Shown here one piece after another: positions 1 to 64,000 of a stretch of 64,000 nucleotides of DNA; position 1 is the stretch's first letter; each line of letters opens with the position of its first letter. The position numbers and the translations under genes are program-made. This DNA comes from Salinadaptatus halalkaliphilus (GTDB taxonomy: Archaea > Halobacteriota > Halobacteria > Halobacteriales > Natrialbaceae), in NCBI RefSeq assembly GCF_006543045.1, contig NZ_RBZW01000021.1, positions 1 to 64,000 on the forward strand. Direction: 5' to 3'. The notes beneath the pieces were generated by a model that worked only from the letters and a program-made list of their open reading frames with translations, was not told the DNA's origin and searched no databases.

Positions 1-61
1 ACTGGAGTGGGAGACCCTCTGGGAAACCTGGTTCGCCGCCATCCACTCATACTTCATTTCT

Positions 62-93
62 AAGCCTCACAGCATCCGCTGTGGGGCTTTTTT
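62..93 (+). terminator. Hairpin plus T-tract, intrinsic-terminator-like
   Basis: A 12-base-pair stem (62-73 pairing with 78-89, with one G-T pair) encloses a four-base loop and runs into six T residues at 88-93. This is the layout of a bacterial-style intrinsic terminator. It would end transcription entering from the left edge, before the tRNA gene. Archaeal terminators usually need only the T-run, so the strong hairpin is noteworthy. Frame 2 is open from base 2 to the stop at 152-154, straight through the hairpin, and frame 1 has a stop at 61-63. I cannot tell which, if either, is the end of an upstream gene. Confidence 0.6.
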
Positions 94-236
94 CATTTCC
101 AACGAGCGCGAGAGCGATCAGGAGCAATCGCTCGGTTCCGGAACATCCCTGTAGCGGCTGCGTCGCTCGAGCGTGCGATTTCCCCGCCGGCGGGGACCGT
201 AACCGTTATGCGCGCCACTCGTCTACTGGCAGTTGC

Positions 237-312
237 GCCAAGGTGGCAGAGTCCGGCCGAACGCAGCGGCCTGCAGAGCCGCCTACCGCCGGTTCAAATC
301 CGGCCCTTGGCT
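237..312 (+). tRNA. tRNA-Cys (anticodon GCA)
   Basis: The cloverleaf is complete. The acceptor stem pairs 237-243 with 305-311. The anticodon stem GCGGC/GCCGC encloses the loop CTGCAGA, with anticodon GCA at 273-275. The T arm has the GGTTCAAATCC pattern. The discriminator base is T at 312, as expected for cysteine tRNAs. CCA is not encoded. No intron is visible. Confidence 0.95.
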
Positions 313-754
313 TACTGTTGCAAACACTTTCGTGACCGGCGGGACGACCAATTTGGATATCGGACTTCGTCTCGCTCGTCTCGGAGTCACGGTCGGCCTG
401 TGGTTGTTGTACGGTCTGTGGTACGGCCTTCGGGAAACCCGCGGGCGATCTGTCGGTTGCCGGTGACGACGGATCGGATCCGTATCAGATCGTATTCGAA
501 AAGCACAGATTTTTCGATACGCTTCCGAACCGAGGAGTTCCGTATGGTTCTCGAGGCCGATCACGTCTTTTGAGCGGTGTCGGTGACGAGGGTGTGTCGT
601 ATCGATCGGCTCCTCGCACACCGTCGCGAGACGCTCTCGACCGTACCGATCCCGGACCCTCTCGCGCGAAACGAGATCGTAGCCAGTAACAACTGATTGG
701 GCGTTTTCGGGGCGAGCTGGGTGGCGATATGCACGGATTACGTTCGAGGGAGTG
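313..754. other. Gene-free stretch after tRNA-Cys
   Basis: This stretch of about 440 bases contains only shadow-like open frames with no recognisable product and no good start context. It separates the tRNA from the convergent end of the MoxR gene. I see no repeat, second tRNA or clear attachment-site duplication in it. Confidence 0.5.
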
Positions 755-1729
755 TTAGTGTGGCTGGCTTTCGACGGTCGGGACGGGGACGGATTCGAGG
801 ACGGACTCGAGTACCTGCGTGCTATCGATATCGTTGACGGTTGCCTCGGGCGTGAGGACGAGGCGGTGGGCCAGCACTGGCTGGGCGACCCGTCGGACAT
901 CGTCGGGAGTGACGTATTTGCGGCCGGCGATCATGGCGGCGACGCGGGCGGCTTCGAACAGTCGCTGGGTGCCGCGTGGGGAGACGCCGGTGTCGACGTG
1001 AGCGGCGGTTCGGGTCGCGCTGGCGATGGCGACGGCGTACTCGAGAACGTCGTCGTCGACGTGGATTCGTTCGGGGACGGCTCGGAGGTTGGTGACCTGC
1101 TCGTTTTCGAGGACGGTCTCGACGGAGGGTGTGGTCTGGGCGCGCGAGGCACGTCGCCGGAGAAGATCGGTTTCGCCGTCTTCGTCGGGGTAGCCGAGCG
1201 AGGTTTTGACGAGGAAGCGATCGAGTTGGGCCTCCGGGAGCGGGAAGGTGCCGTCCTGGTCGATCGGGTTCTGGGTCGCGATGACGAAAAACGGCGCTGG
1301 AAGCTGTCGGGTCTCGCCGTCGGTCGTGACTTGCCCTTCTTCCATGGCCTCGAGCAGCGCGGCCTGGGTCTTGGGTGGGGCGCGGTTGATCTCGTCGGCC
1401 AGCACGACGTTTGCGAAGATGGGGCCTTCGTTGAACTCGAAGTGTCGTTCGCGCTCGTTGAATACGTGCGTCCCGGTGACGTCGGCGGGGAGCAGATCCG
1501 GCGTGAACTGGATCCGTGAAAACGAGAGGCCGAGCACGTCGGCGAGGCTGCGAGCGGTGAGGGTCTTCCCGGTTCCCGGCACGTCCTCGAGCAGGACGTG
1601 ACCGCGACCGACGACGCCGACGAGTATTGTCTCGAGGACGTCCCGGTCGCAGATCACCGCCTCGCCGATCGCCTCACAGATCGTGTCGCTCAACTCGCTC
1701 GCGCGGGCAACGTCCATGGGAATCGCCAC
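755..1729 (-). CDS. MoxR-family AAA+ ATPase (module 1)
   Basis: This is a 324-residue AAA+ ATPase of the MoxR family, thought to act as a chaperone or remodeller together with DUF58 proteins. Walker A is EDVPGTGKT at about 48-56 and Walker B with the DEIN sequence is at about 108-114. The following ATQNP sensor motif and the C-terminal lid domain with SPRGTQRL are typical. It is the last gene of the operon DUF4129, DUF58, DUF7519-like, MoxR. A second start at residue 5 is possible. The family is certain; the substrate cannot be read from the sequence. Confidence 0.92.
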   Translation of the reverse strand: MAIPMDVARASELSDTICEAIGEAVICDRDVLETILVGVVGRGHVLLEDVPGTGKTLTARSLADVLGLSFSRIQFTPDLLPADVTGTHVFNERERHFEFNEGPIFANVVLADEINRAPPKTQAALLEAMEEGQVTTDGETRQLPAPFFVIATQNPIDQDGTFPLPEAQLDRFLVKTSLGYPDEDGETDLLRRRASRAQTTPSVETVLENEQVTNLRAVPERIHVDDDVLEYAVAIASATRTAAHVDTGVSPRGTQRLFEAARVAAMIAGRKYVTPDDVRRVAQPVLAHRLVLTPEATVNDIDSTQVLESVLESVPVPTVESQPH

Positions 1730-1762
1730 CGTTCGACGCGATAAATCAGTTTTGCTCGATTG

Positions 1763-2299
1763 TCACGATGGCCACTCGAACGAGAGCGTCTCGCGCGGGG
1801 CGAGCGCGACGGCGATGAGGGCGCCGGCGAGCAAGAGTAGTGCGACCGCGAGCAGGGGTTGCGTGCCGGCCACCAGCAGCGAGCCAGCGGTACCGAGGAC
1901 GACGATTGCACAGCCGGCGGTGAGACTCGCAAGCGCGTGTGCGAGCTCGGCGCGGACGGTGGGTGCCTCGCGCCCGAGTTGGCGGCCGACGCTGATCGCG
2001 TTGTGGCCGATATCCCACGCGAGGATCGACGCAGTAGTGCCGGTGAGGACGGTGGCGACGCCTGCTCCGTCGCCGGCGCTGACGAACACCGCGAGGACGA
2101 GTCCCGCTGCACCGACCGTCAGTACCGTCCGGTCGCCGACCAGCAACGCGAGAGCGAGCAGGAACCAGCCGATCGATGCGGTCGCCACTCCGTGTATCGA
2201 CCAGGGTACGGTACTGGCCCATCCAATGGCGGCGAGACAGACGGCAAGCCAGGCGCTGAGTATCGCTGGTGAGCCGTCGGGTGGGTTCGCGGCGTTCAT
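1763..2299 (-). CDS. Membrane protein of the MoxR/DUF58 operon (DUF7519-like)
   Basis: This 178-residue protein has about five to six hydrophobic segments and a central hydrophilic stretch WDIGHNAISVGRQLGREA that is characteristic of the small membrane protein found between DUF58 and MoxR genes in haloarchaea (I believe DUF7519). The start at 2299 is chosen because its ATG overlaps the DUF58 stop codon as ATGA at 2296-2299, which implies translational coupling. It probably helps anchor the MoxR/DUF58 machinery at the membrane; that role is inference. Confidence 0.75.
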   Translation of the reverse strand: MNAANPPDGSPAILSAWLAVCLAAIGWASTVPWSIHGVATASIGWFLLALALLVGDRTVLTVGAAGLVLAVFVSAGDGAGVATVLTGTTASILAWDIGHNAISVGRQLGREAPTVRAELAHALASLTAGCAIVVLGTAGSLLVAGTQPLLAVALLLLAGALIAVALAPRETLSFEWPS

Positions 2300-4236
2300 C
2301 GTGCCCTCCGGAGTGCGTCTTCGAACGACCGGTCCCACGCCCAGTCGACGACCGGGACGCCCAGCCCGCGAACTTCGTCGATCCGTCGCGATCGCTCGAG
2401 GTGGGCAACCGCCCGCGCCGGATCGTCTGTCGTCGTCGGATCCGGTGAGACGATGGCCACTGATGGTCCCCGCGCTCGAAGCGTTCGCACGATCTCGAGG
2501 ATGGTGTCGTCACAGAGCGGGCTGAACAGGAGGAGCTGTGCGTCGCTCGGGAGTCGTTCGAACTGGCCGAGATCGTAACCGGCCGACGCTGGAGGTCGTG
2601 GATCGATCGAATCGTGGCTGGTCAGCAGCGCTCGAGCGCGCTCGCGGTGGGCGTCGCCGGTCCCGGGGGACAGCCAGAGCGGTTCCGGGCCGATCGAGGC
2701 GAGGCCGACGCTGTGGCGCTCTGTCAGCAACGTATCCACCGCGCTCGCGGCGCCGGTAACCGAGCGGTCGACGGCGTGTTCGCCCGCGAAAAACTCCGGC
2801 GTGTAATAGGCGTCCCTTCGCGCGTCGATGGCGGGGATCACCACGGCCGACCGTTCGTCGTGAAAGGAGACGGTCGATAGTTCGTTCGTGCGTGCGTAGC
2901 GATTCCAGTCGATTCGTCCGACCGCGTCCCCGGGCTGGTACGCCCGGACGCTGTGGAACTCGAGTCCTGGGCCCGAATCCGTCGTCGCGAGCGAACCGGC
3001 TCGACGCCCGCCCTGGGTTCGGAGCGGAAGCTCGTCGCTCGAGGCCAGTGGCGGAGCTGTCGGTTGGCACGTGATCGACGGTGCCGTCTCGGGGGAGACA
3101 GACTCGAGTCGTTCGGCCGCGCCCGTGACGGGTCGGTCGACGAGTACGACCGGTTCGAACTCGTGTGTGCCGCGACGAGCCGTGATCGTGTACGTGATCG
3201 CGGTCGACTCGCCCGGGGCAAGCGAGGTGCCGAGTCGCGGCGAGCCGTCGACGACGGCCACGTCTGGGGGAACGCCGTCGACCAGCCGGAGGTCGGCGAG
3301 TCGTCGATCACCCTCGTTACGGACGCTGAGGACGACGTCGACGTCCGCGCCCGGTTCGGGTGTCGCGTCGCTGACGGCCCGCTCGACGGTCACCTCGAGG
3401 TCGCGGTCGAGTTCGATATTCGCGTACGCGGCGAAGCCGATGCCGACCGCCGCGGCGACGACGATCGGCGGTTGCTGGTAGAGGATGCCACCCACGAGGC
3501 CGACGAAGGCGACGACGGTCACGCCGTGCCAGTGACCGGTTGGAAGTCGATCGCCGTCGGGAATCTCGGGTTCGCTCGTCGGCTCGTCCTCCGCACCCGC
3601 GGTGTGTACTCGAGGCTGCGACGCGAACTCGGCGGATTCGACTGGAACGGTCGCGGTCGCTGCGATCGCGCTCATCGTTCGTCGCAGTTCGCGCGGTGCC
3701 TGTCGGCTCGGGAGATCGAGTGCGAGTCGTATTCGTTCTCGGAGCGGTCGCGACGGGGGGCCCTCGCTGTCGTCGAGCAGTCCCGCCGCGAGGGTGTCGT
3801 CGGTCCAGGTGCCGGCAGCGATCGCGTCGGTTGCTGCGTCTCCGGTTCGGTCGCGATCCTCGAGGAGGCCTCGTGCCAGCTCCTGGAGTCGCCGACGGAC
3901 CGTCTCGAACGTCTCGTCGGACCGGTCGCGGACGGATTCGACGGTCGCTGCGAGGTCGTCGCCGGGGACCGGAACCGGCGTCGCCGTCTCTCGCCGGGGG
4001 AATGTTGTCTCGGCTGGCGGGGTCAGAAGTCGCTGGCGAGCGATGCGATAGCTCTGGGCCAGGACGAGCGCCAGCAGGAGATATAGCGCCAGTTGCCCGA
4101 ACGCCTCGAGCCCGACGACGAGATCGGGGGGCAACATCTCGAGAACCCAGTCGGTCGCCACGAGGACGCTGCTACCGACGATCAGCGAGAGGACTGCAAC
4201 GGCCAGAACCGCCCCACGGAGGACGGATTCACGCAT
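2296..4236 (-). CDS. DUF58 protein with fused N-terminal membrane domain
   Basis: This is a 646-residue protein. Residues 1-75 hold two membrane segments, followed by a long soluble stretch. Near residue 235 two further membrane segments (VTVVAFVGLVGG and the following) begin the usual N-terminus of a DUF58 protein. A beta-rich domain and the DUF58 signature YQPGDAVGRIDWNRYAR follow. In related operons the first part is, as I recall, a separate small gene (DUF7269 type), so this reads as a fusion. The start at 4236 is used instead of an in-frame upstream ATG because it overlaps the upstream stop codon by eight bases. Confidence 0.85.
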   Translation of the reverse strand: MRESVLRGAVLAVAVLSLIVGSSVLVATDWVLEMLPPDLVVGLEAFGQLALYLLLALVLAQSYRIARQRLLTPPAETTFPRRETATPVPVPGDDLAATVESVRDRSDETFETVRRRLQELARGLLEDRDRTGDAATDAIAAGTWTDDTLAAGLLDDSEGPPSRPLRERIRLALDLPSRQAPRELRRTMSAIAATATVPVESAEFASQPRVHTAGAEDEPTSEPEIPDGDRLPTGHWHGVTVVAFVGLVGGILYQQPPIVVAAAVGIGFAAYANIELDRDLEVTVERAVSDATPEPGADVDVVLSVRNEGDRRLADLRLVDGVPPDVAVVDGSPRLGTSLAPGESTAITYTITARRGTHEFEPVVLVDRPVTGAAERLESVSPETAPSITCQPTAPPLASSDELPLRTQGGRRAGSLATTDSGPGLEFHSVRAYQPGDAVGRIDWNRYARTNELSTVSFHDERSAVVIPAIDARRDAYYTPEFFAGEHAVDRSVTGAASAVDTLLTERHSVGLASIGPEPLWLSPGTGDAHRERARALLTSHDSIDPRPPASAGYDLGQFERLPSDAQLLLFSPLCDDTILEIVRTLRARGPSVAIVSPDPTTTDDPARAVAHLERSRRIDEVRGLGVPVVDWAWDRSFEDALRRAR

Positions 4237-5065
4237 CGGAATCGTCCTCCGTCGCGTGGAGTCCGCGGCCCAACTCCCGCGCCCGCTGCTCTCGCTTGGC
4301 AGTCGGGTTTCGGTCGCCGTACCGGCTGTCTTCGAACAGTCGTTGGAGTTCGCCGACGGTTTCGGCGTCGAACCCGTGGTCGATCGCTGCCGCTCGGACG
4401 TCGTCGGCCGTCGCTGTGTCGTCGTCACCTTTCCCGACCGATTCGGTCACGGTCTGCCACGCCTGGTAGATGTCGTTGTCGGCCGGCCGATCGCTCGGGG
4501 TCTCGAGCGTGGCGGCGGGCGACGCGTTGTCGGCCGGTGGCTGTTGGTGTCGTTCGACAGTCGTCGCCGTCGCCTCGAGGGGCGGCGTCTCGGTGGCGTC
4601 TCGAGCCAGGATGACGGCAGTGCCGGCGACGGCGAGAACGAGTGCCAGTGCTGCGACGACGAGTGCCACGCTATCGGCGATGGTGGCGGTCAAACTCGTC
4701 TCGCCGCCCCAGCCGGCGAGTACCAGCCAGCCAAGGACGGCAGCGACGCCGCCGATTCCGAGCGCGAGTACCAGCGCACTCGTCTCGGGATTCGAGCGGG
4801 CGATCCGGACGAGGATCACCAGACCGACGATGGCGACGCCGAGCAGGAGCCACTCCGCCGGCAATGAGCCACTCTCGTCGCCTTCGGGCTGTTCACCGAC
4901 TGCCTCCTCGAGGAGTTGTGCCTCCTCGTCGTCCAGGTCGGCGGGATCGAGCGTTTGGTCGTCGTCGACGACGGAGATGGCAGTTGGGAGTGCCGGGGCG
5001 GCGACCGCCACGACCAGGATTCCAGTGATCCCGAGACAGAGCATCCACGCGAACGTCCTGGTCAC
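4229..5065 (-). CDS. DUF4129-domain membrane protein (module 1)
   Basis: This 278-residue protein begins with a hydrophobic signal or anchor segment. Two to three further membrane segments lie at about 75-150. A C-terminal DUF4129 domain (about 195-270) contains the characteristic LQRLFEDSRYG motif. DUF4129 is usually the C-terminal part of membrane transglutaminase-like proteins; the transglutaminase core is missing here. The start is a GTG at 5065. A TATA-like ATATA box at 5090-5095, about 27 bases upstream on this strand, supports it and suggests a leaderless transcript. It is the first gene of the module 1 operon. Confidence 0.82.
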   Translation of the reverse strand: MTRTFAWMLCLGITGILVVAVAAPALPTAISVVDDDQTLDPADLDDEEAQLLEEAVGEQPEGDESGSLPAEWLLLGVAIVGLVILVRIARSNPETSALVLALGIGGVAAVLGWLVLAGWGGETSLTATIADSVALVVAALALVLAVAGTAVILARDATETPPLEATATTVERHQQPPADNASPAATLETPSDRPADNDIYQAWQTVTESVGKGDDDTATADDVRAAAIDHGFDAETVGELQRLFEDSRYGDRNPTAKREQRARELGRGLHATEDDSDA

Positions 5066-5156
5066 GCAAACTGTGTGGGAATGGAGGGAGATATACGATT
5101 CGGTGGCCGGTATCGTCTGCCGGATCTCCGAAAAAATACTACGCTACACATCTAAA

Positions 5157-5165
5157 TATTATATA
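5157..5165 (+). promoter_or_regulatory. TATA-like box for the leader ORF and beta-helix gene
   Basis: The sequence TATTATATA lies 22-30 bases before the ATG at 5187. This is the normal spacing for a haloarchaeal TATA box and a start site at or next to the first codon. It sits in a local AT-rich patch within GC-rich DNA. Confidence 0.6.
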
Positions 5166-5186
5166 CTGCGAGCGACGAATAGTGGT

Positions 5187-5246
5187 ATGCATCTGGTCTA
5201 TCGCCCTCCGTCGGGCGTGTCGGTGACGGAGGCTGAATCCGCATGA
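5187..5246 (+). CDS. 19-residue leader ORF coupled to the beta-helix gene
   Basis: This ATG-started frame of 19 codons reads MHLVYRPPSGVSVTEAESA. Its TGA overlaps the ATG of the next gene as ATGA at 5243-5246. The placement relative to the TATA-like box predicts that the transcript begins at this ATG. An 8-base-pair inverted repeat (5205-5212 with 5225-5232) lies inside it. Together these features suggest a translated leader that controls the downstream gene. There is no homology evidence, so it could also be untranslated leader RNA. Confidence 0.45.
   Translation: MHLVYRPPSGVSVTEAESA
5205..5232 (+). promoter_or_regulatory. Inverted repeat inside the leader ORF
   Basis: CCTCCGTC at 5205-5212 pairs perfectly with GACGGAGG at 5225-5232 around a 12-base loop. 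In RNA it would form a hairpin ending 10 bases before the start codon of the beta-helix gene at 5243. Confidence 0.45.
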
Positions 5247-7237
5247 CCGACGGCTATCCGGAGCCGCCACGAACTGCGTGGGGCGATCTGGCACTGGTGA
5301 GCGAGGCGGACGATCCGAGGGCTTATGAAGGCGTGTGGGGCGTCGTCCAGGACCGGGAGAACTGGCGCGAACTCCAACGCAAAATCCTCGAGGAGGGGAC
5401 CTACGAGCAGCGACCCGAGGCGGCGCCGTTCGACGGGGCGAAGTACCACGCGACGGATATCAACACGGTATTCGCCTGGGACGAGGACGACGCGGCGTGG
5501 CAGCCGCTAAACACCGGAACAGCGGCCGATCCGGTCCCCGGGAGGACCCACCTCGAGTCGGTCGCCGCGGATCGGACGAACGCCGTCGTCTGGGCCGACC
5601 GCTACGCCGATTTGCAGTCGGCGCTCGACGAACTGAATGCCGGTGACGTCCTGTTCGTCCCGAAATCGAGCGGCCCCTACGAGGAGACGCCGACGCTCCC
5701 GCCGACCGACGATATCGCGATCGTCAGCAACGGTGCCGTCTGGCGACCTGGCCCCGGCGACGACCGGGCGTTCGAGGATCCACATACTTACAGCGAGTGG
5801 ACAGGGGATGTCTTTACGCCGTCTCGAGTGACCGACACGCCCTCGACACTCGATCGCGAAATCCGGGTGGCGGACCCGCGTTTATTCGCCGAAGGCGATA
5901 CGGTTCGCCTGTGGGATCCCGACGAGACGTATCGGGATATTGAGGCGGGCCAGATGGGGACGGGTGCGGGGATTCCACAGGGCGAATTGCTCACCGTTCG
6001 AGGAGTCGATGGCGACGCCGTCGGGATCGAACCCGCCGTTCGGTTCGAGTATGCAAACAGTGGCGGCAACCTCGTGTTAGAGCGGGTCGACCATCCGATA
6101 GACGGGCTTCGAATCGAGGGGTTTCGGTTCGAGAATCACGGCTGGGCGGTGTCGCTGTACTATCTAAAAAACGCCCGCGTGACGGATTGTACGTTCACGA
6201 ACTGCGAATCGCGTGCGATCGAGTTCAACGCGTGTTACGATTCCGTCGCGAGCGATATCAGGCTCAGAAACGTCGACGGCTACGGGATCGGTGCCAACAG
6301 GGGCTCGTTTCACACGACGATTACGGATGTCGACGCCGAAAACGTCAGCAGCTACGTCGTCGCCGCCGGCTGGAGCAGACGGTATCCAAACCCCGTCTAC
6401 GACGTGACTGCAGCGAATATTCGCGGGCGAAACTCCCAGTTCGTCTGTGAGGCTCACCACGGTGCGGAGTTCGTCCGCTTTCGAAACGTCGTCGCGGACA
6501 ACGCGGAACTGTGTAAGCTTCGGGGCAGAGACCAGCAACTGATCGGGGGACAGGCGAGAGTGACGCGACCGATCGGGCCGGATTCCGACGTGATCCACCT
6601 CACGCAAGCCCCGGAAAACGTCTCGATACGCGGCGTCGACGTGTCCGGAACCGACGCGAACATCCTGCACGTGATCAACTTGGAACCGGATCTCGCCGCG
6701 AAAAACGTCACCATCAGCGACGTGTCCGTCGAGCAGGCGACGCAGTTTCTGTCGATCGGTGCGGGCGGAACTGCGACCGACGATATTTCGATCGAAAACG
6801 TCGTCGTCCGTGACGCAGAGATTGCTCGCCTCTCTCACACCGATCCGGCCGACGAGGACGAACGCTCGTGGTTCATCCGGTATCGGGACGACATCCACAC
6901 CGATGGGTTCACCGTCGACGGCTGTCTCGTCCACGACTTCCAGACGACGACGACCGGCTGGATTCTCCGACACCGGCCGAACGCAGCCATCGACGGTCGG
7001 TTCACGATCAAAAACTGTGCGTTTGGGGGTGCCGTGAGCGGACTGCTAGTCGAGCCCGACAACGCCCTCGCAGTCCACGGCTGTACGTTCGAGGACTGCG
7101 ATACCGTCCTCCACGAGGACTCCGGTCACCCGCGTCATTTCAGGGACAACGTCTACGTCGGGTCGACGACGCTTCCTCGAGCGGAAGGGACCGACAGCAT
7201 GACGACACCGTCTGGCGTCGCCGACCGTCTCTGGTGA
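5243..7237 (+). CDS. Right-handed parallel beta-helix protein
   Basis: This 664-residue protein has an N-terminal globular part (about 1-110) and a long region (about 115-640) of short repeating strands with ladder-like asparagine, valine and isoleucine patterns (for example VTDCTFTNC, IENVVVRDAEI, VHGCTFEDCD). This is typical of right-handed beta-helix carbohydrate-active or surface proteins. No signal peptide, Tat motif or membrane anchor is visible at the start, which is unusual for this fold. It lies beside the UDP-GlcNAc genes, so a role in polysaccharide handling is plausible but unproven. Catalytic residues could not be assigned. Confidence 0.75.
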   Translation: MTDGYPEPPRTAWGDLALVSEADDPRAYEGVWGVVQDRENWRELQRKILEEGTYEQRPEAAPFDGAKYHATDINTVFAWDEDDAAWQPLNTGTAADPVPGRTHLESVAADRTNAVVWADRYADLQSALDELNAGDVLFVPKSSGPYEETPTLPPTDDIAIVSNGAVWRPGPGDDRAFEDPHTYSEWTGDVFTPSRVTDTPSTLDREIRVADPRLFAEGDTVRLWDPDETYRDIEAGQMGTGAGIPQGELLTVRGVDGDAVGIEPAVRFEYANSGGNLVLERVDHPIDGLRIEGFRFENHGWAVSLYYLKNARVTDCTFTNCESRAIEFNACYDSVASDIRLRNVDGYGIGANRGSFHTTITDVDAENVSSYVVAAGWSRRYPNPVYDVTAANIRGRNSQFVCEAHHGAEFVRFRNVVADNAELCKLRGRDQQLIGGQARVTRPIGPDSDVIHLTQAPENVSIRGVDVSGTDANILHVINLEPDLAAKNVTISDVSVEQATQFLSIGAGGTATDDISIENVVVRDAEIARLSHTDPADEDERSWFIRYRDDIHTDGFTVDGCLVHDFQTTTTGWILRHRPNAAIDGRFTIKNCAFGGAVSGLLVEPDNALAVHGCTFEDCDTVLHEDSGHPRHFRDNVYVGSTTLPRAEGTDSMTTPSGVADRLW

Positions 7238-7425
7238 GTCACGTGAACGAAACTCGTCGAGCGCTGTTGGTAACGGTCGGCGCGATGTCGGTCCCGCTGT
7301 CTTCCTCGAGGCCCTCGAGCACGTCCACGTCCCCGACGGTGTCGGCGGACGAGCGGGTCTACGGCGCCGGGACGTACGGCGCTGGTGCTTACGGCGGCGT
7401 CCGTCTCGGCGACGAATCGAAGTGA
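7234..7425 (+). CDS. Small protein with YGAGTYGAGAYGG tail
   Basis: This is a 63-residue frame starting at a GTG that overlaps the beta-helix stop codon as GTGA (or at the GTG at 7243). A twin-arginine and hydrophobic start (NETRRALLVTVGAM) resembles a short export signal. It is followed by a serine/threonine-rich linker and a glycine-tyrosine repeat (ERVYGAGTYGAGAYGG). Similar Gly-Tyr repeats occur at the ends of haloarchaeal surface proteins. Coupling to the beta-helix gene suggests they work together. No function is known to me. Confidence 0.5.
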   Translation: MSHVNETRRALLVTVGAMSVPLSSSRPSSTSTSPTVSADERVYGAGTYGAGAYGGVRLGDESK

Positions 7426-7471
7426 GCAGTCTCGCTGGTTGGGTCGAGATTATACCGCACACAGCGCATCC

Positions 7472-8656
7472 TCACCGATCCCGGTCGACGACCTCGCCGG
7501 GGTCGGTCGTCGCGTTCGCCGAGAGCGCCAGGCCGGGTGCGAGACTCGAGTCGATCCCCGTTTTGACCTCGGGGCCGGCGACGACGCCGAACTTTCGACG
7601 GCCGGTCGAGACGCGCTCGCCTTTGACGGTGTGTTCGACGGGCTCGTCATCGTGGCGGAGGTTCGCGACGGTCGTGCCGGCGCCGAAGTTGACGTCCCGG
7701 CCGAGTACGCTGTCGCCGACGTACGAGAGGTGGCCGACGGTCGCGCCCTGCATGAGCACGCTGTTTTTGACTTCGACGGCGTGGCCGACGTGTGCGTCCT
7801 CGCCGACCAGGGTGGCGCCGCGGACGTAGGCATTCGGCCCGACCGAGGCTCCCGATCGGATCAACACGGGCCCCTCGAGGACGACCCCGGCGTCGACGCT
7901 CGCACCGGACTCGACGACGACGGGCCCCCGAACGACGGCGTCGTCGCTGACCGTTCCCTCGAGACGGGGCTCGAGCTCGTCGAGTTTCCACTCGTTGGCT
8001 GCGAGCAGTTCCCAGGGGCGGCCGACATCCAGCCAGCGATCGAGGACGACCGGCCGAACGGTGTCGGCCTCGATCACGCGTGCGAGAACGTCGGTGATCT
8101 CGCGTTCGCCGCGTTCGCTCGCCGGCACCTCGAGCCAGTTGCGAGCCTGGGCGGGGAAGACGTAGACGCCGGCGTTGGCGAGCGTCGAGGGCGGCTCGTC
8201 GGGTTTTTCGACGATGCCGGTGACGGTCTCGTCGGCGGTCTCGAGGACGCCGTAGTTCGTCGGATCGTCGACGCGGACGGCGCCGACGGCGGGGCCGACC
8301 TCGAACAGGTGAGCGATCGCATCGGGGTCGTAGAGGTTGTCGCCGTTGAGGACGGCAAACGGCTCGGCCGTGAGGTGGTCGCGCGCGGCGGCGACGGCGT
8401 CGGCGGTGCCAGCCCGTTCGCGCTGGACGGCGTAATCGACCGGGACCCCGCGATAGCTGTCGCCGAAGTAGTCGCGAACGGCGTCACCCTCGTAGCCGAC
8501 GACGACGACGAGTTTGTCCACCCCGGCCTCGACGGCGGTGTCGGCGGTGTGGGCGACGATCGGGCGGTCGGCGACCGGGAGCATCGGTTTGGGAACGTCA
8601 CTCGAGAGCGGTCTGATTCGAGTGCCCTCACCAGCCGCGAGCAGAACTGCGTACAT
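7472..8656 (-). CDS. glmU: Bifunctional UDP-GlcNAc pyrophosphorylase / GlcN-1-P acetyltransferase
   Basis: This 394-residue protein would acetylate glucosamine-1-phosphate and transfer UMP to make UDP-N-acetylglucosamine. The N-terminal nucleotidyltransferase domain starts with LLAAGEGTRIRPL and carries the KPMLP lysine. The C-terminal left-handed beta-helix (about 240-394) has the archaeal GlmU acetyltransferase signatures EVKNSVLMQGATVGHLSYVG and NFGAGTTVANLRHD. It is divergent from glmM, with glmS nearby. A TATA box on its strand lies within an inverted repeat at 8683-8704. Confidence 0.88.
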   Translation of the reverse strand: MYAVLLAAGEGTRIRPLSSDVPKPMLPVADRPIVAHTADTAVEAGVDKLVVVVGYEGDAVRDYFGDSYRGVPVDYAVQRERAGTADAVAAARDHLTAEPFAVLNGDNLYDPDAIAHLFEVGPAVGAVRVDDPTNYGVLETADETVTGIVEKPDEPPSTLANAGVYVFPAQARNWLEVPASERGEREITDVLARVIEADTVRPVVLDRWLDVGRPWELLAANEWKLDELEPRLEGTVSDDAVVRGPVVVESGASVDAGVVLEGPVLIRSGASVGPNAYVRGATLVGEDAHVGHAVEVKNSVLMQGATVGHLSYVGDSVLGRDVNFGAGTTVANLRHDDEPVEHTVKGERVSTGRRKFGVVAGPEVKTGIDSSLAPGLALSANATTDPGEVVDRDR

Positions 8657-8682
8657 TATCTCGTCTCACTCGCTCGTATGAT

Positions 8683-8704
8683 TTATACGCTACTATTCGT
8701 ATAA
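8683..8704. promoter_or_regulatory. Inverted repeat over the glmU promoter
   Basis: TTATACG at 8683-8689 and CGTATAA at 8698-8704 form a perfect 7-base inverted repeat with an 8-base spacer. The left half contains the minus-strand TATA-like box (about 27 bases from the glmU start at 8656). A repressor bound here would block glmU transcription; this is inference. Confidence 0.45.
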
Positions 8705-8787
8705 GAACGAGCTGGCGGCGGGGGTCGACTGCAGATACGGATAGCTTCCACTCGACTATTTATGTCCGGTCGTTGAACGCTGGATCA

Positions 8788-10122
8788 ATGTTCGGAACGA
8801 GTGGCATTCGAGGGACAGTTGGCGAAACGATAACCGCCGAACTCGCGGTGTCACTGGGCCGTGCGCTGGCGAGTGCAAACTACGATCGCGTCGTCGTCGG
8901 TCGCGACGCTCGAGCGAGCGGCCGGCTGTTGGTCGATGCGCTCACCGCCGGCGTTCGCGAAGGTGGCAGCGACGTGATCGACGTCGGGGTCGCAACGACG
9001 CCGACGGTCGCTCGTGGTGTGGGGACCCTCGAGGCCGATGCGGGCGTCGTCGTGACGGCCTCGCACAATCCGGCGACGGATAACGGGTTCAAATTCTGGA
9101 CGCCATCCGGACAGGCCTTCGACGAGACGCGACGGAACGAAATCAGCGAGTACGTGCGTGCCGACGACGAGGCGCTCGTCCCGTGGGACGAACTCGGCGA
9201 TCGAACGGACCGGAGCGACGGCGTCCTCTACGCCCGTCACAAGGACGCCCTCCGTACGTCGATCGACGCCGCCGACACCGCACTCTCGTCGCTCTCGGTC
9301 GTCGTCGACGTCGGCAACGGCACCGGCGCTATTACGGCGGACGCGCTCTACGAACTGGGGTGTACGGTGCGAACTCTGAACGCGCAGCCGGACGGGCGGT
9401 TCCCGGCGCGGCCCAGCGAGCCAAACGCCGACACCCTCGAGACGCTGCAACAGACGGTCGGGGCGACCGACGCCGACCTCGGGGTCGCCCACGACGGCGA
9501 CGCGGATCGCATGGTCGCCGTCGACGAACGCGGTGAGTTCGTGGTGCTCGATTGCTTGCTGGCCCTGTTCGCTCGCGAGGCCGCCGGCGAGGGCGACCGG
9601 GTCGCCGCGCCGCTGAACACGAGTCTGGCGGTCGACGACGCGCTCGCGCAGGTCGGCGCGTCGCTTACCCGGACGCCGGTCGGTGACGTTTATGTGGCCG
9701 AGCGAGCCACCGAATCGGATGTCGTCTTCGGCGGCGAACCGAGCGGTGCCTGGATCTGGCCCGCGGAGACGCTGTGTCCCGACGGTCCGCTCGCGGCCTG
9801 CAAGCTCGCCGCACTGGTCGCCCGCCGCGGCGCGCTGGGCGAGCTCGTCGATGCCCTCGAGACGTATCCGATCCACCGGGAATCGATTCCGGTGGAACGG
9901 AAGGCGGCGGTGATGGACGCCGTCGAGACGGCGGTTCGCGAACGCGGGGCGGCATTCGACGCGATGGATGGCGTTCGCATCGAGTACGACGACGGCTGGG
10001 TGCTCGTCCGTCCCAGCGGTACCGAACCCGTCGTTCGCGTCACCGCCGAAGCTCGCGACGCCGACCGGGCCGACGCCCTCCTCGAGGACGCTCGTTCGCT
10101 CGTCGACGATACGGTCCGCTGA
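8788..10122 (+). CDS. glmM: Phosphoglucosamine mutase
   Basis: This 444-residue alpha-D-phosphohexomutase would convert glucosamine-6-phosphate to glucosamine-1-phosphate. It begins MFGTSGIRG. The phosphoserine motif VTASHNP has its serine at residue 92, the metal loop is DGDADRM, the sugar-binding loop is GGEPSGA, and the C-terminal phosphate-binding loop is RPSGTEPVVRV. The ATG at 8788 is preferred over an upstream TTG because a TATA-like TATTTA lies about 27 bases before it. It sits between glmU and glmS. Confidence 0.9.
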   Translation: MFGTSGIRGTVGETITAELAVSLGRALASANYDRVVVGRDARASGRLLVDALTAGVREGGSDVIDVGVATTPTVARGVGTLEADAGVVVTASHNPATDNGFKFWTPSGQAFDETRRNEISEYVRADDEALVPWDELGDRTDRSDGVLYARHKDALRTSIDAADTALSSLSVVVDVGNGTGAITADALYELGCTVRTLNAQPDGRFPARPSEPNADTLETLQQTVGATDADLGVAHDGDADRMVAVDERGEFVVLDCLLALFAREAAGEGDRVAAPLNTSLAVDDALAQVGASLTRTPVGDVYVAERATESDVVFGGEPSGAWIWPAETLCPDGPLAACKLAALVARRGALGELVDALETYPIHRESIPVERKAAVMDAVETAVRERGAAFDAMDGVRIEYDDGWVLVRPSGTEPVVRVTAEARDADRADALLEDARSLVDDTVR

Positions 10123-10232
10123 CGAGTTTTTGCTCCGAACACCCCTCGTTTCTTTCCCCGCCCTGTGCATACTACAACACTGCACGGATAATTATATATG
10201 GCTTCGTAGTACTAAAATTAGCACGTCAAACT

Positions 10233-11444
10233 ATGGAATCTCTCTCTGCCGTCGTGCTTGCGGCCGGCGAAGGAAAGCGGCTCCGGCCACTGACGCGAAA
10301 CCGACCGAAACCGATGCTACCCGCCGCGACGCGTCCGATTATCGAACGAGTCTTCGACGAGCTCATCGATGCGGGAATCACGGATATCACGGTCGTCGTC
10401 GGCTATTGTCGCGATCGGGTCCAGTCGCACTTCGGGCCGACCTACCGAAACGTGGCCCTGACCTACGTCGGGCAGGACAAACAGCTCGGGTCTGGCCACG
10501 CGCTGGCCGCCGCCCAGTCGGCCGTCGATGGGCCGCTACTCGTGGTCAACGGTGACCAGATCGTCGACCGAGAGATCATCGACGACGTCGTTCGGGCTCA
10601 CGAATCGGCGACGGCTCCCGCGACGCTCGGGTTGCTCCGCCGCGAGACTGTCAGCGGCTACGGTGGCGTGCTCCTCGAGCCGGATGCGGGGCTCCCTGCG
10701 GACGGGCGTATCGTCGAACTGGTCGAGCGCCCGCGCGACGACCGAAACTATCGACTCAATGCGGGCGTCTACGCGTTCGAGCCGACGATCTTCGAGACGA
10801 TCGACGAAACGATCCCCCGAGCGGGCGAGCACTCGTTGACCGACGCGATCTCTCATCTCGTCGAGGAGGACGACGCCGCCGGGCCCGTACAGGGGGTCGA
10901 ATCCGACGGCTTGTGGGTCGACGCGACGTACCCGTGGGACCTGCTTCGGGTCGCGTCCGAACTGTTCGACCGCGACGTTCCCGATCGGACGACGACGGCC
11001 GACGATCTCGCGTCGGTCCACGAGACGGCCGTCGTTCGCGAGCCGGTGGTGGTCGGGGACAACTGCGAAATCGGCCCCGGTGCGGTCGTGGGGCCCTACA
11101 CCTGTCTCGGCGAGAACGTGACCGTCGGCACCAACGCCGTCATCGAACGCAGCGTCCTCGACTCCCAGACGCGCGTTCGGCCGAACGCGACGGTCCTCGA
11201 GTGTGTCACCGGCCAGGGCGTCGAGATCGGCGCTGGCACGACGATCGGTGGTGGTCCCGGCGACGTTCGCGTCGGCGACCGGGTCTTCGAAGACGAGGAT
11301 CTTGGTGCGTTGTTGGCCGACCGCGTCTCCGACGGCGGCGACGTCACCTACGTTCCCGGCACCATCGTCGGCACCGCTGCCGAGGTCAGCGCCGGCGCAA
11401 CCGTCCGCGGTACCGTCCCGGCCCAGACGGAGGTGCGGTCCTGA
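10233..11444 (+). CDS. GlmU-like sugar nucleotidyltransferase with left-handed beta-helix
   Basis: This 403-residue second nucleotidyltransferase has the AAGEGKRLRPL and KPMLP motifs. The C-terminal hexapeptide helix is shorter and lacks the EVKNS and GAGTTVANLRHD acetyltransferase motifs present in the neighbouring GlmU. It may therefore be only a uridylyl- or thymidylyltransferase for a sugar-1-phosphate, perhaps for surface glycans. Its stop overlaps the glmS start as TGATG, so the two are translationally coupled. A longer in-frame upstream extension was rejected because it overlaps glmM. Confidence 0.82.
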   Translation: MESLSAVVLAAGEGKRLRPLTRNRPKPMLPAATRPIIERVFDELIDAGITDITVVVGYCRDRVQSHFGPTYRNVALTYVGQDKQLGSGHALAAAQSAVDGPLLVVNGDQIVDREIIDDVVRAHESATAPATLGLLRRETVSGYGGVLLEPDAGLPADGRIVELVERPRDDRNYRLNAGVYAFEPTIFETIDETIPRAGEHSLTDAISHLVEEDDAAGPVQGVESDGLWVDATYPWDLLRVASELFDRDVPDRTTTADDLASVHETAVVREPVVVGDNCEIGPGAVVGPYTCLGENVTVGTNAVIERSVLDSQTRVRPNATVLECVTGQGVEIGAGTTIGGGPGDVRVGDRVFEDEDLGALLADRVSDGGDVTYVPGTIVGTAAEVSAGATVRGTVPAQTEVRS

Positions 11445-13231
11445 TGTGTGGCATCGTCGGCTACGTCGGCGACGACGGCGTCCTCGAGGTCCTCATGGAC
11501 GGCCTCTCCGGGCTCGAGTATCGGGGCTACGACTCCGCTGGCATCGCGATGGCCGAGTCGTCGATCTCGGTACACAAGCGCCAGGGCGACATTTCGGCGC
11601 TCGAGGAGGCGCTGCCCGACGGCAGCGTCGAGGCGACCGCCGGTATCGGCCACACCCGGTGGAGCACCCACGGACCGCCTTCGGACGCCAACGCCCATCC
11701 CCACACCGACGAGAGCGGCCGCGTCGCGGTCGTTCACAACGGCATCATCGAAAACTACCAGCAACTGCGCGACGACCTCGAAGCTGCGGGTCACAGCTTC
11801 GACAGCGACACCGACACCGAGGTCGTCCCCCATCTGATCGCGGCGGCACGCGACGACGGTGCCGACCGCGAGAGTGCGTTCCGTCGTGCGATCGGCCGAC
11901 TCGAGGGTAGTTACGCCATCGCCGTGGTCTTTTCGGGGAGCGAGACGGTGTATGCCGCTCGCAACGAATCGCCGTTGGTACTGGGCGTCGGCGACGATGG
12001 GCACTATCTCGCCAGCGACGTCCCGGCGTTTATCGAGTACACCGACCGGATAATCTATCTCGACGACGGCGAGTTCGCACGCATCGACGAGTCGACCGTC
12101 GTCGTGACGGATACGGACGGGACCGTCGTCGACACCTCGATCGAAACGGTCGAGTGGGACGCCGAAGACGCCGGCAAGAGCGGCTACGACCACTACATGC
12201 TCAAAGAGATCAACGAGCAGCCGACCGCCGTCCGGCAGTGTTGTGGCGAGCGCGTCTCCGAACTCGAGCGGACGATCGACGTCGACTCGCTGTCGGCGCT
12301 GTCGGTGCCCGAGCGCGTCCAGTTCGTCGCCTGTGGGACATCGTACCACGCTGCGTTGTACGGCGCACGGTTGCTTCGCGAACGCGGCGTCCCCGCGACG
12401 GCGTTTCTGGCCAGCGAGTACGACACTGCCACACTGCCGGTCGACGAGTCGACGTTGGTCGTCGGCGTTACCCAAAGTGGCGAGACGGCGGATACGATGG
12501 GTGCCTTGCGGGGTGCAAACGGCGCCGGTGCGACGACGCTCGCCGTAACAAACGTCGTCGGTAGTTCGGCCGCCAGAACGTGCGATCACGTCATGTACGT
12601 CCGGGCCGGGCCCGAAATCGGCGTCGCTGCGACCAAGACGTTCGTCTCACAGCAGATCGCCCTCGCGATGCTGGCGTGTGAACTGACCGACGAGTACGAC
12701 GATGACCTGGTCGAGGCACTGCGTGATCTGCCCGACAAACTGCAATCGATCCTCGATAGCTCCAGCGGGCGCGAGATCGCTCGGGAGTATCTCGAGGCCG
12801 ATGCCTACTTCTTCATCGGTCGTGGCTACAACGCACCGGTCGCGCTCGAGGGTGCCCTGAAGATGAAAGAGATCACCTACAAACACGCCGAGGGGTTCCC
12901 TGCGGGCGAACTGAAACACGGCCCGCTCGCACTGGTCACCGATCGGACGCCCGTGTTCGCGCTGGTAACCGCGGGATCGAATCCGACGAAGACGATCGGG
13001 AACGTCAAGGAAGTCGAGACGCGGGGTGGGCCGGTCGTCGCCGTCACCGATGGCTGCGACGACGTCGCACGCTACGCGGACCACGTTCTCGAGGTTCCCG
13101 AGACGCATTCTGCACTTGCGCCCGTCCTCGGGAACGTCCAGTTGCAACTCGTTTCCTACTGGGTGGCGAACGAACTCGGTCGATCGATCGACAAACCTCG
13201 GAACCTGGCCAAAAGCGTCACCGTCGAATGA
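11444..13231 (+). CDS. glmS: Glutamine-fructose-6-phosphate aminotransferase (isomerizing)
   Basis: This 595-residue enzyme makes glucosamine-6-phosphate from fructose-6-phosphate and glutamine. It starts MCGIVGYVG with the catalytic N-terminal cysteine at residue 2. The glutaminase domain contains GHTRWSTHG and HNGIIENY. Two SIS sugar-isomerase domains follow (CGTSYHAA, TQSGETADT), and the end SVTVE is typical. It is the first committed step of the UDP-GlcNAc pathway encoded around it. The start overlaps the preceding stop. Confidence 0.95.
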   Translation: MCGIVGYVGDDGVLEVLMDGLSGLEYRGYDSAGIAMAESSISVHKRQGDISALEEALPDGSVEATAGIGHTRWSTHGPPSDANAHPHTDESGRVAVVHNGIIENYQQLRDDLEAAGHSFDSDTDTEVVPHLIAAARDDGADRESAFRRAIGRLEGSYAIAVVFSGSETVYAARNESPLVLGVGDDGHYLASDVPAFIEYTDRIIYLDDGEFARIDESTVVVTDTDGTVVDTSIETVEWDAEDAGKSGYDHYMLKEINEQPTAVRQCCGERVSELERTIDVDSLSALSVPERVQFVACGTSYHAALYGARLLRERGVPATAFLASEYDTATLPVDESTLVVGVTQSGETADTMGALRGANGAGATTLAVTNVVGSSAARTCDHVMYVRAGPEIGVAATKTFVSQQIALAMLACELTDEYDDDLVEALRDLPDKLQSILDSSSGREIAREYLEADAYFFIGRGYNAPVALEGALKMKEITYKHAEGFPAGELKHGPLALVTDRTPVFALVTAGSNPTKTIGNVKEVETRGGPVVAVTDGCDDVARYADHVLEVPETHSALAPVLGNVQLQLVSYWVANELGRSIDKPRNLAKSVTVE

Positions 13232-13280
13232 GGCACCTCGCTATGGGCTCCCGGATCGACACCATCGACGACACGAGGCA

Positions 13281-13562
13281 ATGACGACACATCGCCGAAT
13301 GCAGTTCGTCTACGGACAGCTCGCCTGGATGCTCGGGACGGTGCTCGTGCTCACCGTGCTTGGCTCGGTCTCGCTCGAGTTGTTCGTTAGCTGCTCGCTG
13401 ATCGGGGTGCTCGTTCTCTCGGAGCTGACGGTCCCGCTGAACGTCGCACCGGCGTGGCGACGGCGACTCCCGTGGCTGATTGCTCTGGGACTGGCCGGGT
13501 TTGGATTGCTCGTCGTTCGCCGATTGCTTCTGATCTTCCCACCGGAGGTGCTCCCGTGGTGA
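13281..13562 (+). CDS. Small membrane protein before DUF4350
   Basis: This 93-residue protein has about three hydrophobic segments and ends in a basic and hydrophobic stretch. Its TGA overlaps the GTG start of the DUF4350 gene as GTGA, so it begins the operon small membrane protein, DUF4350, MoxR. A start six codons later, at 13299, is possible. I do not recognise the family beyond this context. Confidence 0.65.
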   Translation: MTTHRRMQFVYGQLAWMLGTVLVLTVLGSVSLELFVSCSLIGVLVLSELTVPLNVAPAWRRRLPWLIALGLAGFGLLVVRRLLLIFPPEVLPW

Positions 13563-14746
13563 GCGATCGCCTCGAGATGGACTGGCCACGAGCGCTCACG
13601 TACGCGCTGGCGATCGCCGTTGTGGCGACGCTGTTGATCGCTGCAGCCACGTCGACGGCGGCCTTTGGCCTCTTTAACCCGTCGTGGGACGGCGCCACCG
13701 AGTTCCGTGTGGCGGTTGCGGACGATCCCGCGACGGATAGTGCGGTGGTACGAGATCCGTCCGCGTACGACGCCCATTCACCCGACGAAACGACGGCATT
13801 CGTTATCGCTCCCGACTCGACGTACGATCCGGCGGCTGCCGACCGGATCGCGCAGTTCGTCGAGCGCGGCGGGACACTCGTCGTTCTCGACAACCGCGGT
13901 GTCGAGAGCAACGCGCTTCTCGAGGCTGTCGGTGCCCAGGCCAGACTCGATGGGCGAGTGGTCCGAGACGAGCGCCATCACGAGCAGGGGCCGCTCCTGC
14001 CGACGGCGACGACCGTCAGCGACCGCGAGTTGGCCGACGACGCCGAGCGATTGACTCTCAACCACGCGACGGTGATCGACGTCGGAACGGAGCCACTGGC
14101 ACTCGAGCAGGCGCCAGCCGATCGGGGGGAGCCGACGACCCTGGCAACGACGAGCGCGTTCGCCCAGCTCGAGCCCCGGTCGGCCGAGCATCAGAACGAG
14201 GCCGACAACTCGTCGGCGCCGTCGGCCACGTATCGGGTGGCGACGACCGAATCGGTCGGCGATGGCCGGGTCGTCGTCGTCGCCGATCCGAGCATCACGA
14301 TCAACGCGATGGTCGATCGGTCGGACAACGAGGCGTTCTTGCACGCCCTCCACGCAGATACCGACACGGTGGTTTTCGACCGTTCCCACGCCGGCGATCT
14401 ACCGCCGCTTGCGAGCGCGCTCGAGACGATCCGCCGATCCCCGACGTTGCAGGCGTTGATCGGTGTCGGGTCGATCGTGGCTGTGGGTGTGACTCCCAGC
14501 CGCCGCGTCCGTCGGGCTCTCGTCGCCGTCCGTGATCGGCTCGCGATCGGGAGCGGCGTTCTCACTGGTGTGAGCACGGACACTGGGGTCGACCGAAGCC
14601 ACGAGCGTAGCGACGCCGGGCTCTCGGCGGCCGAACAGGCGGGGTATCTCAGACGCCACCATCCTGACTGGAGCGACGATAGGATCGAAGAGATAATAGG
14701 AAAATTCAACCACAACGATGGTGAATATACGGTTACTGACGAATGA
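13559..14746 (+). CDS. DUF4350-domain membrane protein
   Basis: This 395-residue protein has an N-terminal membrane segment, an extracellular or periplasm-like DUF4350 domain and a second membrane segment near residue 300 (LQALIGVGSIVAVGV). The DUF4350 domain shows FVIAPDSTYDPAAADRIAQF and GGTLVVLDNRG. The cytoplasmic tail contains a helix similar to those in MoxR-linked proteins. DUF4350 proteins occur next to MoxR and DUF58 genes in many archaea and actinobacteria. The stop overlaps the MoxR start as ATGA. The GTG at 13559 was chosen for its overlap with the upstream stop. Confidence 0.8.
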   Translation: MSDRLEMDWPRALTYALAIAVVATLLIAAATSTAAFGLFNPSWDGATEFRVAVADDPATDSAVVRDPSAYDAHSPDETTAFVIAPDSTYDPAAADRIAQFVERGGTLVVLDNRGVESNALLEAVGAQARLDGRVVRDERHHEQGPLLPTATTVSDRELADDAERLTLNHATVIDVGTEPLALEQAPADRGEPTTLATTSAFAQLEPRSAEHQNEADNSSAPSATYRVATTESVGDGRVVVVADPSITINAMVDRSDNEAFLHALHADTDTVVFDRSHAGDLPPLASALETIRRSPTLQALIGVGSIVAVGVTPSRRVRRALVAVRDRLAIGSGVLTGVSTDTGVDRSHERSDAGLSAAEQAGYLRRHHPDWSDDRIEEIIGKFNHNDGEYTVTDE

Positions 14747-15822
14747 CTGGATCGAATCGACGAGCGGATGACGGTAGCGACAGTCGGCAGTCGACTCCCC
14801 GTAGCGACCCGGTCGCCATCTACGACACGCTCCACAGCGAAATCAAACGCGTCCTCGTCGGGAACGACGAGACGACCAGACAGTTGACGATCGCGTTGCT
14901 CACTCGCGGACACATCTTGCTCGAGGGCGTTCCCGGTATCGCCAAGACGACGGTCGCGACGTTGTTTGCGCGGGCCACCGGTCTCGAGTACAGTCGCATC
15001 CAGATGACGCCCGACGTTCTCCCCGCCGATATCACTGGAACGACCGTCTATCGCGAGACCGTCGGCGAGTTCGAACTGCAGCGAGGCCCCATCTTCGCAA
15101 ACGTCGTCGTCGCCGACGAGATCAACCGTGCAACGCCGAAGACCCAGTCGGCCCTGCTCGAGGCGATGAGCGAGCGTCAGGTCACGATCGAAGACGAGAC
15201 CTGCCAGCTGCCGTCGCCGTTTATCGTCGTCGCGACGCAAAATCCGGTCGAGATGGACGGCGTCTTCGACCTTCCAGAGGCCCAGCGCGACCGGTTTCAG
15301 TTCAAACTCGAGATGGACGTTCCCGACCGGGCGGCCGAACGGACGCTTCTGGATCGGTTCGATTCGGAGCCGGAACTGGGTCCGGACGACGTCGAACCGG
15401 TCGTCTCGCCTCGGGAGCTGCTGGCGACACGACGGGCGGTCGCGGCCGTCCACGTCGCGCCGGCGGTCAAAGAGTACGTGCTCGATCTCGTTCGATCGTC
15501 GCGGGACCATCCCAACGTCGCCCACGGCGCCTCGCCGCGTGCGACGCTTGCGTTCGTCGACGCGGCGAAAGCCAACGCCGCACTCGAGGGTCGAGCGTAC
15601 GTCATTCCCGACGACGTCAAACGGTTTGGGGAACCGATTCTGGCCCATCGACTCGTGTTGTGCACCGATGCGGATCTCGGTGGCGTCACGCCGGCCGATG
15701 TCGTCGCCGATGTCGTCGAGTCGGTCGAGCCACCGGGTGCCGAAGCGATCGAGACGGATCCTGCCGAGCCCGACTCGGAATCGCCAGCAGCTGAACCCGA
15801 CGGCGGGCGACGGCGTCGATAA
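14743..15822 (+). CDS. MoxR-family AAA+ ATPase (module 2)
   Basis: This 359-residue MoxR ATPase has the family-typical Walker A variant EGVPGIAKT at about 61-69. Walker B with ADEINRATPKTQ and the sensor ATQNPVEMDG follow. A proline- and glutamate-rich tail after residue 330 is probably disordered. It is coupled to the DUF4350 gene by ATGA overlap. It differs clearly from the module 1 MoxR in the N-terminal extension and tail, so the two are paralogues, not a recent duplication. Confidence 0.92.
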   Translation: MTGSNRRADDGSDSRQSTPRSDPVAIYDTLHSEIKRVLVGNDETTRQLTIALLTRGHILLEGVPGIAKTTVATLFARATGLEYSRIQMTPDVLPADITGTTVYRETVGEFELQRGPIFANVVVADEINRATPKTQSALLEAMSERQVTIEDETCQLPSPFIVVATQNPVEMDGVFDLPEAQRDRFQFKLEMDVPDRAAERTLLDRFDSEPELGPDDVEPVVSPRELLATRRAVAAVHVAPAVKEYVLDLVRSSRDHPNVAHGASPRATLAFVDAAKANAALEGRAYVIPDDVKRFGEPILAHRLVLCTDADLGGVTPADVVADVVESVEPPGAEAIETDPAEPDSESPAAEPDGGRRRR

Positions 15823-15847
15823 TCCGTTTGCGAGTGAGTTCTCGCCG

Positions 15848-16771
15848 TTAGGTTTCCGCTGCAGTCGCGTCTGTCGGGCCGATCGTTCGCGATTCGAGCG
15901 CCGTTTCGATATCCCAGCGACAGGTGACGAGCCAGTCGGCACGACCGTCGCCTCGCGTGACCGTCAGATCGACGGGCTGTTCGAGGCCGGTCGCCATCCC
16001 CACGGCGAGAAACGAGGCGACGGGATGGTCGAACCGATCGAGGTCGCGTACGGCGCTGTCCGTGACCGCGAACGTCACCTGTGACGGATCGACTTGAGGA
16101 TCGACGCCATCGGCGAGTTCGAACTGTTCGACGAGCCCGTCGGCAAGTTGGGCCGCGAGCGGCGACGGCGTCCTCGAGAGGTCGGTGGTCAACGCCTGCT
16201 GGAACGCCTCGAAGAGTCGGCCCCCGGTCGGCTCGAGGACGAGTCCGCGAGCGTCCTCGTCGGTGACGATCGGCCCCTCGTGGGTCGGGAGTTCGTAGTC
16301 GTGGTATCGGGGGACGAACAGTCGACAGTCGCCGATAGCGTGTGCTGGAACGTAGAGTCGCGTCTCGCTCAGGCCGAGTTCGCCGGCGAGTGCCGCCTGG
16401 TTCGACGCGAGCGCAGCGTAGATCCGCTCGCCAACGTCGGCGGCGACGAACGCACCCGGCGAGAGGTAATACGTCAGGACTGCACCGAACGCACCCGTCG
16501 CGCCGAGTGCGAACAGCACGTCACGGTGGGCCGGAAAGATCAGCCCGCCACCAACGGCGACGATGCTGATGGCAAACAGTCCGAGTGCCCGCTTGCGATA
16601 CTGTGCGTGCCTGACGCGTGCGTACGTCGATCGAAGCCGTCGGTTCTCTGCTTCGAGAAGCTCGATCCGGGCGGCGAGTTCGACTCGATCCTCGGTGGTT
16701 CTCTGAACGTCGCTCTCTTCGGCCGGTCTCGATCCGTCGGTCGTCTCGCGGTTGTAATCTGTCGTACTCAT
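15848..16771 (-). CDS. Membrane-anchored protein of module 2, unknown family
   Basis: This 307-residue protein has a coiled-coil N-terminus (about 28-55), two membrane segments (about 65-105) and a soluble C-terminal domain of about 180 residues that may face the cytoplasm. The domain includes LYVPAHAIGDCRLFVPRY and conserved-looking acidic patches. It is the last of three overlapping minus-strand genes after a DUF58 gene. The family is common in this context in haloarchaea, but I cannot name a function. Confidence 0.65.
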   Translation of the reverse strand: MSTTDYNRETTDGSRPAEESDVQRTTEDRVELAARIELLEAENRRLRSTYARVRHAQYRKRALGLFAISIVAVGGGLIFPAHRDVLFALGATGAFGAVLTYYLSPGAFVAADVGERIYAALASNQAALAGELGLSETRLYVPAHAIGDCRLFVPRYHDYELPTHEGPIVTDEDARGLVLEPTGGRLFEAFQQALTTDLSRTPSPLAAQLADGLVEQFELADGVDPQVDPSQVTFAVTDSAVRDLDRFDHPVASFLAVGMATGLEQPVDLTVTRGDGRADWLVTCRWDIETALESRTIGPTDATAAET

Positions 16772-17337
16772 AACTCGGTCGATCCGGTTCGGTCGGTCTC
16801 GGTCCGGTCCGTTTGTGTCGTCGTGTCGGCGTCGGTCGGCTCGTCACGCTCGCTCGAGCCCTCGAGGAGCCCGAGGGCGACCCGTTCGTATCGATCGAGA
16901 CCGAGTACACACCACACCAACACGACGAGGAGAGCGAGTCCGGCTATCCATACCGACCCGGGGCCACTCGCGATGAGGAGCCAGCCCACACCGACGAGGC
17001 CGCTCGTCGTCACGACGACGGCGACGCCGAACGCCACGGGGTGTGGCGTCCGGAATCCGGCCGCCAGTGCAACCAGCACATACGCTGTGGGTGCAAGCAG
17101 CGCCGTTTCGCCCTCGAGCGTGTACGTCGGGACGGCGGCCAGTCCGACGAACCCGACCGCCAGCGCGGCTGGCGTCTCGAGGACGTACCACGCGAGGACG
17201 GTCCCGAGCCAGATGCCGATCGCCGGCGGACCGACCGTGACCCACAGCGACAGACAAAGCAACACCAGCATCGCTGGCTCCGCGTTCGAGCGTGCCGTCT
17301 CGATCGGTGTCTGGCAAGTCTCGGCGCTCGTGGTCAC
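16768..17337 (-). CDS. Polytopic membrane protein of module 2
   Basis: This 189-residue protein has about five to six hydrophobic helices and a charged threonine-rich C-terminal tail. It overlaps both neighbours by four bases, which implies a coupled operon. By position it matches the small membrane protein between DUF58 and the partner gene in module 1 type operons, but it lacks the WDIGHNAISVG motif, so the equivalence is unproven. Confidence 0.65.
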   Translation of the reverse strand: MTTSAETCQTPIETARSNAEPAMLVLLCLSLWVTVGPPAIGIWLGTVLAWYVLETPAALAVGFVGLAAVPTYTLEGETALLAPTAYVLVALAAGFRTPHPVAFGVAVVVTTSGLVGVGWLLIASGPGSVWIAGLALLVVLVWCVLGLDRYERVALGLLEGSSERDEPTDADTTTQTDRTETDRTGSTEL

Positions 17338-18773
17338 GCCACGTCACCTCGAGATCGGCCGGCGTCGACGATCGCCGAGAGGCGGTCACCGGGGCCGACC
17401 TCGAGTGCGGTGACCCGTTCGATGCGCGTCAGATCGCGTCGGAGGTTTTCGAACGCGACGTACTGATCGAACGACTGCTCGAGTGCAGTGATACGGTCGG
17501 TCTCGTAGAGTACCGAGGGGGCGAGCAATACGAGCACGTCGTTGCCGTGACTGTGTGCCAGCGAGACGGTTTCGCGGAGTTCGGCGGGCCGCGAGTCGTC
17601 GGTAACGATCACGGTTTGGCCTCGGTTGTGGCTACTGGTCGTCGCTCTGATGGCGCTGGTCAGTGAGTCGACGGTCACGCGGTCGGTACCGCTTGCACGC
17701 GCTTCGTAGAACGGTCGGAGCGTCGTTTCGAACGGTTCCCCTTCGGGATGGCTCGAGCCGCCGGCTAACGACGCGAGTCGCGTTCGGGCCTGGTCACCGG
17801 TCAGTCGTCGCGTGTGGGTGCGTGTCGTCCCGGTCGGTTCGAGATCGAGGAGTCGGTGTCTGATCGTTCGATACGTGCCTCCAGCAGTCGTCTGTTCGAT
17901 GCGAGAACTGACGCCGCCGTCGTCGACGGTCACGAGACCGACCGGGTCGCCCGCCCGGTACGCGCGTTCGGCTACCGACAGCGCGGCTTCCCGGAGGTGA
18001 TCAAATTTCGTCCCCGAGTCGGGGCCCGTCGCCAGCGTCGAGCGATGGTCGACGACGAGCGTCGTTCGTCGGTCCGTCTCGGTCTCGAACTCCCTGACGT
18101 AGGTAGTGCCGAGCCGAGCCGTTGCCTTCCAGTCGATCTTGTCGGCGGTATCGCCGGGGACGTACTCGCGTGGCTCGGCCGGGTCGTCCCCGGAGCCGAG
18201 ACGTCCGCCTTCGTGTTGTCCGTAGGCCGTTCCGATCCGATCACCACCGGCGCCGACGTGGATCGGCTCGTCACCTCGCGGTTCGACCGTGACGGCCGGC
18301 CGACTTCCGGCGGTTATCGTTTCACGGAGGCCGCCGTCGGTCGCTGTTACGGTTGCCGGCTCGAACTCGTGGCGACCGGAAACGGGCCAGCGGAGTGGTT
18401 CGGTCGTCGCGCGCTCACAATCGCCGGGATCCAGCGTCGTCGCCGGCGGGGTGGTATCGTCCTCGAGCGTTGCGACCGTCGGCACCGACCCGCCGATCGT
18501 CACCTGGAGCGACGATGGCGCTGCAAGCGACGCTCCGAGCGTGATCGCACTCGCGCCGTCGGTTCGGACCGTCGTTCGATCGACGGTCTGGTCGACGGTT
18601 AGGTTCTCGACCGTTCGCTCGAGCGCCATCGTAAACGCGAGTTGGCGAGCGACGGTCCAGCCGCCGATAGTCGCTGCGCCGACGAGCAGCATCGGGTCGT
18701 CGAAAACGATCGCGAGGACGACGAGAACGCCAGCGAGCGAACACCGTGCCAGAAAACGAGGTGTGGGGTACAT
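17334..18773 (-). CDS. DUF58-domain protein (module 2)
   Basis: This 479-residue protein has two membrane segments near the N-terminus, a beta-sandwich-like region (about 60-190) and the DUF58 signature YVPGDTADKIDWKATARLG. A von-Willebrand-A-like fold follows (TTLVVDHRS). It is the first gene of a three-gene minus-strand operon and is divergent from the Ig-like/DUF4129 gene. Unlike the module 1 DUF58 protein it has no fused N-terminal extra membrane domain. Confidence 0.87.
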   Translation of the reverse strand: MYPTPRFLARCSLAGVLVVLAIVFDDPMLLVGAATIGGWTVARQLAFTMALERTVENLTVDQTVDRTTVRTDGASAITLGASLAAPSSLQVTIGGSVPTVATLEDDTTPPATTLDPGDCERATTEPLRWPVSGRHEFEPATVTATDGGLRETITAGSRPAVTVEPRGDEPIHVGAGGDRIGTAYGQHEGGRLGSGDDPAEPREYVPGDTADKIDWKATARLGTTYVREFETETDRRTTLVVDHRSTLATGPDSGTKFDHLREAALSVAERAYRAGDPVGLVTVDDGGVSSRIEQTTAGGTYRTIRHRLLDLEPTGTTRTHTRRLTGDQARTRLASLAGGSSHPEGEPFETTLRPFYEARASGTDRVTVDSLTSAIRATTSSHNRGQTVIVTDDSRPAELRETVSLAHSHGNDVLVLLAPSVLYETDRITALEQSFDQYVAFENLRRDLTRIERVTALEVGPGDRLSAIVDAGRSRGDVA

Positions 18774-18867
18774 CCTGATGGAAGACGCCGTTCCGATAGC
18801 GTTGGTATCTCGGTAGACGGCATCTTCGATTGAATAGCTTTTTGATTTTAGGGACTAATCGACAAAT

Positions 18868-21102
18868 GTGAACCAGATGCGGCGGAGACGAATACTGCTC
18901 GCCGAGCTGGTGGTCGTGGTGATACTGCTGTGTAGCGTCGGGTTCGTCGCAGTTTCGGGGGCAACGCAGTCGACGACTGTATCGGGTGCATCGACGGCCG
19001 CGGACGAACACGTCGACGGAACCGACGATACGCCTCCACACGTTGACCCCGACGAGTACGACGAGGACGGTGACCTCTCGGAGGTTCAGTCGTGGCTGGC
19101 ACAGCAACTTGCCGATCGACTCTACACCAGTACGACGGCACTCGAACGTGACAAATACGACAGTGCACGCGCTCAGTTCGACGACACTTATCGAGATCAC
19201 TACGACGAGTACGCGCCGATCGTCCGCGACTCGGGCGACTACGAACACGAGAACCTGGACGGAACGCTGCCGGAGGCGTTCGTCCACGCTCGAGCGGAGA
19301 CGATATCGCTTGCCGATGCACTCGAGGCCTACGACGAACGATCGACGGAGTACGACCGCGCCGTCGCCCGCGACGACGAGGATGCGGCCGTCGAACTGGC
19401 ACTCGAACTCGATCGTCGGGCAGCGGAGATCGAAGCGGCAAACGAAAGCCTCCATCAGCAGTTTGCGATCATCGAAGCCGTTTCACGAGCCGATCTCCAG
19501 AACAGTCCCGAGACGGTACGAGCGATCGACACGGAGATCCAGGCCCAACAGGCCGAAATCAGGGCCGCACGGTTTACGGATACGTCACTGACGGCAGACG
19601 CAGACGGCGACACCGTCACGCCGGCCGAGACCGTCACACTAACGGGATCGATCGACGCCGATGACGAGGGCTGGCCCGCCGGTCAGGAGACCGTGACGAT
19701 CGCGGTCAACGGCGAGGCCCACGATCTCGAGGTCACCGAGGATCCGCAGGGGACGACAGCCGGTATCGACGAGGACGGCACCTTCGTTCTCGAGTATCGG
19801 CCGGAGCCGCTCGGCTCGACGGCAGACGAACTTCACGTCGAGTACGTTCCGGCGACGGGTATCGGCCACCGGTCGACCGAGACGACGATACCAGTCGCCG
19901 TCGAGTCGGTCGAACCGACGGTGACACTCGATGGGCCGGAACGTGTCGGCTACGGCGATACCGTCCTCGTCACTGGCGAGTTCACTGCAGACGACCTCCC
20001 GGTCGAAAACGCACTCTTGACAGTGTCGCTCGGTGAGACGGCACTCGAGACCGTCGAGACGGTCGAGGGATCGTTCAGCGAGACGGTATCGATTCCAGCG
20101 ACGGTACCCGACGGCGAGCGCGAGCTGGCCGTCAGCTTCGACGCCACAGACCGAGCGCTCGAGCCGGTTTCGACCCGGGAGCCGGTCACCGTCACCGAAC
20201 GCGAGAGTCGATTGACGCTGTATGTCACCGAGACGGCGACGGGACAGCTCTACGTCGAAGGGGCGTTGACGGCCGTCGGCGGCGATGCAATCAGCGGACA
20301 GCCGATTCGACTCGACGCCGACGGTGACCACGTCGCCGACGTGAGGACGGCTGACGACGGCTCGTTCGACGAGACGATCACCGTCGAGCCACCGGGGGAC
20401 AACGCGACGATTACTGCAACTTACGACGGCGACGGTACCAACGTCGGGTCTGGGGCCGAACGAACAACCGCCGAGACGACGACGCAGGCATCGTGGATCG
20501 ACGACTGGGGACTCATCGTCTACGTGTTGGCCGGCAGTCTCCTCGTCGGCGGCGCTCTCGTCGGTGTGTGGCGACTCGTCCGGTACTACAGATCCCCTCC
20601 CGTCGACGACGGTGGGTTCGCGTCCGTCTTTGGCGACCGCTCGAGGGCATCCTCGACGCGACCGTCGGCCGATTCTCCGGACGGGACCGTCACCGCAAGC
20701 GCCACTCCCGGGCCCGACCGCCGGCCGACAAACGCCGAGTTGCCGGTCTCGATCGGGCCATCGCACAGTCACGAACTACTCAAGCAGGCGTCGACGCAAC
20801 TCTCGAGCGGCCGAACCAACGAAGCGATTCAGTCGGCCTACGTCGCCGCCAGGATGGAACTCCAGTCGTTCGTTCCCGAGGGGCAGACGCTTACCCACTG
20901 GGAGTTTCACGAGCAGTACTCGGGGCCTCACGCGGACGCGCTGGGGGAAATCACCGAACAGTACGAACGTGCCGCGTTCGGCCTCGAGCACGTCTCACGC
21001 GAGGACGCCTCGGAAGCCGTCGTCTCCGCCCGGTTGCTCGTCGACGGAATGAGCGACGACGACGGCAGTCACGATCTCGACGGGATCGTCCTCGAAGAAT
21101 GA
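18868..21102 (+). CDS. Large surface protein with Ig-like domains and C-terminal DUF4129-like domain
   Basis: This 744-residue protein has a basic and hydrophobic signal-anchor at the N-terminus. A helical, coiled-coil extracellular part (about 55-225) is followed by several Ig-like or carboxypeptidase-regulatory-like beta domains (about 235-530). One membrane segment lies near 545-565 (DWGLIVYVLAGSLLVGG). A cytoplasmic region ends in a DUF4129-like helical domain with SHELLKQAS and YERAAFGLEHVSREDA. It appears to be the DUF4129 member of module 2. The GTG at 18868 or the ATG at 18877 could be the start. Confidence 0.8.
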   Translation: MNQMRRRRILLAELVVVVILLCSVGFVAVSGATQSTTVSGASTAADEHVDGTDDTPPHVDPDEYDEDGDLSEVQSWLAQQLADRLYTSTTALERDKYDSARAQFDDTYRDHYDEYAPIVRDSGDYEHENLDGTLPEAFVHARAETISLADALEAYDERSTEYDRAVARDDEDAAVELALELDRRAAEIEAANESLHQQFAIIEAVSRADLQNSPETVRAIDTEIQAQQAEIRAARFTDTSLTADADGDTVTPAETVTLTGSIDADDEGWPAGQETVTIAVNGEAHDLEVTEDPQGTTAGIDEDGTFVLEYRPEPLGSTADELHVEYVPATGIGHRSTETTIPVAVESVEPTVTLDGPERVGYGDTVLVTGEFTADDLPVENALLTVSLGETALETVETVEGSFSETVSIPATVPDGERELAVSFDATDRALEPVSTREPVTVTERESRLTLYVTETATGQLYVEGALTAVGGDAISGQPIRLDADGDHVADVRTADDGSFDETITVEPPGDNATITATYDGDGTNVGSGAERTTAETTTQASWIDDWGLIVYVLAGSLLVGGALVGVWRLVRYYRSPPVDDGGFASVFGDRSRASSTRPSADSPDGTVTASATPGPDRRPTNAELPVSIGPSHSHELLKQASTQLSSGRTNEAIQSAYVAARMELQSFVPEGQTLTHWEFHEQYSGPHADALGEITEQYERAAFGLEHVSREDASEAVVSARLLVDGMSDDDGSHDLDGIVLEE

Positions 21103-21273
21103 GGCGAAACGCTGTCCCGTGGTTCGGCCCACTTGCAGGCGAGTCGCGGCGGGACCGCCACTGGCGGACGACGGTCCGGTATCTACAGACGTGCCTGCGT
21201 GGACGGGATGCTAGCTCACAGCCGACGATGCTATCGGATTACAACAGTTTAATTTTACCACTGATACTCGGTA

Positions 21274-22332
21274 ATGACACGTATGAGTGATGGCCGTCGG
21301 TGGTGGTTGCTACTTCCGGCACCGCTTCGGAAGGTGCCTGCGGATCTCGGTGCCGTGTTGCTCCTCACGGCGGTTACCAACGTCGTCATCGTCGTACCGT
21401 TCGTCCGTGAGACACCGCTTCGTGCGCTGTTTGGGCTCGTCTTTTTGCTCGTCGTTCCGGGGTATGCGTTCGTCGCGGCGCTGTTTCCCGGGCGACCGGC
21501 ACCCGAGTCCGGCGACGGCCACAGCGGGTCCGACCCGGACAGTCACCGAGCGGTCGCTACGACCGATATACTCGAGCCAGGGCCAGGCCACATCGACGGC
21601 GTCGAACGGGCCGGGCTGTCGGTCGGATTGAGTATCGTCTTCGCCCCGTTGCTCTTCATGATCGTCGACGTCTCGCCGTGGGACCTCGATCTCGTGGCGC
21701 TGCTTGGCGTCGTTACTGGGTTTGTTCTCGTCTCGTGGGCGGTCGCGGTCGTTCGGCGGTGGCAACGTCCGCCTGAGGATCGGTTTCGGGTTCCGTACCG
21801 CACGTGGATCGGCGCCACCCTGGCGGTCGGACAGTCCCAGTCCCGGCTCGACGCCGCTTTGTCCGTTCTCGTGGTCGTCTCGGTCGTCCTCGCTGTCGGC
21901 GTCGTCGCCGGTGGGGTCCTCGTCCCAGCCGACGGCGAACGGTACTCCGCGGTCTACGTGCTGACCGACGACGACGACGAATTCGTTGCCGGTAACTATC
22001 CATCGAGGGTGGCACTCGGTGACAGTCGAGAAATCGTCGTCGGAATCGACAACGAGCAACACCGGACCGTCGAGTACACCGTCGTCGTCGCCGAGCAACG
22101 ACTCGAGGAGACGGGCGAGGGGGTCGGCGTCGTCGACCAGCGGGAACTCGAGCGCTTCGAGGCCGAACTGACCCACGGCGAGACGAGCTACCACGTCCAC
22201 GATATCGAGCCGACGATGGTCGGTGGGACGCGGATCGTCTGGTTCCTGTATCCGGACGATGCGCCAGTGGAGCCGTCGATGGAGACCACGCCCTATCACG
22301 CTCATCTCTGGCTCGAGGTGGACGATAGGTAG
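21274..22332 (+). CDS. DUF1616-family membrane protein
   Basis: This 352-residue protein has four membrane segments in the first 170 residues, typical of DUF1616 (LLTAVTNVVIVVPF, VFLLVVPGYAFVAALFPG). A fifth segment near 190-210 is followed by an extracellular beta-sandwich domain of about 130 residues. In archaea this family is linked to surface glycan and envelope gene clusters. A TATA-like TTTAATTTTA box lies about 25 bases before the ATG at 21274. A second ATG nine bases later is possible. Confidence 0.8.
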   Translation: MTRMSDGRRWWLLLPAPLRKVPADLGAVLLLTAVTNVVIVVPFVRETPLRALFGLVFLLVVPGYAFVAALFPGRPAPESGDGHSGSDPDSHRAVATTDILEPGPGHIDGVERAGLSVGLSIVFAPLLFMIVDVSPWDLDLVALLGVVTGFVLVSWAVAVVRRWQRPPEDRFRVPYRTWIGATLAVGQSQSRLDAALSVLVVVSVVLAVGVVAGGVLVPADGERYSAVYVLTDDDDEFVAGNYPSRVALGDSREIVVGIDNEQHRTVEYTVVVAEQRLEETGEGVGVVDQRELERFEAELTHGETSYHVHDIEPTMVGGTRIVWFLYPDDAPVEPSMETTPYHAHLWLEVDDR

Positions 22333-22469
22333 TCTCGGTTCGCTATCGCCCGCCGATATACTCGGCCCGGTAGGCCGAGCTGTTGCTCTCCATTCTTGTG
22401 CGCATTAGCGACGCCGTCCTCACTGGAACCCGGCACACACTTGTATACCCCCCCAGTAGGAGGCCGTAG

Positions 22470-23657
22470 ATGGTCGAGATCGCGACGATCGCGACGTTTC
22501 TGATCGCCGCAGTCGCCAGTCTCTTTATGGCCTGGGCGATCGGCGCCGGCTCGAGTGGGTCGACGCCGTTCGCGCCAGCGGTCGGCGCCAACGCGATTTC
22601 GGTGATGCGAGCGGGCTTCCTGGTCGGGATTCTCGGCTTTGCCGGCGCCGTCTTACAGGGGGCGAACGTCTCCGAGGCGGTCGGCGAAGACTTGATCGGG
22701 GGCGTGACTCTCTCGCCGATGGCGGCGACGATCGCGCTGGTGATCGCGGCCGGGTTGGTCGCGGCGGGCGTGTTCAAAGGCTATCCGATAGCGACGGCGT
22801 TTACGGTCACGGGGGCGGTTATCGGTGTCGGGTTGGCGATGGGTGGCGATCCGGCCTGGCCGAAGTACGCGGAGATCGCCACTCTGTGGATCTTGACGCC
22901 GTTCGTCGGCGGCGGACTCGCGTACGGAATCGCCCGAACGCTTCGTCTCGAGCCGATCGCCGAAGAGTGGCTCATTATCCTGCTTGCCGCCTTGGTGGGC
23001 GGTATCATCGCCAACATCGAGTTCGCCGTGCTCGGGCCGCCCGACGCCGGTGCGTCGATCGCCCAGGCCGTTGGCGCCTGGCTGCCGGTGTCGGAGCTAC
23101 TCGGTATCCTCGCGGTGACGGTATCGATTGCGGTCCTCTGGGCGATCGCCATCGGTCTCGACCTCAACAAGGGCACCGAACGCGGCGAGCGACACTTCCT
23201 CCTCATTCTGGGCGCGCTCGTGGCGTTTTCGGCCGGCGGGAGTCAGGTCGGGCTAGCGATCGGGCCGCTGTTGCCGCTGTCGGGCGATGTCGGTCTGCCG
23301 CTGCTCGCGTTGCTGGTCGGGGGCGGATTCGGCCTCTTGCTTGGCTCTTGGACCGGCGCCCCGCGGATGATCAAGGCCATCTCGCAGGATTACTCCTCGC
23401 TGGGCCCCCGACGCTCGATCGCCGCGCTCATCCCCTCGTTTATCATCGCCCAGACGGCCGTCCTCTTCGGGATCCCCGTCTCGTTCAACGAGATCATCGT
23501 CAGCTCGATCATCGGCAGCGGTTACGCCGCGAGCACGGGTGGTGGCGTCAGCGCCCGTAAGATGGGGTATACGGTACTCGCGTGGGTACTCTCGCTGGCC
23601 GGTTCGATCGTCATCTCCTACGTCGGCTACCTCGGCTTCGCCGCGGTCTTATTGTAA
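22470..23657 (+). CDS. Inorganic phosphate transporter, PiT family
   Basis: This 395-residue integral membrane protein has about ten to eleven helices and two inverted PiT signatures. The first is FAPAVGANAISVMRAG and the second is GSGYAASTGGGVSARKMG. It would import phosphate with a cation (sodium or proton). A TATA-like TGTATAC box lies about 27 bases upstream, followed by a run of seven C residues. It is a single-gene unit. Charged residues replace the classical GANDVAN form, as seen in other haloarchaeal members. Confidence 0.88.
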   Translation: MVEIATIATFLIAAVASLFMAWAIGAGSSGSTPFAPAVGANAISVMRAGFLVGILGFAGAVLQGANVSEAVGEDLIGGVTLSPMAATIALVIAAGLVAAGVFKGYPIATAFTVTGAVIGVGLAMGGDPAWPKYAEIATLWILTPFVGGGLAYGIARTLRLEPIAEEWLIILLAALVGGIIANIEFAVLGPPDAGASIAQAVGAWLPVSELLGILAVTVSIAVLWAIAIGLDLNKGTERGERHFLLILGALVAFSAGGSQVGLAIGPLLPLSGDVGLPLLALLVGGGFGLLLGSWTGAPRMIKAISQDYSSLGPRRSIAALIPSFIIAQTAVLFGIPVSFNEIIVSSIIGSGYAASTGGGVSARKMGYTVLAWVLSLAGSIVISYVGYLGFAAVLL

Positions 23658-23855
23658 CGATTTACCGGTGGGACCGCAGGACGATCGTGGGCACACCGGC
23701 AACGACTTCAGATAGTCCGTCTAGTGTGTCGTTCGGAAGCGCTTCGTGTCATTATGCCCGTAGTGTCTATGCATTCGCTGTATCAGGCAACATATGACAC
23801 TCACTTCCCGGAAAAGGTTTTAGTATGGCTAATAAAATCCATTCATAGGTAAACC

Positions 23856-24581
23856 ATGGCAGTTCAAGAGCGAGCGGAAATGCTACAACTGTCGTTGGAT
23901 CTCTGGCATCCAAACTGTTGGACGCTGGAAGTGACCGACGACCAAGACGGAGGGATGTACGGTCACGGTGCGTATACGACGGACGAAGGAACGGCGATGG
24001 GACGGTTTACGATGTACGGAAAGACGACCGCCGACATACAGACGCTCATTGATCGAGCCAGAGCGTCGTCGCTGACGGAGATGGTCTCGGTGGCCGAGCA
24101 CGACTACAATACGAACCCGGGACAGACGGGTGTTTCGACACCCGGAAACGCGACGAAGGACGTTTTCGTTGAGTTCCAGTCTGAAAACAGTATCGACCAT
24201 TCGTTCGTCTCTCGAGGATTCATCTACGATGGTCCCGTTCACATCCATGGCGGTCGTGAATACTGGACCGTTATTACACACAAGGAGCGGGACCTGATCG
24301 ACAACGATCTCGCGTCGATCCAATCGGAGATGAACGCGGAGATCAACGTCCAACAGATATCGCCGTACCAACACGCGAGAGATCCCATTAGCGAACGGGA
24401 GGTACTCTCGGCACGACAACAAGAAGTACTCAAACTCGCTCGCTCGAACGGCTACTATTCGTATCCGCGCGAGACGACCTCTCGAGAACTGGCCAGTAAA
24501 CTCGATATCTCGAAGACGACGTTCCTCGAACATCTCAGAAAGGCCGAAGCAAAGCTGCTGGGGCCGGGCACCGACGAGTAA
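23856..24581 (+). CDS. HTH-10 (Bat-type) transcription regulator
   Basis: This 241-residue protein has an N-terminal sensor-like domain and a C-terminal Bat-type helix-turn-helix (about 183-236) with LSARQQEVLKLARSNGYYSYPRE-like spacing, LASKLDISKTTFLEHLRKAE. It is a typical haloarchaeal HTH-10 regulator. It lies directly before the PLP enzyme, D-aminoacylase, amidase and ABC transporter genes, so it is the best candidate regulator of that island. Its own upstream region does not contain the 16-base palindrome found before the enzyme genes. Confidence 0.88.
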   Translation: MAVQERAEMLQLSLDLWHPNCWTLEVTDDQDGGMYGHGAYTTDEGTAMGRFTMYGKTTADIQTLIDRARASSLTEMVSVAEHDYNTNPGQTGVSTPGNATKDVFVEFQSENSIDHSFVSRGFIYDGPVHIHGGREYWTVITHKERDLIDNDLASIQSEMNAEINVQQISPYQHARDPISEREVLSARQQEVLKLARSNGYYSYPRETTSRELASKLDISKTTFLEHLRKAEAKLLGPGTDE

Positions 24582-24602
24582 TCTCTCTCCATCGCCGCTT
24601 AC

Positions 24603-24616
24603 CCTCCCATGGGAGG
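24603..24616. promoter_or_regulatory. 14-base perfect palindrome, candidate operator copy 1
   Basis: CCTCCCATGGGAGG at 24603-24616 is a perfect palindrome. With one flanking C on each side it forms a 16-base sequence identical to that at 27546-27561. Its internal ATG lies exactly 48 bases before the start codon of the PLP enzyme gene, which places it just upstream of the expected TATA/BRE region. Confidence 0.7.
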
Positions 24617-24656
24617 CACTGGGTTATACTCCGGAACGGTACTATCCACGGGTACG

Positions 24657-25883
24657 ATGGACCACGTACCTGCGTTACAGTGTACGCTCTGTGGGGAGAC
24701 GTATGATCCCGAGCGGGAAATTTACACCTGCCCGAATCACGACGGCGTTTCGGGAATTCTCGAGGTGCAGTACGATTACGATGTCGTTCTCGATCGATTC
24801 GACGCCGACCTCGATGGCAGTATTCCGAGTCAGTGGAAGTACAAGCCGTTCCTGCCGGTATCGGCTGACGCGACGCCTGTGACGCTGGGTGAGGGAGGAA
24901 CGGATCTATTGGCAGCAGAGACCTTGAGCGACCGACTGGGCGTCGAAACACTGGTCAAAGACGACGGCCGAAATCCGACCGGCGTTCTGAAGGATCGAGC
25001 GACGAGCGTCTCGGTGACGAAAGCGACCGAAGACGGCGTCGACGTTGTCACCTGTGCCTCGACCGGCAACGCTGCTGCGTCGCTTGCGGGGTACGCTGGG
25101 CGTGCGGACCTCGAGTGTCGGATCTTCGTTCCCGGCGACGCGCCCGAGGGAAAACTTGCACAGCCGTTGACCTACGGCGCCGATGTCCTCGCGGTCGAGG
25201 GCAGTTACGACGAAGCCTACGATCTCAGTATGGCGGTCACCGACGAGTTCGGCTGGTACAACCGGAACGCGGCGATCAATCCGTTTCAGGTCGAGGGGAA
25301 ACGAACCGTCGGCCACGAACTCGCCGAACAGACCCGCGAGTCGGTTCCGGACTGGGTCGTCTTCTCGATGGGCGATGGCTGTACGATCTACGGTGGGTGG
25401 AAGGGGTTCAGGGAGTTCCACGAACTCGATCTGGTTTCGGAGACACCGAAGATGCTCGGCGTACAGGCAGACGGTGCCCGTGCGATCCACGATACCTTTC
25501 ACGATCACGACGACGTTGACGACGTCGCGGACACGCTGGCCGACAGCATCGCCGTCGGTCGGCCGCGAAACACGCTCAAAGCCTGCAAAGCGCTCGAGCA
25601 AAGCGGCGGAACGTCCGTCGTCGTCAGCGACGAGCAAATACTCGAGGGGGAGCGATTGCTCGGTCACACCGAGGGAATCTACGCCGAGCCTGCGGGTGCG
25701 GCCCCGGTCGCGGGCGTCCGCAAGGCTCGCGCTGAGGGGATCATCGATCCGGACGAGACCGTTGTCATCGTCGTGACCGGCAACGGGCTCAAGGATACGA
25801 AAAGCGCGTTACGGGCGAGCGGGGATCCCGTCTCGATTCCGCCGGAGCTGTCGTCCGTCGTCGAGCTATTCCCCGACGGATAG
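24657..25883 (+). CDS. Threonine-synthase-like PLP-dependent enzyme
   Basis: This 408-residue fold-type II PLP enzyme carries a zinc-ribbon-like start (C9, C12, C25, H28) that is common in archaeal threonine synthases. The PLP lysine is K112 in NPTGVLKDRA. The ASTGNAAASLAGYAG phosphate-loop region follows. It may be a genuine threonine synthase, but its setting among aminoacylase and carbamoylase genes with a shared palindrome suggests a catabolic lyase or dehydratase acting on an amino acid. The start at 24657 is chosen because the upstream ATG at 24609 lies within the palindrome. Its end overlaps the convergent gene by 18 bases. Confidence 0.82.
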   Translation: MDHVPALQCTLCGETYDPEREIYTCPNHDGVSGILEVQYDYDVVLDRFDADLDGSIPSQWKYKPFLPVSADATPVTLGEGGTDLLAAETLSDRLGVETLVKDDGRNPTGVLKDRATSVSVTKATEDGVDVVTCASTGNAAASLAGYAGRADLECRIFVPGDAPEGKLAQPLTYGADVLAVEGSYDEAYDLSMAVTDEFGWYNRNAAINPFQVEGKRTVGHELAEQTRESVPDWVVFSMGDGCTIYGGWKGFREFHELDLVSETPKMLGVQADGARAIHDTFHDHDDVDDVADTLADSIAVGRPRNTLKACKALEQSGGTSVVVSDEQILEGERLLGHTEGIYAEPAGAAPVAGVRKARAEGIIDPDETVVIVVTGNGLKDTKSALRASGDPVSIPPELSSVVELFPDG

Positions 25884-27509
25884 GCCCTGGCGTCGCTCGG
25901 AAGCGGCCGGGCGACACTGCCTGCCCCACTCCTCGGTCGACCGCAGTACCCGTCCGGAACGTGACGCTGTCGACTCGCCGCCGTCGACGGCAACCGTTCC
26001 GTTGACGAGGACGTATTCGATGCCGTCGGCGAGTTGCATCGGTTCTTCGTAGGTACCACGTTCGCGGACCTGATCCAGATCGAACGCGACGAGATCGGCC
26101 TTGTACCCCGCCGCGATCCGACCTCGATCGGAGAGCCCCAGTATCGCAGCCGGCTGTCCTGCGGCCTTGTACACGGCGGTTTCGATCGGAAGCACCTCCC
26201 GCTCACGGACGTACCGCTCGAGTATGCGAGGAAACGCGCCGATAGCTCGCGGATGCGGTTTCCCGCCGAAAATGCCGTCGGTGCAGAACGTCCCGCGCGG
26301 GTCGGCCAGAAATCGCTCGATATCCTCCTCGGCCATGATGAAATCGACCATCGTCACGTCGAGTGCTTCCTCGAGGAGGAGATCGAACATCGCATCGATC
26401 GGTTCACAGTCGCGGTCGGCCGCGATCGCTGCGATCGTCCGGCCCTGGTTGCGTCCGCTCGCCGTCCGCGTGATCAGGATGTTTTCCCAGGTGCCGGCTG
26501 CGCGGGCGAGGTTCTCCCAGTCCCCGGGTGAGTCGATATCTGCCGCGATCTCAGTCCGAGTCTCATCGTCGCGGAGCCGCTCGAGCGTAGCGGCGGCGTC
26601 CCCGGTTCTGGCCCACGGCGGGAGCAGTGCCGATAGCATCGTCGATCCGGACGTGTAGGGGTACTGATCGAACGTCACGTGCTGACCGCGGTCGGCGGCG
26701 TCGTCGAAGAGGGCGAGGACGGCTTTGGAGGTCCCCCAGTTGTCCTCACCGCCGACTTTCAGGTGCGAGACGTGAGCGTGACAGCCACCCCGGTGACAGA
26801 TATCGAGGTAGCGATCGATCGATTCGACGACCCGGTCGGTTTCGTTCCAGACGTGTGAGACCATGAGCGTCTTCCGCTCGGCGAGTGTCTCTGCAAGCGC
26901 CACCAGTTCGTCGTCGCGAGCGTAGGAGCTCGGGGGGTAGATCATGCCGGTAGAGAGGCCGAAGGCACCGTCGTCGATCGCCGTCGTTAGTTCTGCCCGG
27001 AGTGATTCTACCTCGTCCCGCTCGAGTGGCCGATCCTCGAAGCCGGCCAGCAGCGACCGCAAGTTGCCATGCGGGGCGTAGTACGCGCAGTTGACACCGG
27101 GCGAGGCGGCCTCGAGTTGCTCGAGGTACTCGTCGACGGTCGTCCACTGCCAGGGGTCCTCGATAGTTCCGTCGAGCGGTCGAATGCGGTTTTCCCACTC
27201 ATCGGTCAGTTCCGAGGGGACGGGTGCCACGCTGACGCCGTCTTGACCGAGAACTTCGGTCGTTATCCCCTGTGATACGTTTTCGGCGGCAGTTGGTTTC
27301 TCGAACAGGCGGAGATCCGAGTGTGAGTGCATGTCGATAAAGCCCGGCGTGAGATACGCACCGTCGAGATCGATTTCGCGGGTCGCGCCTGTGGGAGTCT
27401 CGTCGACGCGACGGATCGTTTCTCCCTCGACGAGGACGTGTCCCGTCTGCGGGGTTCGACCCGTTCCGTCGACGATCGTTGCATTTTGAAACTCGATTCG
27501 GTCGTCCAT
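25866..27509 (-). CDS. N-acyl-D-amino-acid deacylase family amidohydrolase
   Basis: This 547-residue amidohydrolase belongs to the D-aminoacylase group. The metal motif HSHSD is at 61-65. Also present are GLSTGMIYPPSSYA, the HVSHLKV histidine, DQYPYTSGST, and the catalytic aspartate in CTDGIFGGKPHPRAIG. The position that is a metal-binding cysteine in classical D-aminoacylases (GNCG) is aspartate here (LGQDGVS, D90), as in a subgroup I recall from other organisms. It is divergent from the amidase gene; the palindrome lies between the two. The start at 27509 excludes a long unsupported extension. Confidence 0.85.
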   Translation of the reverse strand: MDDRIEFQNATIVDGTGRTPQTGHVLVEGETIRRVDETPTGATREIDLDGAYLTPGFIDMHSHSDLRLFEKPTAAENVSQGITTEVLGQDGVSVAPVPSELTDEWENRIRPLDGTIEDPWQWTTVDEYLEQLEAASPGVNCAYYAPHGNLRSLLAGFEDRPLERDEVESLRAELTTAIDDGAFGLSTGMIYPPSSYARDDELVALAETLAERKTLMVSHVWNETDRVVESIDRYLDICHRGGCHAHVSHLKVGGEDNWGTSKAVLALFDDAADRGQHVTFDQYPYTSGSTMLSALLPPWARTGDAAATLERLRDDETRTEIAADIDSPGDWENLARAAGTWENILITRTASGRNQGRTIAAIAADRDCEPIDAMFDLLLEEALDVTMVDFIMAEEDIERFLADPRGTFCTDGIFGGKPHPRAIGAFPRILERYVREREVLPIETAVYKAAGQPAAILGLSDRGRIAAGYKADLVAFDLDQVRERGTYEEPMQLADGIEYVLVNGTVAVDGGESTASRSGRVLRSTEEWGRQCRPAASERRQGLSVGE

Positions 27510-27546
27510 GTCTCGTCTTTCGTCGTGTCGGTAAAAGATCCGCCTC

Positions 27547-27560
27547 CCTCCCATGGGAGG
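27547..27560. promoter_or_regulatory. 14-base perfect palindrome, candidate operator copy 2
   Basis: This is the same CCTCCCATGGGAGG palindrome as at 24603, with the same flanking C on each side. It lies in the 91-base gap between the divergent aminoacylase and amidase genes, 44 bases from the first start codon and 48 bases (from its internal ATG) from the second. This position suits control of both promoters. Confidence 0.72.
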
Positions 27561-27600
27561 CTCCGCACTGAAACACCGAACTGACGAACCATCAGACCAC

Positions 27601-28839
27601 ATGACCGTAGCGATCGACGCCGATCGATTCAGACGCCGATTCGACGAATTCAACCAGATCGGGGCGACCGAACGGGGCGGCGTGAATCGTCCTGCACTCT
27701 CGGATGCGAACGAACGTGCACGCGACCAGCTCGTCGAATGGTTCGAGGAGGCGGGACTCACCGTTCGAATCGACGAGATGGGGAATCTGTTCGGTCGACG
27801 TGACGGAGCCGATCCCGATGCCGATCCGGTCCTGTTTGGTTCTCACGTCGACAGCCAGTACAACGGTGGTCAGTACGATGGCGTGATCGGCGTCCTCGGC
27901 GCACTGGAAGTAATCGAGACGCTCGAGGACGCCGATATCCGAACCGACCGCCCGCTCGAAGTCGTTTCCTGGAGCAACGAGGAAGGGGTTCGATTCCAGC
28001 CGGATATGCTCGGTAGCGGGGTCTACACGGACGTGTTCGATCTGGAGTACGCCTACGAACGAACGGACGACGACGATCTGAGCTTTCGAGAGGAACTCGA
28101 GCGGATCGGCTATCGCGGCGAGACGCCGTGTGAACACGACGATCTCCACAGTTACTACGAGATGCACGTCGAGCAGGGCCCCTATCTCCTCGAGAACGAC
28201 TGTAGTGTCGGGGTCGTCGAGGGCGTCTACGGCTTTTCCTGGATGAACGTCGCGTTCGACGGCAAAGCAGATCACGCCGGACCGACGCCGATGCACCTCC
28301 GGAACGACGCACTCGTCGCGACCAGTGACGTGATTCAGGCGGTCCGTCGGCTAACGGCGGTCGGTGGCCCGGATCTGGTAGGGACGGTCGGCTCCGTCGA
28401 GGTTTCGCCGAACTCGATCAACGTGATTCCCGAACGAGTCGAGTGTACCGTCGACTTTCGCTCCTACGACAACGCCGTCGTCGACGAGGCGGTCGCCCAG
28501 ATCGAACGCGAGATCGCGGCTGCAGCCGAACGCGAAGGGCTCGAGTACGAACTCGAGGAGATCATGCGCGTCGATGCCGACCCGTTCGACGACGACTGTC
28601 TCGAGCGAATCGAGGACGCGGCCCAGACGGTCGGTGCCGAGTATATGCGGATGACAAGCGGTGCGGGCCACGACGCGAATTATCTCAATACGATCTGTCC
28701 GACGGCGATGATTTTCGTTCCGAGCGAGGACGGGATTAGCCACACGGAAGACGAGTTCACCGAGTGGGACGATGTCGTCACGGGCACGAACGTCTTGCTC
28801 CACACGGTACTTGCAAGCGCTGGGGGTGATGGCCGATAG
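27601..28839 (+). CDS. Hydantoinase/carbamoylase-family amidase (M20-like zinc hydrolase)
   Basis: This 412-residue enzyme resembles N-carbamoyl-L-amino-acid hydrolases and allantoate amidohydrolases. The metal motifs are GSHVDS (H82, D84), YDGVIGV (D93), NEEGVRF (E127-E128), and the HVEQGPYL histidine. The dimerisation domain has DHAGPTPM and RNDA, and near the end GAGHDA and the ISHTEDE histidine are present. It would cleave carbamoyl or related amide bonds. The start at 27601 gives the family's N-terminus and lies 48 bases after the palindrome's ATG. Confidence 0.88.
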   Translation: MTVAIDADRFRRRFDEFNQIGATERGGVNRPALSDANERARDQLVEWFEEAGLTVRIDEMGNLFGRRDGADPDADPVLFGSHVDSQYNGGQYDGVIGVLGALEVIETLEDADIRTDRPLEVVSWSNEEGVRFQPDMLGSGVYTDVFDLEYAYERTDDDDLSFREELERIGYRGETPCEHDDLHSYYEMHVEQGPYLLENDCSVGVVEGVYGFSWMNVAFDGKADHAGPTPMHLRNDALVATSDVIQAVRRLTAVGGPDLVGTVGSVEVSPNSINVIPERVECTVDFRSYDNAVVDEAVAQIEREIAAAAEREGLEYELEEIMRVDADPFDDDCLERIEDAAQTVGAEYMRMTSGAGHDANYLNTICPTAMIFVPSEDGISHTEDEFTEWDDVVTGTNVLLHTVLASAGGDGR

Positions 28840-29113
28840 GACAAATCGGTGCCATCGCAGCAGGAGGATTTACTCGACTCCGTTAGCTCCGACACTATGA
28901 CAACTTTCGTATCTATTAGTATAGCCATATCTAAATTTATGTAATCAAATTTTCTTGCCCCATCCCACTCAGTTTGAAGATACACGCATAATAGCGGCTA
29001 ATCGAAAACAATCAACCACCTATTACACCTATTAATCTCTAGTCTCATCTGATTTGAGATGCGATTCTAGACGAAAGAGTTAACTATGTATGTTCTAACT
29101 ACTATATTGTAAT
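28840..29113. other. AT-rich intergenic region before the ABC transporter
   Basis: This stretch of about 270 bases is clearly richer in A and T than its surroundings. It contains the ABC operon promoter region, with TATA-like patches near 29085-29105, and a weak 5-base inverted repeat TCTCA/TGAGA near 29043-29059. I see no copy of the palindrome found upstream of the enzyme genes. Confidence 0.45.
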
Positions 29114-30832
29114 ATGACAGAATCGAGGCGATCGATACTGAAGAAGATGGGTGCAACGGGCGTATCACTGGGGACGGTATCGATAGCAGGCTGTTTCGGC
29201 GGCGAACAAGAGACCGAGGAGTACGATCGACCGGTCGAGGAAGACCTGCCCGAAGAGCGCCGTATCGAGAGGACGTTCGAACACATGGCGTACACGGAGG
29301 AGTACAGTCCGAACCGATACGCGACGAACGAACTCGTGGTCGAAACCGTCGGCGACGTGCTCGGCATCGACTACGAGATGGATATCGGTGAGGCATCCGT
29401 GCTCGACGACCGCGAGGCCGAAGGCGACTTCGACTTCTTTACGTACACTTGGGAATCGGAGCAGGGCGGGGACCCGGACAACGTGATCACGTTTCGGTAC
29501 CACAGCGACGGCCAGCGAAACTTCGGCGGGTACTCGAACGAGGAGTACGACGAAATCGCCGAGCAGTCCCGTCAGGAGTACGACGAGGATGCACGCCAAG
29601 AGCTCATCTACGAAGCACAGGAGCTCATCGGCGAACTCCGCTGGGAGAGCCAGTACCTCTACAACGAGGGCCTATACGGCTACAACACGGACGTCGTCGA
29701 CGAGGATTCCGTCATCGTCGACGGTCGCCTGCGTGGAACCTGGGTTACCTGGACCGAGATCGAGCCGGGACCGGAAAACGACGACGGGATGGTTGCGACG
29801 AACAACTGGGACGCGACGAACCAGCTCAACCCGTTCGACCAGATGACCATCGGCCCGGCCCGAAACGTCACGCCGACGCTCCTCATGCACGATACCTTCA
29901 TCCGGTACACCGAGGAGTACGAACAGGTCAACTGGATCGCCGAGGACATCGAGACCGTCGACGATACGACGATTGTCGTCGAAATCAGCGACGAGTTCGA
30001 GTTCCACGACGGCGAACCCCTCACGGTCGAGGATGTCCTCTGGACGTACGAGACGATCCTCGAGACCGAACCCGCCGCCTACCTCACGTCAGTTACCGAC
30101 CCGCTCGAGTCGATCGAGCAAACCGGTGACAACGAAGTCACGTTCCACCTCGAAGAGCCCTACGTGCCGTTCACGACGCTCACGTTCTGGCAGACGCCGA
30201 TCCTTCCCGCTCACTACTGGGAAGAAATCCTCGACGAGACTGACAACCACGACACGCCGTGGGAAGTGTCGTTCGGCGACGACAGACCAATCGTCGGTAG
30301 CGGTCCGTTCGAGTACGAAAGTTGGGATCAGGGCGAACAGTTTATCCAGACGGCCAACCACGACCACCCGATTGCGCCGCCGAACATCGAAACCCGCGTC
30401 CAGCGGCCACTAAGTTCCTCTGCAGCCGAACTCGAGGCGCTGGAACAGGGCGAGTACGGCTACCTCGACTACTGGTTCGGCAACAACGAGGAGTTAGCCG
30501 ACCGAATTGAGGACGAACCTCACCTCGGTATGTCGGCCGAGCTCGACAACATGCGCGAGGCGACGTGGATGAACGTCGAGGAGCCACCGCTGGATGATGT
30601 TCCCTTCCGCCAGGCCTATCACGCCGTCGTAGCCGATCTTCAGCCGGTATTCGTCGAGGAGATCTACGATGGCTACGGCGAGACGGGTCACTCGCCGATT
30701 ACCCCGATGATCGAGTTCTGGCACAATCCCGACGTTCCCGGCTTCGAGGGCGGTCCGGAGACCGCTATCGAGATCCTCGCCGATGCAGGCTACGTGTGGG
30801 ACGAGGACGGGAACCTCTACGCACCCGAATAA
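29114..30832 (+). CDS. Peptide-type ABC transporter binding lipoprotein, apparently circularly permuted
   Basis: This 572-residue family 5 solute-binding protein has a Tat-type signal (SRRSILK) and a lipobox ending in C27. The segment that normally lies near the C-terminus comes first: DPDN at 120-123, GGYSNEEYDE at 138-147 and the following helix. The normal N-terminal lobe comes second: FHDGEPLTVEDV at 297-308, then VGSGPFEYESWD. The protein ends with AIEILADAGY, which in ordinary members is followed by the segment found here at 50-215. It is the first gene of a five-gene Dpp/Opp operon. Confidence 0.82.
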   Translation: MTESRRSILKKMGATGVSLGTVSIAGCFGGEQETEEYDRPVEEDLPEERRIERTFEHMAYTEEYSPNRYATNELVVETVGDVLGIDYEMDIGEASVLDDREAEGDFDFFTYTWESEQGGDPDNVITFRYHSDGQRNFGGYSNEEYDEIAEQSRQEYDEDARQELIYEAQELIGELRWESQYLYNEGLYGYNTDVVDEDSVIVDGRLRGTWVTWTEIEPGPENDDGMVATNNWDATNQLNPFDQMTIGPARNVTPTLLMHDTFIRYTEEYEQVNWIAEDIETVDDTTIVVEISDEFEFHDGEPLTVEDVLWTYETILETEPAAYLTSVTDPLESIEQTGDNEVTFHLEEPYVPFTTLTFWQTPILPAHYWEEILDETDNHDTPWEVSFGDDRPIVGSGPFEYESWDQGEQFIQTANHDHPIAPPNIETRVQRPLSSSAAELEALEQGEYGYLDYWFGNNEELADRIEDEPHLGMSAELDNMREATWMNVEEPPLDDVPFRQAYHAVVADLQPVFVEEIYDGYGETGHSPITPMIEFWHNPDVPGFEGGPETAIEILADAGYVWDEDGNLYAPE

Positions 30833-30854
30833 CGGCACCGATATCTCTATACCT

Positions 30855-31844
30855 ATGCTAAACCGAAAATATCTGTTGCAACGGCTGGCGCTGATGGGGA
30901 TTTCGCTCTTTATCGTCGTTACACTCTTGTTTTTCCTTTTTCGACAGATTCCAGGCGGACCGACCGCGATGATGGCTCCGGGTGCGCTCCCGGAAGACGT
31001 TCGACAACAGGTGATCGAAGAACACGGCCTCAACGAGCCGTTGTGGCGTCAGTACGTACTGTTCATGACCAACCTGGTCCAGGGGGATCTGGGTTACTCG
31101 TTTTACTACGGCCAGCCAGTCTCGTCGATGATCGCGAGTCGTGTCGTCAACACTCTCGCACTGATGATCAGCGCAATCCTGATCTCCTACACGCTGGGCA
31201 TCTATCTCGGTGCACACCTGGGCTGGATCCGCGGCACTACCCTCGAGCGCGTCGAGATGGTCATCGTGCTGATCGCCCGTTCGACGCCGGTGTTTTTTAT
31301 GGGCCTGTTCTTGCTGTACATCTTCTCGTTTCAGTTGGGGTGGTTCCCCGTCGGCGGGATGCGTAGCGTCGGCGCGTCAGCTGATGGCGCGTTTCAGACG
31401 TTTTTCTCGATCGATTTCTTCCACCACCTCGTCTTACCTGTCGTCTCGTTGTCGCTATTTTACACGGGGCTCCCACTGTTGTTGATGCGAAACAACATGC
31501 TCGAGGTCATCACCGAGGAGTACATCGAAACGGCACAGGCGAAGGGACTGTCCCGGCGACGAATCGTCTTCGTTCACGCGGCACGGAACGCGATTTTGCC
31601 CGTCGTCACCGCTTTCGCGGTTGCTATCGGGTTTTCGATCGGCGGACAGGTACTCATCGAGACGGTCTTTTCTTGGCCTGGCCTCGGTCGGGAGATGGTC
31701 GATTCGGCGACAAGAAACGACTATCCCATGGCCCAGGGGACGTTCCTGTTGCTTGCAACGCTCGTCATTACGATGAATTTCGTTGCGGATATCCTGTATA
31801 CGTACCTGGATCCGCGGGTCAGCGTCGACGGTGAATCCGAGTGA
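30855..31844 (+). CDS. ABC transporter permease, DppB/OppB type
   Basis: This 329-residue permease has six membrane helices. The N-terminal GGPTAMMAPGALPEDVRQQV region and the cytoplasmic EAA loop EEYIETAQAKGLSRRRIVF are typical of the first permease of di- and oligopeptide systems. It follows the binding protein after a 22-base gap and pairs with the next permease. The start at 30855 removes an unsupported upstream extension into the binding-protein gene. Confidence 0.92.
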   Translation: MLNRKYLLQRLALMGISLFIVVTLLFFLFRQIPGGPTAMMAPGALPEDVRQQVIEEHGLNEPLWRQYVLFMTNLVQGDLGYSFYYGQPVSSMIASRVVNTLALMISAILISYTLGIYLGAHLGWIRGTTLERVEMVIVLIARSTPVFFMGLFLLYIFSFQLGWFPVGGMRSVGASADGAFQTFFSIDFFHHLVLPVVSLSLFYTGLPLLLMRNNMLEVITEEYIETAQAKGLSRRRIVFVHAARNAILPVVTAFAVAIGFSIGGQVLIETVFSWPGLGREMVDSATRNDYPMAQGTFLLLATLVITMNFVADILYTYLDPRVSVDGESE

Positions 31845-31848
31845 TACG

Positions 31849-32778
31849 ATGAGTGATACAAACGCGACTGCAACCGAATCGACTACCGACGGCAGCAGGC
31901 GCCGACAGCGGCTTCGGCGACTCGGCGAAACGCTCGCCAGTCAGGCGAAAACCGTCTGGCGGTCGAAGATGGCTGTCTTCGGTATCTGTCTGATTCTGGC
32001 GTTTACGCTGATGGCGGTTACAGCGCCGTTTATCGCGCCCTACGAACCGAACGAACGTCAGTACGCAGACGACGGCTCCTGGAAGACGATGGAATCACCG
32101 TCGGCCGAGCATCCGCTTGGAACGACCGACGATGGCTACGACGTGCTCTCCCAGCTTATTTGGGGGTCACAGATTGCGATGTTCGTCGGCTATCTCGGGG
32201 CGTTCATGGTCGCCGTGATCGGGACTGGTGCGGGGGTGGTCGCCGGCTACTACGGCGGGCTGGTTGACGAGGGTGTCATGCGGTTCGTCGACATCCTCTA
32301 CGGACTGCCGTTTATCCCCTTCGTCATCGTCATCGCGACGATCTTCGGCGCCAGTGTCTGGAACGTCATCTTCGGGATCGCGCTCTTGTACTGGCTGACG
32401 ACTGCCAGAGTGGTTCGCTCCGAGGTCCTCTCGATCAAAGAGCGCCCGTACATCGAAGCTGCGAAGGCGGCCGGTGCATCCAACCTCCGGATCATGCGCG
32501 TTCACATCGTGCCGAACGTGCTCCCGCTATCGGCACTGTACGCCGCCATCGCGGTCGGCTACTCGATCACCGCACAGGCAAGTATCGCGTTCCTCGGATT
32601 TAGCGATCCAACGGTTCCCTCCTGGGGCGTCATGCTTCAACGAGTGTTCAATCAGCAAGGACTCGATGCCTGGTGGTGGTTCCTACCGCCGGGCATCTCG
32701 ATCACGCTGGTCGTGCTCGGCGCGTATCTAGCGGGACGAGGATACGACGAGATCGTCAATCCGCAGTTACAGCAGTAG
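31849..32778 (+). CDS. ABC transporter permease, DppC/OppC type
   Basis: This 309-residue permease has a charged N-terminal tail followed by six helices. The family start (WRSKMAVFGICLIL) and the EAA loop RPYIEAAKAAGASNLRIM identify it as the second permease of a peptide-type ABC importer. The gap to the previous stop is four bases, which supports co-translation. Confidence 0.92.
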   Translation: MSDTNATATESTTDGSRRRQRLRRLGETLASQAKTVWRSKMAVFGICLILAFTLMAVTAPFIAPYEPNERQYADDGSWKTMESPSAEHPLGTTDDGYDVLSQLIWGSQIAMFVGYLGAFMVAVIGTGAGVVAGYYGGLVDEGVMRFVDILYGLPFIPFVIVIATIFGASVWNVIFGIALLYWLTTARVVRSEVLSIKERPYIEAAKAAGASNLRIMRVHIVPNVLPLSALYAAIAVGYSITAQASIAFLGFSDPTVPSWGVMLQRVFNQQGLDAWWWFLPPGISITLVVLGAYLAGRGYDEIVNPQLQQ

Positions 32779-32798
32779 ACCAACCCAATCGAAGACCT

Positions 32799-33863
32799 AT
32801 GAGTACGATCGAATTCACGGACGATGCGCCGCTGCTTTCCGTAGACGGCGTGAGTATCGAGTACGAAACGAGAGATGGTGGCCGGTTACGGGCGATCGAC
32901 GATCTGAGCTTCGAGATCGACACCGACGAAATTCTCGGCCTGATCGGGGAAAGCGGCTGTGGAAAGAGTACCGTCGCAAAGGCTGTGCTCGGTCTCTTGC
33001 CCCGAAACGGCTACGTCGTCGACGGCGAGATCCAGTTTCGCGGCGTCGATCTGACGACACTGGACACCACCGAGCTCAACCAAGTGCGGTGGCAACACGT
33101 CTCGCTGATCAGCCAGGGAGCGATGAACTCGCTCAACCCTGTTCATCGAATCTCCGATCAGATAATCGAGGCCATTCAGAACCACGACGATGTCTCGAAC
33201 GAAGACGCTCGAGCGCGCGTCGCGGAGCTGTTCGAACTCGTCGGACTGGATCCCGATCGGATGGACGACTACCCCCATCAGTTCAGCGGTGGAATGCGAC
33301 AACGGGCCTACATCGCGATGGCGCTGGTTCACGATCCGTCGCTGATCATCGCCGACGAACCGACGACGGCACTCGACGTGATCGTTCAAGATCAGATTCT
33401 GAAGCGGCTTAAGGAGTTACAAGACGAGTTCGACCTCTCGATCTTGCTCATCACACACGACATCAGCGTCGTCGCCGAAACGTGCGATCGGATGGGCGTG
33501 ATGTACGCCGGCAAGCTGATGGAGTACGGCAATCTGCGGTCGATCTTCGACGCGCCGTACAACCCATACACGCTCGGGTTGAAAAACGCGTTCCCGTCGC
33601 TGACCGGCGACCAGCAGGATCTGATCAGCATTCCTGGTAGCCCGCCCGACCTCTCGGAGGTTCCCGCTGGCTGTCGGTTCGTCGAGCGCTGTCCGTTCGC
33701 AACCGAGACGTGTACCACGTCGCATCCGCCCCTCGAGAACGTGGGTGCGGATCACCACTCGGCGTGTTATCGCCACGAGGACATCGAACAGTTGCGCGAG
33801 CAAGCACAACTGCGAGAGAGTTGGCACCGAGACGGGAGCCAACCGACTATCGAACAGCACTAA
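32799..33863 (+). CDS. ABC transporter ATP-binding protein, DppD/OppD type
   Basis: This 354-residue ATPase has Walker A GESGCGKST (about 50-58), the signature FSGGMRQR and Walker B LIIADEPTTALD. The C-terminal extension with the cysteine cluster CRFVERCPFATETC is that of the oligopeptide/dipeptide transporter family, which in some members binds an iron-sulfur cluster. It works with the next ATPase and the two permeases. Confidence 0.93.
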   Translation: MSTIEFTDDAPLLSVDGVSIEYETRDGGRLRAIDDLSFEIDTDEILGLIGESGCGKSTVAKAVLGLLPRNGYVVDGEIQFRGVDLTTLDTTELNQVRWQHVSLISQGAMNSLNPVHRISDQIIEAIQNHDDVSNEDARARVAELFELVGLDPDRMDDYPHQFSGGMRQRAYIAMALVHDPSLIIADEPTTALDVIVQDQILKRLKELQDEFDLSILLITHDISVVAETCDRMGVMYAGKLMEYGNLRSIFDAPYNPYTLGLKNAFPSLTGDQQDLISIPGSPPDLSEVPAGCRFVERCPFATETCTTSHPPLENVGADHHSACYRHEDIEQLREQAQLRESWHRDGSQPTIEQH

Positions 33864-33864
33864 C

Positions 33865-34959
33865 ATGTCTGAATCACATAATTTGGGTCCGGAATCACCG
33901 CCGCCGAGCGATCGAGAGTCCGCTCCCATCATGTCCTGTACCAAACTCGAGCAGTACTTTCCCGTCGAGCAAGGACTCGTCGACACGCTCACCGGGGCCG
34001 AACGGGAGTACGTCAAAGCCGTCGATGGCGTCGATCTCGAGATCGAAACGGGCGAAATCGTCGGTCTCGCCGGCGAGTCAGGCTGTGGCAAGACCACGTT
34101 CGGCAAGACGCTCATCCGGCTTCTCGATCCGACCGGCGGCTCGATTCGATTCAACGGTAACGACGTAACGACCATCTCCGGCAGCGAACTGCAGGAGTTT
34201 CGCCGGAACGTCCAGATCATCTTTCAGGATCCGTTCGAGAGCCTCAACCCTCGACTCACGATACGCGACGCCGTGCGGGAGCCACTGGACATCCATGGAA
34301 TCGGCGATCGGGAGCAACGCCGTGCACGGGTCATCGAGGCGCTCGAGCGAGCGGAGTTACGACCCGCGACCGAGTTTCTCGATCGGTATCCACACCAGTT
34401 GAGCGGCGGACAGAAACAACGCGTCGCGATCGCTCGAGCGCTGGTGCTCGAACCGGAGTTCATCCTGGCCGACGAACCCGTTTCGATGCTCGACGTGAGC
34501 ATTCGTGCCGGCGTGTTGAACCTTCTCGAACGGCTCAACGAGGAACTGGGGATCACGATGCTGTTCATCAGCCACGACCTCTCGCTGTTGCGACAGGTAT
34601 GCGATCGGATCGGGATCATGTACCTCGGGCGGGTCGTCGAACTCGGCGATACCGAATCGGTCATCCAGGAACCGACACATCCCTACGCCAGGGCGTTGCT
34701 CTCGGCTGCGCCCGAACCCGACCCGTTCGCTGATCGGGATCACACGGAGTTACAGGGATCGATTCCAGATCCGATTGACCTCCCGACTGGCTGTCGGTTC
34801 AAAGATCGCTGTCCCGAACGGGAGGCCATCTGCGACCACGTCGACCCACCGTTGCTCGAGGTCGAGTCCGACAAGAGCGTCGCGTGTCATCCGTACTATG
34901 ACACCGCTGATCGAGAGCGGCTCGAACAGCAGTTCGACGATGCGGACAGCGATACGTAG
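33865..34959 (+). CDS. ABC transporter ATP-binding protein, DppF/OppF type
   Basis: This 364-residue ATPase begins one base after the previous stop. Walker A is GESGCGKTT (about 70-78), the signature is LSGGQKQR and Walker B is FILADEPVSMLD. The C-terminal cysteine cluster CRFKDRCPEREAIC is present. With the preceding genes it completes a peptide-type importer, probably for peptides or acylated amino acids that the neighbouring hydrolases process. Confidence 0.93.
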   Translation: MSESHNLGPESPPPSDRESAPIMSCTKLEQYFPVEQGLVDTLTGAEREYVKAVDGVDLEIETGEIVGLAGESGCGKTTFGKTLIRLLDPTGGSIRFNGNDVTTISGSELQEFRRNVQIIFQDPFESLNPRLTIRDAVREPLDIHGIGDREQRRARVIEALERAELRPATEFLDRYPHQLSGGQKQRVAIARALVLEPEFILADEPVSMLDVSIRAGVLNLLERLNEELGITMLFISHDLSLLRQVCDRIGIMYLGRVVELGDTESVIQEPTHPYARALLSAAPEPDPFADRDHTELQGSIPDPIDLPTGCRFKDRCPEREAICDHVDPPLLEVESDKSVACHPYYDTADRERLEQQFDDADSDT

Positions 34960-34976
34960 GCGGCGAGCAATCTACC

Positions 34977-35246
34977 TCAGAACTTATAAGAGAGGTACAG
35001 TGCGATCCCCGAATGGATCCCAATAGCAAACAGTATCCACGATTCCGCGAAACGGCCGCCGGCCAGTAACGCGACTGCAAGCACGTACGGGCCAACGATG
35101 ACGGCCGAAACCAGCCACTCCCACTGGCGACGCGAGACGCCCAGCCACCGTCGCAGCTGTTCCCGAATGGGTACTCGACCGGACTCGGGATCGAGAGTCG
35201 AACCGGGTGAGTGTGGTCGTGTCGTCGATTCAGGTCGATCTGTCAT
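34977..35246 (-). CDS. Small two-helix membrane protein
   Basis: This 89-residue protein has a polar N-terminal half and two hydrophobic helices (about 45-66 and 70-88), the last ending in YLSYKF. Its start overlaps the stop of the upstream coiled-coil gene as ATGA, so the two form a unit convergent with the ABC operon. No family was recognised. Confidence 0.6.
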   Translation of the reverse strand: MTDRPESTTRPHSPGSTLDPESGRVPIREQLRRWLGVSRRQWEWLVSAVIVGPYVLAVALLAGGRFAESWILFAIGIHSGIALYLSYKF

Positions 35247-35773
35247 CGAAGATATGCCTGTAAGATCCGCAGGTTCTGATCGACGTCGTCGATCGTGTCG
35301 TTGTGTGTCTCCAGCGCTGCAATAGCGCCTTCGAGATGTGCGTGACTGTCGAGCAGTACCGCCTGGTCACCGTCTCGCTCGAGGCGATCGACGTTCGTTT
35401 CGACTGCATCGACCAGAGCCGCCATCTCCTCGCGAAATTGACGTATCGTGTCGTTGTGCTGGCGGAGCTTCTCGATTGATCGGTCGCGATGACGGACGGC
35501 CTGTGCCGTCGAGAGGTGTGCCGTCCCATCTTCAAGGCACGCGAGGCTCCGTCGCTCGGCTGCAAGCGCCTCTTCGAGACGGTTCAGACACGCCTGCTGC
35601 GTCTTAAGTACCTCTCGAGTTTCCGAAAACTGATCGGCGTCGGACTCGAGTTCCCTGGCGAACGTCGTTTGGCGTTTGTCGTCCAGTTCGGTAAGCCGCT
35701 CGACGAGGTCGAGGATCGATTGGACGGATAGCGACTCGTCAGCGCCATCAACGGTACGATCGTTCGTGGTCAT
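35243..35773 (-). CDS. Coiled-coil protein
   Basis: This 176-residue, mostly alpha-helical protein has long heptad-like stretches (about 18-55 and 55-170), many glutamate, glutamine, leucine and arginine residues and no membrane segment. It is coupled to the following small membrane protein by ATGA overlap, which suggests a membrane-associated complex. Function is unknown. Confidence 0.6.
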   Translation of the reverse strand: MTTNDRTVDGADESLSVQSILDLVERLTELDDKRQTTFARELESDADQFSETREVLKTQQACLNRLEEALAAERRSLACLEDGTAHLSTAQAVRHRDRSIEKLRQHNDTIRQFREEMAALVDAVETNVDRLERDGDQAVLLDSHAHLEGAIAALETHNDTIDDVDQNLRILQAYLR

Positions 35774-36051
35774 GAACTAATTAACAATTCTGATACAAAG
35801 TCGCCAAAGTCAAACGGATGGACTACATTATACTCCATTTCACTAAACATTCATTCACTGAATTTGCTTTAATGTTTTGGTACCTGCTTCGTTCGACTGC
35901 TCCATCCTGCCAGGATCGGGCTGGCAGTCCACGCCTCAGACGAGGACTCGACTCTCGAGCTTTCATCGGTTCTGTCTTGCTGTACTCGGTTTCCCTCGAA
36001 CAAGCCGCTGAACATCGAACGGTCTTTACCCGATCGGTCGTGAGTCCCGGT

Positions 36052-36771
36052 ATGGAAGACGTCGTCGATGCGGACGACATCGAGGCGATCCAGTGGCGAC
36101 ACGACGCCTCGACGTCGACGTTTGTGCGATGGGGATGGGCCTTGGGCGTCGGCACCTTCTTCGCCGCGATCTCGATCGTCGTCTGGTGGCGGCTGTACGA
36201 TCTGGCCAGCCAGACCGGCGTCGAAACGGTCGTGTTTGCGCTCACCGCGGCGGCCGTCGTGACCATCCTCGCACTCGCTATCGGCGACACGAACCGACAC
36301 CTCCGAACGCTCGCCGGCTGGCTCTCGCTCGAGCCCACGGATCGAACCCTCGAGCGCGCGATGGACGCCACACTCGGCACGGTCGCCATGGCACTGGTTA
36401 TCGGCTCGTTCATGGTCGCGGGTCGGCTCGTCGTCGAACTCGATGTCCTCGAGAACGTCGGTCCCGGTCCCTTCACCGGCGTGGCGGCGTTGACGCTGCC
36501 GGTCGCGCTGGTCGTCCTCGTGCTCGCGTCGTTTTTCAGCTCGCGGGGCGCGCTCGATCGGACGAACGACACGCTCTATCTCGGCGATCCCGACCACGCT
36601 ATCGACCTCGAGTTGATTCAGGCTGTCTCCGTGCGCCGGATCGGCGACGCGGCCGTCGTCGGGCTCACCTACGCCCAGCCCGACAACCAGTACGTCGCCG
36701 GCCCGCGACGGATCGTCGTTCCCCCGGACGTCGCGAGCGAAATCGAACGAACCGTCAACTCGAGGCCGTAA
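36052..36771 (+). CDS. Polytopic membrane protein, function unknown
   Basis: This 239-residue protein has four hydrophobic helices between about residues 25 and 165, followed by a soluble C-terminal domain of about 65 residues that looks like a small PH-like beta fold (LIQAVSVRRIGDAAVVGLTY). The start at 36052 is preferred to an upstream ATG that would add an AT-rich, unlikely extension. It is a single gene convergent with a zinc-ribbon gene. Confidence 0.65.
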   Translation: MEDVVDADDIEAIQWRHDASTSTFVRWGWALGVGTFFAAISIVVWWRLYDLASQTGVETVVFALTAAAVVTILALAIGDTNRHLRTLAGWLSLEPTDRTLERAMDATLGTVAMALVIGSFMVAGRLVVELDVLENVGPGPFTGVAALTLPVALVVLVLASFFSSRGALDRTNDTLYLGDPDHAIDLELIQAVSVRRIGDAAVVGLTYAQPDNQYVAGPRRIVVPPDVASEIERTVNSRP

Positions 36772-36848
36772 TCGACCTCGACCGGCTCGAGGTCGGGACC
36801 CACTCCGTGTCGTCGGCAGGTGTCGGCGTTCGCTCTCGAGGGTCGTCT

Positions 36849-37118
36849 TCAGGAGGACAGCGAGGTGCAATTCCAGCCGGGATCGTGCCCAGTGCGATCG
36901 ATACGATCAGAACGACACGCTGGACAATAGTCGGGGGTGACGGATTCGCTTTGCGGGACGTACACCGCGCCGCCACACTCCACGCAGGCATCTGCAACGA
37001 TCGTCACGCAGTCCGTGCAGATGTTGAAGTCGTCAACTGTGAGGTCGCGAAGGGGCTCGAGTTGTTTATCCAAATTGTACTCGTCGATGACCGACTGACA
37101 GTTGTGGCACGGTTTCAT
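36849..37118 (-). CDS. Small multi-zinc-ribbon protein
   Basis: This 89-residue protein carries four CxxC pairs at about 4-7, 34-37, 45-48 and 65-68, enough for two zinc sites. The start at 37118 places the first CxxC at the N-terminus. Proteins like this are abundant in haloarchaea and are mostly uncharacterised. It may bind nucleic acid or protein. Confidence 0.6.
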   Translation of the reverse strand: MKPCHNCQSVIDEYNLDKQLEPLRDLTVDDFNICTDCVTIVADACVECGGAVYVPQSESVTPDYCPACRSDRIDRTGHDPGWNCTSLSS

Positions 37119-37192
37119 AGCGGTGCATATAGGTCCATGTGAACACACCCCTAAATATCTACCTTCGGAACTGATCGTTACAGCAACCCGTC

Positions 37193-38590
37193 TCAGCCGT
37201 TGGTTTCCTCACCGGTGGCGTCGTTCTTATCGTCCTCGTTTTGCTCAGGCGCTTGCTCCTCGAGTTTTCGCAGTCGGGCTTTTAGAATTCGCGTGTTCTC
37301 GACGCTCTCGACCGTGATGCGGACGCCATCGTAGGTGATCTCTTCGCCTTCCTCGACCAGCCGGCCAGCACGATTGAAGATGAAGCCGGCGATGGTCTCG
37401 AACTCCTCGCCTTCGGGGAGATCGATCTCGAGGGCTTCGTTGACGTCCTCGATGTTGACCTCGCCTCGGACGAGGACGGTCTGCTTGTCGAGGAACTCGA
37501 TCGGCTCTTCCTCGCCGGATTTGAGGATCTCGCCGACGATCTCCTCGATCATGTCCTCGACCGTAACGAGGCCCTCGGTGGTGCCGAACTCGTCGATGAC
37601 GATGGCCATATGCATCCGGTTTTCCCGCATCTCGGTCAGCAGTTCGTCGATATTCTTCGACTCTGGAACGTGCAGCGTCGGCTGAATGAGATCGTCCAAC
37701 TCGAGTTCGTCGTTGTCGGTCTCGCCGTAGTTCAGGTCACGCACGAGGTCACGAATGTGGACGACGCCCTGCACGTTGTCGAGACTGCCCTCGTAGACCG
37801 GAACCCGTGCGTGGCCGCTCTGGATGCAGGTCTGGATGGCCTCGTCGATGTCGGCGTCTTTCGGGACGGCGGTCATGTCTAGGCGAGGCGTCATCACCTC
37901 CTTGACGATGGTGTTGTTAAAGCGGAAGATACGGGTGAGCATCTCGTGTTCTTCCTCCTCTAAGACGCCCTCGCGCTCGCCGGATTCGATCATCTCCTGG
38001 ATCTCGTCGCGCGTGACATAGGGCGATTCGATCGCGCCCGTCGACCCCGTCAGGCGGTTGACCTGCCGCGTGAGATAATCGAAGAGGATGATGAGCGGAT
38101 AGAGTAGGTACTCGGTGGCCTTCAGGGGCTTCGAAATACGAACGGCCCACGACTCGGTGTTTTCGACCGCGTAGGACTTTGGAACGCTCTCGCCGAACAA
38201 TAGGACGAGGGCGGTGATCCCGAACGTCGCCAGCAGTACGCCGACGAGTCCGCCGAAGTGCAGCGAGAGGACGGCCGTCGCGATCGAGGACATCGCGATG
38301 TTGACGATGTTGTTCCCGACGAGGATCGTCACGAGCAGCCGGTGTGGGTCGTCCTTGAGGGTTTTCACCAGTTCCGCGCCGTCGATCCCGTCCTCGACCA
38401 TTCCCTCGAGGCGATGCTTCGGGAGGTTGAACATCGCGATCTCGGATGACGAGAAAAATCCGGAGAGAGCGATAAGTATCGCGACCGTAAAGACGCCGAG
38501 AATCGTAACCGTCGACTCCTCGATCTCGAGGCCGACTACCGGGACCTCGTAGGCGGCGAGCACGAGTTCGACGGGCAACGAGAACGTCAT
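37193..38590 (-). CDS. CNNM/CorC (hemolysin-related) transporter-associated protein
   Basis: This 465-residue protein has an N-terminal DUF21 membrane domain (about 25-200, three to four helices), two tandem CBS domains (about 215-340, with MTPRLDMTAVPKDA and the DEFGTTEGLVTVEDMIEEIVGEI motif) and a C-terminal CorC_HlyC domain. Members are linked to magnesium or cobalt efflux. An acidic tail follows. It is monocistronic and divergent from the glutaredoxin pair. Confidence 0.93.
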   Translation of the reverse strand: MTFSLPVELVLAAYEVPVVGLEIEESTVTILGVFTVAILIALSGFFSSSEIAMFNLPKHRLEGMVEDGIDGAELVKTLKDDPHRLLVTILVGNNIVNIAMSSIATAVLSLHFGGLVGVLLATFGITALVLLFGESVPKSYAVENTESWAVRISKPLKATEYLLYPLIILFDYLTRQVNRLTGSTGAIESPYVTRDEIQEMIESGEREGVLEEEEHEMLTRIFRFNNTIVKEVMTPRLDMTAVPKDADIDEAIQTCIQSGHARVPVYEGSLDNVQGVVHIRDLVRDLNYGETDNDELELDDLIQPTLHVPESKNIDELLTEMRENRMHMAIVIDEFGTTEGLVTVEDMIEEIVGEILKSGEEEPIEFLDKQTVLVRGEVNIEDVNEALEIDLPEGEEFETIAGFIFNRAGRLVEEGEEITYDGVRITVESVENTRILKARLRKLEEQAPEQNEDDKNDATGEETNG

Positions 38591-38692
38591 CGATGGTGGG
38601 GATTACGGCTGGATCGGTTAACCGTTTACCATTTACCGGTGGCTGGCGCCGGCGACGACACGTTTACCCGCCCGTTTCCCGTACAGACGGGT

Positions 38693-38989
38693 ATGGGTGA
38701 GTCGACCGATCCGCCGATCACGTTCTACCGGCTGCAGGCGTGTCCGTACTGCGAACGCGTTACTCACACACTGAACGACCTCGATCTCGAGTACCGGTCG
38801 CGGTTCGTCGAGCCGTTGCACTCGAAACGCGACATCGTCAAGCGCGTCGCGGGCGTTCGAACCGTCCCCGTCATCGTCGACGACAACACCGGCGTGACGA
38901 TGGCCGAGAGCGCAAACGTCGTCGACTACCTCGAGTCGACCTACGGCGACGGAGCGACGAGCGAGGCCGACGCTGGGGGTGCGGACTAA
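38693..38989 (+). CDS. Glutaredoxin/GST-N-like thioredoxin-fold protein
   Basis: This 98-residue thioredoxin-fold protein has the redox motif CPYC at residues 17-20, the cis-proline in RTVPVIVD and an MAESANVVDYLES helix typical of glutaredoxin and GST N-terminal domains. Its stop and the next start overlap as TAATG, so it is translationally coupled to the peroxiredoxin-like gene. Confidence 0.87.
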   Translation: MGESTDPPITFYRLQACPYCERVTHTLNDLDLEYRSRFVEPLHSKRDIVKRVAGVRTVPVIVDDNTGVTMAESANVVDYLESTYGDGATSEADAGGAD

Positions 38990-39513
38990 TGCCCGAGTTC
39001 GACGTCGTCGAGCTGCCAGCGGCGACGCCGCCCGCGACCGGCGAGGAGGCGCCCGATTTCACGCGACCGCTCGTCACCGACGAGTTCTGGGAGGACCGAT
39101 CCCTGTCGTCGCTGCTCGCGGAAAGCGAGGGGCGGACGATTCTCGTCTTTACGCCGATGATCGGTTCGTTCCCCGGAACCTACGTCTGGGAGGAACTCGC
39201 CGAGCGCAACTGGGACGAGGGCGTCGATCGGGTCGTCGGTATCACGGCTGCGACGCCGTATGCCGTCTCGTCGTTTCTCGACGGGACCGGCGTCCCGTTT
39301 TCGATCTTCGCGGATCCCGCGAACGACGTCGCCGACCGTTACGGCGTCGCCCACGACCTCGACGGCATGACGGGGATCAGCGAACCGCGACCCGCGTTCG
39401 TCGTCCTCGAGGCCGACGGCACCGTCGCCGCCAGTTGGGTCGCAAGCGAGTGGCCGGAGTTTCCCGAGTACGACGAGTTAGAAACGCAGCTGGGTCTCGA
39501 GACACCCTCGTAA
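38989..39513 (+). CDS. Peroxiredoxin-like protein without cysteine
   Basis: This 174-residue AhpC/TSA-like fold has APDFTRPLV at 21-29, ILVFTP and FADPANDVADRYGV. The peroxidatic motif PxxxTxxC reads PMIGSFPG (56-63), with glycine in place of cysteine, and the whole protein has no cysteine. It therefore cannot act as an ordinary peroxiredoxin. Coupling to a CPYC glutaredoxin suggests a partner or regulatory role. Confidence 0.8.
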   Translation: MPEFDVVELPAATPPATGEEAPDFTRPLVTDEFWEDRSLSSLLAESEGRTILVFTPMIGSFPGTYVWEELAERNWDEGVDRVVGITAATPYAVSSFLDGTGVPFSIFADPANDVADRYGVAHDLDGMTGISEPRPAFVVLEADGTVAASWVASEWPEFPEYDELETQLGLETPS

Positions 39514-39550
39514 TCGAAAACAGGTCCTCGGCCGCCGAGAAAACGGGTCG

Positions 39551-40390
39551 TTAGACGTCGAGCAGCCCCTCGTCGTCATCGTCTCCCGATTCGTCTCCAT
39601 CCCCGTCGTCCCCCAGCTCGTCGCTGTCGTCGTCGGTCGCACCGTCATCGCCGTCGGAGACATCGTCGTGGCCATCAGAACCGTCGTCCGTCGAATCGTC
39701 ATTGCCTGTTCCGTCGCCATCGTCCGGTGGTTCGCCGTTAGTCGCGGCCTCGAGGTCGTCGACAATGCCATCGAACAGCGTGTCGACGTTGTCTTGCTCG
39801 AGGAGTGCGACCTGATCGGGATAGACGGCAATCGCGACCAGCAGGTCCTCGCCGCTCTCGACGGCCTCGGTGATCTGCAGCGTGACGTCGACGGCGACCC
39901 CGTCGAACTGAGCGTCGGCGTCGAACGTCGAGGAAACGGTCTCTTGCTCGAGAATCGTCACCTCGTCGTCGCGCTGATGGGCGATGTTGCTGATGTCGTC
40001 GTAGTTGTCCTCGACGAGCTCGACGAGCTCCTGTGAACCCATCTCACCGACGGGATTGAAGTCTCGCCCGAGGATGCTGACCTGGGGCGTGGTCAGGAGC
40101 ATGAAGACGGCACCGCGTTGCCTGCCGAGTAGCCCCATATCGACCGCCTTGTCGTATTCGGTCAGCCGGTTGGCGACGGAAACGCGTTCCTCGGTGACGA
40201 GCATTCCGACCGGCTCCTCGACGACGAGTTCCTCGACGCCGGTTAGCTCGTATCCCGTTTCCTCGCGTGTCGCCTGCGTGACGCCGGCCGGGCCGGCGTG
40301 GTGCTCGTCCAGGCCAACGACGCCCAGACAACCTGCGAGACTCGAGAGTCCGATCGTGCCAGCACCGGCGAGGACGGTTCGTCGGTTCAT
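39551..40390 (-). CDS. DUF6517-like secreted lipoprotein
   Basis: This 279-residue protein has a signal with an RR pair and a lipobox (MNRRTVLAGAGTIGLSSLAGC), so it is probably a Tat lipoprotein. The central domain (about 30-210) resembles haloarchaeal DUF6517. The last 65 residues are almost only aspartate, glutamate, glycine and serine, an extreme acidic tail. Function is unknown. Confidence 0.75.
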   Translation of the reverse strand: MNRRTVLAGAGTIGLSSLAGCLGVVGLDEHHAGPAGVTQATREETGYELTGVEELVVEEPVGMLVTEERVSVANRLTEYDKAVDMGLLGRQRGAVFMLLTTPQVSILGRDFNPVGEMGSQELVELVEDNYDDISNIAHQRDDEVTILEQETVSSTFDADAQFDGVAVDVTLQITEAVESGEDLLVAIAVYPDQVALLEQDNVDTLFDGIVDDLEAATNGEPPDDGDGTGNDDSTDDGSDGHDDVSDGDDGATDDDSDELGDDGDGDESGDDDDEGLLDV

Positions 40391-40473
40391 CTCACCACAA
40401 ATCCAAACCCGATTTATTTTAGTTTATTGGCTTTGCCTGATTTTTTAGTTTAACTTGACATATTTTCGGCGCG

Positions 40474-41862
40474 CTACCCGAACAGCCACTCGAGTAGTTG
40501 CGCGATGGCGGTTCGGACACGGGACCAAAGCGACGCCGAGCCGTCGGTGGATGCGCCGGAGTCGCTGGCATCGTCTCGAGCCCCGTCGCTGTCGCGCTCG
40601 GTGGCGGACTCGATCGCTGCCGTCGCGTCGACGAGCCCGTGACCGTCCCAGCAGGCGTCGGTCATCGACTCCGCGCTGTCCTCGAGGATAGCGCGCACGT
40701 CGGCCCCCGGACCAGGGCCGTCGGCGTCGTACTGTGCCCAGACCAGCCCTGCGACGCCGGCAACGTGGGGACAGGCCATACTCGTCCCGCTCCGTGTGGC
40801 GTAGTCGTTGCCGATGTCGGTCGAGGAAATACTCGAGCCGGGCGCGACCAGACCGACCGCCTCGCCGACGCTGCTGTAGGCGGCGAGCGAGTCGTCGTCG
40901 TCCGTCGCGGCGACGGCAAGGACGTCGTCGTGAGTTGCGGGATAGGTGACATTGTCCGCGCCACAGCTCTCGCCGCCCGAGTTCCCCTCGTTGCCGGCCG
41001 CACCGATCACGAGGTGGCCCGCCGCGGCGGCCGCCTCGATAGCCGTGTCCATCGCGTCCGTGCTCTCGGTCCCGCCGACGCTCAGCGAGGCGATCTCGAT
41101 GTCGTTCGAGAGACACCAGTCGATCCCCGCCGCCAGCCAGCTGTGGTAGCCCTGGCCGTCGTCGTCGAGCACCTTCACCGCGTAACAGTTCGCTTCCGGG
41201 GCGACGCCCACGACGCCGATGTCGTTCTCGAGTGCCCCCGCGATGCCGGCACAGTGAGTCCCGTGGCCGTGTCGGTCCTCGTAATCGCCCGGCATGCCGG
41301 TAGCGTTGTAGCCGCCGGCGACCTCGAGGTCGCAGTGGGCCGTCTCGATCCCGGTATCGAGGATGGCAATGTCGACGCTGTCGCCGGTTTCTTCGACTTC
41401 GTCGGCCCCGATTCGCTCCCATCCCCACGACGGCCGCTCGGGCGGATGGACGGTACAGTCGCCGCCCCCGCCGCCGATGAGACCGTCGTCGCCGACGAGC
41501 CCGTCGTCGATCGGTCCGGTCACGTCGTCGATCAGGTCGATGCGACGATGGTGGTGGCCGCCGCCAGCGCCAGTCTGGAGGTCGACTCGCGGGTCGTCCT
41601 CGACGAGTGCGATTCGCGAGTCGGCCTCGAGTTCGTCGCGAACGCTTGCAGGAACGGTCGCGGCGAGGAAATCGAAGTTGTCGTACTCGAGGCGGACGCC
41701 CCCCTCGAGGGCCTCGAGGCCGGCAATTGCCTCAGTGAGCGGGCCGTCGGGGTGAATGAGTACCCGCTCGTCGTCACCGAGGGCACTCGCGGGCTGGCTG
41801 CCGACCACCGCCGTGACGCCCACAGCAGTGGCTTGCAGCGCCTGGCGACGGGTGAGTCCCAT
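40474..41862 (-). CDS. Tat-exported subtilisin-family serine protease (halolysin-like)
   Basis: This 462-residue S8 peptidase has a twin-arginine signal (LTRRQALQA), a propeptide region (about 30-95) and the catalytic triad D169 (ILDTGI), H200 (HGHGTH) and S361 (GTSMACPHVAG). The oxyanion asparagine is N291. A glycine-rich and histidine-rich insert lies at about 98-135. The C-terminal end after about 425 is polar and finishes with a short hydrophobic helix. It would digest extracellular protein. Confidence 0.93.
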   Translation of the reverse strand: MGLTRRQALQATAVGVTAVVGSQPASALGDDERVLIHPDGPLTEAIAGLEALEGGVRLEYDNFDFLAATVPASVRDELEADSRIALVEDDPRVDLQTGAGGGHHHRRIDLIDDVTGPIDDGLVGDDGLIGGGGGDCTVHPPERPSWGWERIGADEVEETGDSVDIAILDTGIETAHCDLEVAGGYNATGMPGDYEDRHGHGTHCAGIAGALENDIGVVGVAPEANCYAVKVLDDDGQGYHSWLAAGIDWCLSNDIEIASLSVGGTESTDAMDTAIEAAAAAGHLVIGAAGNEGNSGGESCGADNVTYPATHDDVLAVAATDDDDSLAAYSSVGEAVGLVAPGSSISSTDIGNDYATRSGTSMACPHVAGVAGLVWAQYDADGPGPGADVRAILEDSAESMTDACWDGHGLVDATAAIESATERDSDGARDDASDSGASTDGSASLWSRVRTAIAQLLEWLFG

Positions 41863-41932
41863 AGCTATCGAAGCCCTGTTCGTTCACACTAAATCTCTTG
41901 TGGTCGAGAGTGTCAGGCGCTGAACACGGTAT

Positions 41933-42304
41933 TTAGGGATACAAGAGGCCACCGAGTGCCCCGGCCAGCGCGCTCTCTATCGCTAGCACGAACGAGACGA
42001 GGACGGCAACGCCGAAGATACCGATGCCGGCGACGCCGGTGACGAGCCCGCCGGCCGGTCCGCCCGCCCAGCCCGCGAGGCCGACGACGACCGCGATGAG
42101 GAACCCGGCGACGATGCCGCCGAGCGCTCCCGAGAGCAGTCCGTGCCAGGCGCCGCGGCCGAGTCCGCCGCCTGCGAGGTAGCCGGCGACGAAGCCGCCG
42201 ATCAACCCCGCCGTGAGCTGGCCGAGAACCGGCACCGAGAGGCCGATCAGCCCGAGAATCGTCGTCACGAGAAAGCCAATTAGGACGGCACGCCAGTCGG
42301 TCAT
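41933..42304 (-). CDS. DUF5518-like membrane protein
   Basis: This 123-residue protein has about four glycine- and alanine-rich hydrophobic helices with the repeated GGFVAGYLAGGG pattern typical of haloarchaeal DUF5518 proteins. The start at 42304 removes a long N-terminal extension that overlaps the divergent GTPase gene. Function is unknown. Confidence 0.75.
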   Translation of the reverse strand: MTDWRAVLIGFLVTTILGLIGLSVPVLGQLTAGLIGGFVAGYLAGGGLGRGAWHGLLSGALGGIVAGFLIAVVVGLAGWAGGPAGGLVTGVAGIGIFGVAVLVSFVLAIESALAGALGGLLYP

Positions 42305-42404
42305 ACCTGCAGCAGGACTCGAGCGACCGTATGCGTTTGGGAGGCAGTGACCGCCACGGCGCGTAACGAACGAGCTTTTACCACCGCGCGTTCTAGCTAG
42401 CGCT

Positions 42405-43478
42405 ATGATTTTCGAAGACCTTCCGACGACGCCCACGTCGGAAGAGCTGATCGACAAGGCGTTTTCGCGGGCGGCACGGGCCGGCAGGGCCAAGGGCGGC
42501 CTCGAGGCCCAGCAGTCGATGCTCCAGACCGCGGCGAACATCATCTCGGACAATCTGGAGAACGTCGTGACGGCGTGGCCGGACTTCGAGTACGACGCCC
42601 ATCCGTTCTACTACGAACTCGCCGACGCCGTCCTCGAGTCGACTGCTCGACCCGGCGACGAGGCCGCGGGCGTCGACGACCTTCGCCAGAGCCTCTCGGA
42701 GGTGATGTGGGCCAGCCGGAAGGCTCGCGAGATTCACGAGGAGTACCAGCCGCGCCTGCGCAAGACCGACGCCGACACCGCTCGCAAGCACCGTAAACAG
42801 GCCTTCGCCCGACTGGCCGATATCGTCGAACAGGTCGACGACGATCTCCTGTTCATCAACGAGGCGCGCAACGACCTGCGGGATCTGCCCGAGATCGATC
42901 CCGAGACGCCGACGATTGTCGTCGCCGGCTATCCAAACGTCGGCAAGTCGTCGTTCGTCAACGACGTAACCAACGCCCGCGGCGAGACGGCGTCGTATCC
43001 GTTCACGACGAAAGGCATCGGCGTCGGCCACTTCGAGGGGGCGGCGACAGCCGCCGGATCCGAGCGGTCCGATCGGTCCGCGTTGAACGGTCACATCCGC
43101 CACCAGATCGTCGACACGCCGGGGCTGCTCGATCGCCCTCCCCAGGAACGAAACGAGATCGAATCCCAGGCTGTCAGCGCCGTCGAACACCTCGCGGACT
43201 GCATGCTCGTGATGGTCGACCCGAGCGGCGAGTGTGGCTACCCCCTCGAGTCTCAACTCGAGCTCCGGGACTCGATCACCGCCCAGTTCGAGGACGTGCC
43301 GGTCCTGACCGTCGCGAACAAGGTCGATCGCGAAGACGTCTGGGACGACAGCCTTCGCGAGGAGCTTGCGGCCGATTACCGGATGAGCGTCGAAACCGGC
43401 GAGAACGTCGACACCGTCCTCGAGGCCGCTGTCGACGCGATCGACCACGAACCGACCCTGCCGTTCGAGGAGTCCTAA
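42405..43478 (+). CDS. NOG1-family GTP-binding protein
   Basis: This 357-residue GTPase has a helical N-terminal NOG1 domain (about 1-165) and the G motifs AGYPNVGKSS (G1, about 174-183), DTPGLLD (G3) and NKVD (G4). In eukaryotes NOG1 acts in large-subunit ribosome assembly, and the archaeal protein probably does too. Confidence 0.9.
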   Translation: MIFEDLPTTPTSEELIDKAFSRAARAGRAKGGLEAQQSMLQTAANIISDNLENVVTAWPDFEYDAHPFYYELADAVLESTARPGDEAAGVDDLRQSLSEVMWASRKAREIHEEYQPRLRKTDADTARKHRKQAFARLADIVEQVDDDLLFINEARNDLRDLPEIDPETPTIVVAGYPNVGKSSFVNDVTNARGETASYPFTTKGIGVGHFEGAATAAGSERSDRSALNGHIRHQIVDTPGLLDRPPQERNEIESQAVSAVEHLADCMLVMVDPSGECGYPLESQLELRDSITAQFEDVPVLTVANKVDREDVWDDSLREELAADYRMSVETGENVDTVLEAAVDAIDHEPTLPFEES

Positions 43479-43496
43479 CGCCGTGACGATCGATCC

Positions 43497-43850
43497 GTGA
43501 CGATGAAGGGGCCAGGACTGCTCTGGATGTTCCAGACCGCCGCGGGGCTTTCGATGGCCGGGCCGATGTTCGTCATCGGATTCGACCTCTTCCGGTCGGG
43601 AGAGACGGCAATTGGCGTCGGATTCTTCGCTATCGGTGCGGTTGCGCTCTACCTGCCGACGTACTTGATCCAGCGGATCGGCGGACCACGAACCTGGATT
43701 CGCCGTCGGCTGGGCCGTTCCGGAGGCGAATCGTCGACCGACGCCAGTGCTCCCTCCAGCGGCGGTTCGAACGCCGACTTCGAGGGGGAGTCGGCGTCCA
43801 GGGCCAATTCGAACGGCGCTGGACTCCTCGAGCGGCTTCGTCGTCGCTAA
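43497..43850 (+). CDS. Small membrane protein with basic/disordered tail
   Basis: This 117-residue protein has two membrane helices (about 8-28 and 38-58) followed by an arginine-rich anchor and a serine-, glycine- and asparagine-rich tail. It starts at a GTG at 43497 or the ATG two codons later, shortly after the NOG1 stop. Function is unknown. Confidence 0.6.
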   Translation: MTMKGPGLLWMFQTAAGLSMAGPMFVIGFDLFRSGETAIGVGFFAIGAVALYLPTYLIQRIGGPRTWIRRRLGRSGGESSTDASAPSSGGSNADFEGESASRANSNGAGLLERLRRR

Positions 43851-44119
43851 CCGTGGTGACCTGGACCGCCGTCCGTCAGCTCTGGCGAAAAATCGCGACC
43901 CGGCTGCGGGTGTGCCGGGACTCGTATGGCGGTCCGTACGAGACGGATATGCCAACCCAGTGCAGGGAGGTGGCTGAGGGCGATCGTCCCGCAGTTCCGC
44001 GGTTGTGCCGACCGGACACAGATATCACGCGTGTCCTCGAGTCCGTTTCGGGAACCGTCGAACCGATACCGTCGAGTCGAATCGGAACGTTCTCGGTGAC
44101 ACTCTCGTGAGCGAGTCGT
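43851..44119. other. Intergenic region, no clear gene
   Basis: About 270 bases lie between two membrane-protein genes. A GTG-started frame of 85 codons (43853-44110) is open but has atypical composition (cysteine- and arginine-rich, no domain) and no obvious promoter, so I do not call it a gene. Confidence 0.4.
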
Positions 44120-45121
44120 GTGTACGGTCCGATCCAGTTCGCGGGCTATCTCGCATTGGTCCTGACACCCGTGGTCCTGCTCGGCAGCGCCCTCCTCAGC
44201 CTGCCCGAGCCATCGCTGGACACGGCCGTCGTCCGAACGACGATCGGGCTGCAGGCCGTACTCGTACTCGCCGCCGCAGTTGCGGTCGTCCGCGAGCGCA
44301 AGCGGGTTGTCGACGGCTGGCACGTCGACGGGCCGACTGCCGGCTCCGTCGCCCTCACACTCGGATTCGACGAGGGGGACGCAGTCGACGCACTCGCAGT
44401 CGCGGCCGGCGGCGTCGTCACCTACGCGATCAGCGTCGCCGCGGGCCTCGGACCCGTCCTGGCCTCGGCACTCGTCGGCCTCGCCGTCGGCCTGGTCGCC
44501 CCGCGAGTCGCCGTCCCCGCCTACTGCGGTTCGTTCGTCGGGATGGCCTCGCCGGCCGTGTTCTCGCTCGAGGGCGTCGCCCTGGCCGGGACGGTTGCCG
44601 GGCTCGGCTTCGTCGCGACGGCGGAATCGTTCGACGGCGTCGGCGGCAAGCTCGGGACGATCGCGCTCTGTGGCTGTCTCGGCGCGGTCGCGCTCACCGG
44701 CCTCGAGTACGGCTCGCCGAGCCCGCCAGCGTGGGAACTGGTCGGCGTTGTCGTCCCGGTCGCGGTCGCGGGGGCGGTCGCGACGGTGTTTTTGAGTCTG
44801 CGCCTCGAGTTGGGTGCCGTCGTCGGCTCCGGGCTGGTTGGCGTTCTCGCGGGGGTTGGCTTTCCCCTCCTCTTGCCCGGAGTCGGGGAGACGCTTGCGG
44901 CAGTCGCGTTCTGTGCCTCGTTCGTCGGGATGTCGAGTGCGAAGCGTCTGTCAGTGGGCCACGTCGCCGTTGCCGGCGGCGTGAGTGGGCTGGTCTATCT
45001 CGCCGTGACGCCGGCGGTGACCGGGGCCGGCGGGAAACTCGGAACGATCGCGTTCGTCTCCTGTATCGCCGTAATCGGCGCGCTGGCGTGTTACAAGGGG
45101 ACGATCGAACGACTCCGGTGA
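44120..45121 (+). CDS. Polytopic membrane protein with internal duplication
   Basis: This 333-residue protein starts at GTG and has about nine to ten hydrophobic helices. Two halves share clear sequence: YCGSFVGMASPAVF with GGKLGTIALCGC (135-186) and FCASFVGMSSAKRL with GGKLGTIAFVSC (264-315). Such conserved Gly-Met-Ser loops in an internally repeated membrane protein suggest a channel or transporter, but I do not recognise the family. Confidence 0.7.
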   Translation: MYGPIQFAGYLALVLTPVVLLGSALLSLPEPSLDTAVVRTTIGLQAVLVLAAAVAVVRERKRVVDGWHVDGPTAGSVALTLGFDEGDAVDALAVAAGGVVTYAISVAAGLGPVLASALVGLAVGLVAPRVAVPAYCGSFVGMASPAVFSLEGVALAGTVAGLGFVATAESFDGVGGKLGTIALCGCLGAVALTGLEYGSPSPPAWELVGVVVPVAVAGAVATVFLSLRLELGAVVGSGLVGVLAGVGFPLLLPGVGETLAAVAFCASFVGMSSAKRLSVGHVAVAGGVSGLVYLAVTPAVTGAGGKLGTIAFVSCIAVIGALACYKGTIERLR

Positions 45122-45154
45122 TGTCTCGCGGACGATCCGATGGCGTCGGTGAAA

Positions 45155-45991
45155 TCAGTCGGCGGAGATCTGACAGGTGCCCTCGTAGGCGACGTCGTCG
45201 ACGGACTCGATCGCGGGCTCCTCGCCACAGATCGGACAGGCCGGGTTCGCCAGCACGTCGACCGTCTCGAAGCTCATATCCATCGCGTCGTACAACAGGA
45301 GTCGCCCCTCGAGAAGCTCTCCCTTCCCCAGCAGGTACTTGACGACCTCGGTGGCCTGGATGCAGCCGACGGTGCCGGGGAGCACGCCGAGGACGCCGGT
45401 CGTCGCACAATCGGGGACGGTACCGGGTTCGGGAGCCTCCGGGAAGACACAGCGGTAGCACGGTGGCGATCTCTCTCCCGACCGATCGTTCGTAAACGTC
45501 GTCACCTGGCCCTCGAACCGGTAGATCGCCCCGTGAGAGAGCGGCGTCCCCGAGAGCACACAGTAGTCGTTGAGTAGGTATCGCGTGGCGAAGTTGTCGC
45601 TGGCGTCGAGGACGATGTCGTACTCGTCGACGAGACCGGCGACGTTGTCGGCCGTCAGTCGCGTCTCGTGGGTCTCGACCGTGATATCGGGGTTGAGCGC
45701 GTCGACGTAGTCGGCCGCGCTTTCGACTTTCGACCGGCCGACGTCGGCGTCGCCGTGGACGATCTGGCGCTGCAAGTTCGAGCGCTCGACGACGTCGTCG
45801 TCGACGATCCCCAGCCGGCCGACCCCCGCGGCCGCGAGGTACTGGATCGCCGGCGATCCGAGTCCGCCCGCGCCGAGGACCAGGACGCTGGCCTCGAGCA
45901 GCCGCTGTTGGCCCTCGGGACCGATTTCGTCCATAATGACGTGTCTCGAGTAGCGATCGAGTTGCGTCGCATCGAGGCGCAGGTCACTCAT
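45155..45991 (-). CDS. ubaA: E1-like ubiquitin-like protein activating enzyme (UbaA/MoeB/ThiF)
   Basis: This 278-residue protein has the ATP-binding loop GAGGLG (40-45), the active-site cysteine C195 in VPDCATTG and four zinc cysteines (C178, C181, C252, C255). In Haloferax the corresponding UbaA adenylates the SAMP ubiquitin-like proteins for both protein conjugation and sulfur transfer to molybdopterin and tRNA. The start at 45991 gives the usual DLRLDATQLDRYSRHV beginning. Confidence 0.9.
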   Translation of the reverse strand: MSDLRLDATQLDRYSRHVIMDEIGPEGQQRLLEASVLVLGAGGLGSPAIQYLAAAGVGRLGIVDDDVVERSNLQRQIVHGDADVGRSKVESAADYVDALNPDITVETHETRLTADNVAGLVDEYDIVLDASDNFATRYLLNDYCVLSGTPLSHGAIYRFEGQVTTFTNDRSGERSPPCYRCVFPEAPEPGTVPDCATTGVLGVLPGTVGCIQATEVVKYLLGKGELLEGRLLLYDAMDMSFETVDVLANPACPICGEEPAIESVDDVAYEGTCQISAD

Positions 45992-46123
45992 ACCCTCGCG
46001 TTGGGGCGAGAACGAGAAAAACCCGCGGGTTGGGTCCACGCGAGTGGGCGCCACATCCGTGCTGTCCCGGCGGTCGCTCGAGCAGGTGCGGCGATCACCG
46101 GAAAAACGCGACCTCAACCCGTA

Positions 46124-46140
46124 TTAATGTGAGACATTAA
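46124..46140. promoter_or_regulatory. Perfect inverted repeat between ubaA and zinc-finger genes
   Basis: TTAATGT at 46124-46130 and ACATTAA at 46134-46140 are perfect inverted copies separated by three bases. The AT-rich repeat stands out in this GC-rich DNA and lies in the gap between the divergent ubaA and zinc-finger genes. It may be an operator; no partner is known. Confidence 0.45.
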
Positions 46141-46203
46141 CACCCAAGAACGGGGCAGCACTTTCACCCACCCCAACCGTTTAGTAGTGTGGTGTCCATT
46201 CAC

Positions 46204-46395
46204 ATGGATATGGGAACCTCACCCAACGATGCCGGTGACGACGTCATCGATCAATTTCTCTCGACTCGCGGTCACACGGTAGAACAAGTGGGGTGGGAAC
46301 GAGACTATAACAAAAAGCAGTGTCCCGACTGTGGCGGCCTCCACGACCAGTCGGCCAGATCCTGCACCGTCTGTGGGTGGCAGCCGACGCCGTAG
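46204..46395 (+). CDS. HVO_0416-like small zinc-finger protein
   Basis: This 63-residue protein has two CxxC pairs in CPDCGGLHDQSARSCTVCGW, a compact zinc ribbon like that in the haloarchaeal HVO_0416 family. The N-terminus includes a short helical stretch (DDVIDQFLSTRGHTVEQVGW). The ATG at 46204 is chosen because a TTTAGTA box lies about 24 bases upstream. The role is unknown; short zinc proteins of this kind affect growth and biofilm in Haloferax. Confidence 0.72.
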   Translation: MDMGTSPNDAGDDVIDQFLSTRGHTVEQVGWERDYNKKQCPDCGGLHDQSARSCTVCGWQPTP

Positions 46396-46542
46396 GTTCG
46401 CCCAAGCCACTACAGAGAACTGATGCTGTCGGTAACTGCCCTCGCTTCGTGACGAGTCGGTCGTCGCGAGCGACTATTTTCCGTGCTCGTTATGCGATAC
46501 AATTATAACGTTTTACTCGAGACACATTCACTGGGAGTCACA

Positions 46543-46701
46543 ATGCCGGAATGCCAGAACTGCGGTGCATTCGTAACGGAAGCGTACGCGCGTGTCTTTA
46601 CACCTCGTGAAATCGACGATCCACGCGTCTGTCCGGACTGTGAGGACAAGATCCGCGACGGTGCCGACGTTCGGTCAGCCCGATCACCGCGAAATCCTTG
46701 A
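46543..46701 (+). CDS. Tiny zinc-ribbon protein (DUF7563-like)
   Basis: This 52-residue protein has CQNCGAFVTEAYARVF and CPDCEDKIRDG, giving two CxxC pairs for one zinc site. It matches the pattern of a very common haloarchaeal micro-protein family (I believe DUF7563). The start at 46543 places the first CxxC next to the N-terminus. An AT-rich promoter patch lies just upstream, around 46500-46516. Confidence 0.72.
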   Translation: MPECQNCGAFVTEAYARVFTPREIDDPRVCPDCEDKIRDGADVRSARSPRNP

Positions 46702-46846
46702 TTCGTACTCGTTTTGGACCCGCCTCATCGTCGCTATCGATGTGTTTCACCGATCCTTGATGCGCGGATCTGCGCGTTCTGGTATTGCCCGGTTCCGGCA
46801 CCGAAACCCACGTCACTTATGGGTATTGCGCTCTTGAACAGGTACA

Positions 46847-48727
46847 ATGACTACCACGGAGACGAAGGTGACCCGGCTGTTCGGTGGCCCGGGAAGCGGG
46901 AAGACGACCGCGCTTCTCGACCACGTCGAAGAAATCTTAGAACAGGACGGCGTCACGTTTCGGGATATTCTCGTCGTTTCGTACACGCGTGCAGCCGCCC
47001 AAGAGGTTCGCGAGCGCCTCGCAGAACGTCTCGACGAAAGTCCGCGTGCACTGCAGGGCAACGTCTGTACGATGCACGCCAAAGCCTACGATCTACTCGA
47101 TCTCTCTCGGAGCGACGTCATCGGCGAATCCGAAAAGGAAGAGTTTTGCGAGGAGTTCGGCCTCGAGTTCGAAGACGAGTATTCGGGTGCCGGCCGACGA
47201 ACCGCCCGTTCGACGACGATCGGTAACAAGGTAATCGCGACGAGCCAGTGGCTCCAGCGAACCAGCCGGGATGTCGCCGACTGGTACGACGTTCCCTTCC
47301 AATGGGACGAAGAGGAGGTCCGTCTGCCACCGGAGATTGACCCCAACGCCCAGGAGGGCAACAAGTACACCCCGACCTGGCCCAGCGACGACGACCGGAT
47401 CGACGTCCCCGAAGCGATTCGGGGCTGGCGCTCTTACAAGGGTGAGCAGGGCATGATCGGCTTCGCCGATATGCTCGAGCGGGTCAAACAGCGCTCGCTG
47501 CTGCCGAGCGTCGATTACCTGGTGATCGACGAGTTTCAGGACATTACGACGCTGCAGTACGATGTCTACGAGGAGTGGAAACCACACATGGACCAGGTGC
47601 TGATCGCCGGCGACGACGACCAGGTCGTCTACTCCTGGCAAGGTGCCGATCCCGCACTCCTGCTCGAGGAGGCGGTCGACGACGACGTTATTCTACCCAA
47701 CTCCTATCGGCTCCCCTCGAACGTTTTGAACGCGGTCAACAAGGAGATACGCCACATCGAGCACCGACAGGACAAGGACCTCAACCCGCGCAAGGAAGGC
47801 GGCGCGGTCGAAGCCCGGCGCAACGCCTCGATGCTCGATGTCGTCCGACTGGTGCGACGGACCTTGGTTGAGGGTGAGGGAACGATCATGATCCTCTTTC
47901 GGGCGCGCTACCAGATGTTCCAGTTCATCGACGAGTTCATCACCGAAGGGGTCCCCTTCACCTCGCTGACCGACCAGCGGATGTGGACCGATCGGCTCAC
48001 CCAGTACGTCCGCGCCGTCGAGGCGATCCACGCGGGCGAAGACGTTACCGGCCTACAGGCCAGGCGCCTCGCAGACATGCTCCAGGAGTCGGCCTTCGGT
48101 ACCGAAGAACGCGACGACCTCTTCGACACCATCGACGAGCGCCAGGAAGAAGCCGGTATCGACGACTTAGAGCGGCTCATGATCCCCGCATCGGTCGTCG
48201 AGGATCACGTCCCGTTCATGCCGACTCCCGACTCGGCCTCCGACATGCTCCGGAAGGTGACCAACTTCCAGAAAAAGAGCGTCAAATCCTACTTCTCGAT
48301 CGGCGAGTACAAAGGTATGGAGACCGACCGCGTCCGCGTCGGTACCATCCACTCCGCGAAGGGCCGCGAGGCCGACCACGTCGTCGTCGGTACCGATCTC
48401 ACCGAGAAGGTCGTCGAGCAGATGGTCGCGACCGTCGACGATCCGACGGATGTCCCCGGTGTCGAGGAGTTCCTCAAGACGACCTCGCCCGTGCCCGTGC
48501 TGACGGATAACGAACGCCGCGTCTTCTACGTCGGTATGTCTCGCGCCCGGGAACGACTCGTCCTGCTGGAGAACTTGGTCGATGGCGCGCCGACGCTCCC
48601 GATCGACGTCCTGCTCAACAACGAGCCGACCGACGCGACCTTAGAGGAGCTGATCGAAACCGCCCAGGAGCCACTCGAGGACGGGGGCGACGCCGGCGCC
48701 GAAGAGATCGAAGCCGAAGCGCCCTAA
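46847..48727 (+). CDS. UvrD/Rep-family superfamily 1 DNA helicase
   Basis: This 626-residue helicase has Walker A GGPGSGKTT at about 13-21, Walker B VIDEFQD, motif III YSWQGADP, motif V IHSAKGREADHVVVG and motif VI YVGMSRARERLVLL. Domain order is that of UvrD/PcrA, with ATP-driven 3'-to-5' unwinding expected. The last 30 residues are acidic. It is followed after three bases by a degenerate M24 protein, suggesting an operon. Confidence 0.92.
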   Translation: MTTTETKVTRLFGGPGSGKTTALLDHVEEILEQDGVTFRDILVVSYTRAAAQEVRERLAERLDESPRALQGNVCTMHAKAYDLLDLSRSDVIGESEKEEFCEEFGLEFEDEYSGAGRRTARSTTIGNKVIATSQWLQRTSRDVADWYDVPFQWDEEEVRLPPEIDPNAQEGNKYTPTWPSDDDRIDVPEAIRGWRSYKGEQGMIGFADMLERVKQRSLLPSVDYLVIDEFQDITTLQYDVYEEWKPHMDQVLIAGDDDQVVYSWQGADPALLLEEAVDDDVILPNSYRLPSNVLNAVNKEIRHIEHRQDKDLNPRKEGGAVEARRNASMLDVVRLVRRTLVEGEGTIMILFRARYQMFQFIDEFITEGVPFTSLTDQRMWTDRLTQYVRAVEAIHAGEDVTGLQARRLADMLQESAFGTEERDDLFDTIDERQEEAGIDDLERLMIPASVVEDHVPFMPTPDSASDMLRKVTNFQKKSVKSYFSIGEYKGMETDRVRVGTIHSAKGREADHVVVGTDLTEKVVEQMVATVDDPTDVPGVEEFLKTTSPVPVLTDNERRVFYVGMSRARERLVLLENLVDGAPTLPIDVLLNNEPTDATLEELIETAQEPLEDGGDAGAEEIEAEAP

Positions 48728-48730
48728 GCC

Positions 48731-49840
48731 GTGACCATCCCTTCGTTCGACGACGCTCGAGCGCACGTCGAGGGCCGTCTCGAGGCCGAAATCGAGGCTC
48801 GCGACGCGGCTGCAGTCGCCCACGTCGGCACCGGTCGCGAGCCGACGGTCCGGTACCTGCTGTCCGTCGCCGATGTGCCAATCGAGGACGACGGTCCGAG
48901 CCGCTACGCCGTCGCCTACGACGCCGCGGCGTGGACCGTCCGCTCGTCGCCACAGTCGGGATCACATCCGGCGATCACCCTCGCCGAGAGCCTCCCGCAT
49001 CGCGAGTCGGCGACGATTCTGACGCCGGCCGACATTCCGCACGACGCTGCGCTCCACCTCGAGAGCGCCGGCTTCGACCTCGCCTCGACGGCCGTCCTCG
49101 AACGCGCTCGAACGACGAAGACGACCGCCGAGCGAGATCGGATCGAGCGCGCGCAGGCGGCCGCGAGCGCCGGAATTCGCCGGGCCGCGTCGGTGCTCGC
49201 GTCGGCGACGGGTTCGGACGGGACACTCGTTACTGGCGGCGACAACGCCGACGAACGAACCGAGCGGTTGACCACCACACGGCTTCGGCGCGCAATCGAC
49301 GAGGCGATTGTCGCCGCCGGCGGGTTTCCCGACGCCAACACGCGAATCGAGTTCGGAACCGACGACGAGGCGTGTCGACCCGGTGAGCCGATCGTCGTCA
49401 GCGTCGCACCTCACGACCCTGAGGGATACTACGGCGGACTGGCGCGGACCTTCGTCGTCGAGGGCGAGGGCGGCCGCGACCGACGCGCCCACGTCGGCGT
49501 CACCCACGCCTTCCGCTCGAGTCGGGCGATGTTGACCGCCGACAGCGAGTCCGTCACGGCCGTCGAAGCCGACCTCGAGGCCGAGGTCAGAGCCTTCGGC
49601 TTCGGCGAGGCCGACGACGTCGCCACCGACGTCTCGGGACTCGGCCTCGAGCCCCGCGAACCGCCGCTCGCGGGCGGTGACGTGGTCGGCCCCGAAAACA
49701 TCGTTCGGCTCGAGGCGGCCGCTCGTCTCGAGGGCGAGCGGTGGGTTCGTGTAGCCGATGTCCTCGCGATCGACGAAGGCGGCCCCGAGTGGCTCGAGGC
49801 TCCCTCGCGGGCGCTCGAGCCCGCGGCGCTGCTCGAGTAG
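48731..49840 (+). CDS. M24-fold protein, degenerate at the metal site
   Basis: This 369-residue protein has the two-domain layout of Xaa-Pro aminopeptidases: an N-terminal domain (about 1-125) and a pita-bread domain (about 130-355). By motif alignment only one of the five metal ligands remains (E328 in VRLEAAA). The expected aspartates are S224 and G236, the histidine is S302, and the last glutamate is A342. It is therefore probably not an active peptidase. It starts at a GTG three bases after the helicase stop. Confidence 0.75.
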   Translation: MTIPSFDDARAHVEGRLEAEIEARDAAAVAHVGTGREPTVRYLLSVADVPIEDDGPSRYAVAYDAAAWTVRSSPQSGSHPAITLAESLPHRESATILTPADIPHDAALHLESAGFDLASTAVLERARTTKTTAERDRIERAQAAASAGIRRAASVLASATGSDGTLVTGGDNADERTERLTTTRLRRAIDEAIVAAGGFPDANTRIEFGTDDEACRPGEPIVVSVAPHDPEGYYGGLARTFVVEGEGGRDRRAHVGVTHAFRSSRAMLTADSESVTAVEADLEAEVRAFGFGEADDVATDVSGLGLEPREPPLAGGDVVGPENIVRLEAAARLEGERWVRVADVLAIDEGGPEWLEAPSRALEPAALLE

Positions 49841-49843
49841 CCG

Positions 49844-50089
49844 CTACTGCTCGTCGTCGTCGGTCGGCTCCGCCGATACCGCACCGGTAAGTCGATCGAC
49901 GACGAACCCTTTCGCACTCGTCGATGGCGAGAGGCGTCGCTGGGCGATGACGAGCACGCCGGCCAGCACGAGCAGCGTCGCGCCGACGAGTCGCTCGCCG
50001 CCGACGAAGAGATTGAACCCGGCGAAGGCCGCGGGCAGCGCCAGCACGAGGATGCTCGCGAGTTTGATCGTATCGATGATGCCGGCCAT
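49844..50089 (-). CDS. Small two-helix membrane protein
   Basis: This 81-residue protein has two hydrophobic helices (about 6-28 and 34-50) and a polar tail ending in acidic residues. Such DUF7533-like small proteins are common next to metabolic genes in haloarchaea, though the family assignment is uncertain. It lies between convergent and divergent neighbours as a single gene. Confidence 0.6.
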   Translation of the reverse strand: MAGIIDTIKLASILVLALPAAFAGFNLFVGGERLVGATLLVLAGVLVIAQRRLSPSTSAKGFVVDRLTGAVSAEPTDDDEQ

Positions 50090-50208
50090 TGCCACTCCGT
50101 AGCGCGGCGAGTGTCAAAAGCCCGGCGGCTCTCTGCGGATCGCCGCCCTAAACCACGCCCGCGAGCGGACCCGGAACGGCTTTCTGCCCGCATCGACCAT
50201 CCCCGAGT

Positions 50209-50868
50209 ATGTTCACCGGCATCGTCGAGGAGACCGGCGAGATCGTCGCCCGCGAGCGGACCGACGACGGCCTTCGGCTGCGGATCGGCGCCGAGGACGT
50301 CGCGACGGGACTCGAGCACGGCCAGAGTATCAGCGTCAGCGGCGCCTGTCTCACGGTCGAGCGCTACGACGAGGGCGAGTGGTTCGAGGTCTTTCTCGCC
50401 AGCGAGACCGTCGACCGGACGTACCTGGGCGCCCTCGAGGACGGCGCGGCGGTCAACCTCGAGCGAGCGATGCCCGCCGACGGGCGCTTCGACGGCCACG
50501 TCGTCCAAGGCCACGTCGACGCAGTCGCGACAGTCACGGGTGTCGAGTCAGCTGGCGAGAGCGAGGCGCTACGGGCCTCGGATGAACCGACCGGTGACGA
50601 ACCGGGAGGTGACTGGTTCTTCGAGTTCGAGCTGCCCGCAGGGTACGACCGCTACGTCGTCGAAAAAGGGTCGATCACGCTCGACGGTATCAGTCTGACC
50701 GTCGCCGACCTCGCGGAAGCTGCTGGCACCGTCACCGTCGCCATCATCCCGACGACCTACGAACTGACGACGCTTTCGGGCAAGGAGCCCGGCGATCCGG
50801 TCCACCTCGAGATCGACGTGCTCGCGAAGTACGTGGAACGGTTGCTGGAGGCCCGCTTCGACGAATAG
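50209..50868 (+). CDS. ribE: Riboflavin synthase (two lumazine-binding domains)
   Basis: This 219-residue enzyme would convert two 6,7-dimethyl-8-ribityllumazine molecules to riboflavin. The N-terminus MFTGIVEETG is the hallmark, with the conserved SGACLTV at 44-50. The second barrel begins near residue 94 with FDGHVVQGHVD and contains SITLDGISLTV. It carries a 15-20 residue acidic insert around 115-135. It appears to be monocistronic. Confidence 0.93.
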   Translation: MFTGIVEETGEIVARERTDDGLRLRIGAEDVATGLEHGQSISVSGACLTVERYDEGEWFEVFLASETVDRTYLGALEDGAAVNLERAMPADGRFDGHVVQGHVDAVATVTGVESAGESEALRASDEPTGDEPGGDWFFEFELPAGYDRYVVEKGSITLDGISLTVADLAEAAGTVTVAIIPTTYELTTLSGKEPGDPVHLEIDVLAKYVERLLEARFDE

Positions 50869-50883
50869 CGACAATCGAGCGCG

Positions 50884-51234
50884 TTAGACGCCCGGAATCC
50901 CGAACGCGCCGACGCCCAGTCCCAGCAGCGACTCGAGGACGAACAGGACGACGAGCGCGACGAGCCAGGCGACGACGCCGATCGCGGCGGCGGTCGTCCA
51001 GCCGCCGGGATACCGCCAGTTGATCACCCAGACCCACGCGACGAGCGCCAGCAGCGGGCCGGCGAGCGGAATCCAGGCGGTCAGCGCCCACGCGATCGCA
51101 CCGAAAATCGCGGTGAACACGGCGTGGGAGTAGTCGTCGACGTCGGCGACGACGGTCGCACTGACGTAGATCGCCAGTCCGCCGACGAGCAGTGCCACGA
51201 CGAACGCGACGAGCGAGCCGACGATCGGAATCAT
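50884..51234 (-). CDS. Four-helix membrane protein
   Basis: This 116-residue protein has four hydrophobic helices and two short polar loops (VADVDDYSH and NWRYPGGW). Its size and topology are typical of a small haloarchaeal membrane protein. It is convergent with ribE. No function is recognised. Confidence 0.65.
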   Translation of the reverse strand: MIPIVGSLVAFVVALLVGGLAIYVSATVVADVDDYSHAVFTAIFGAIAWALTAWIPLAGPLLALVAWVWVINWRYPGGWTTAAAIGVVAWLVALVVLFVLESLLGLGVGAFGIPGV

Positions 51235-51373
51235 ACGATCGGCTACCGGTCACGAACCCATACGTTTTGTGCTCCGATCACGAATCGGGTCGCTCGAGCG
51301 CGCCACGAGGTGTCTCGCTTCGATCCGGCGGTCTCTCGCACCGGTTTGGCGGTCTCACCACGATCCGGCGGTC

Positions 51374-51937
51374 TTACTCCGACCCGGCTTCGAGCTGTTG
51401 CTGACACCGCTCGAGGAGGTCCGCTTGGCGCTCGAGCACGGCGACGTGCCGGTCGGCGTGGTCGTCGACCCGGTCGCCGGACCGATTCGCCGGGTCGTCG
51501 ATCGACGCCCGGAGTTCCCGGACGTGTTCGCGGTGGTCCGCGAGCGCCTCAAAGAGTTCCTCGTCACCCGGTTCGGTACTCGCCGTCGATCGCCGTCGAT
51601 CCTGCGGACTCGTCATCGCTGTGACGGCGTTCAGATAGCTCGTCGCCGTCGATGCCATCGCGTCGAGCGCGCGCTGGTGAGCCATCATCGGCCCCTCGAG
51701 TGCCCCGCCCTCGAGACGGACGGTATCGGTGGTGATCTCGTCGATGTCGTCGTCGTGGATCGAAATCGTGTCGCTACTCGATGTCCAGCCCAGCGTCGCC
51801 TTGATCGAATCGATCATCCCCGGTTGGGGTTCGAGCTGGGCTGTCTCGTCGTCGACGGCGGTGATCGTGCCGATTTCGTCGCCAGTCGCACTCTCGACGC
51901 GCTTCTCGAGGTCGTCGTCGGTAAAGGTTCCACACAT
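51374..51937 (-). CDS. PRC-barrel-like protein with helical tail
   Basis: This 187-residue protein has an N-terminal PRC-barrel-like domain of about 85 residues (DDLEKRVESATGDEIGTITAVDDE-like pattern, then ITTDTVRL). A helical region of about 100 residues, likely coiled-coil, follows. PRC barrels bind RNA or protein partners. The start at 51937 gives a short N-terminus that agrees with the barrel. Confidence 0.6.
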   Translation of the reverse strand: MCGTFTDDDLEKRVESATGDEIGTITAVDDETAQLEPQPGMIDSIKATLGWTSSSDTISIHDDDIDEITTDTVRLEGGALEGPMMAHQRALDAMASTATSYLNAVTAMTSPQDRRRSTASTEPGDEELFEALADHREHVRELRASIDDPANRSGDRVDDHADRHVAVLERQADLLERCQQQLEAGSE

Positions 51938-52037
51938 GATCCGGACTGGGCGGCTTGGACCCAAGCCGGTAGTGCCTGCACCAGCGTGCGCCCCGCAAAC
52001 GGTCGCGTCTCGGACGCTCGAGGCCGATCTCGCTCCG

Positions 52038-53048
52038 TTACCGTTTCGGCGGATCGAACTCGGTCAGTTCGGGTGGCGACGGCTCGTCGATATCGTCCCT
52101 GACCGCGAGATAGGTTCGGCGGTAGCGGGCGATCTTCCGGTAGAGGTAGTAACCGATCGCGAGGTTGAAGGCGATCACGTAGCCGACGAACGCGATTTCG
52201 AAGGTCAACGCCGGGTACAGCATCGCGAGTAAATCCGGGACGATACCGACCGTGGTGTTGTAGGTGGCGTGGACGAACGCGGCGACCAGCAGCCCTTTGA
52301 CGACGAGTGGCCCCGCGTCGTTGGGGTTGAACTTCGCGAGCCCGAGGTAGTAGCCCGCGATCGCCGAGTAGATGACGTGGCCCGGACCGACGAGCGCCCG
52401 AACCGTCGCAATGCCGGTGGCCGCGGTGAACAGCCCAGTTTCGGCCTCAAGCAGCGTACTGCTGATGTAGATCGCGTTCTCGATCGCCGCGAATCCCAGG
52501 CCGGCGATGGCGCCGTAGACCGCCCCGTCGATCACCGCGTCGAACGTGTCACTGCGGTAGGCGAAGACCCGAACCGCGAGCAGTTTGACGATCTCCTCGA
52601 CGGGACCGACGATCAGATAAAAAAAGAGCGCCCAGCCGACGATCGGAATCGCTTGGAAGAACGGCTGTGTCACGCTGTTGACGACGGCCGCGAACGTCGC
52701 AAAGAGCACGGCCAGCACGAATGTCCCCACCAGCAACCCAAGCGGTTCGTTCGTCGTCACGTCGGTGTACCAGATAAAGGCCGCCAGCGCGCCGGCGGGG
52801 ACGACCGACAACGCGAAGAAAATCCCGATCCAGGGCTGCTCGAGGACGAGAATCCCCGGCTGGAGCAGTAGTGCCAACGTGATCGCGAGTGCGACCAGCA
52901 AGACGATGCCGTGAAGTCCGTACGTGATCGCCATGTAGATCGCGTACGCGAGGCGATCGAGCGCCGATCGGGGCTCCCACGTCGCAACGTCGTACAGGTC
53001 CCGCGACTCCTCGTCCGCGCGTTCGACCGGGTCACGCCTGCGCTGCAT
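52038..53048 (-). CDS. PrsW-family intramembrane metalloprotease
   Basis: This 336-residue protein has about eight helices. The metalloprotease motifs are VEEIVKLLA (EExxK type), the HVIYSAIAG histidine and the FVHATYNTTVG histidine. Bacterial PrsW cleaves anti-sigma factors; archaeal substrates are unknown. The N-terminal 40 residues are charged and cytoplasmic. It is a single gene. Confidence 0.87.
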   Translation of the reverse strand: MQRRRDPVERADEESRDLYDVATWEPRSALDRLAYAIYMAITYGLHGIVLLVALAITLALLLQPGILVLEQPWIGIFFALSVVPAGALAAFIWYTDVTTNEPLGLLVGTFVLAVLFATFAAVVNSVTQPFFQAIPIVGWALFFYLIVGPVEEIVKLLAVRVFAYRSDTFDAVIDGAVYGAIAGLGFAAIENAIYISSTLLEAETGLFTAATGIATVRALVGPGHVIYSAIAGYYLGLAKFNPNDAGPLVVKGLLVAAFVHATYNTTVGIVPDLLAMLYPALTFEIAFVGYVIAFNLAIGYYLYRKIARYRRTYLAVRDDIDEPSPPELTEFDPPKR

Positions 53049-53154
53049 ACGGATTCGTACGGCTGCTCACCCGGTAAGCGTTGGGACGCCCAGGATAGGT
53101 CTCGCCTGGTACGGACTCGGAATTGACATAGGGATCCCGGCCCAACCGACGGCC

Positions 53155-53556
53155 ATGCACTTCGACCAGCGAACTCAGCGGGCGCTTCGCGAGGTCGGCC
53201 TCGAGACCGACGACCTCCGGGCGGCTTCGCAAGCGGTCGTCGATGCCGTCGAGACCGACGCGGCGGCGCTCGAGGACTTCTTCGCGGCACACGACACCGT
53301 CTACTCGGATATGGAACTGGCCCACTCAACGGCCGACTACCCCGAACACGCCATCGAGTGGCTCGATCTGACGACTCACGCCGACGAAATGCGCGGCTGG
53401 CTGCGCTTCGACTCGTGGGGCGTTTACGTCGAGGACGGTCGCATTCTCGACGGTGGCGACGATCTCGAGGCCGCAAACGCACACATCGAACTGACCCTGG
53501 GGCCGACGATCCACGACCGCGTTCGGTTCGCCCCCGCACGCGAGACACTACAATGA
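53155..53556 (+). CDS. Conserved haloarchaeal protein before FAU-1
   Basis: This 133-residue acidic, soluble protein has no cysteine. Its helical N-terminal half and beta-rich C-terminal half are typical of haloarchaeal DUF7532-like proteins, although I am not sure of the number. The stop overlaps the FAU-1 start as ATGA, which implies a joint function in RNA handling. Confidence 0.6.
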   Translation: MHFDQRTQRALREVGLETDDLRAASQAVVDAVETDAAALEDFFAAHDTVYSDMELAHSTADYPEHAIEWLDLTTHADEMRGWLRFDSWGVYVEDGRILDGGDDLEAANAHIELTLGPTIHDRVRFAPARETLQ

Positions 53557-54998
53557 CTGAGCATCCAGCAACCGTCCGCATCCGTGGCATATACACGACG
53601 GCGCTCACGCAACTGCTGATCGACGACGGCTTCGAGGTCGTCCAGGCCTCCGACCCCATCTGCGAGCGCTTCGAGGAATCGTTCGAAGCCGCCCCGGCGG
53701 ATGTCACCATCTGGACGACCCGCGACAGACAGGGCCTCGAGGTTTCGGGCGACCCCGACGCCGTCGAGACGATCGTCTCGCTGCTCGAGGCGGTTGCAAT
53801 CGATACCTTCCACTGGAGCGATGCCGTCCCGCGGGGATCGGTCTTCGACGCCGAAGTGCTCGATGCCGACGGCGGCAGCGGCGCGGTCGTCGATCTCGGC
53901 GACGGTCGACGCGGCTATTTGCAATACGACGCCGTCGACGGCTACGTCGACGCCGGCAACCGCTATCGGGTACAGGTCGACGAACCGATCCCGCCCTGGG
54001 ACGACGACCGGCCGCTCGTCCGCCCGACGCTCGCGGTCGGGGGCGGCCTCTGTCGACTCTCGCGGGATCGAACCGGCGTTTCGGCTGCGCTGTCGGGCGA
54101 GCGAGCCGAGGAACTCGTCGGGATGACCGACTTGCTCTCGGTCGACCGCCCGGACGGCTGGGGCCTTCGGTGGCAGCGCCCGGCCGCCGACGCCGACCTC
54201 GAGGCGATGACGACCGCACTCGAAGACGCCGCCGAACGAGCCGAGGGGCTCGAGGAGGCGCTCGCAGACGCCCCGGGAGGGATCGACGAGCCAGCCGATC
54301 CTGGCGAGCGAGCTACACCGAAGCGGACGGCGTGGCTCTGGTTCGGCCGCGAGTCGCGGTTCGAACTGGACGCCCTGCGTCGCGATGTCGAGGCGACGAT
54401 GGCCGGCCACCATCGGACGAAAGCCGCCGATCGGGCGGCGAGTGCGGCCGTCGACTTCGCCGAAGCCGTCGCCGAGTCGCCGGGTGGGGAAAGCGACGAC
54501 TTTCCCTTCGAGACCGTCGCCAGACAGTTCGGGCCGACCGACGGCGACCGCCTCGAGATCGATCACGGCAAACCCGACGGCACGCTCATCTCGCTCGGCT
54601 ACGGCGACGTCACCGAGTTCGATTCGGATGGATCGCTCACCCTCGAGCGGTCGATGGGCGGCGGCGGAACCTACGACGCGCTCGGGACGCCCAAGGAGTC
54701 GGGCGACGTCGCCGTCACGAAGTTCCGCGAGGGCCGATGGTGGTATCCGACGACGTACAAGGGTTCGGACGGCGGGTCCAAGGGCACCTACGTCAACGTC
54801 TGTACCCCGGTCGAACTCTTTCCCGACACCGTGCGCTACGTCGATCTGTACATTGACGTGATTCGGACGCCCGACGGCACGGTCGAGACCGTCGACGCGG
54901 ACGAACTCGAGGCTGCCGTCGCCGACGGTCACGTCTCGGCCGAGTTAGCCGACAAGGCACGAAGCGTCGCCGACGCTGTCGAGCGCGCACTCTCCTAG
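53553..54998 (+). CDS. FAU-1-family probable ribonuclease (RNase E/G-like with DUF402)
   Basis: This 481-residue protein contains an N-terminal ferredoxin-like and S1-like part (about 100-165, RGSVFDAEVLD) typical of RNase E/G proteins. A C-terminal DUF402 domain (about 330-465) has YGDVTEFDSDGS and WWYPTTYK. In archaea FAU-1 binds and processes rRNA. Start overlap with the upstream gene indicates coupled translation. Confidence 0.85.
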   Translation: MTEHPATVRIRGIYTTALTQLLIDDGFEVVQASDPICERFEESFEAAPADVTIWTTRDRQGLEVSGDPDAVETIVSLLEAVAIDTFHWSDAVPRGSVFDAEVLDADGGSGAVVDLGDGRRGYLQYDAVDGYVDAGNRYRVQVDEPIPPWDDDRPLVRPTLAVGGGLCRLSRDRTGVSAALSGERAEELVGMTDLLSVDRPDGWGLRWQRPAADADLEAMTTALEDAAERAEGLEEALADAPGGIDEPADPGERATPKRTAWLWFGRESRFELDALRRDVEATMAGHHRTKAADRAASAAVDFAEAVAESPGGESDDFPFETVARQFGPTDGDRLEIDHGKPDGTLISLGYGDVTEFDSDGSLTLERSMGGGGTYDALGTPKESGDVAVTKFREGRWWYPTTYKGSDGGSKGTYVNVCTPVELFPDTVRYVDLYIDVIRTPDGTVETVDADELEAAVADGHVSAELADKARSVADAVERALS

Positions 54999-55034
54999 TC
55001 GGTTCGCCGGCGTCGTCACTCGTCGCGGTCGATT

Positions 55035-55496
55035 TCAGTCAGAGGCCGCAGGGATCCCATCGGTCGCGGACTCGCTCGAGGGCAACAACGGCACGTAATC
55101 GTCCAGATCGAGCGCGAACTCCCGTGCGGTTTCCGGCGAGACCCAGTACAGGTCGAACGCCGCGCCGTGTTCCTCGCCGCCGTCGGTGACGGTGTGGGTC
55201 CACGCCTCGCGAGGTTCGTGAACCGTCGCGTGGAAGAAGTGACGAACGTAGCGCTTTGGCGGCGAGCGCCGTCGCGTCCAGACATCGGTCGTCAGATGCT
55301 GGGCCGCGTTCAGCGTCCCGAGACCGGTCTCCTCGAGAACTTCGCGAAAGAGCGCTTCCCGCGGGGTTTCCCCGGGCTCGAGGGTCCCTTTCGGAATCTG
55401 GAGGCCGTCGTGACCGGGGCCCTCGAAGACGAGGAGTTCGCCCGAGGCTCGCGTGATGTAGGCACACGCCTTCTCGACGTAAGTGACGCCATTCAT
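55035..55496 (-). CDS. NUDIX hydrolase
   Basis: This 153-residue protein has a complete Nudix box (GTLEPGETPREALF then REVLEETGL at about 37-59), including the REUXEE residues that bind the metal. The substrate is unknown; likely targets are nucleoside diphosphates linked to another group. The start at 55496 (ATG) is preferred to an upstream GTG at 55511. Confidence 0.9.
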   Translation of the reverse strand: MNGVTYVEKACAYITRASGELLVFEGPGHDGLQIPKGTLEPGETPREALFREVLEETGLGTLNAAQHLTTDVWTRRRSPPKRYVRHFFHATVHEPREAWTHTVTDGGEEHGAAFDLYWVSPETAREFALDLDDYVPLLPSSESATDGIPAASD

Positions 55497-55635
55497 GATA
55501 GCGTATAGCACAGTGACCGGACGTAAAAGGTTGTCCCCATAACGGATTAAAAGAAACTAAGGAGTGCGGTAGAACCGTTCCATCTTCCAAAACGTTTCGG
55601 ACGGTTCGAAACGACGACGGGCGGGTCCGGAGTCG

Positions 55636-56622
55636 TTAGTCCGAGGCGATACCGGCGTCGTAGTCGGAGACGGACTCGCCGTCGATCCGGGTGAAGACGG
55701 TCGCGAGCGCCGGCCCGGAGACGTTGTGCCAGACGCTAAACAGCGCTGGGATGAGGGCGGCGACGGGATCGAAAAAGGCCACCGCGAGCGCGACCGCGAG
55801 GCCGCTGTTCTGTAGCCCGACCTCGAACGCGCAGGCCCGCGCTCGGTCTTCGGTCATCCCGGTCAGGTAGCCAACGCCGTAGCCGGCGCCGAGGCCGAGG
55901 CCGTTGTGGAGGACAACGGCGAGGAAGACGACCGCACTCGCGGTGAGGATCTCCTCGACATTGAGCCCCACGACGGCCGCGACGATGGCGACGATGGCGA
56001 CGACGCTGATCGCCGGGAAGATAGAGAGGCCGGCTTTCGCCGCCGTCGGCGCGTATTTATCGAGTGCCAGACGCAGGAGAAGGCCGGCCACGACCGGAAT
56101 CAGGACGATCAACACGATCGATTCGGCCATCTCGGCGAACGTGACGGAGATCTGCTCGCCGGCCAGCAGGACGACCCACGCGGGCATCACCAGCGGTGCG
56201 GCGATCGTCGTCAGCGACGTGATCGTCACCGACAGCGCCACGTCCCCGCGGCCGAGGTAGGTCATCACGTTCGAGGCCGTCCCGCCCGGCGCGGCACCGA
56301 CGAGGATCAGACCGACGCCGATCTCCCAGGGCAGTCCGAGGCCGACGACGAGGACGTACGCGATCACCGGCATCGCGATCCACTGGGCCAACGCGCCGAT
56401 CAGCACGTCTCGAGGGCGCTCGAGAATCCGTCGGAAGTCCGCGGGCGTCAGCGTCAGGCCCATCCCGAGCATGATAATGCCAAGCAGTATCGAGATGTAG
56501 TCGCCGATCGGGACGAACGTCTCGGGCGCATACAACGCGACCGCGGCGGCGATCAGCACCCAGACGACGAAGTACTTGCTCGTGACCTGTCCGACCCGTT
56601 CCAGTAGTTGAAGATTGCTCAC
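55636..56622 (-). CDS. Bile acid:sodium symporter family transporter
   Basis: This 328-residue protein has about nine to ten helices. It carries family motifs GMGLTLTPADFRRIL and APGGTASNVMTYLGRGDVALS. In prokaryotes this family transports bile acids, organic anions or pantothenate-like solutes. A GTG start at 56622 lies inside a small inverted repeat. Confidence 0.87.
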   Translation of the reverse strand: MSNLQLLERVGQVTSKYFVVWVLIAAAVALYAPETFVPIGDYISILLGIIMLGMGLTLTPADFRRILERPRDVLIGALAQWIAMPVIAYVLVVGLGLPWEIGVGLILVGAAPGGTASNVMTYLGRGDVALSVTITSLTTIAAPLVMPAWVVLLAGEQISVTFAEMAESIVLIVLIPVVAGLLLRLALDKYAPTAAKAGLSIFPAISVVAIVAIVAAVVGLNVEEILTASAVVFLAVVLHNGLGLGAGYGVGYLTGMTEDRARACAFEVGLQNSGLAVALAVAFFDPVAALIPALFSVWHNVSGPALATVFTRIDGESVSDYDAGIASD

Positions 56623-56634
56623 GTGAAATCACGT
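56621..56634. promoter_or_regulatory. Inverted repeat at the symporter start
   Basis: ACGTGA at 56621-56626 and TCACGT at 56629-56634 are perfect inverted copies around two bases, directly at the GTG start codon of the symporter gene on the minus strand. It may be chance, but the position would suit a repressor or translational control. Confidence 0.3.
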
Positions 56635-56729
56635 CGCTTTCGGTGATGGTCGTTGTTCACGGACAGTTCGCGATAAGTCACACGGATCGACGGCGAACCG
56701 CTTTTGGGTCAGTCTCGAGTAGGCCTCGT

Positions 56730-56945
56730 ATGGCTCGAGTCGGCTGGTCGGTCTCGGAACGCATCCTTCTGGGCGCCGTGCTGGCTGCTATCGTCGCCGT
56801 TGCGGTCGCCGTGACTCAGTTAGCCGTCGGTCCACGAACGCTCGCCGGCGGCACCGTCGTCGTGGGCACGGCGTTGCTCGTGGTGTCGATCGCGCTCCCC
56901 GCGTTCTTGCTCTCGCGGTGGCAGCGAGCCCAGGCGCGCCGGTGA
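56730..56945 (+). CDS. Small two-helix membrane protein
   Basis: This 71-residue protein has two hydrophobic helices (about 12-32 and 40-61), a basic end (RWQRAQARR) and no cysteine. A start at 56730 agrees with the first helix. It is divergent from the symporter gene. Function is unknown. Confidence 0.6.
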   Translation: MARVGWSVSERILLGAVLAAIVAVAVAVTQLAVGPRTLAGGTVVVGTALLVVSIALPAFLLSRWQRAQARR

Positions 56946-57025
56946 CACCCGTGTCACCGCTCGAGAGCCGGCGAAGCGGACGCACAACCGAACTCCTATG
57001 AACGCGGCGGGCAAAGCCTCGAGGT

Positions 57026-57925
57026 ATGACAAAGCGGTACGTCTCGCTACCCGACGAGGCGGAGACGGGCATGCGCGAGTTCATCGACGAGGTCGATCGA
57101 CGGCTGGCCGGCGAGGAGGATACCTGTTCGGTCGTCGAGGACGTCCTGATCGATCTTTCGGGCGATCGGGAGGCCTACGACCGCTGGCAGAACGGCGAGT
57201 CGATGTCGGCCGCCGAACGCGTCCGCCTACAGAGTTACGATCCCTGTAACACCACCCTCGAGAGCGAGTACTACGCCGAGAAAGACGAGGAGAAATTTCG
57301 CCGCTCCAAGCACCTCCAGTGGCTCTGGCGGCAGTTCGACAGCCTACCGATCGCCGACAATGTCGAGTTCGCGCTTCGCTTCCGGCGGATGCTCGCGGAC
57401 CACCTTTTTGCCGAGTGCGGGGACAACTGCCGATTCTTCAAGGGTATCTCGTTTACCTACGGCCACAACATCACGATCGGCGACAACGTGGTCGTCCACG
57501 ACGACGTCCACCTGGACGACCGCGGGACGCTCACGATCGGTGACCGGGTCTCGATCTCCGACGGCGCCCACATTTACAGCCACGATCACGATGTCGTCGA
57601 CCAGACCGCGGTTCGGAACTACCACACGATCGTCGAAGACGACGTGCGACTCACCTACGATTCGATGGTTCGGGCCGGCTGCAAGATCGGCGAAAACGCC
57701 ATCGTCGGTGCACGCGGCATCGTCCAACACGACGTTCCAGCACACCACATCGCTATCGGTGCACCCGCCAAGAGCGTCAAGATCAAACCCGGCTGGGAAG
57801 ACGTCGCCACGCCGCTGGAAGACGCCGGCGTCAACCGTCAGGAACAGCGCCGGATCGAGTACGATTTGCCGGACGACCTCGAGGTCTTCGACGAGTTCGG
57901 TCGTGACCACTCGCCACCCCAGTAG
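57026..57925 (+). CDS. Hexapeptide-repeat (LbH) acetyltransferase
   Basis: This 299-residue protein resembles maltose/galactoside O-acetyltransferases (NodL/LacA/Maa type). The left-handed beta-helix (about 150-255) has GHNITIGDNVVVHDDVHL and ITIGDR-like turns, and the catalytic histidine in YSHDHDV. An extra N-terminal helical region (about 1-100) is longer than in typical family members. It would acetylate a sugar, perhaps of the cell surface. Confidence 0.87.
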   Translation: MTKRYVSLPDEAETGMREFIDEVDRRLAGEEDTCSVVEDVLIDLSGDREAYDRWQNGESMSAAERVRLQSYDPCNTTLESEYYAEKDEEKFRRSKHLQWLWRQFDSLPIADNVEFALRFRRMLADHLFAECGDNCRFFKGISFTYGHNITIGDNVVVHDDVHLDDRGTLTIGDRVSISDGAHIYSHDHDVVDQTAVRNYHTIVEDDVRLTYDSMVRAGCKIGENAIVGARGIVQHDVPAHHIAIGAPAKSVKIKPGWEDVATPLEDAGVNRQEQRRIEYDLPDDLEVFDEFGRDHSPPQ

Positions 57926-57998
57926 TATCTCCGGCCCGAACTGTCACGATCGCTGAACCGGGGAATATCCAAGTGTACTGAGAACGTATACCACGCCG

Positions 57999-58322
57999 AT
58001 GGAGCTCTGGGGCTGGCTCATCGGTTACGTGGTGCTGTTTGCCCTCCTCCATCTGGTACTATACTACGTCTACGTTCGAGGAGAAGAAAGCGATAGTGCA
58101 GGGACGCCGTCGTTTGCCGATCCGAATCGCGCGCAGTCACACTCCTCACCGGAACCCGATCGATATCCGCGGACCGGCGACGAGGTCGGCGATCGAGGGC
58201 CGACCGACGACGACCGGGAGTTCGACGGGGAGACGATTCGGTGTCCCCACTGTGGGGCCCGAAACGCCGCGGATCAGACCTACACCTACTGCTGGCACTG
58301 TATCTCGACGCTCCGTCGGTAG
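57999..58322 (+). CDS. Membrane-anchored zinc-ribbon protein
   Basis: This 107-residue protein has one N-terminal helix (about 5-25), a disordered acidic linker and a C-terminal zinc ribbon (CPHCGARN and CWHC). Membrane anchors carrying zinc ribbons are common in haloarchaea. It lies just before pdxT without overlap. Function is unknown. Confidence 0.65.
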   Translation: MELWGWLIGYVVLFALLHLVLYYVYVRGEESDSAGTPSFADPNRAQSHSSPEPDRYPRTGDEVGDRGPTDDDREFDGETIRCPHCGARNAADQTYTYCWHCISTLRR

Positions 58323-58405
58323 CGCCCTCGAGAGCGGACGGCCAGCGTTACCGGATCGCCACCCCGTGGCGCGTCCTTTTTGAGCCGTCCATCCCTACCG
58401 CTGGT

Positions 58406-59023
58406 ATGACACTGACTGCGGGCGTCGTCGCCGTCCAGGGCGATGTCGAAGAGCACGCAGCCGCCATCGATCGAGCCGCGCGCGAGCGCGGATACGAAGT
58501 CACCGTCCACGAGATCCGCGAGTCGGGAATCGTTCCGGACTGTGACCTGCTCGCGATGCCCGGCGGCGAGTCGACGACCATCTCGAGGCTGCTCCACAGC
58601 GAGGGTATCGCGCCCGAAATTCGGGCCCACGTCGACACCGGGAAACCCCTGCTCGCGACCTGTGCCGGCCTGATCGTCGCCTCGAGCGACGCCAACGACG
58701 ACCGCGTCGAGGAACTCGAACTCGTCGACGTGACCGTCCAGCGCAACGCCTTCGGTCGCCAGAAAGATAGCTTCGAGGCCCCGCTCGCGATCGACGGGCT
58801 CGCAGCGCCCTATCCTGCGGTGTTCATCCGCGCGCCCGTTATCGACGACGTCGGCGACGCCGAGGTGCTAGCAGCGTGGGACGATCGTCCGGTCGCCGTC
58901 CGCGACGGTCCAGTCGTCGCCACCTCGTTCCACCCCGAGTTGACGCCGGATAGCCGCGTCCACGGCCTGGCCTTCTTCGAAAACGACGCTGCAGTGGTTC
59001 CGGAACTCGAGGATCACCAGTAG
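58406..59023 (+). CDS. pdxT: Pyridoxal 5'-phosphate synthase glutaminase subunit
   Basis: This 205-residue class I glutamine amidotransferase supplies ammonia to PdxS. The nucleophile is C86 in LLATCAGLI and the start of the active-site region is MPGGEST (51-57). The C-terminal His-Glu pair is in SFHPELT. The start at 58406 excludes a 55-residue extension. No pdxS gene is visible next to it. Confidence 0.93.
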   Translation: MTLTAGVVAVQGDVEEHAAAIDRAARERGYEVTVHEIRESGIVPDCDLLAMPGGESTTISRLLHSEGIAPEIRAHVDTGKPLLATCAGLIVASSDANDDRVEELELVDVTVQRNAFGRQKDSFEAPLAIDGLAAPYPAVFIRAPVIDDVGDAEVLAAWDDRPVAVRDGPVVATSFHPELTPDSRVHGLAFFENDAAVVPELEDHQ

Positions 59024-59499
59024 ACGCCGTGTTGGAACCATCCAGTATCGGTCGATCCTGACGGTTTTTCGGGCCGATAGCGGGACACGTCTGTACACGG
59101 TATCGACGGTGTCGGTCGGACGGCGTCTCAGGTTGACGGTCGTGACGAAAAACGGATAGCGAACGGCAACGTGTGCTGGCGGTGTCAGTCACCGGTGCAC
59201 GAGGGTATGCCACAGGGCCACAATGAGTATCGTGTTGGTGTTGGGTCGTCGATTGGTATTTGTTCTCACCACCTCGTTTGTTGTATTGGTGTGTCCAACT
59301 ATAAAGGTTATTGTCGAGGTGATACCTGACTTCACGCATCACATATTGGACGAACGGCCACTCTATTCCGTCTTAATACATATTTCTCCATTATTTCGAG
59401 AGTGGGGGGCAGTCGTGTGAGCAACGTCATTTCGCACGACTACCGTGCATGCATACGCGACCGTCCATGTTTTTCTTGTTCGCCCCCATCTATGAGGGT
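59024..59499. other. Gene-free stretch with AT-rich core
   Basis: About 475 bases lie between pdxT and the DUF151 gene. The first 200 bases have ordinary composition; 59225-59400 is markedly AT-rich. Minus-strand frames in it show no recognisable domain. No repeat, tRNA or terminator was identified. It may hold the DUF151 promoter or a small RNA. Confidence 0.45.
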
Positions 59500-59967
59500 A
59501 TGCACGCGTCTATCGACGCCGTTCGCGTCGCGGGAACGCCCCAGGGGCCAGTTCCCGTTGTCGTCCTGGCCGTCGACGGCGAGGACGACATCGTCCCCAT
59601 CTTCATCGGCTTCAACGAGGCGACCAGCATCGCCCGCGGCCTCGAGGCCGAAGATATCGGCCGACCGCTGACCCACGATCTCCTGTTAGACGTCATGGAG
59701 GAACTGGGCAGTCGAATCGATCGGATCGTGGTCAACGAGATCGAACAGCGGGTCGGAGGGCAAGGCGGCACCTACATCGCCGACCTGTACGTCGAGACGC
59801 CCCGTGGCGAGACCGTCATCGACGCCCGCCCGAGCGACTCGCTGGCGCTTGCAGCCCGAACGAACGCCCCCATCGAGGTGACCGAAGACGTCTTCGCGGA
59901 CGGTCGAGACGACAGCGAGAAGTTCGACGAGTTAGAAGACATCCGCAACGTCTCCGGTGACCTCTAG
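59500..59967 (+). CDS. DUF151 bifunctional nuclease family protein
   Basis: This 155-residue protein belongs to the DUF151 (BFN) family. The conserved FIGFNEATSIA, DLLLDVMEELG and DARPSDSLALAAR motifs are visible. The plant relative has DNase and RNase activity; the archaeal role is unknown. The start at 59500 is chosen from context. It is directly followed by hisE. Confidence 0.9.
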   Translation: MHASIDAVRVAGTPQGPVPVVVLAVDGEDDIVPIFIGFNEATSIARGLEAEDIGRPLTHDLLLDVMEELGSRIDRIVVNEIEQRVGGQGGTYIADLYVETPRGETVIDARPSDSLALAARTNAPIEVTEDVFADGRDDSEKFDELEDIRNVSGDL

Positions 59968-60252
59968 ATGGATGACACACTCGAAGCGTTGTTCGACGTG
60001 ATCGAAGACCGCAAGGAAACGCTCCCCGAGGACTCCTATACCGCCTCACTGTTTACCCACGAGAAGGGGGAAAACGCCGTCCTCGAGAAACTCGGCGAGG
60101 AGTCGACCGAACTCGTCCTCGCCGCTAAAGACGACGATCGCGAGGAGATCGCCGCCGAAGCCGCCGACATCGTCTATCACCTGCTCGTGCTCCTCTCGAT
60201 GAAAGACATGGACCTCGAGGAGTTAGAGTCCGAACTCGAGGCGCGTCGGTAG
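59968..60252 (+). CDS. hisE: Phosphoribosyl-ATP pyrophosphatase
   Basis: This 94-residue all-helical MazG-like enzyme performs the second step of histidine synthesis. Family motifs are [22 protein letters not shown] and [13 protein letters not shown]. It begins immediately after the DUF151 stop codon, so the two genes share a transcript. Confidence 0.92.
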
Positions 60253-60355
60253 GGCGACTCCCATCGGCACCTGTCGATTGCTGCCGTCACATCTCGCCGA
60301 ACTGCGGGTCGACCGTTTCGTAGCGTTTTTGCTGGTAGTCGGGAAACGACGCGGT

Positions 60356-61057
60356 ATGACTGCCCCCTGGGAGGAGTGGGATCACATTCTCAAGATCGAT
60401 CCCGACAAGGAGTTACCCGACGGCGTGACCTACGGCGATCTCTGTGCGACCGGCACCGACGCGATCGAGGTCGGCGGCACGATGGGGATCACCGAGGCAA
60501 ACATGGAAGCTGTCGTCGATGCCTGTTCCGAACACGACGTGGCGCTCTATCAGGAGCCTTCGAGTCCGGATGTCGTCATCGACAACGAAGCGCTCGAGGG
60601 ATATCTCATCCCGACGGTGTTCAACGCTGGCTCGCCGTTCTGGATCACCGGCGCCCACAAGGAGTGGGTCCGCATCGACGACGGATTAGACTGGGACCGA
60701 ACGACGACCGAGGCCTACATCGTGATGAACCCCGACGCCGACGTCGCGACCTACACGGAAGCCGACTGCGACCTCGAGGCCGACGACGTCGCCGCCTACG
60801 CCGAGGTCGCCGAACGGCTGTTCGGGCAGGAGATCGTCTATCTCGAGTACTCGGGAATGCTGGGCGACCCGGCGATCGTCGAGGCCGCGAGTGAGGCGAC
60901 CGACGAGGCGACGCTGTTCTACGGCGGCGGCATCCACGACTACGACTCGGCCCACGCGATGGCCCAGTACGCCGACGTCGTCGTCGTCGGTGATCTGGCT
61001 CACGAGGGGGGCGTCGAGGCGGTTCGGGAGACGGTCGAGGCCGCTTCCGACGCCTGA
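60356..61057 (+). CDS. Geranylgeranylglyceryl phosphate synthase (PcrB-like)
   Basis: This 233-residue TIM-barrel prenyltransferase joins geranylgeranyl diphosphate to sn-glycerol-1-phosphate, the first committed step of archaeal membrane lipid synthesis. It shows [22 protein letters not shown], the [11 protein letters not shown] and [19 protein letters not shown] motifs. The start at 60356 excludes an upstream extension with no homology-like features. Confidence 0.92.
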
Positions 61058-61138
61058 GGATTGGTATTATCGCCGAGCAAGCCTGAAAAAGACAGATTGG
61101 CCTAAACGGTTTTGCGTCTCCACTCTCGAGCACTGTGC

Positions 61139-61786
61139 ATGAGTCTCCTCGCGGAGTTCGAGGCGGCATCACCGAACCTCGTTCTCGGGCCGACACTCGA
61201 GGCGATGCCGGCGGTTACTATCGACCTCGAGCGCCAGTATGCGGTCGATCCCGAGCAGCCGGTCGCGTTCTGCTGGGTCCGGTGTGCAGAGCCACCACAT
61301 TTCGAAGCCACCCTCACGACCGACGACACCGTCGATAGCTTCGATCGCGTCGGGACGACCGACGAGTGGGCACTGTATCGGATTCACCGCAGCGACTCCG
61401 ATGTCGTCGGCGCCTATCGACAGTGGGTCTCCGTCGGTGGCGAGTTACTCGAATGTCGCGCGACCGACGGCCGCTGGGCGGTCGAGATGCGGTTTCCCGA
61501 CCGCGATGCGTTCACAGCGTATCACGCGTTTCTCGAGGACGAAGACGTGGAGTTCGAACTACATCGACTGGCGGACGGCGATCAGGCCCGTCGCGTCCGA
61601 AACCGGGAGTTTCTGACCGAGTCACAGCGGGAAGCGCTCGTCCTCGCCCACGAGCACGGCTTTTTCGACGTGCCTCGCAACACGACGCTCGCGACGATCG
61701 CCGACTCGCTCGATATCTCGAATCAGGCGGTCAGCGAACGCCTTCGACGCGGTCAGGGGCGGCTCATCGACGAGTATCTGCTGTAG
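61139..61786 (+). CDS. HTH-10 (Bat-type) transcription regulator
   Basis: This 215-residue regulator has an N-terminal sensor domain and a C-terminal Bat-type HTH (about 160-212) with LTESQREALVLAHEHGFF, TLATIADSLDISNQAVSERL. It is a second HTH-10 protein in this window. Neighbours give no clear target. The start at 61139 gives the usual N-terminus. Confidence 0.88.
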   Translation: MSLLAEFEAASPNLVLGPTLEAMPAVTIDLERQYAVDPEQPVAFCWVRCAEPPHFEATLTTDDTVDSFDRVGTTDEWALYRIHRSDSDVVGAYRQWVSVGGELLECRATDGRWAVEMRFPDRDAFTAYHAFLEDEDVEFELHRLADGDQARRVRNREFLTESQREALVLAHEHGFFDVPRNTTLATIADSLDISNQAVSERLRRGQGRLIDEYLL

Positions 61787-61807
61787 TGGCCACGCCTGCA
61801 TTGGGTA

Positions 61808-62560
61808 CTAGGATCGAACCTCGTCGCTGGCTTCGACGAGTTGGATGAGGACGCTGGCAAACAGCGAGTTCGCGCTCCAAATGGCGGTTTCGCTACCATC
61901 ATCGTCGACAACGCTCAGCAAGATACTGTCGTCGTCGACGAGGACGATCCGTCCCGAGCGCTGATCGTCTACGCGGTGGCCCGGCGGCGACTCGACGGTC
62001 ACGCCCTCGAGCGCCCCCAGCCGATCTCGAACGTCGTCGGTACGACTGACGACGACGACAGTGCGTCCGGCCGTCACCTGCTGTTCGAGCGTCGTCTTGA
62101 TCGAATCGGTCACGAGTTCCGGGAGGCGAGTGCCGAAGACGATCCGCTCGTCGGCACCCCGACAGAGATCGACGACCCGATCGGCCACCCGATCGCGCCC
62201 GCGGATCGTCCAGATATCCTCGCGGGCCTCCTGGCCCGTCGAGGCCGATTTGACCGCATCGACGTAGTCGAAGGCGCGTTCGCGCTCGCGCTCGAAGCGG
62301 GCCTCGAGCGTCGCTCGTGCCTCCTCTAAACTGACCGGGCGATAGCGGATCGGGCTCGATTGCTGGACCTCGAGGAGGCCCCGGTCGGCCAGGCTCTCGG
62401 CGACGCTGTAGACCTGCGACCGCGGCACGTCCGCGATGCGGGCGACGTCCCTGGCGGTGCCCGACCCGAGGCGATGGAGCGCGATGAACACCTTGGCCTC
62501 GTAGCTGGTCAGGCCGAGCCGTTCGAAGGCGTCGATCGCCTTGTTCTCGTCGGTGGTCAC
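61808..62560 (-). CDS. TrmB-family transcription regulator
   Basis: This 250-residue protein has an N-terminal winged-helix domain (about 10-75) with LTSYEAKVFIALHRLGSGTARDVARIADVPRSQVY-like layout and a C-terminal ligand or effector domain with RGRDRVADRVVDLCRGADERIVFGTRL. It overlaps the stop codon of the upstream transporter as ATGA and therefore probably regulates that transporter. Confidence 0.9.
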   Translation of the reverse strand: MTTDENKAIDAFERLGLTSYEAKVFIALHRLGSGTARDVARIADVPRSQVYSVAESLADRGLLEVQQSSPIRYRPVSLEEARATLEARFERERERAFDYVDAVKSASTGQEAREDIWTIRGRDRVADRVVDLCRGADERIVFGTRLPELVTDSIKTTLEQQVTAGRTVVVVSRTDDVRDRLGALEGVTVESPPGHRVDDQRSGRIVLVDDDSILLSVVDDDGSETAIWSANSLFASVLIQLVEASDEVRS

Positions 62561-64000
62561 GACTCGTCACCTCCAGGACCGGTGCCGTCGGCGGGGCCCG
62601 ATCCCGTCTCGGCGCTCCCGTCGGCGTCGGGGACATCGGCTTTCTCCGCCGACGCGTCTCCGGGATCCGCCTCGGGTCTGCCGCCGTCGCTCGCGGTCGC
62701 AGCCGGCCGTTTGGCCTGGGTCGAGTCGAACGAGACGTCCGGGCCGAAATAGCGCGTCCAGAGCACGAGCAGGGTCGGCAGGACGACGACGCTCGCGAGG
62801 AACGCGTAGGTAATCGTCAACCCGGTGATAATCCCGAACTGTCGGAGCGCGGGGAAGATCGCGAGCGCGAGCGTCCCGAAGCCGCCGACGGTGGTCGCGG
62901 CGCTGCCAAGCAGCGCGCCGCCGGTGCCGGTAACCGTCGTCTGCATCGCGTCCCAGACGTTGCCCTGCCGATCGAGCTCGAGGGTGTAGCGGGCGCTGAC
63001 GTGGATGCTGTAGGCGACACCGAGCCCGATGGTGAGGCTGGTGATCATCCCCGTCAGAACGTTGAACGGGATGCCCGCGAGGTACATCGTCCCGAGGATC
63101 CAGCTGACGGCGAAGGCAACCGGCAGCAGGGTCACCGCTCCTAACGTCGCGCTATTGCCGGTCAGCCAGTACGCCGCCGTCAGGAAGACAAAGACCGCCA
63201 CGAGCGTCACCAGCAGACTCTGGATGACGGTGTCGAAGAGATCCTGTTCGACGATGTGGTTGACGATGGGGTCGCCGGTCGCGATGGCGGTGAGGCCGTC
63301 GGTCTGGCCGGCGACCGCGGCGGCGTCCTCGTCGTCGACCTCGCCGTCGTCGGGACGGGTATCGTCCACGTCGTCCACGTCGGCCGGGAGCCGCTCGTCG
63401 CCGGCGCCCTCGTCGTCGAGCGTGTTCGCGATGGCTCGCATCTCCGCCGTCGTCTCGTCGACCGGCGCGTCGCCCTCGATCGAGACGACGAGTCGAACAC
63501 CGTCGTACTCGCCGTCGGACCGGTCGATGACCTGGCTTGCACCGTCTTCGTTGACCGCGAAGAGCTCGTCGTATAGCTCGGTGACGTTCTCGTCGGGAAC
63601 GTCGTCGCCCGTCGTATCGGCCGCGGTGAACGACTCGTTGAACGACTCGTTTTGGGCGGCGGTCTCTTCCATCACCGATAGCGGCCCCTCGACGTCGGCC
63701 TCGCCGTCCGGGAGCGTATAGACGACGCTACTGTCAGCCGCCTCGGTCTGGGCGGTGTCGATCCGCTCTAAGACCCCATCGCCGGTTACGTTCCCCTCGA
63801 TCAGGATCTGTGTCTGCAAGTCGTCGCGCTGGAAGTTCTCGTTGACGTACTCGAGGTCGTCGGCGGCCTGGTACTCGCCGGGTGCGAGCGGACCGAGGTT
63901 CTCGGTCCATGCCGGCGGACTCTCCGCGAGGAAGTCCTCCTCCTCGAAGCTGGTGTCGACCTGGCTCGCCCCGTAGACGCCGCCCGCGGTCAACAAGAGA
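62557..64000 (-). CDS. RND/MMPL-family transporter, partial (cut by right edge)
   Basis: About 480 C-terminal residues of a large membrane protein are visible; the frame continues past the right edge, so the N-terminus is missing. A large extracellular domain rich in acidic residues precedes a six-helix membrane domain (for example LTGMITSLTIGLGVAYSIHVSARYT). A disordered acidic tail follows. MMPL-type proteins export lipids or other hydrophobic compounds. It is followed by the overlapping TrmB regulator. Confidence 0.9.
   Translation of the reverse strand, partial: LLLTAGGVYGASQVDTSFEEEDFLAESPPAWTENLGPLAPGEYQAADDLEYVNENFQRDDLQTQILIEGNVTGDGVLERIDTAQTEAADSSVVYTLPDGEADVEGPLSVMEETAAQNESFNESFTAADTTGDDVPDENVTELYDELFAVNEDGASQVIDRSDGEYDGVRLVVSIEGDAPVDETTAEMRAIANTLDDEGAGDERLPADVDDVDDTRPDDGEVDDEDAAAVAGQTDGLTAIATGDPIVNHIVEQDLFDTVIQSLLVTLVAVFVFLTAAYWLTGNSATLGAVTLLPVAFAVSWILGTMYLAGIPFNVLTGMITSLTIGLGVAYSIHVSARYTLELDRQGNVWDAMQTTVTGTGGALLGSAATTVGGFGTLALAIFPALRQFGIITGLTITYAFLASVVVLPTLLVLWTRYFGPDVSFDSTQAKRPAATASDGGRPEADPGDASAEKADVPDADGSAETGSGPADGTGPGGDES

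Follow-up and report, generated by a model that had tools for sequence, protein, structure and literature searches.

A predicted operator for an HTH-10 regulator upstream of three catabolic genes in Salinadaptatus halalkaliphilus and its distribution across the order

Among described haloarchaeal systems, Bat and DmsR of Halobacterium come closest to the locus reported here. Bat, the regulator of the purple-membrane regulon, has a C-terminal helix-turn-helix (HTH) domain of the same kind, and its gene likewise lies near its targets (PMC1447603). The Bat upstream activator site (UAS) stands 5' of the promoter and is common to several genes (PMC1447603), a likeness to the present site in placement. 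DmsR has an HTH-10-like C-terminus similar to Bat and exerts positive control over a linked operon (PMC1447603), but it controls DMSO respiration, and no operator for it was found in the literature searched. The denitrification motif CGAAYATDKTYG of Haloferax mediterranei is also a semi-palindromic haloarchaeal promoter motif, which has been tested by mutation and is located 66-79 nt before start codons; however, its sequence is unrelated, it precedes other genes, and no regulator has been assigned to it (PMC10062603). The nitrogen-shift motif AAAGACTAART of Haloferax volcanii has been proposed to act in the control of amino-acid metabolism there, but it is AT-rich and was proposed for other genes and for an Lrp/BarR-type protein (PMC6801745). 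In bacteria, the Lrp-like PutR and the trifunctional PutA provide proline-linked control of ProDH/P5CDH genes (PMC6168545, PMC5293562), although they belong to other protein families than the HTH-10 regulators and use other DNA sites.

In this study, the window, that is, the whole stretch of 64,000 nucleotides of S. halalkaliphilus DNA that was analysed, was found to encode an HTH-10 regulator of 241 amino acids at 23856-24581 on the forward strand (PF04967, E 5.4e-20). The protein contains the following two parts: a two-part alpha/beta N-terminal region and a C-terminal HTH_10 domain (residues 184-235; 71.4 bits versus the Pfam cut-off of 23.1) with the recognition helix SKTTFLEHLRKAE. All 40 aligned homologues matched the HTH_10 family. 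In the AlphaFold model (mean pLDDT 88), an ordered alpha/beta region at residues 10-170 with a repeated strand-helix pattern precedes the HTH. No Pfam family covered the N-terminal region in the Pfam search, and among PDB folds the closest, Ta1207 (5m86, E 1.1e-5), matched in part, with a TM of only 0.44. Moreover, the genome holds 30 regions matching the regulator, 29 of which match mainly over the HTH part, and the window protein is the sole full-length member of its family in its own genome. In Bat the sensor domains are of the GAF and PAS/PAC types, whereas a Pfam search of the regulator for PAS and GAF domains (E 0.001) returned only HTH_10, and its predicted targets are amino-acid catabolic genes; since it lacks PAS and GAF, the regulator is not a Bat orthologue. 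Membership of the Lrp/AsnC family (BarR-type, with an N-terminal HTH and a C-terminal ligand/assembly domain) was rejected because the HTH of the regulator is C-terminal and of the HTH_10 family.

Two copies of a perfect 14-base palindrome, CCTCCCATGGGAGG, are present in the window, at 24603-24616 and 27547-27560. The first predicted operator lies about 21 nt past the regulator stop codon and 5' of a PLP-enzyme gene, and the second is common to the divergent promoters of an aminoacylase gene and a carbamoylase-family gene. A preliminary description of this DNA had called the site a 16-base palindrome; a C flanks both copies on each side and extends their identity to the 16-mer CCCTCCCATGGGAGGC, but it breaks the symmetry, and the palindrome itself is 14 bases long. 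The distance of 48 nt from the ATG within the site to the start ATG was exact for the genes at 24657 and 27601, while that to the divergent aminoacylase start (A at 27509) is 45 nt by the same measure and not 44 as had been given.

The first predicted target (24657-25883, forward strand; PF00291; TIGR00260, 228.9 bits) is a threonine-synthase-like paralogue, a second threonine-synthase-like gene being located in the same genome at G000:C27. Its start at 24657 is backed by homologues beginning there or within a few residues (MDHV, MVMDHV, MVMEHV). The other predicted targets are a D-aminoacylase-family amidohydrolase (25866-27509, reverse strand; PF07969, PF01979; homologues annotated as D-aminoacylase) and an M20 hydantoinase/carbamoylase-family amidase (27601-28839, forward strand; TIGR01879, 422.6 bits; NF006769, 514.3 bits). 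Together, the three enzymes would fit a degradation pathway for N-acyl and N-carbamoyl amino acids. The genes of the PLP enzyme and the aminoacylase are convergent, and their 3' ends overlap by 18 bases (25866-25883). A peptide-type ABC transporter cluster (29114-34959) follows the carbamoylase-family gene, as one does behind the homologous cluster of Haladaptatus (L240). Control of this transporter by the palindrome was rejected because no site was found in the DNA upstream of 29114, and self-regulation of the HTH-10 gene was rejected on the same ground. A wider regulon was also sought, but the looser patterns CCNNCCATGGNNGG and CCNNYCATGRNNGG occur at 5 and 11 places of the own genome, fewer than their reversed controls (11 and 27), so that further targets cannot be claimed.

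The position of the site relative to the promoter was examined across 127 distinct sites. The highest A+T content is found 15-18 bp from the site centre, which is the expected TATA position, and start codons mostly lie 42-53 nt from the centre. In Haloferax, 72% of transcripts are leaderless and the TATA motif is TTWT (PMC4983044); taken with the A+T peak and the start spacing, this places the operator just upstream of the BRE. The earlier expectation of a TATA box between site and gene was borne out by this order-wide peak, by TTATAC for the PLP gene (24624-24629, forward strand; about 16 bp from the operator centre) and by TTTTAC for the aminoacylase gene (27531-27536, reverse strand; about 19 bp), but the carbamoylase-family gene has at the expected position only a weak GAAACA (27570-27575, forward strand), which fits the haloarchaeal TTWT box poorly. 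Thus, like a UAS, the site occupies a fixed place upstream of the BRE/TATA.

With high probability, the HTH-10 protein of the adjacent gene uses the palindrome as its operator; it would act as a dimer just upstream of the BRE/TATA so that the three catabolic genes respond together, most likely by activation. In the proposed mechanism, the dimer would bind CCTCCCATGGGAGG both in front of the PLP-enzyme gene and between the divergent aminoacylase and carbamoylase-family genes; the two operator copies would couple the response of the three genes; and the regulator would help TBP/TFB to bind once its N-terminal domain senses an amino acid or a derivative. Activation is the most likely outcome because the site is upstream of the TATA box at a fixed distance and leaves it uncovered; judged by position alone, this would be the same mode as described for Bat and DmsR (PMC1447603). 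Three things can be read from the DNA: the palindrome, the place at which it stands, and a linkage to both the regulator family and the predicted target genes. The same regulator could also use the same operator as a repressor, blocking TFB/TBP beside the BRE until an amino-acid ligand releases it. Some archaeal repressors act near the BRE/TATA, and only about 10 bp separate the site from the TATA-like box. Nevertheless, repression is unlikely, as the site lies upstream of the TATA box without overlapping it at about 110 promoters, and the HTH-10-like Bat and DmsR have both been described as positive regulators (PMC1447603).

The assignment of the operator to the regulator was examined in 394 genomes of the order, 228 with the regulator and 166 without, in which the own genus is represented by this genome alone. 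The preliminary description had suggested a search of this genome and its relatives for the repeat. In the 4.52-Mb genome, no third copy of the exact 14-mer exists, both copies being in promoters; in the whole set, 14 genomes carry it and 15 sites were found beyond the two of the window, while the reversed control gave 3. Of the 15, eight have a homologue of the window regulator no more than 150 nt away, two are part of the corresponding gene clusters in G350 and G415, and five are unconnected, three of these apparently in coding DNA. In two genomes of one genus, the 14-mer lies inside the same long coding gene (G195 and G202; L176 8294-8307 and L177 8515-8528), unconnected to the regulator and with the extended symmetry AGGACCTCCCATGGGAGGAGGT.

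Furthermore, 80 regulator homologues were picked by protein sequence only, 58 of which have CCNNCCATGGNNGG no more than 300 nt from their gene. The density at these loci was 67 sites in 48 kb near the gene versus 40 in 1.13 Mb far from it, and many of the far sites are about 1 kb off, 5' of the next catabolic gene. Among 359 observed palindromes of the same layout, CCNNCCATGGNNGG ranked first, at 58 loci versus 20 for the runner-up. The restricted form CCKHCCATGGDMGG was present in 174 of the 228 genomes with the regulator versus 29 of the 166 without (Fisher p 2e-32, a nominal value because the genomes are related to each other); the safer comparison is the reversed control, which showed no difference (64 of 228 and 49 of 166). 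A near site is absent at about a quarter of the regulator homologue loci. The family consensus of the predicted site is CC-KH-YCATGR-DM-GG, with degenerate inner positions.

The homologous gene cluster gave a closer view of the same position. HTH-10, PLP-enzyme, aminoacylase and carbamoylase-family genes occur in the same order in Halorubrum (L041-L043) and on a plasmid of Haladaptatus (L240); in G350 (L167) the regulator is a few kilobases off the cluster, and in G415 (L168) the cluster is rearranged. The gap between the aminoacylase and carbamoylase-family genes measures 90-94 nt in all seven cluster loci, the window included, and six of them have a gap of 90-92 nt with the site at offset 37, while L168 has one of 94 nt with the site at offset 43. 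The gap sites are CCTCCCATGGGAGG in the window and L168, CCACACATGGGAGG in L041 and L042, CCCTACATGGGAGG in L043, CCTTTCATGGGAGG in L240 and CCTACCATGGAAGG in L167, and in the gap alignment the palindrome forms an island of invariant columns amid diverged flanks. Upstream of the PLP gene, CCTCCCATGGGAGG of the window corresponds to CCGTCCATGAGAGG in L041 and L042 (one change), CCTCCCATGGAAGG in L167 and CCGTCCATGGAAGG in L168 (read towards the gene), and to the decayed sites CCGTCTATAGAAGG in L043 and CCGTCTATACAGGG in L240. The exact 14-mer was absent from 29 same-family PLP-gene loci (L012-L040), which looked like a refutation; however, these genomes have no window-type regulator beside the enzymes, so that the absence is what the model predicts. 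Same-family genomes with the enzymes but without an adjacent window-type regulator also lack the site in that gap. A variant, CCGACAATRNCNGG or its complement, lies about 49-50 nt before PLP genes in L148 (4031-4044), L153 (7626-7639) and L141 (9524-9537), with an HTH-10 gene of helix ATATLHEHLHKAE about 2 kb away; as a variant operator paired with this helix, it was rejected as too weak, being seen at few loci only. An operator shared by the three genes and, as its candidate regulator, the HTH-10 protein encoded alongside had both been proposed earlier; this proposal gained support, since the palindrome tracks the regulator family order-wide and keeps the same gap position. In genomes keeping the regulator, neither scatter in coding DNA at random frequency nor a lack of conservation at the same place was found, the two observations that had been named as speaking against it.

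The regulator family is linked to more than one pathway. Haloferax, Halorubrum, Haloarcula-type and other genomes have the regulator gene between an aldehyde dehydrogenase gene and a proline dehydrogenase gene (PF01619, NF045947 for the latter), followed by a branched-chain-type ABC transporter, and sites lie at the aldehyde dehydrogenase and transporter promoters. In other genomes it stands beside genes for proline racemase, for Asp/Glu racemase-family proteins and for MFS and PutP-like transporters. As judged from these gene contents, amino-acid catabolism is the common theme of the regulator neighbourhoods. The order-wide site family with degenerate inner positions and the proline-catabolism link of the other main branch had been missed in the preliminary description. 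The ProDH/P5CDH genes of H. volcanii, HVO_1191 and HVO_1189, are induced on alanine versus ammonium, by a signal that was called unclear (PMC6801745). Judging by the order of genes in related Haloferax, an HTH-10 gene would be expected between the two, presumably HVO_1190, for which a literature search found nothing. In seven Natrialbaceae loci with ProDH-linked regulators (L069, L073, L079, L084, L089, L100, L105), the helix is AKSTLLEHLRRAE and no CCATGG-type site is near, and these regulators likely have a different operator.

In addition, changes of the recognition helix went together with changes of the site, a suggestive association. Among 114 homologues, a CCATGG-type site accompanied helix KTT in 68 cases and was lacking in 16; of the homologues with other helices, 3 had the site and 27 did not. 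The site label changes many times in the homologue tree, and the association is weaker than its p-value because related rows are not independent in it. In a sister clade with SKAT-type helices, CCNNTCATGANNGG-type sites stand beside the gene, and CCNNYCATGRNNGG was found 8 times near and 0 times far at 21 loci. Members of this clade (helix mostly SKAT) with CCNNTCATGANNGG or hybrid sites, and not CCNNCCATGGNNGG, include L221, L224, L225, L228, L234 and L237.

These comparative data bear on whether another factor binds the palindrome, the HTH-10 gene being linked merely as a member of the catabolic cluster. Linkage by itself is compatible with such binding, but the motif follows the regulator through proline, PLP/aminoacylase/M20, racemase and transporter loci and not one pathway, PLP genes without a window-type regulator are also without the site, presence across genomes tracks the regulator, and helix and site change together; binding by another factor is accordingly very improbable. 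It is less credible still that translation truly starts at the ATG of the palindrome, which lies in frame at 48 nt, with the repeat encoding an MGG- N-terminus or acting in translation. Both frames are open from this ATG and GGAGG resembles a Shine-Dalgarno sequence; however, homologous PLP proteins begin at or near 24657, promoters differ in this distance (42-53 nt), which often puts the ATG out of frame, and the site also serves the opposite strand. Moreover, as the TATA box lies between site and start, transcripts from that promoter do not contain the site, and a role as start codon or RNA hairpin was rejected on these grounds. Finally, a chance repeat in GC-rich DNA can practically be dismissed, for although perfect 14-mer palindromes occur in the window at the expected rate (15 versus 13.6 under a Markov model) and 29 of 200 simulated windows contain some repeated palindrome, which makes repetition alone weak evidence, it is refuted by the order-wide association with the regulator and by the other genomes in which the site is conserved at the same position. 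The significance of the window palindrome comes from these comparative data.

Beyond the HTH-10 operator model for the window, a broader picture can be offered tentatively, at somewhat less than even confidence. The family may form order-wide switches of amino-acid catabolism with the code CC-N2-YCATGR-N2-GG, in which one helix residue (SKTT versus SKAT/SEAT) would pair with a CCATGG or a TCATGA core, and duplicates may have taken over pathways (proline, N-acyl/N-carbamoyl, racemase-linked) by shifting helix and operator together.

In conclusion, no published operator of this sequence was found in the open papers searched, which dealt with the UAS of Bat, with DNA sites of HTH-10 proteins and with the reconstruction of archaeal regulons. 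The HTH-10 transcription factor and its promoter-proximal site are thus strongly predicted to be a new regulator-operator pair, apparently undescribed. Haloarchaeal genomes carry dozens of HTH-10 proteins, very few of which have a known DNA site, and for one subfamily a precise predicted operator is now available, together with a promoter geometry and with predicted targets throughout the order, so that the prediction can be tested in the genetically tractable Haloferax. The paired changes of helix and operator would provide a natural series for learning how archaeal regulators choose their DNA.
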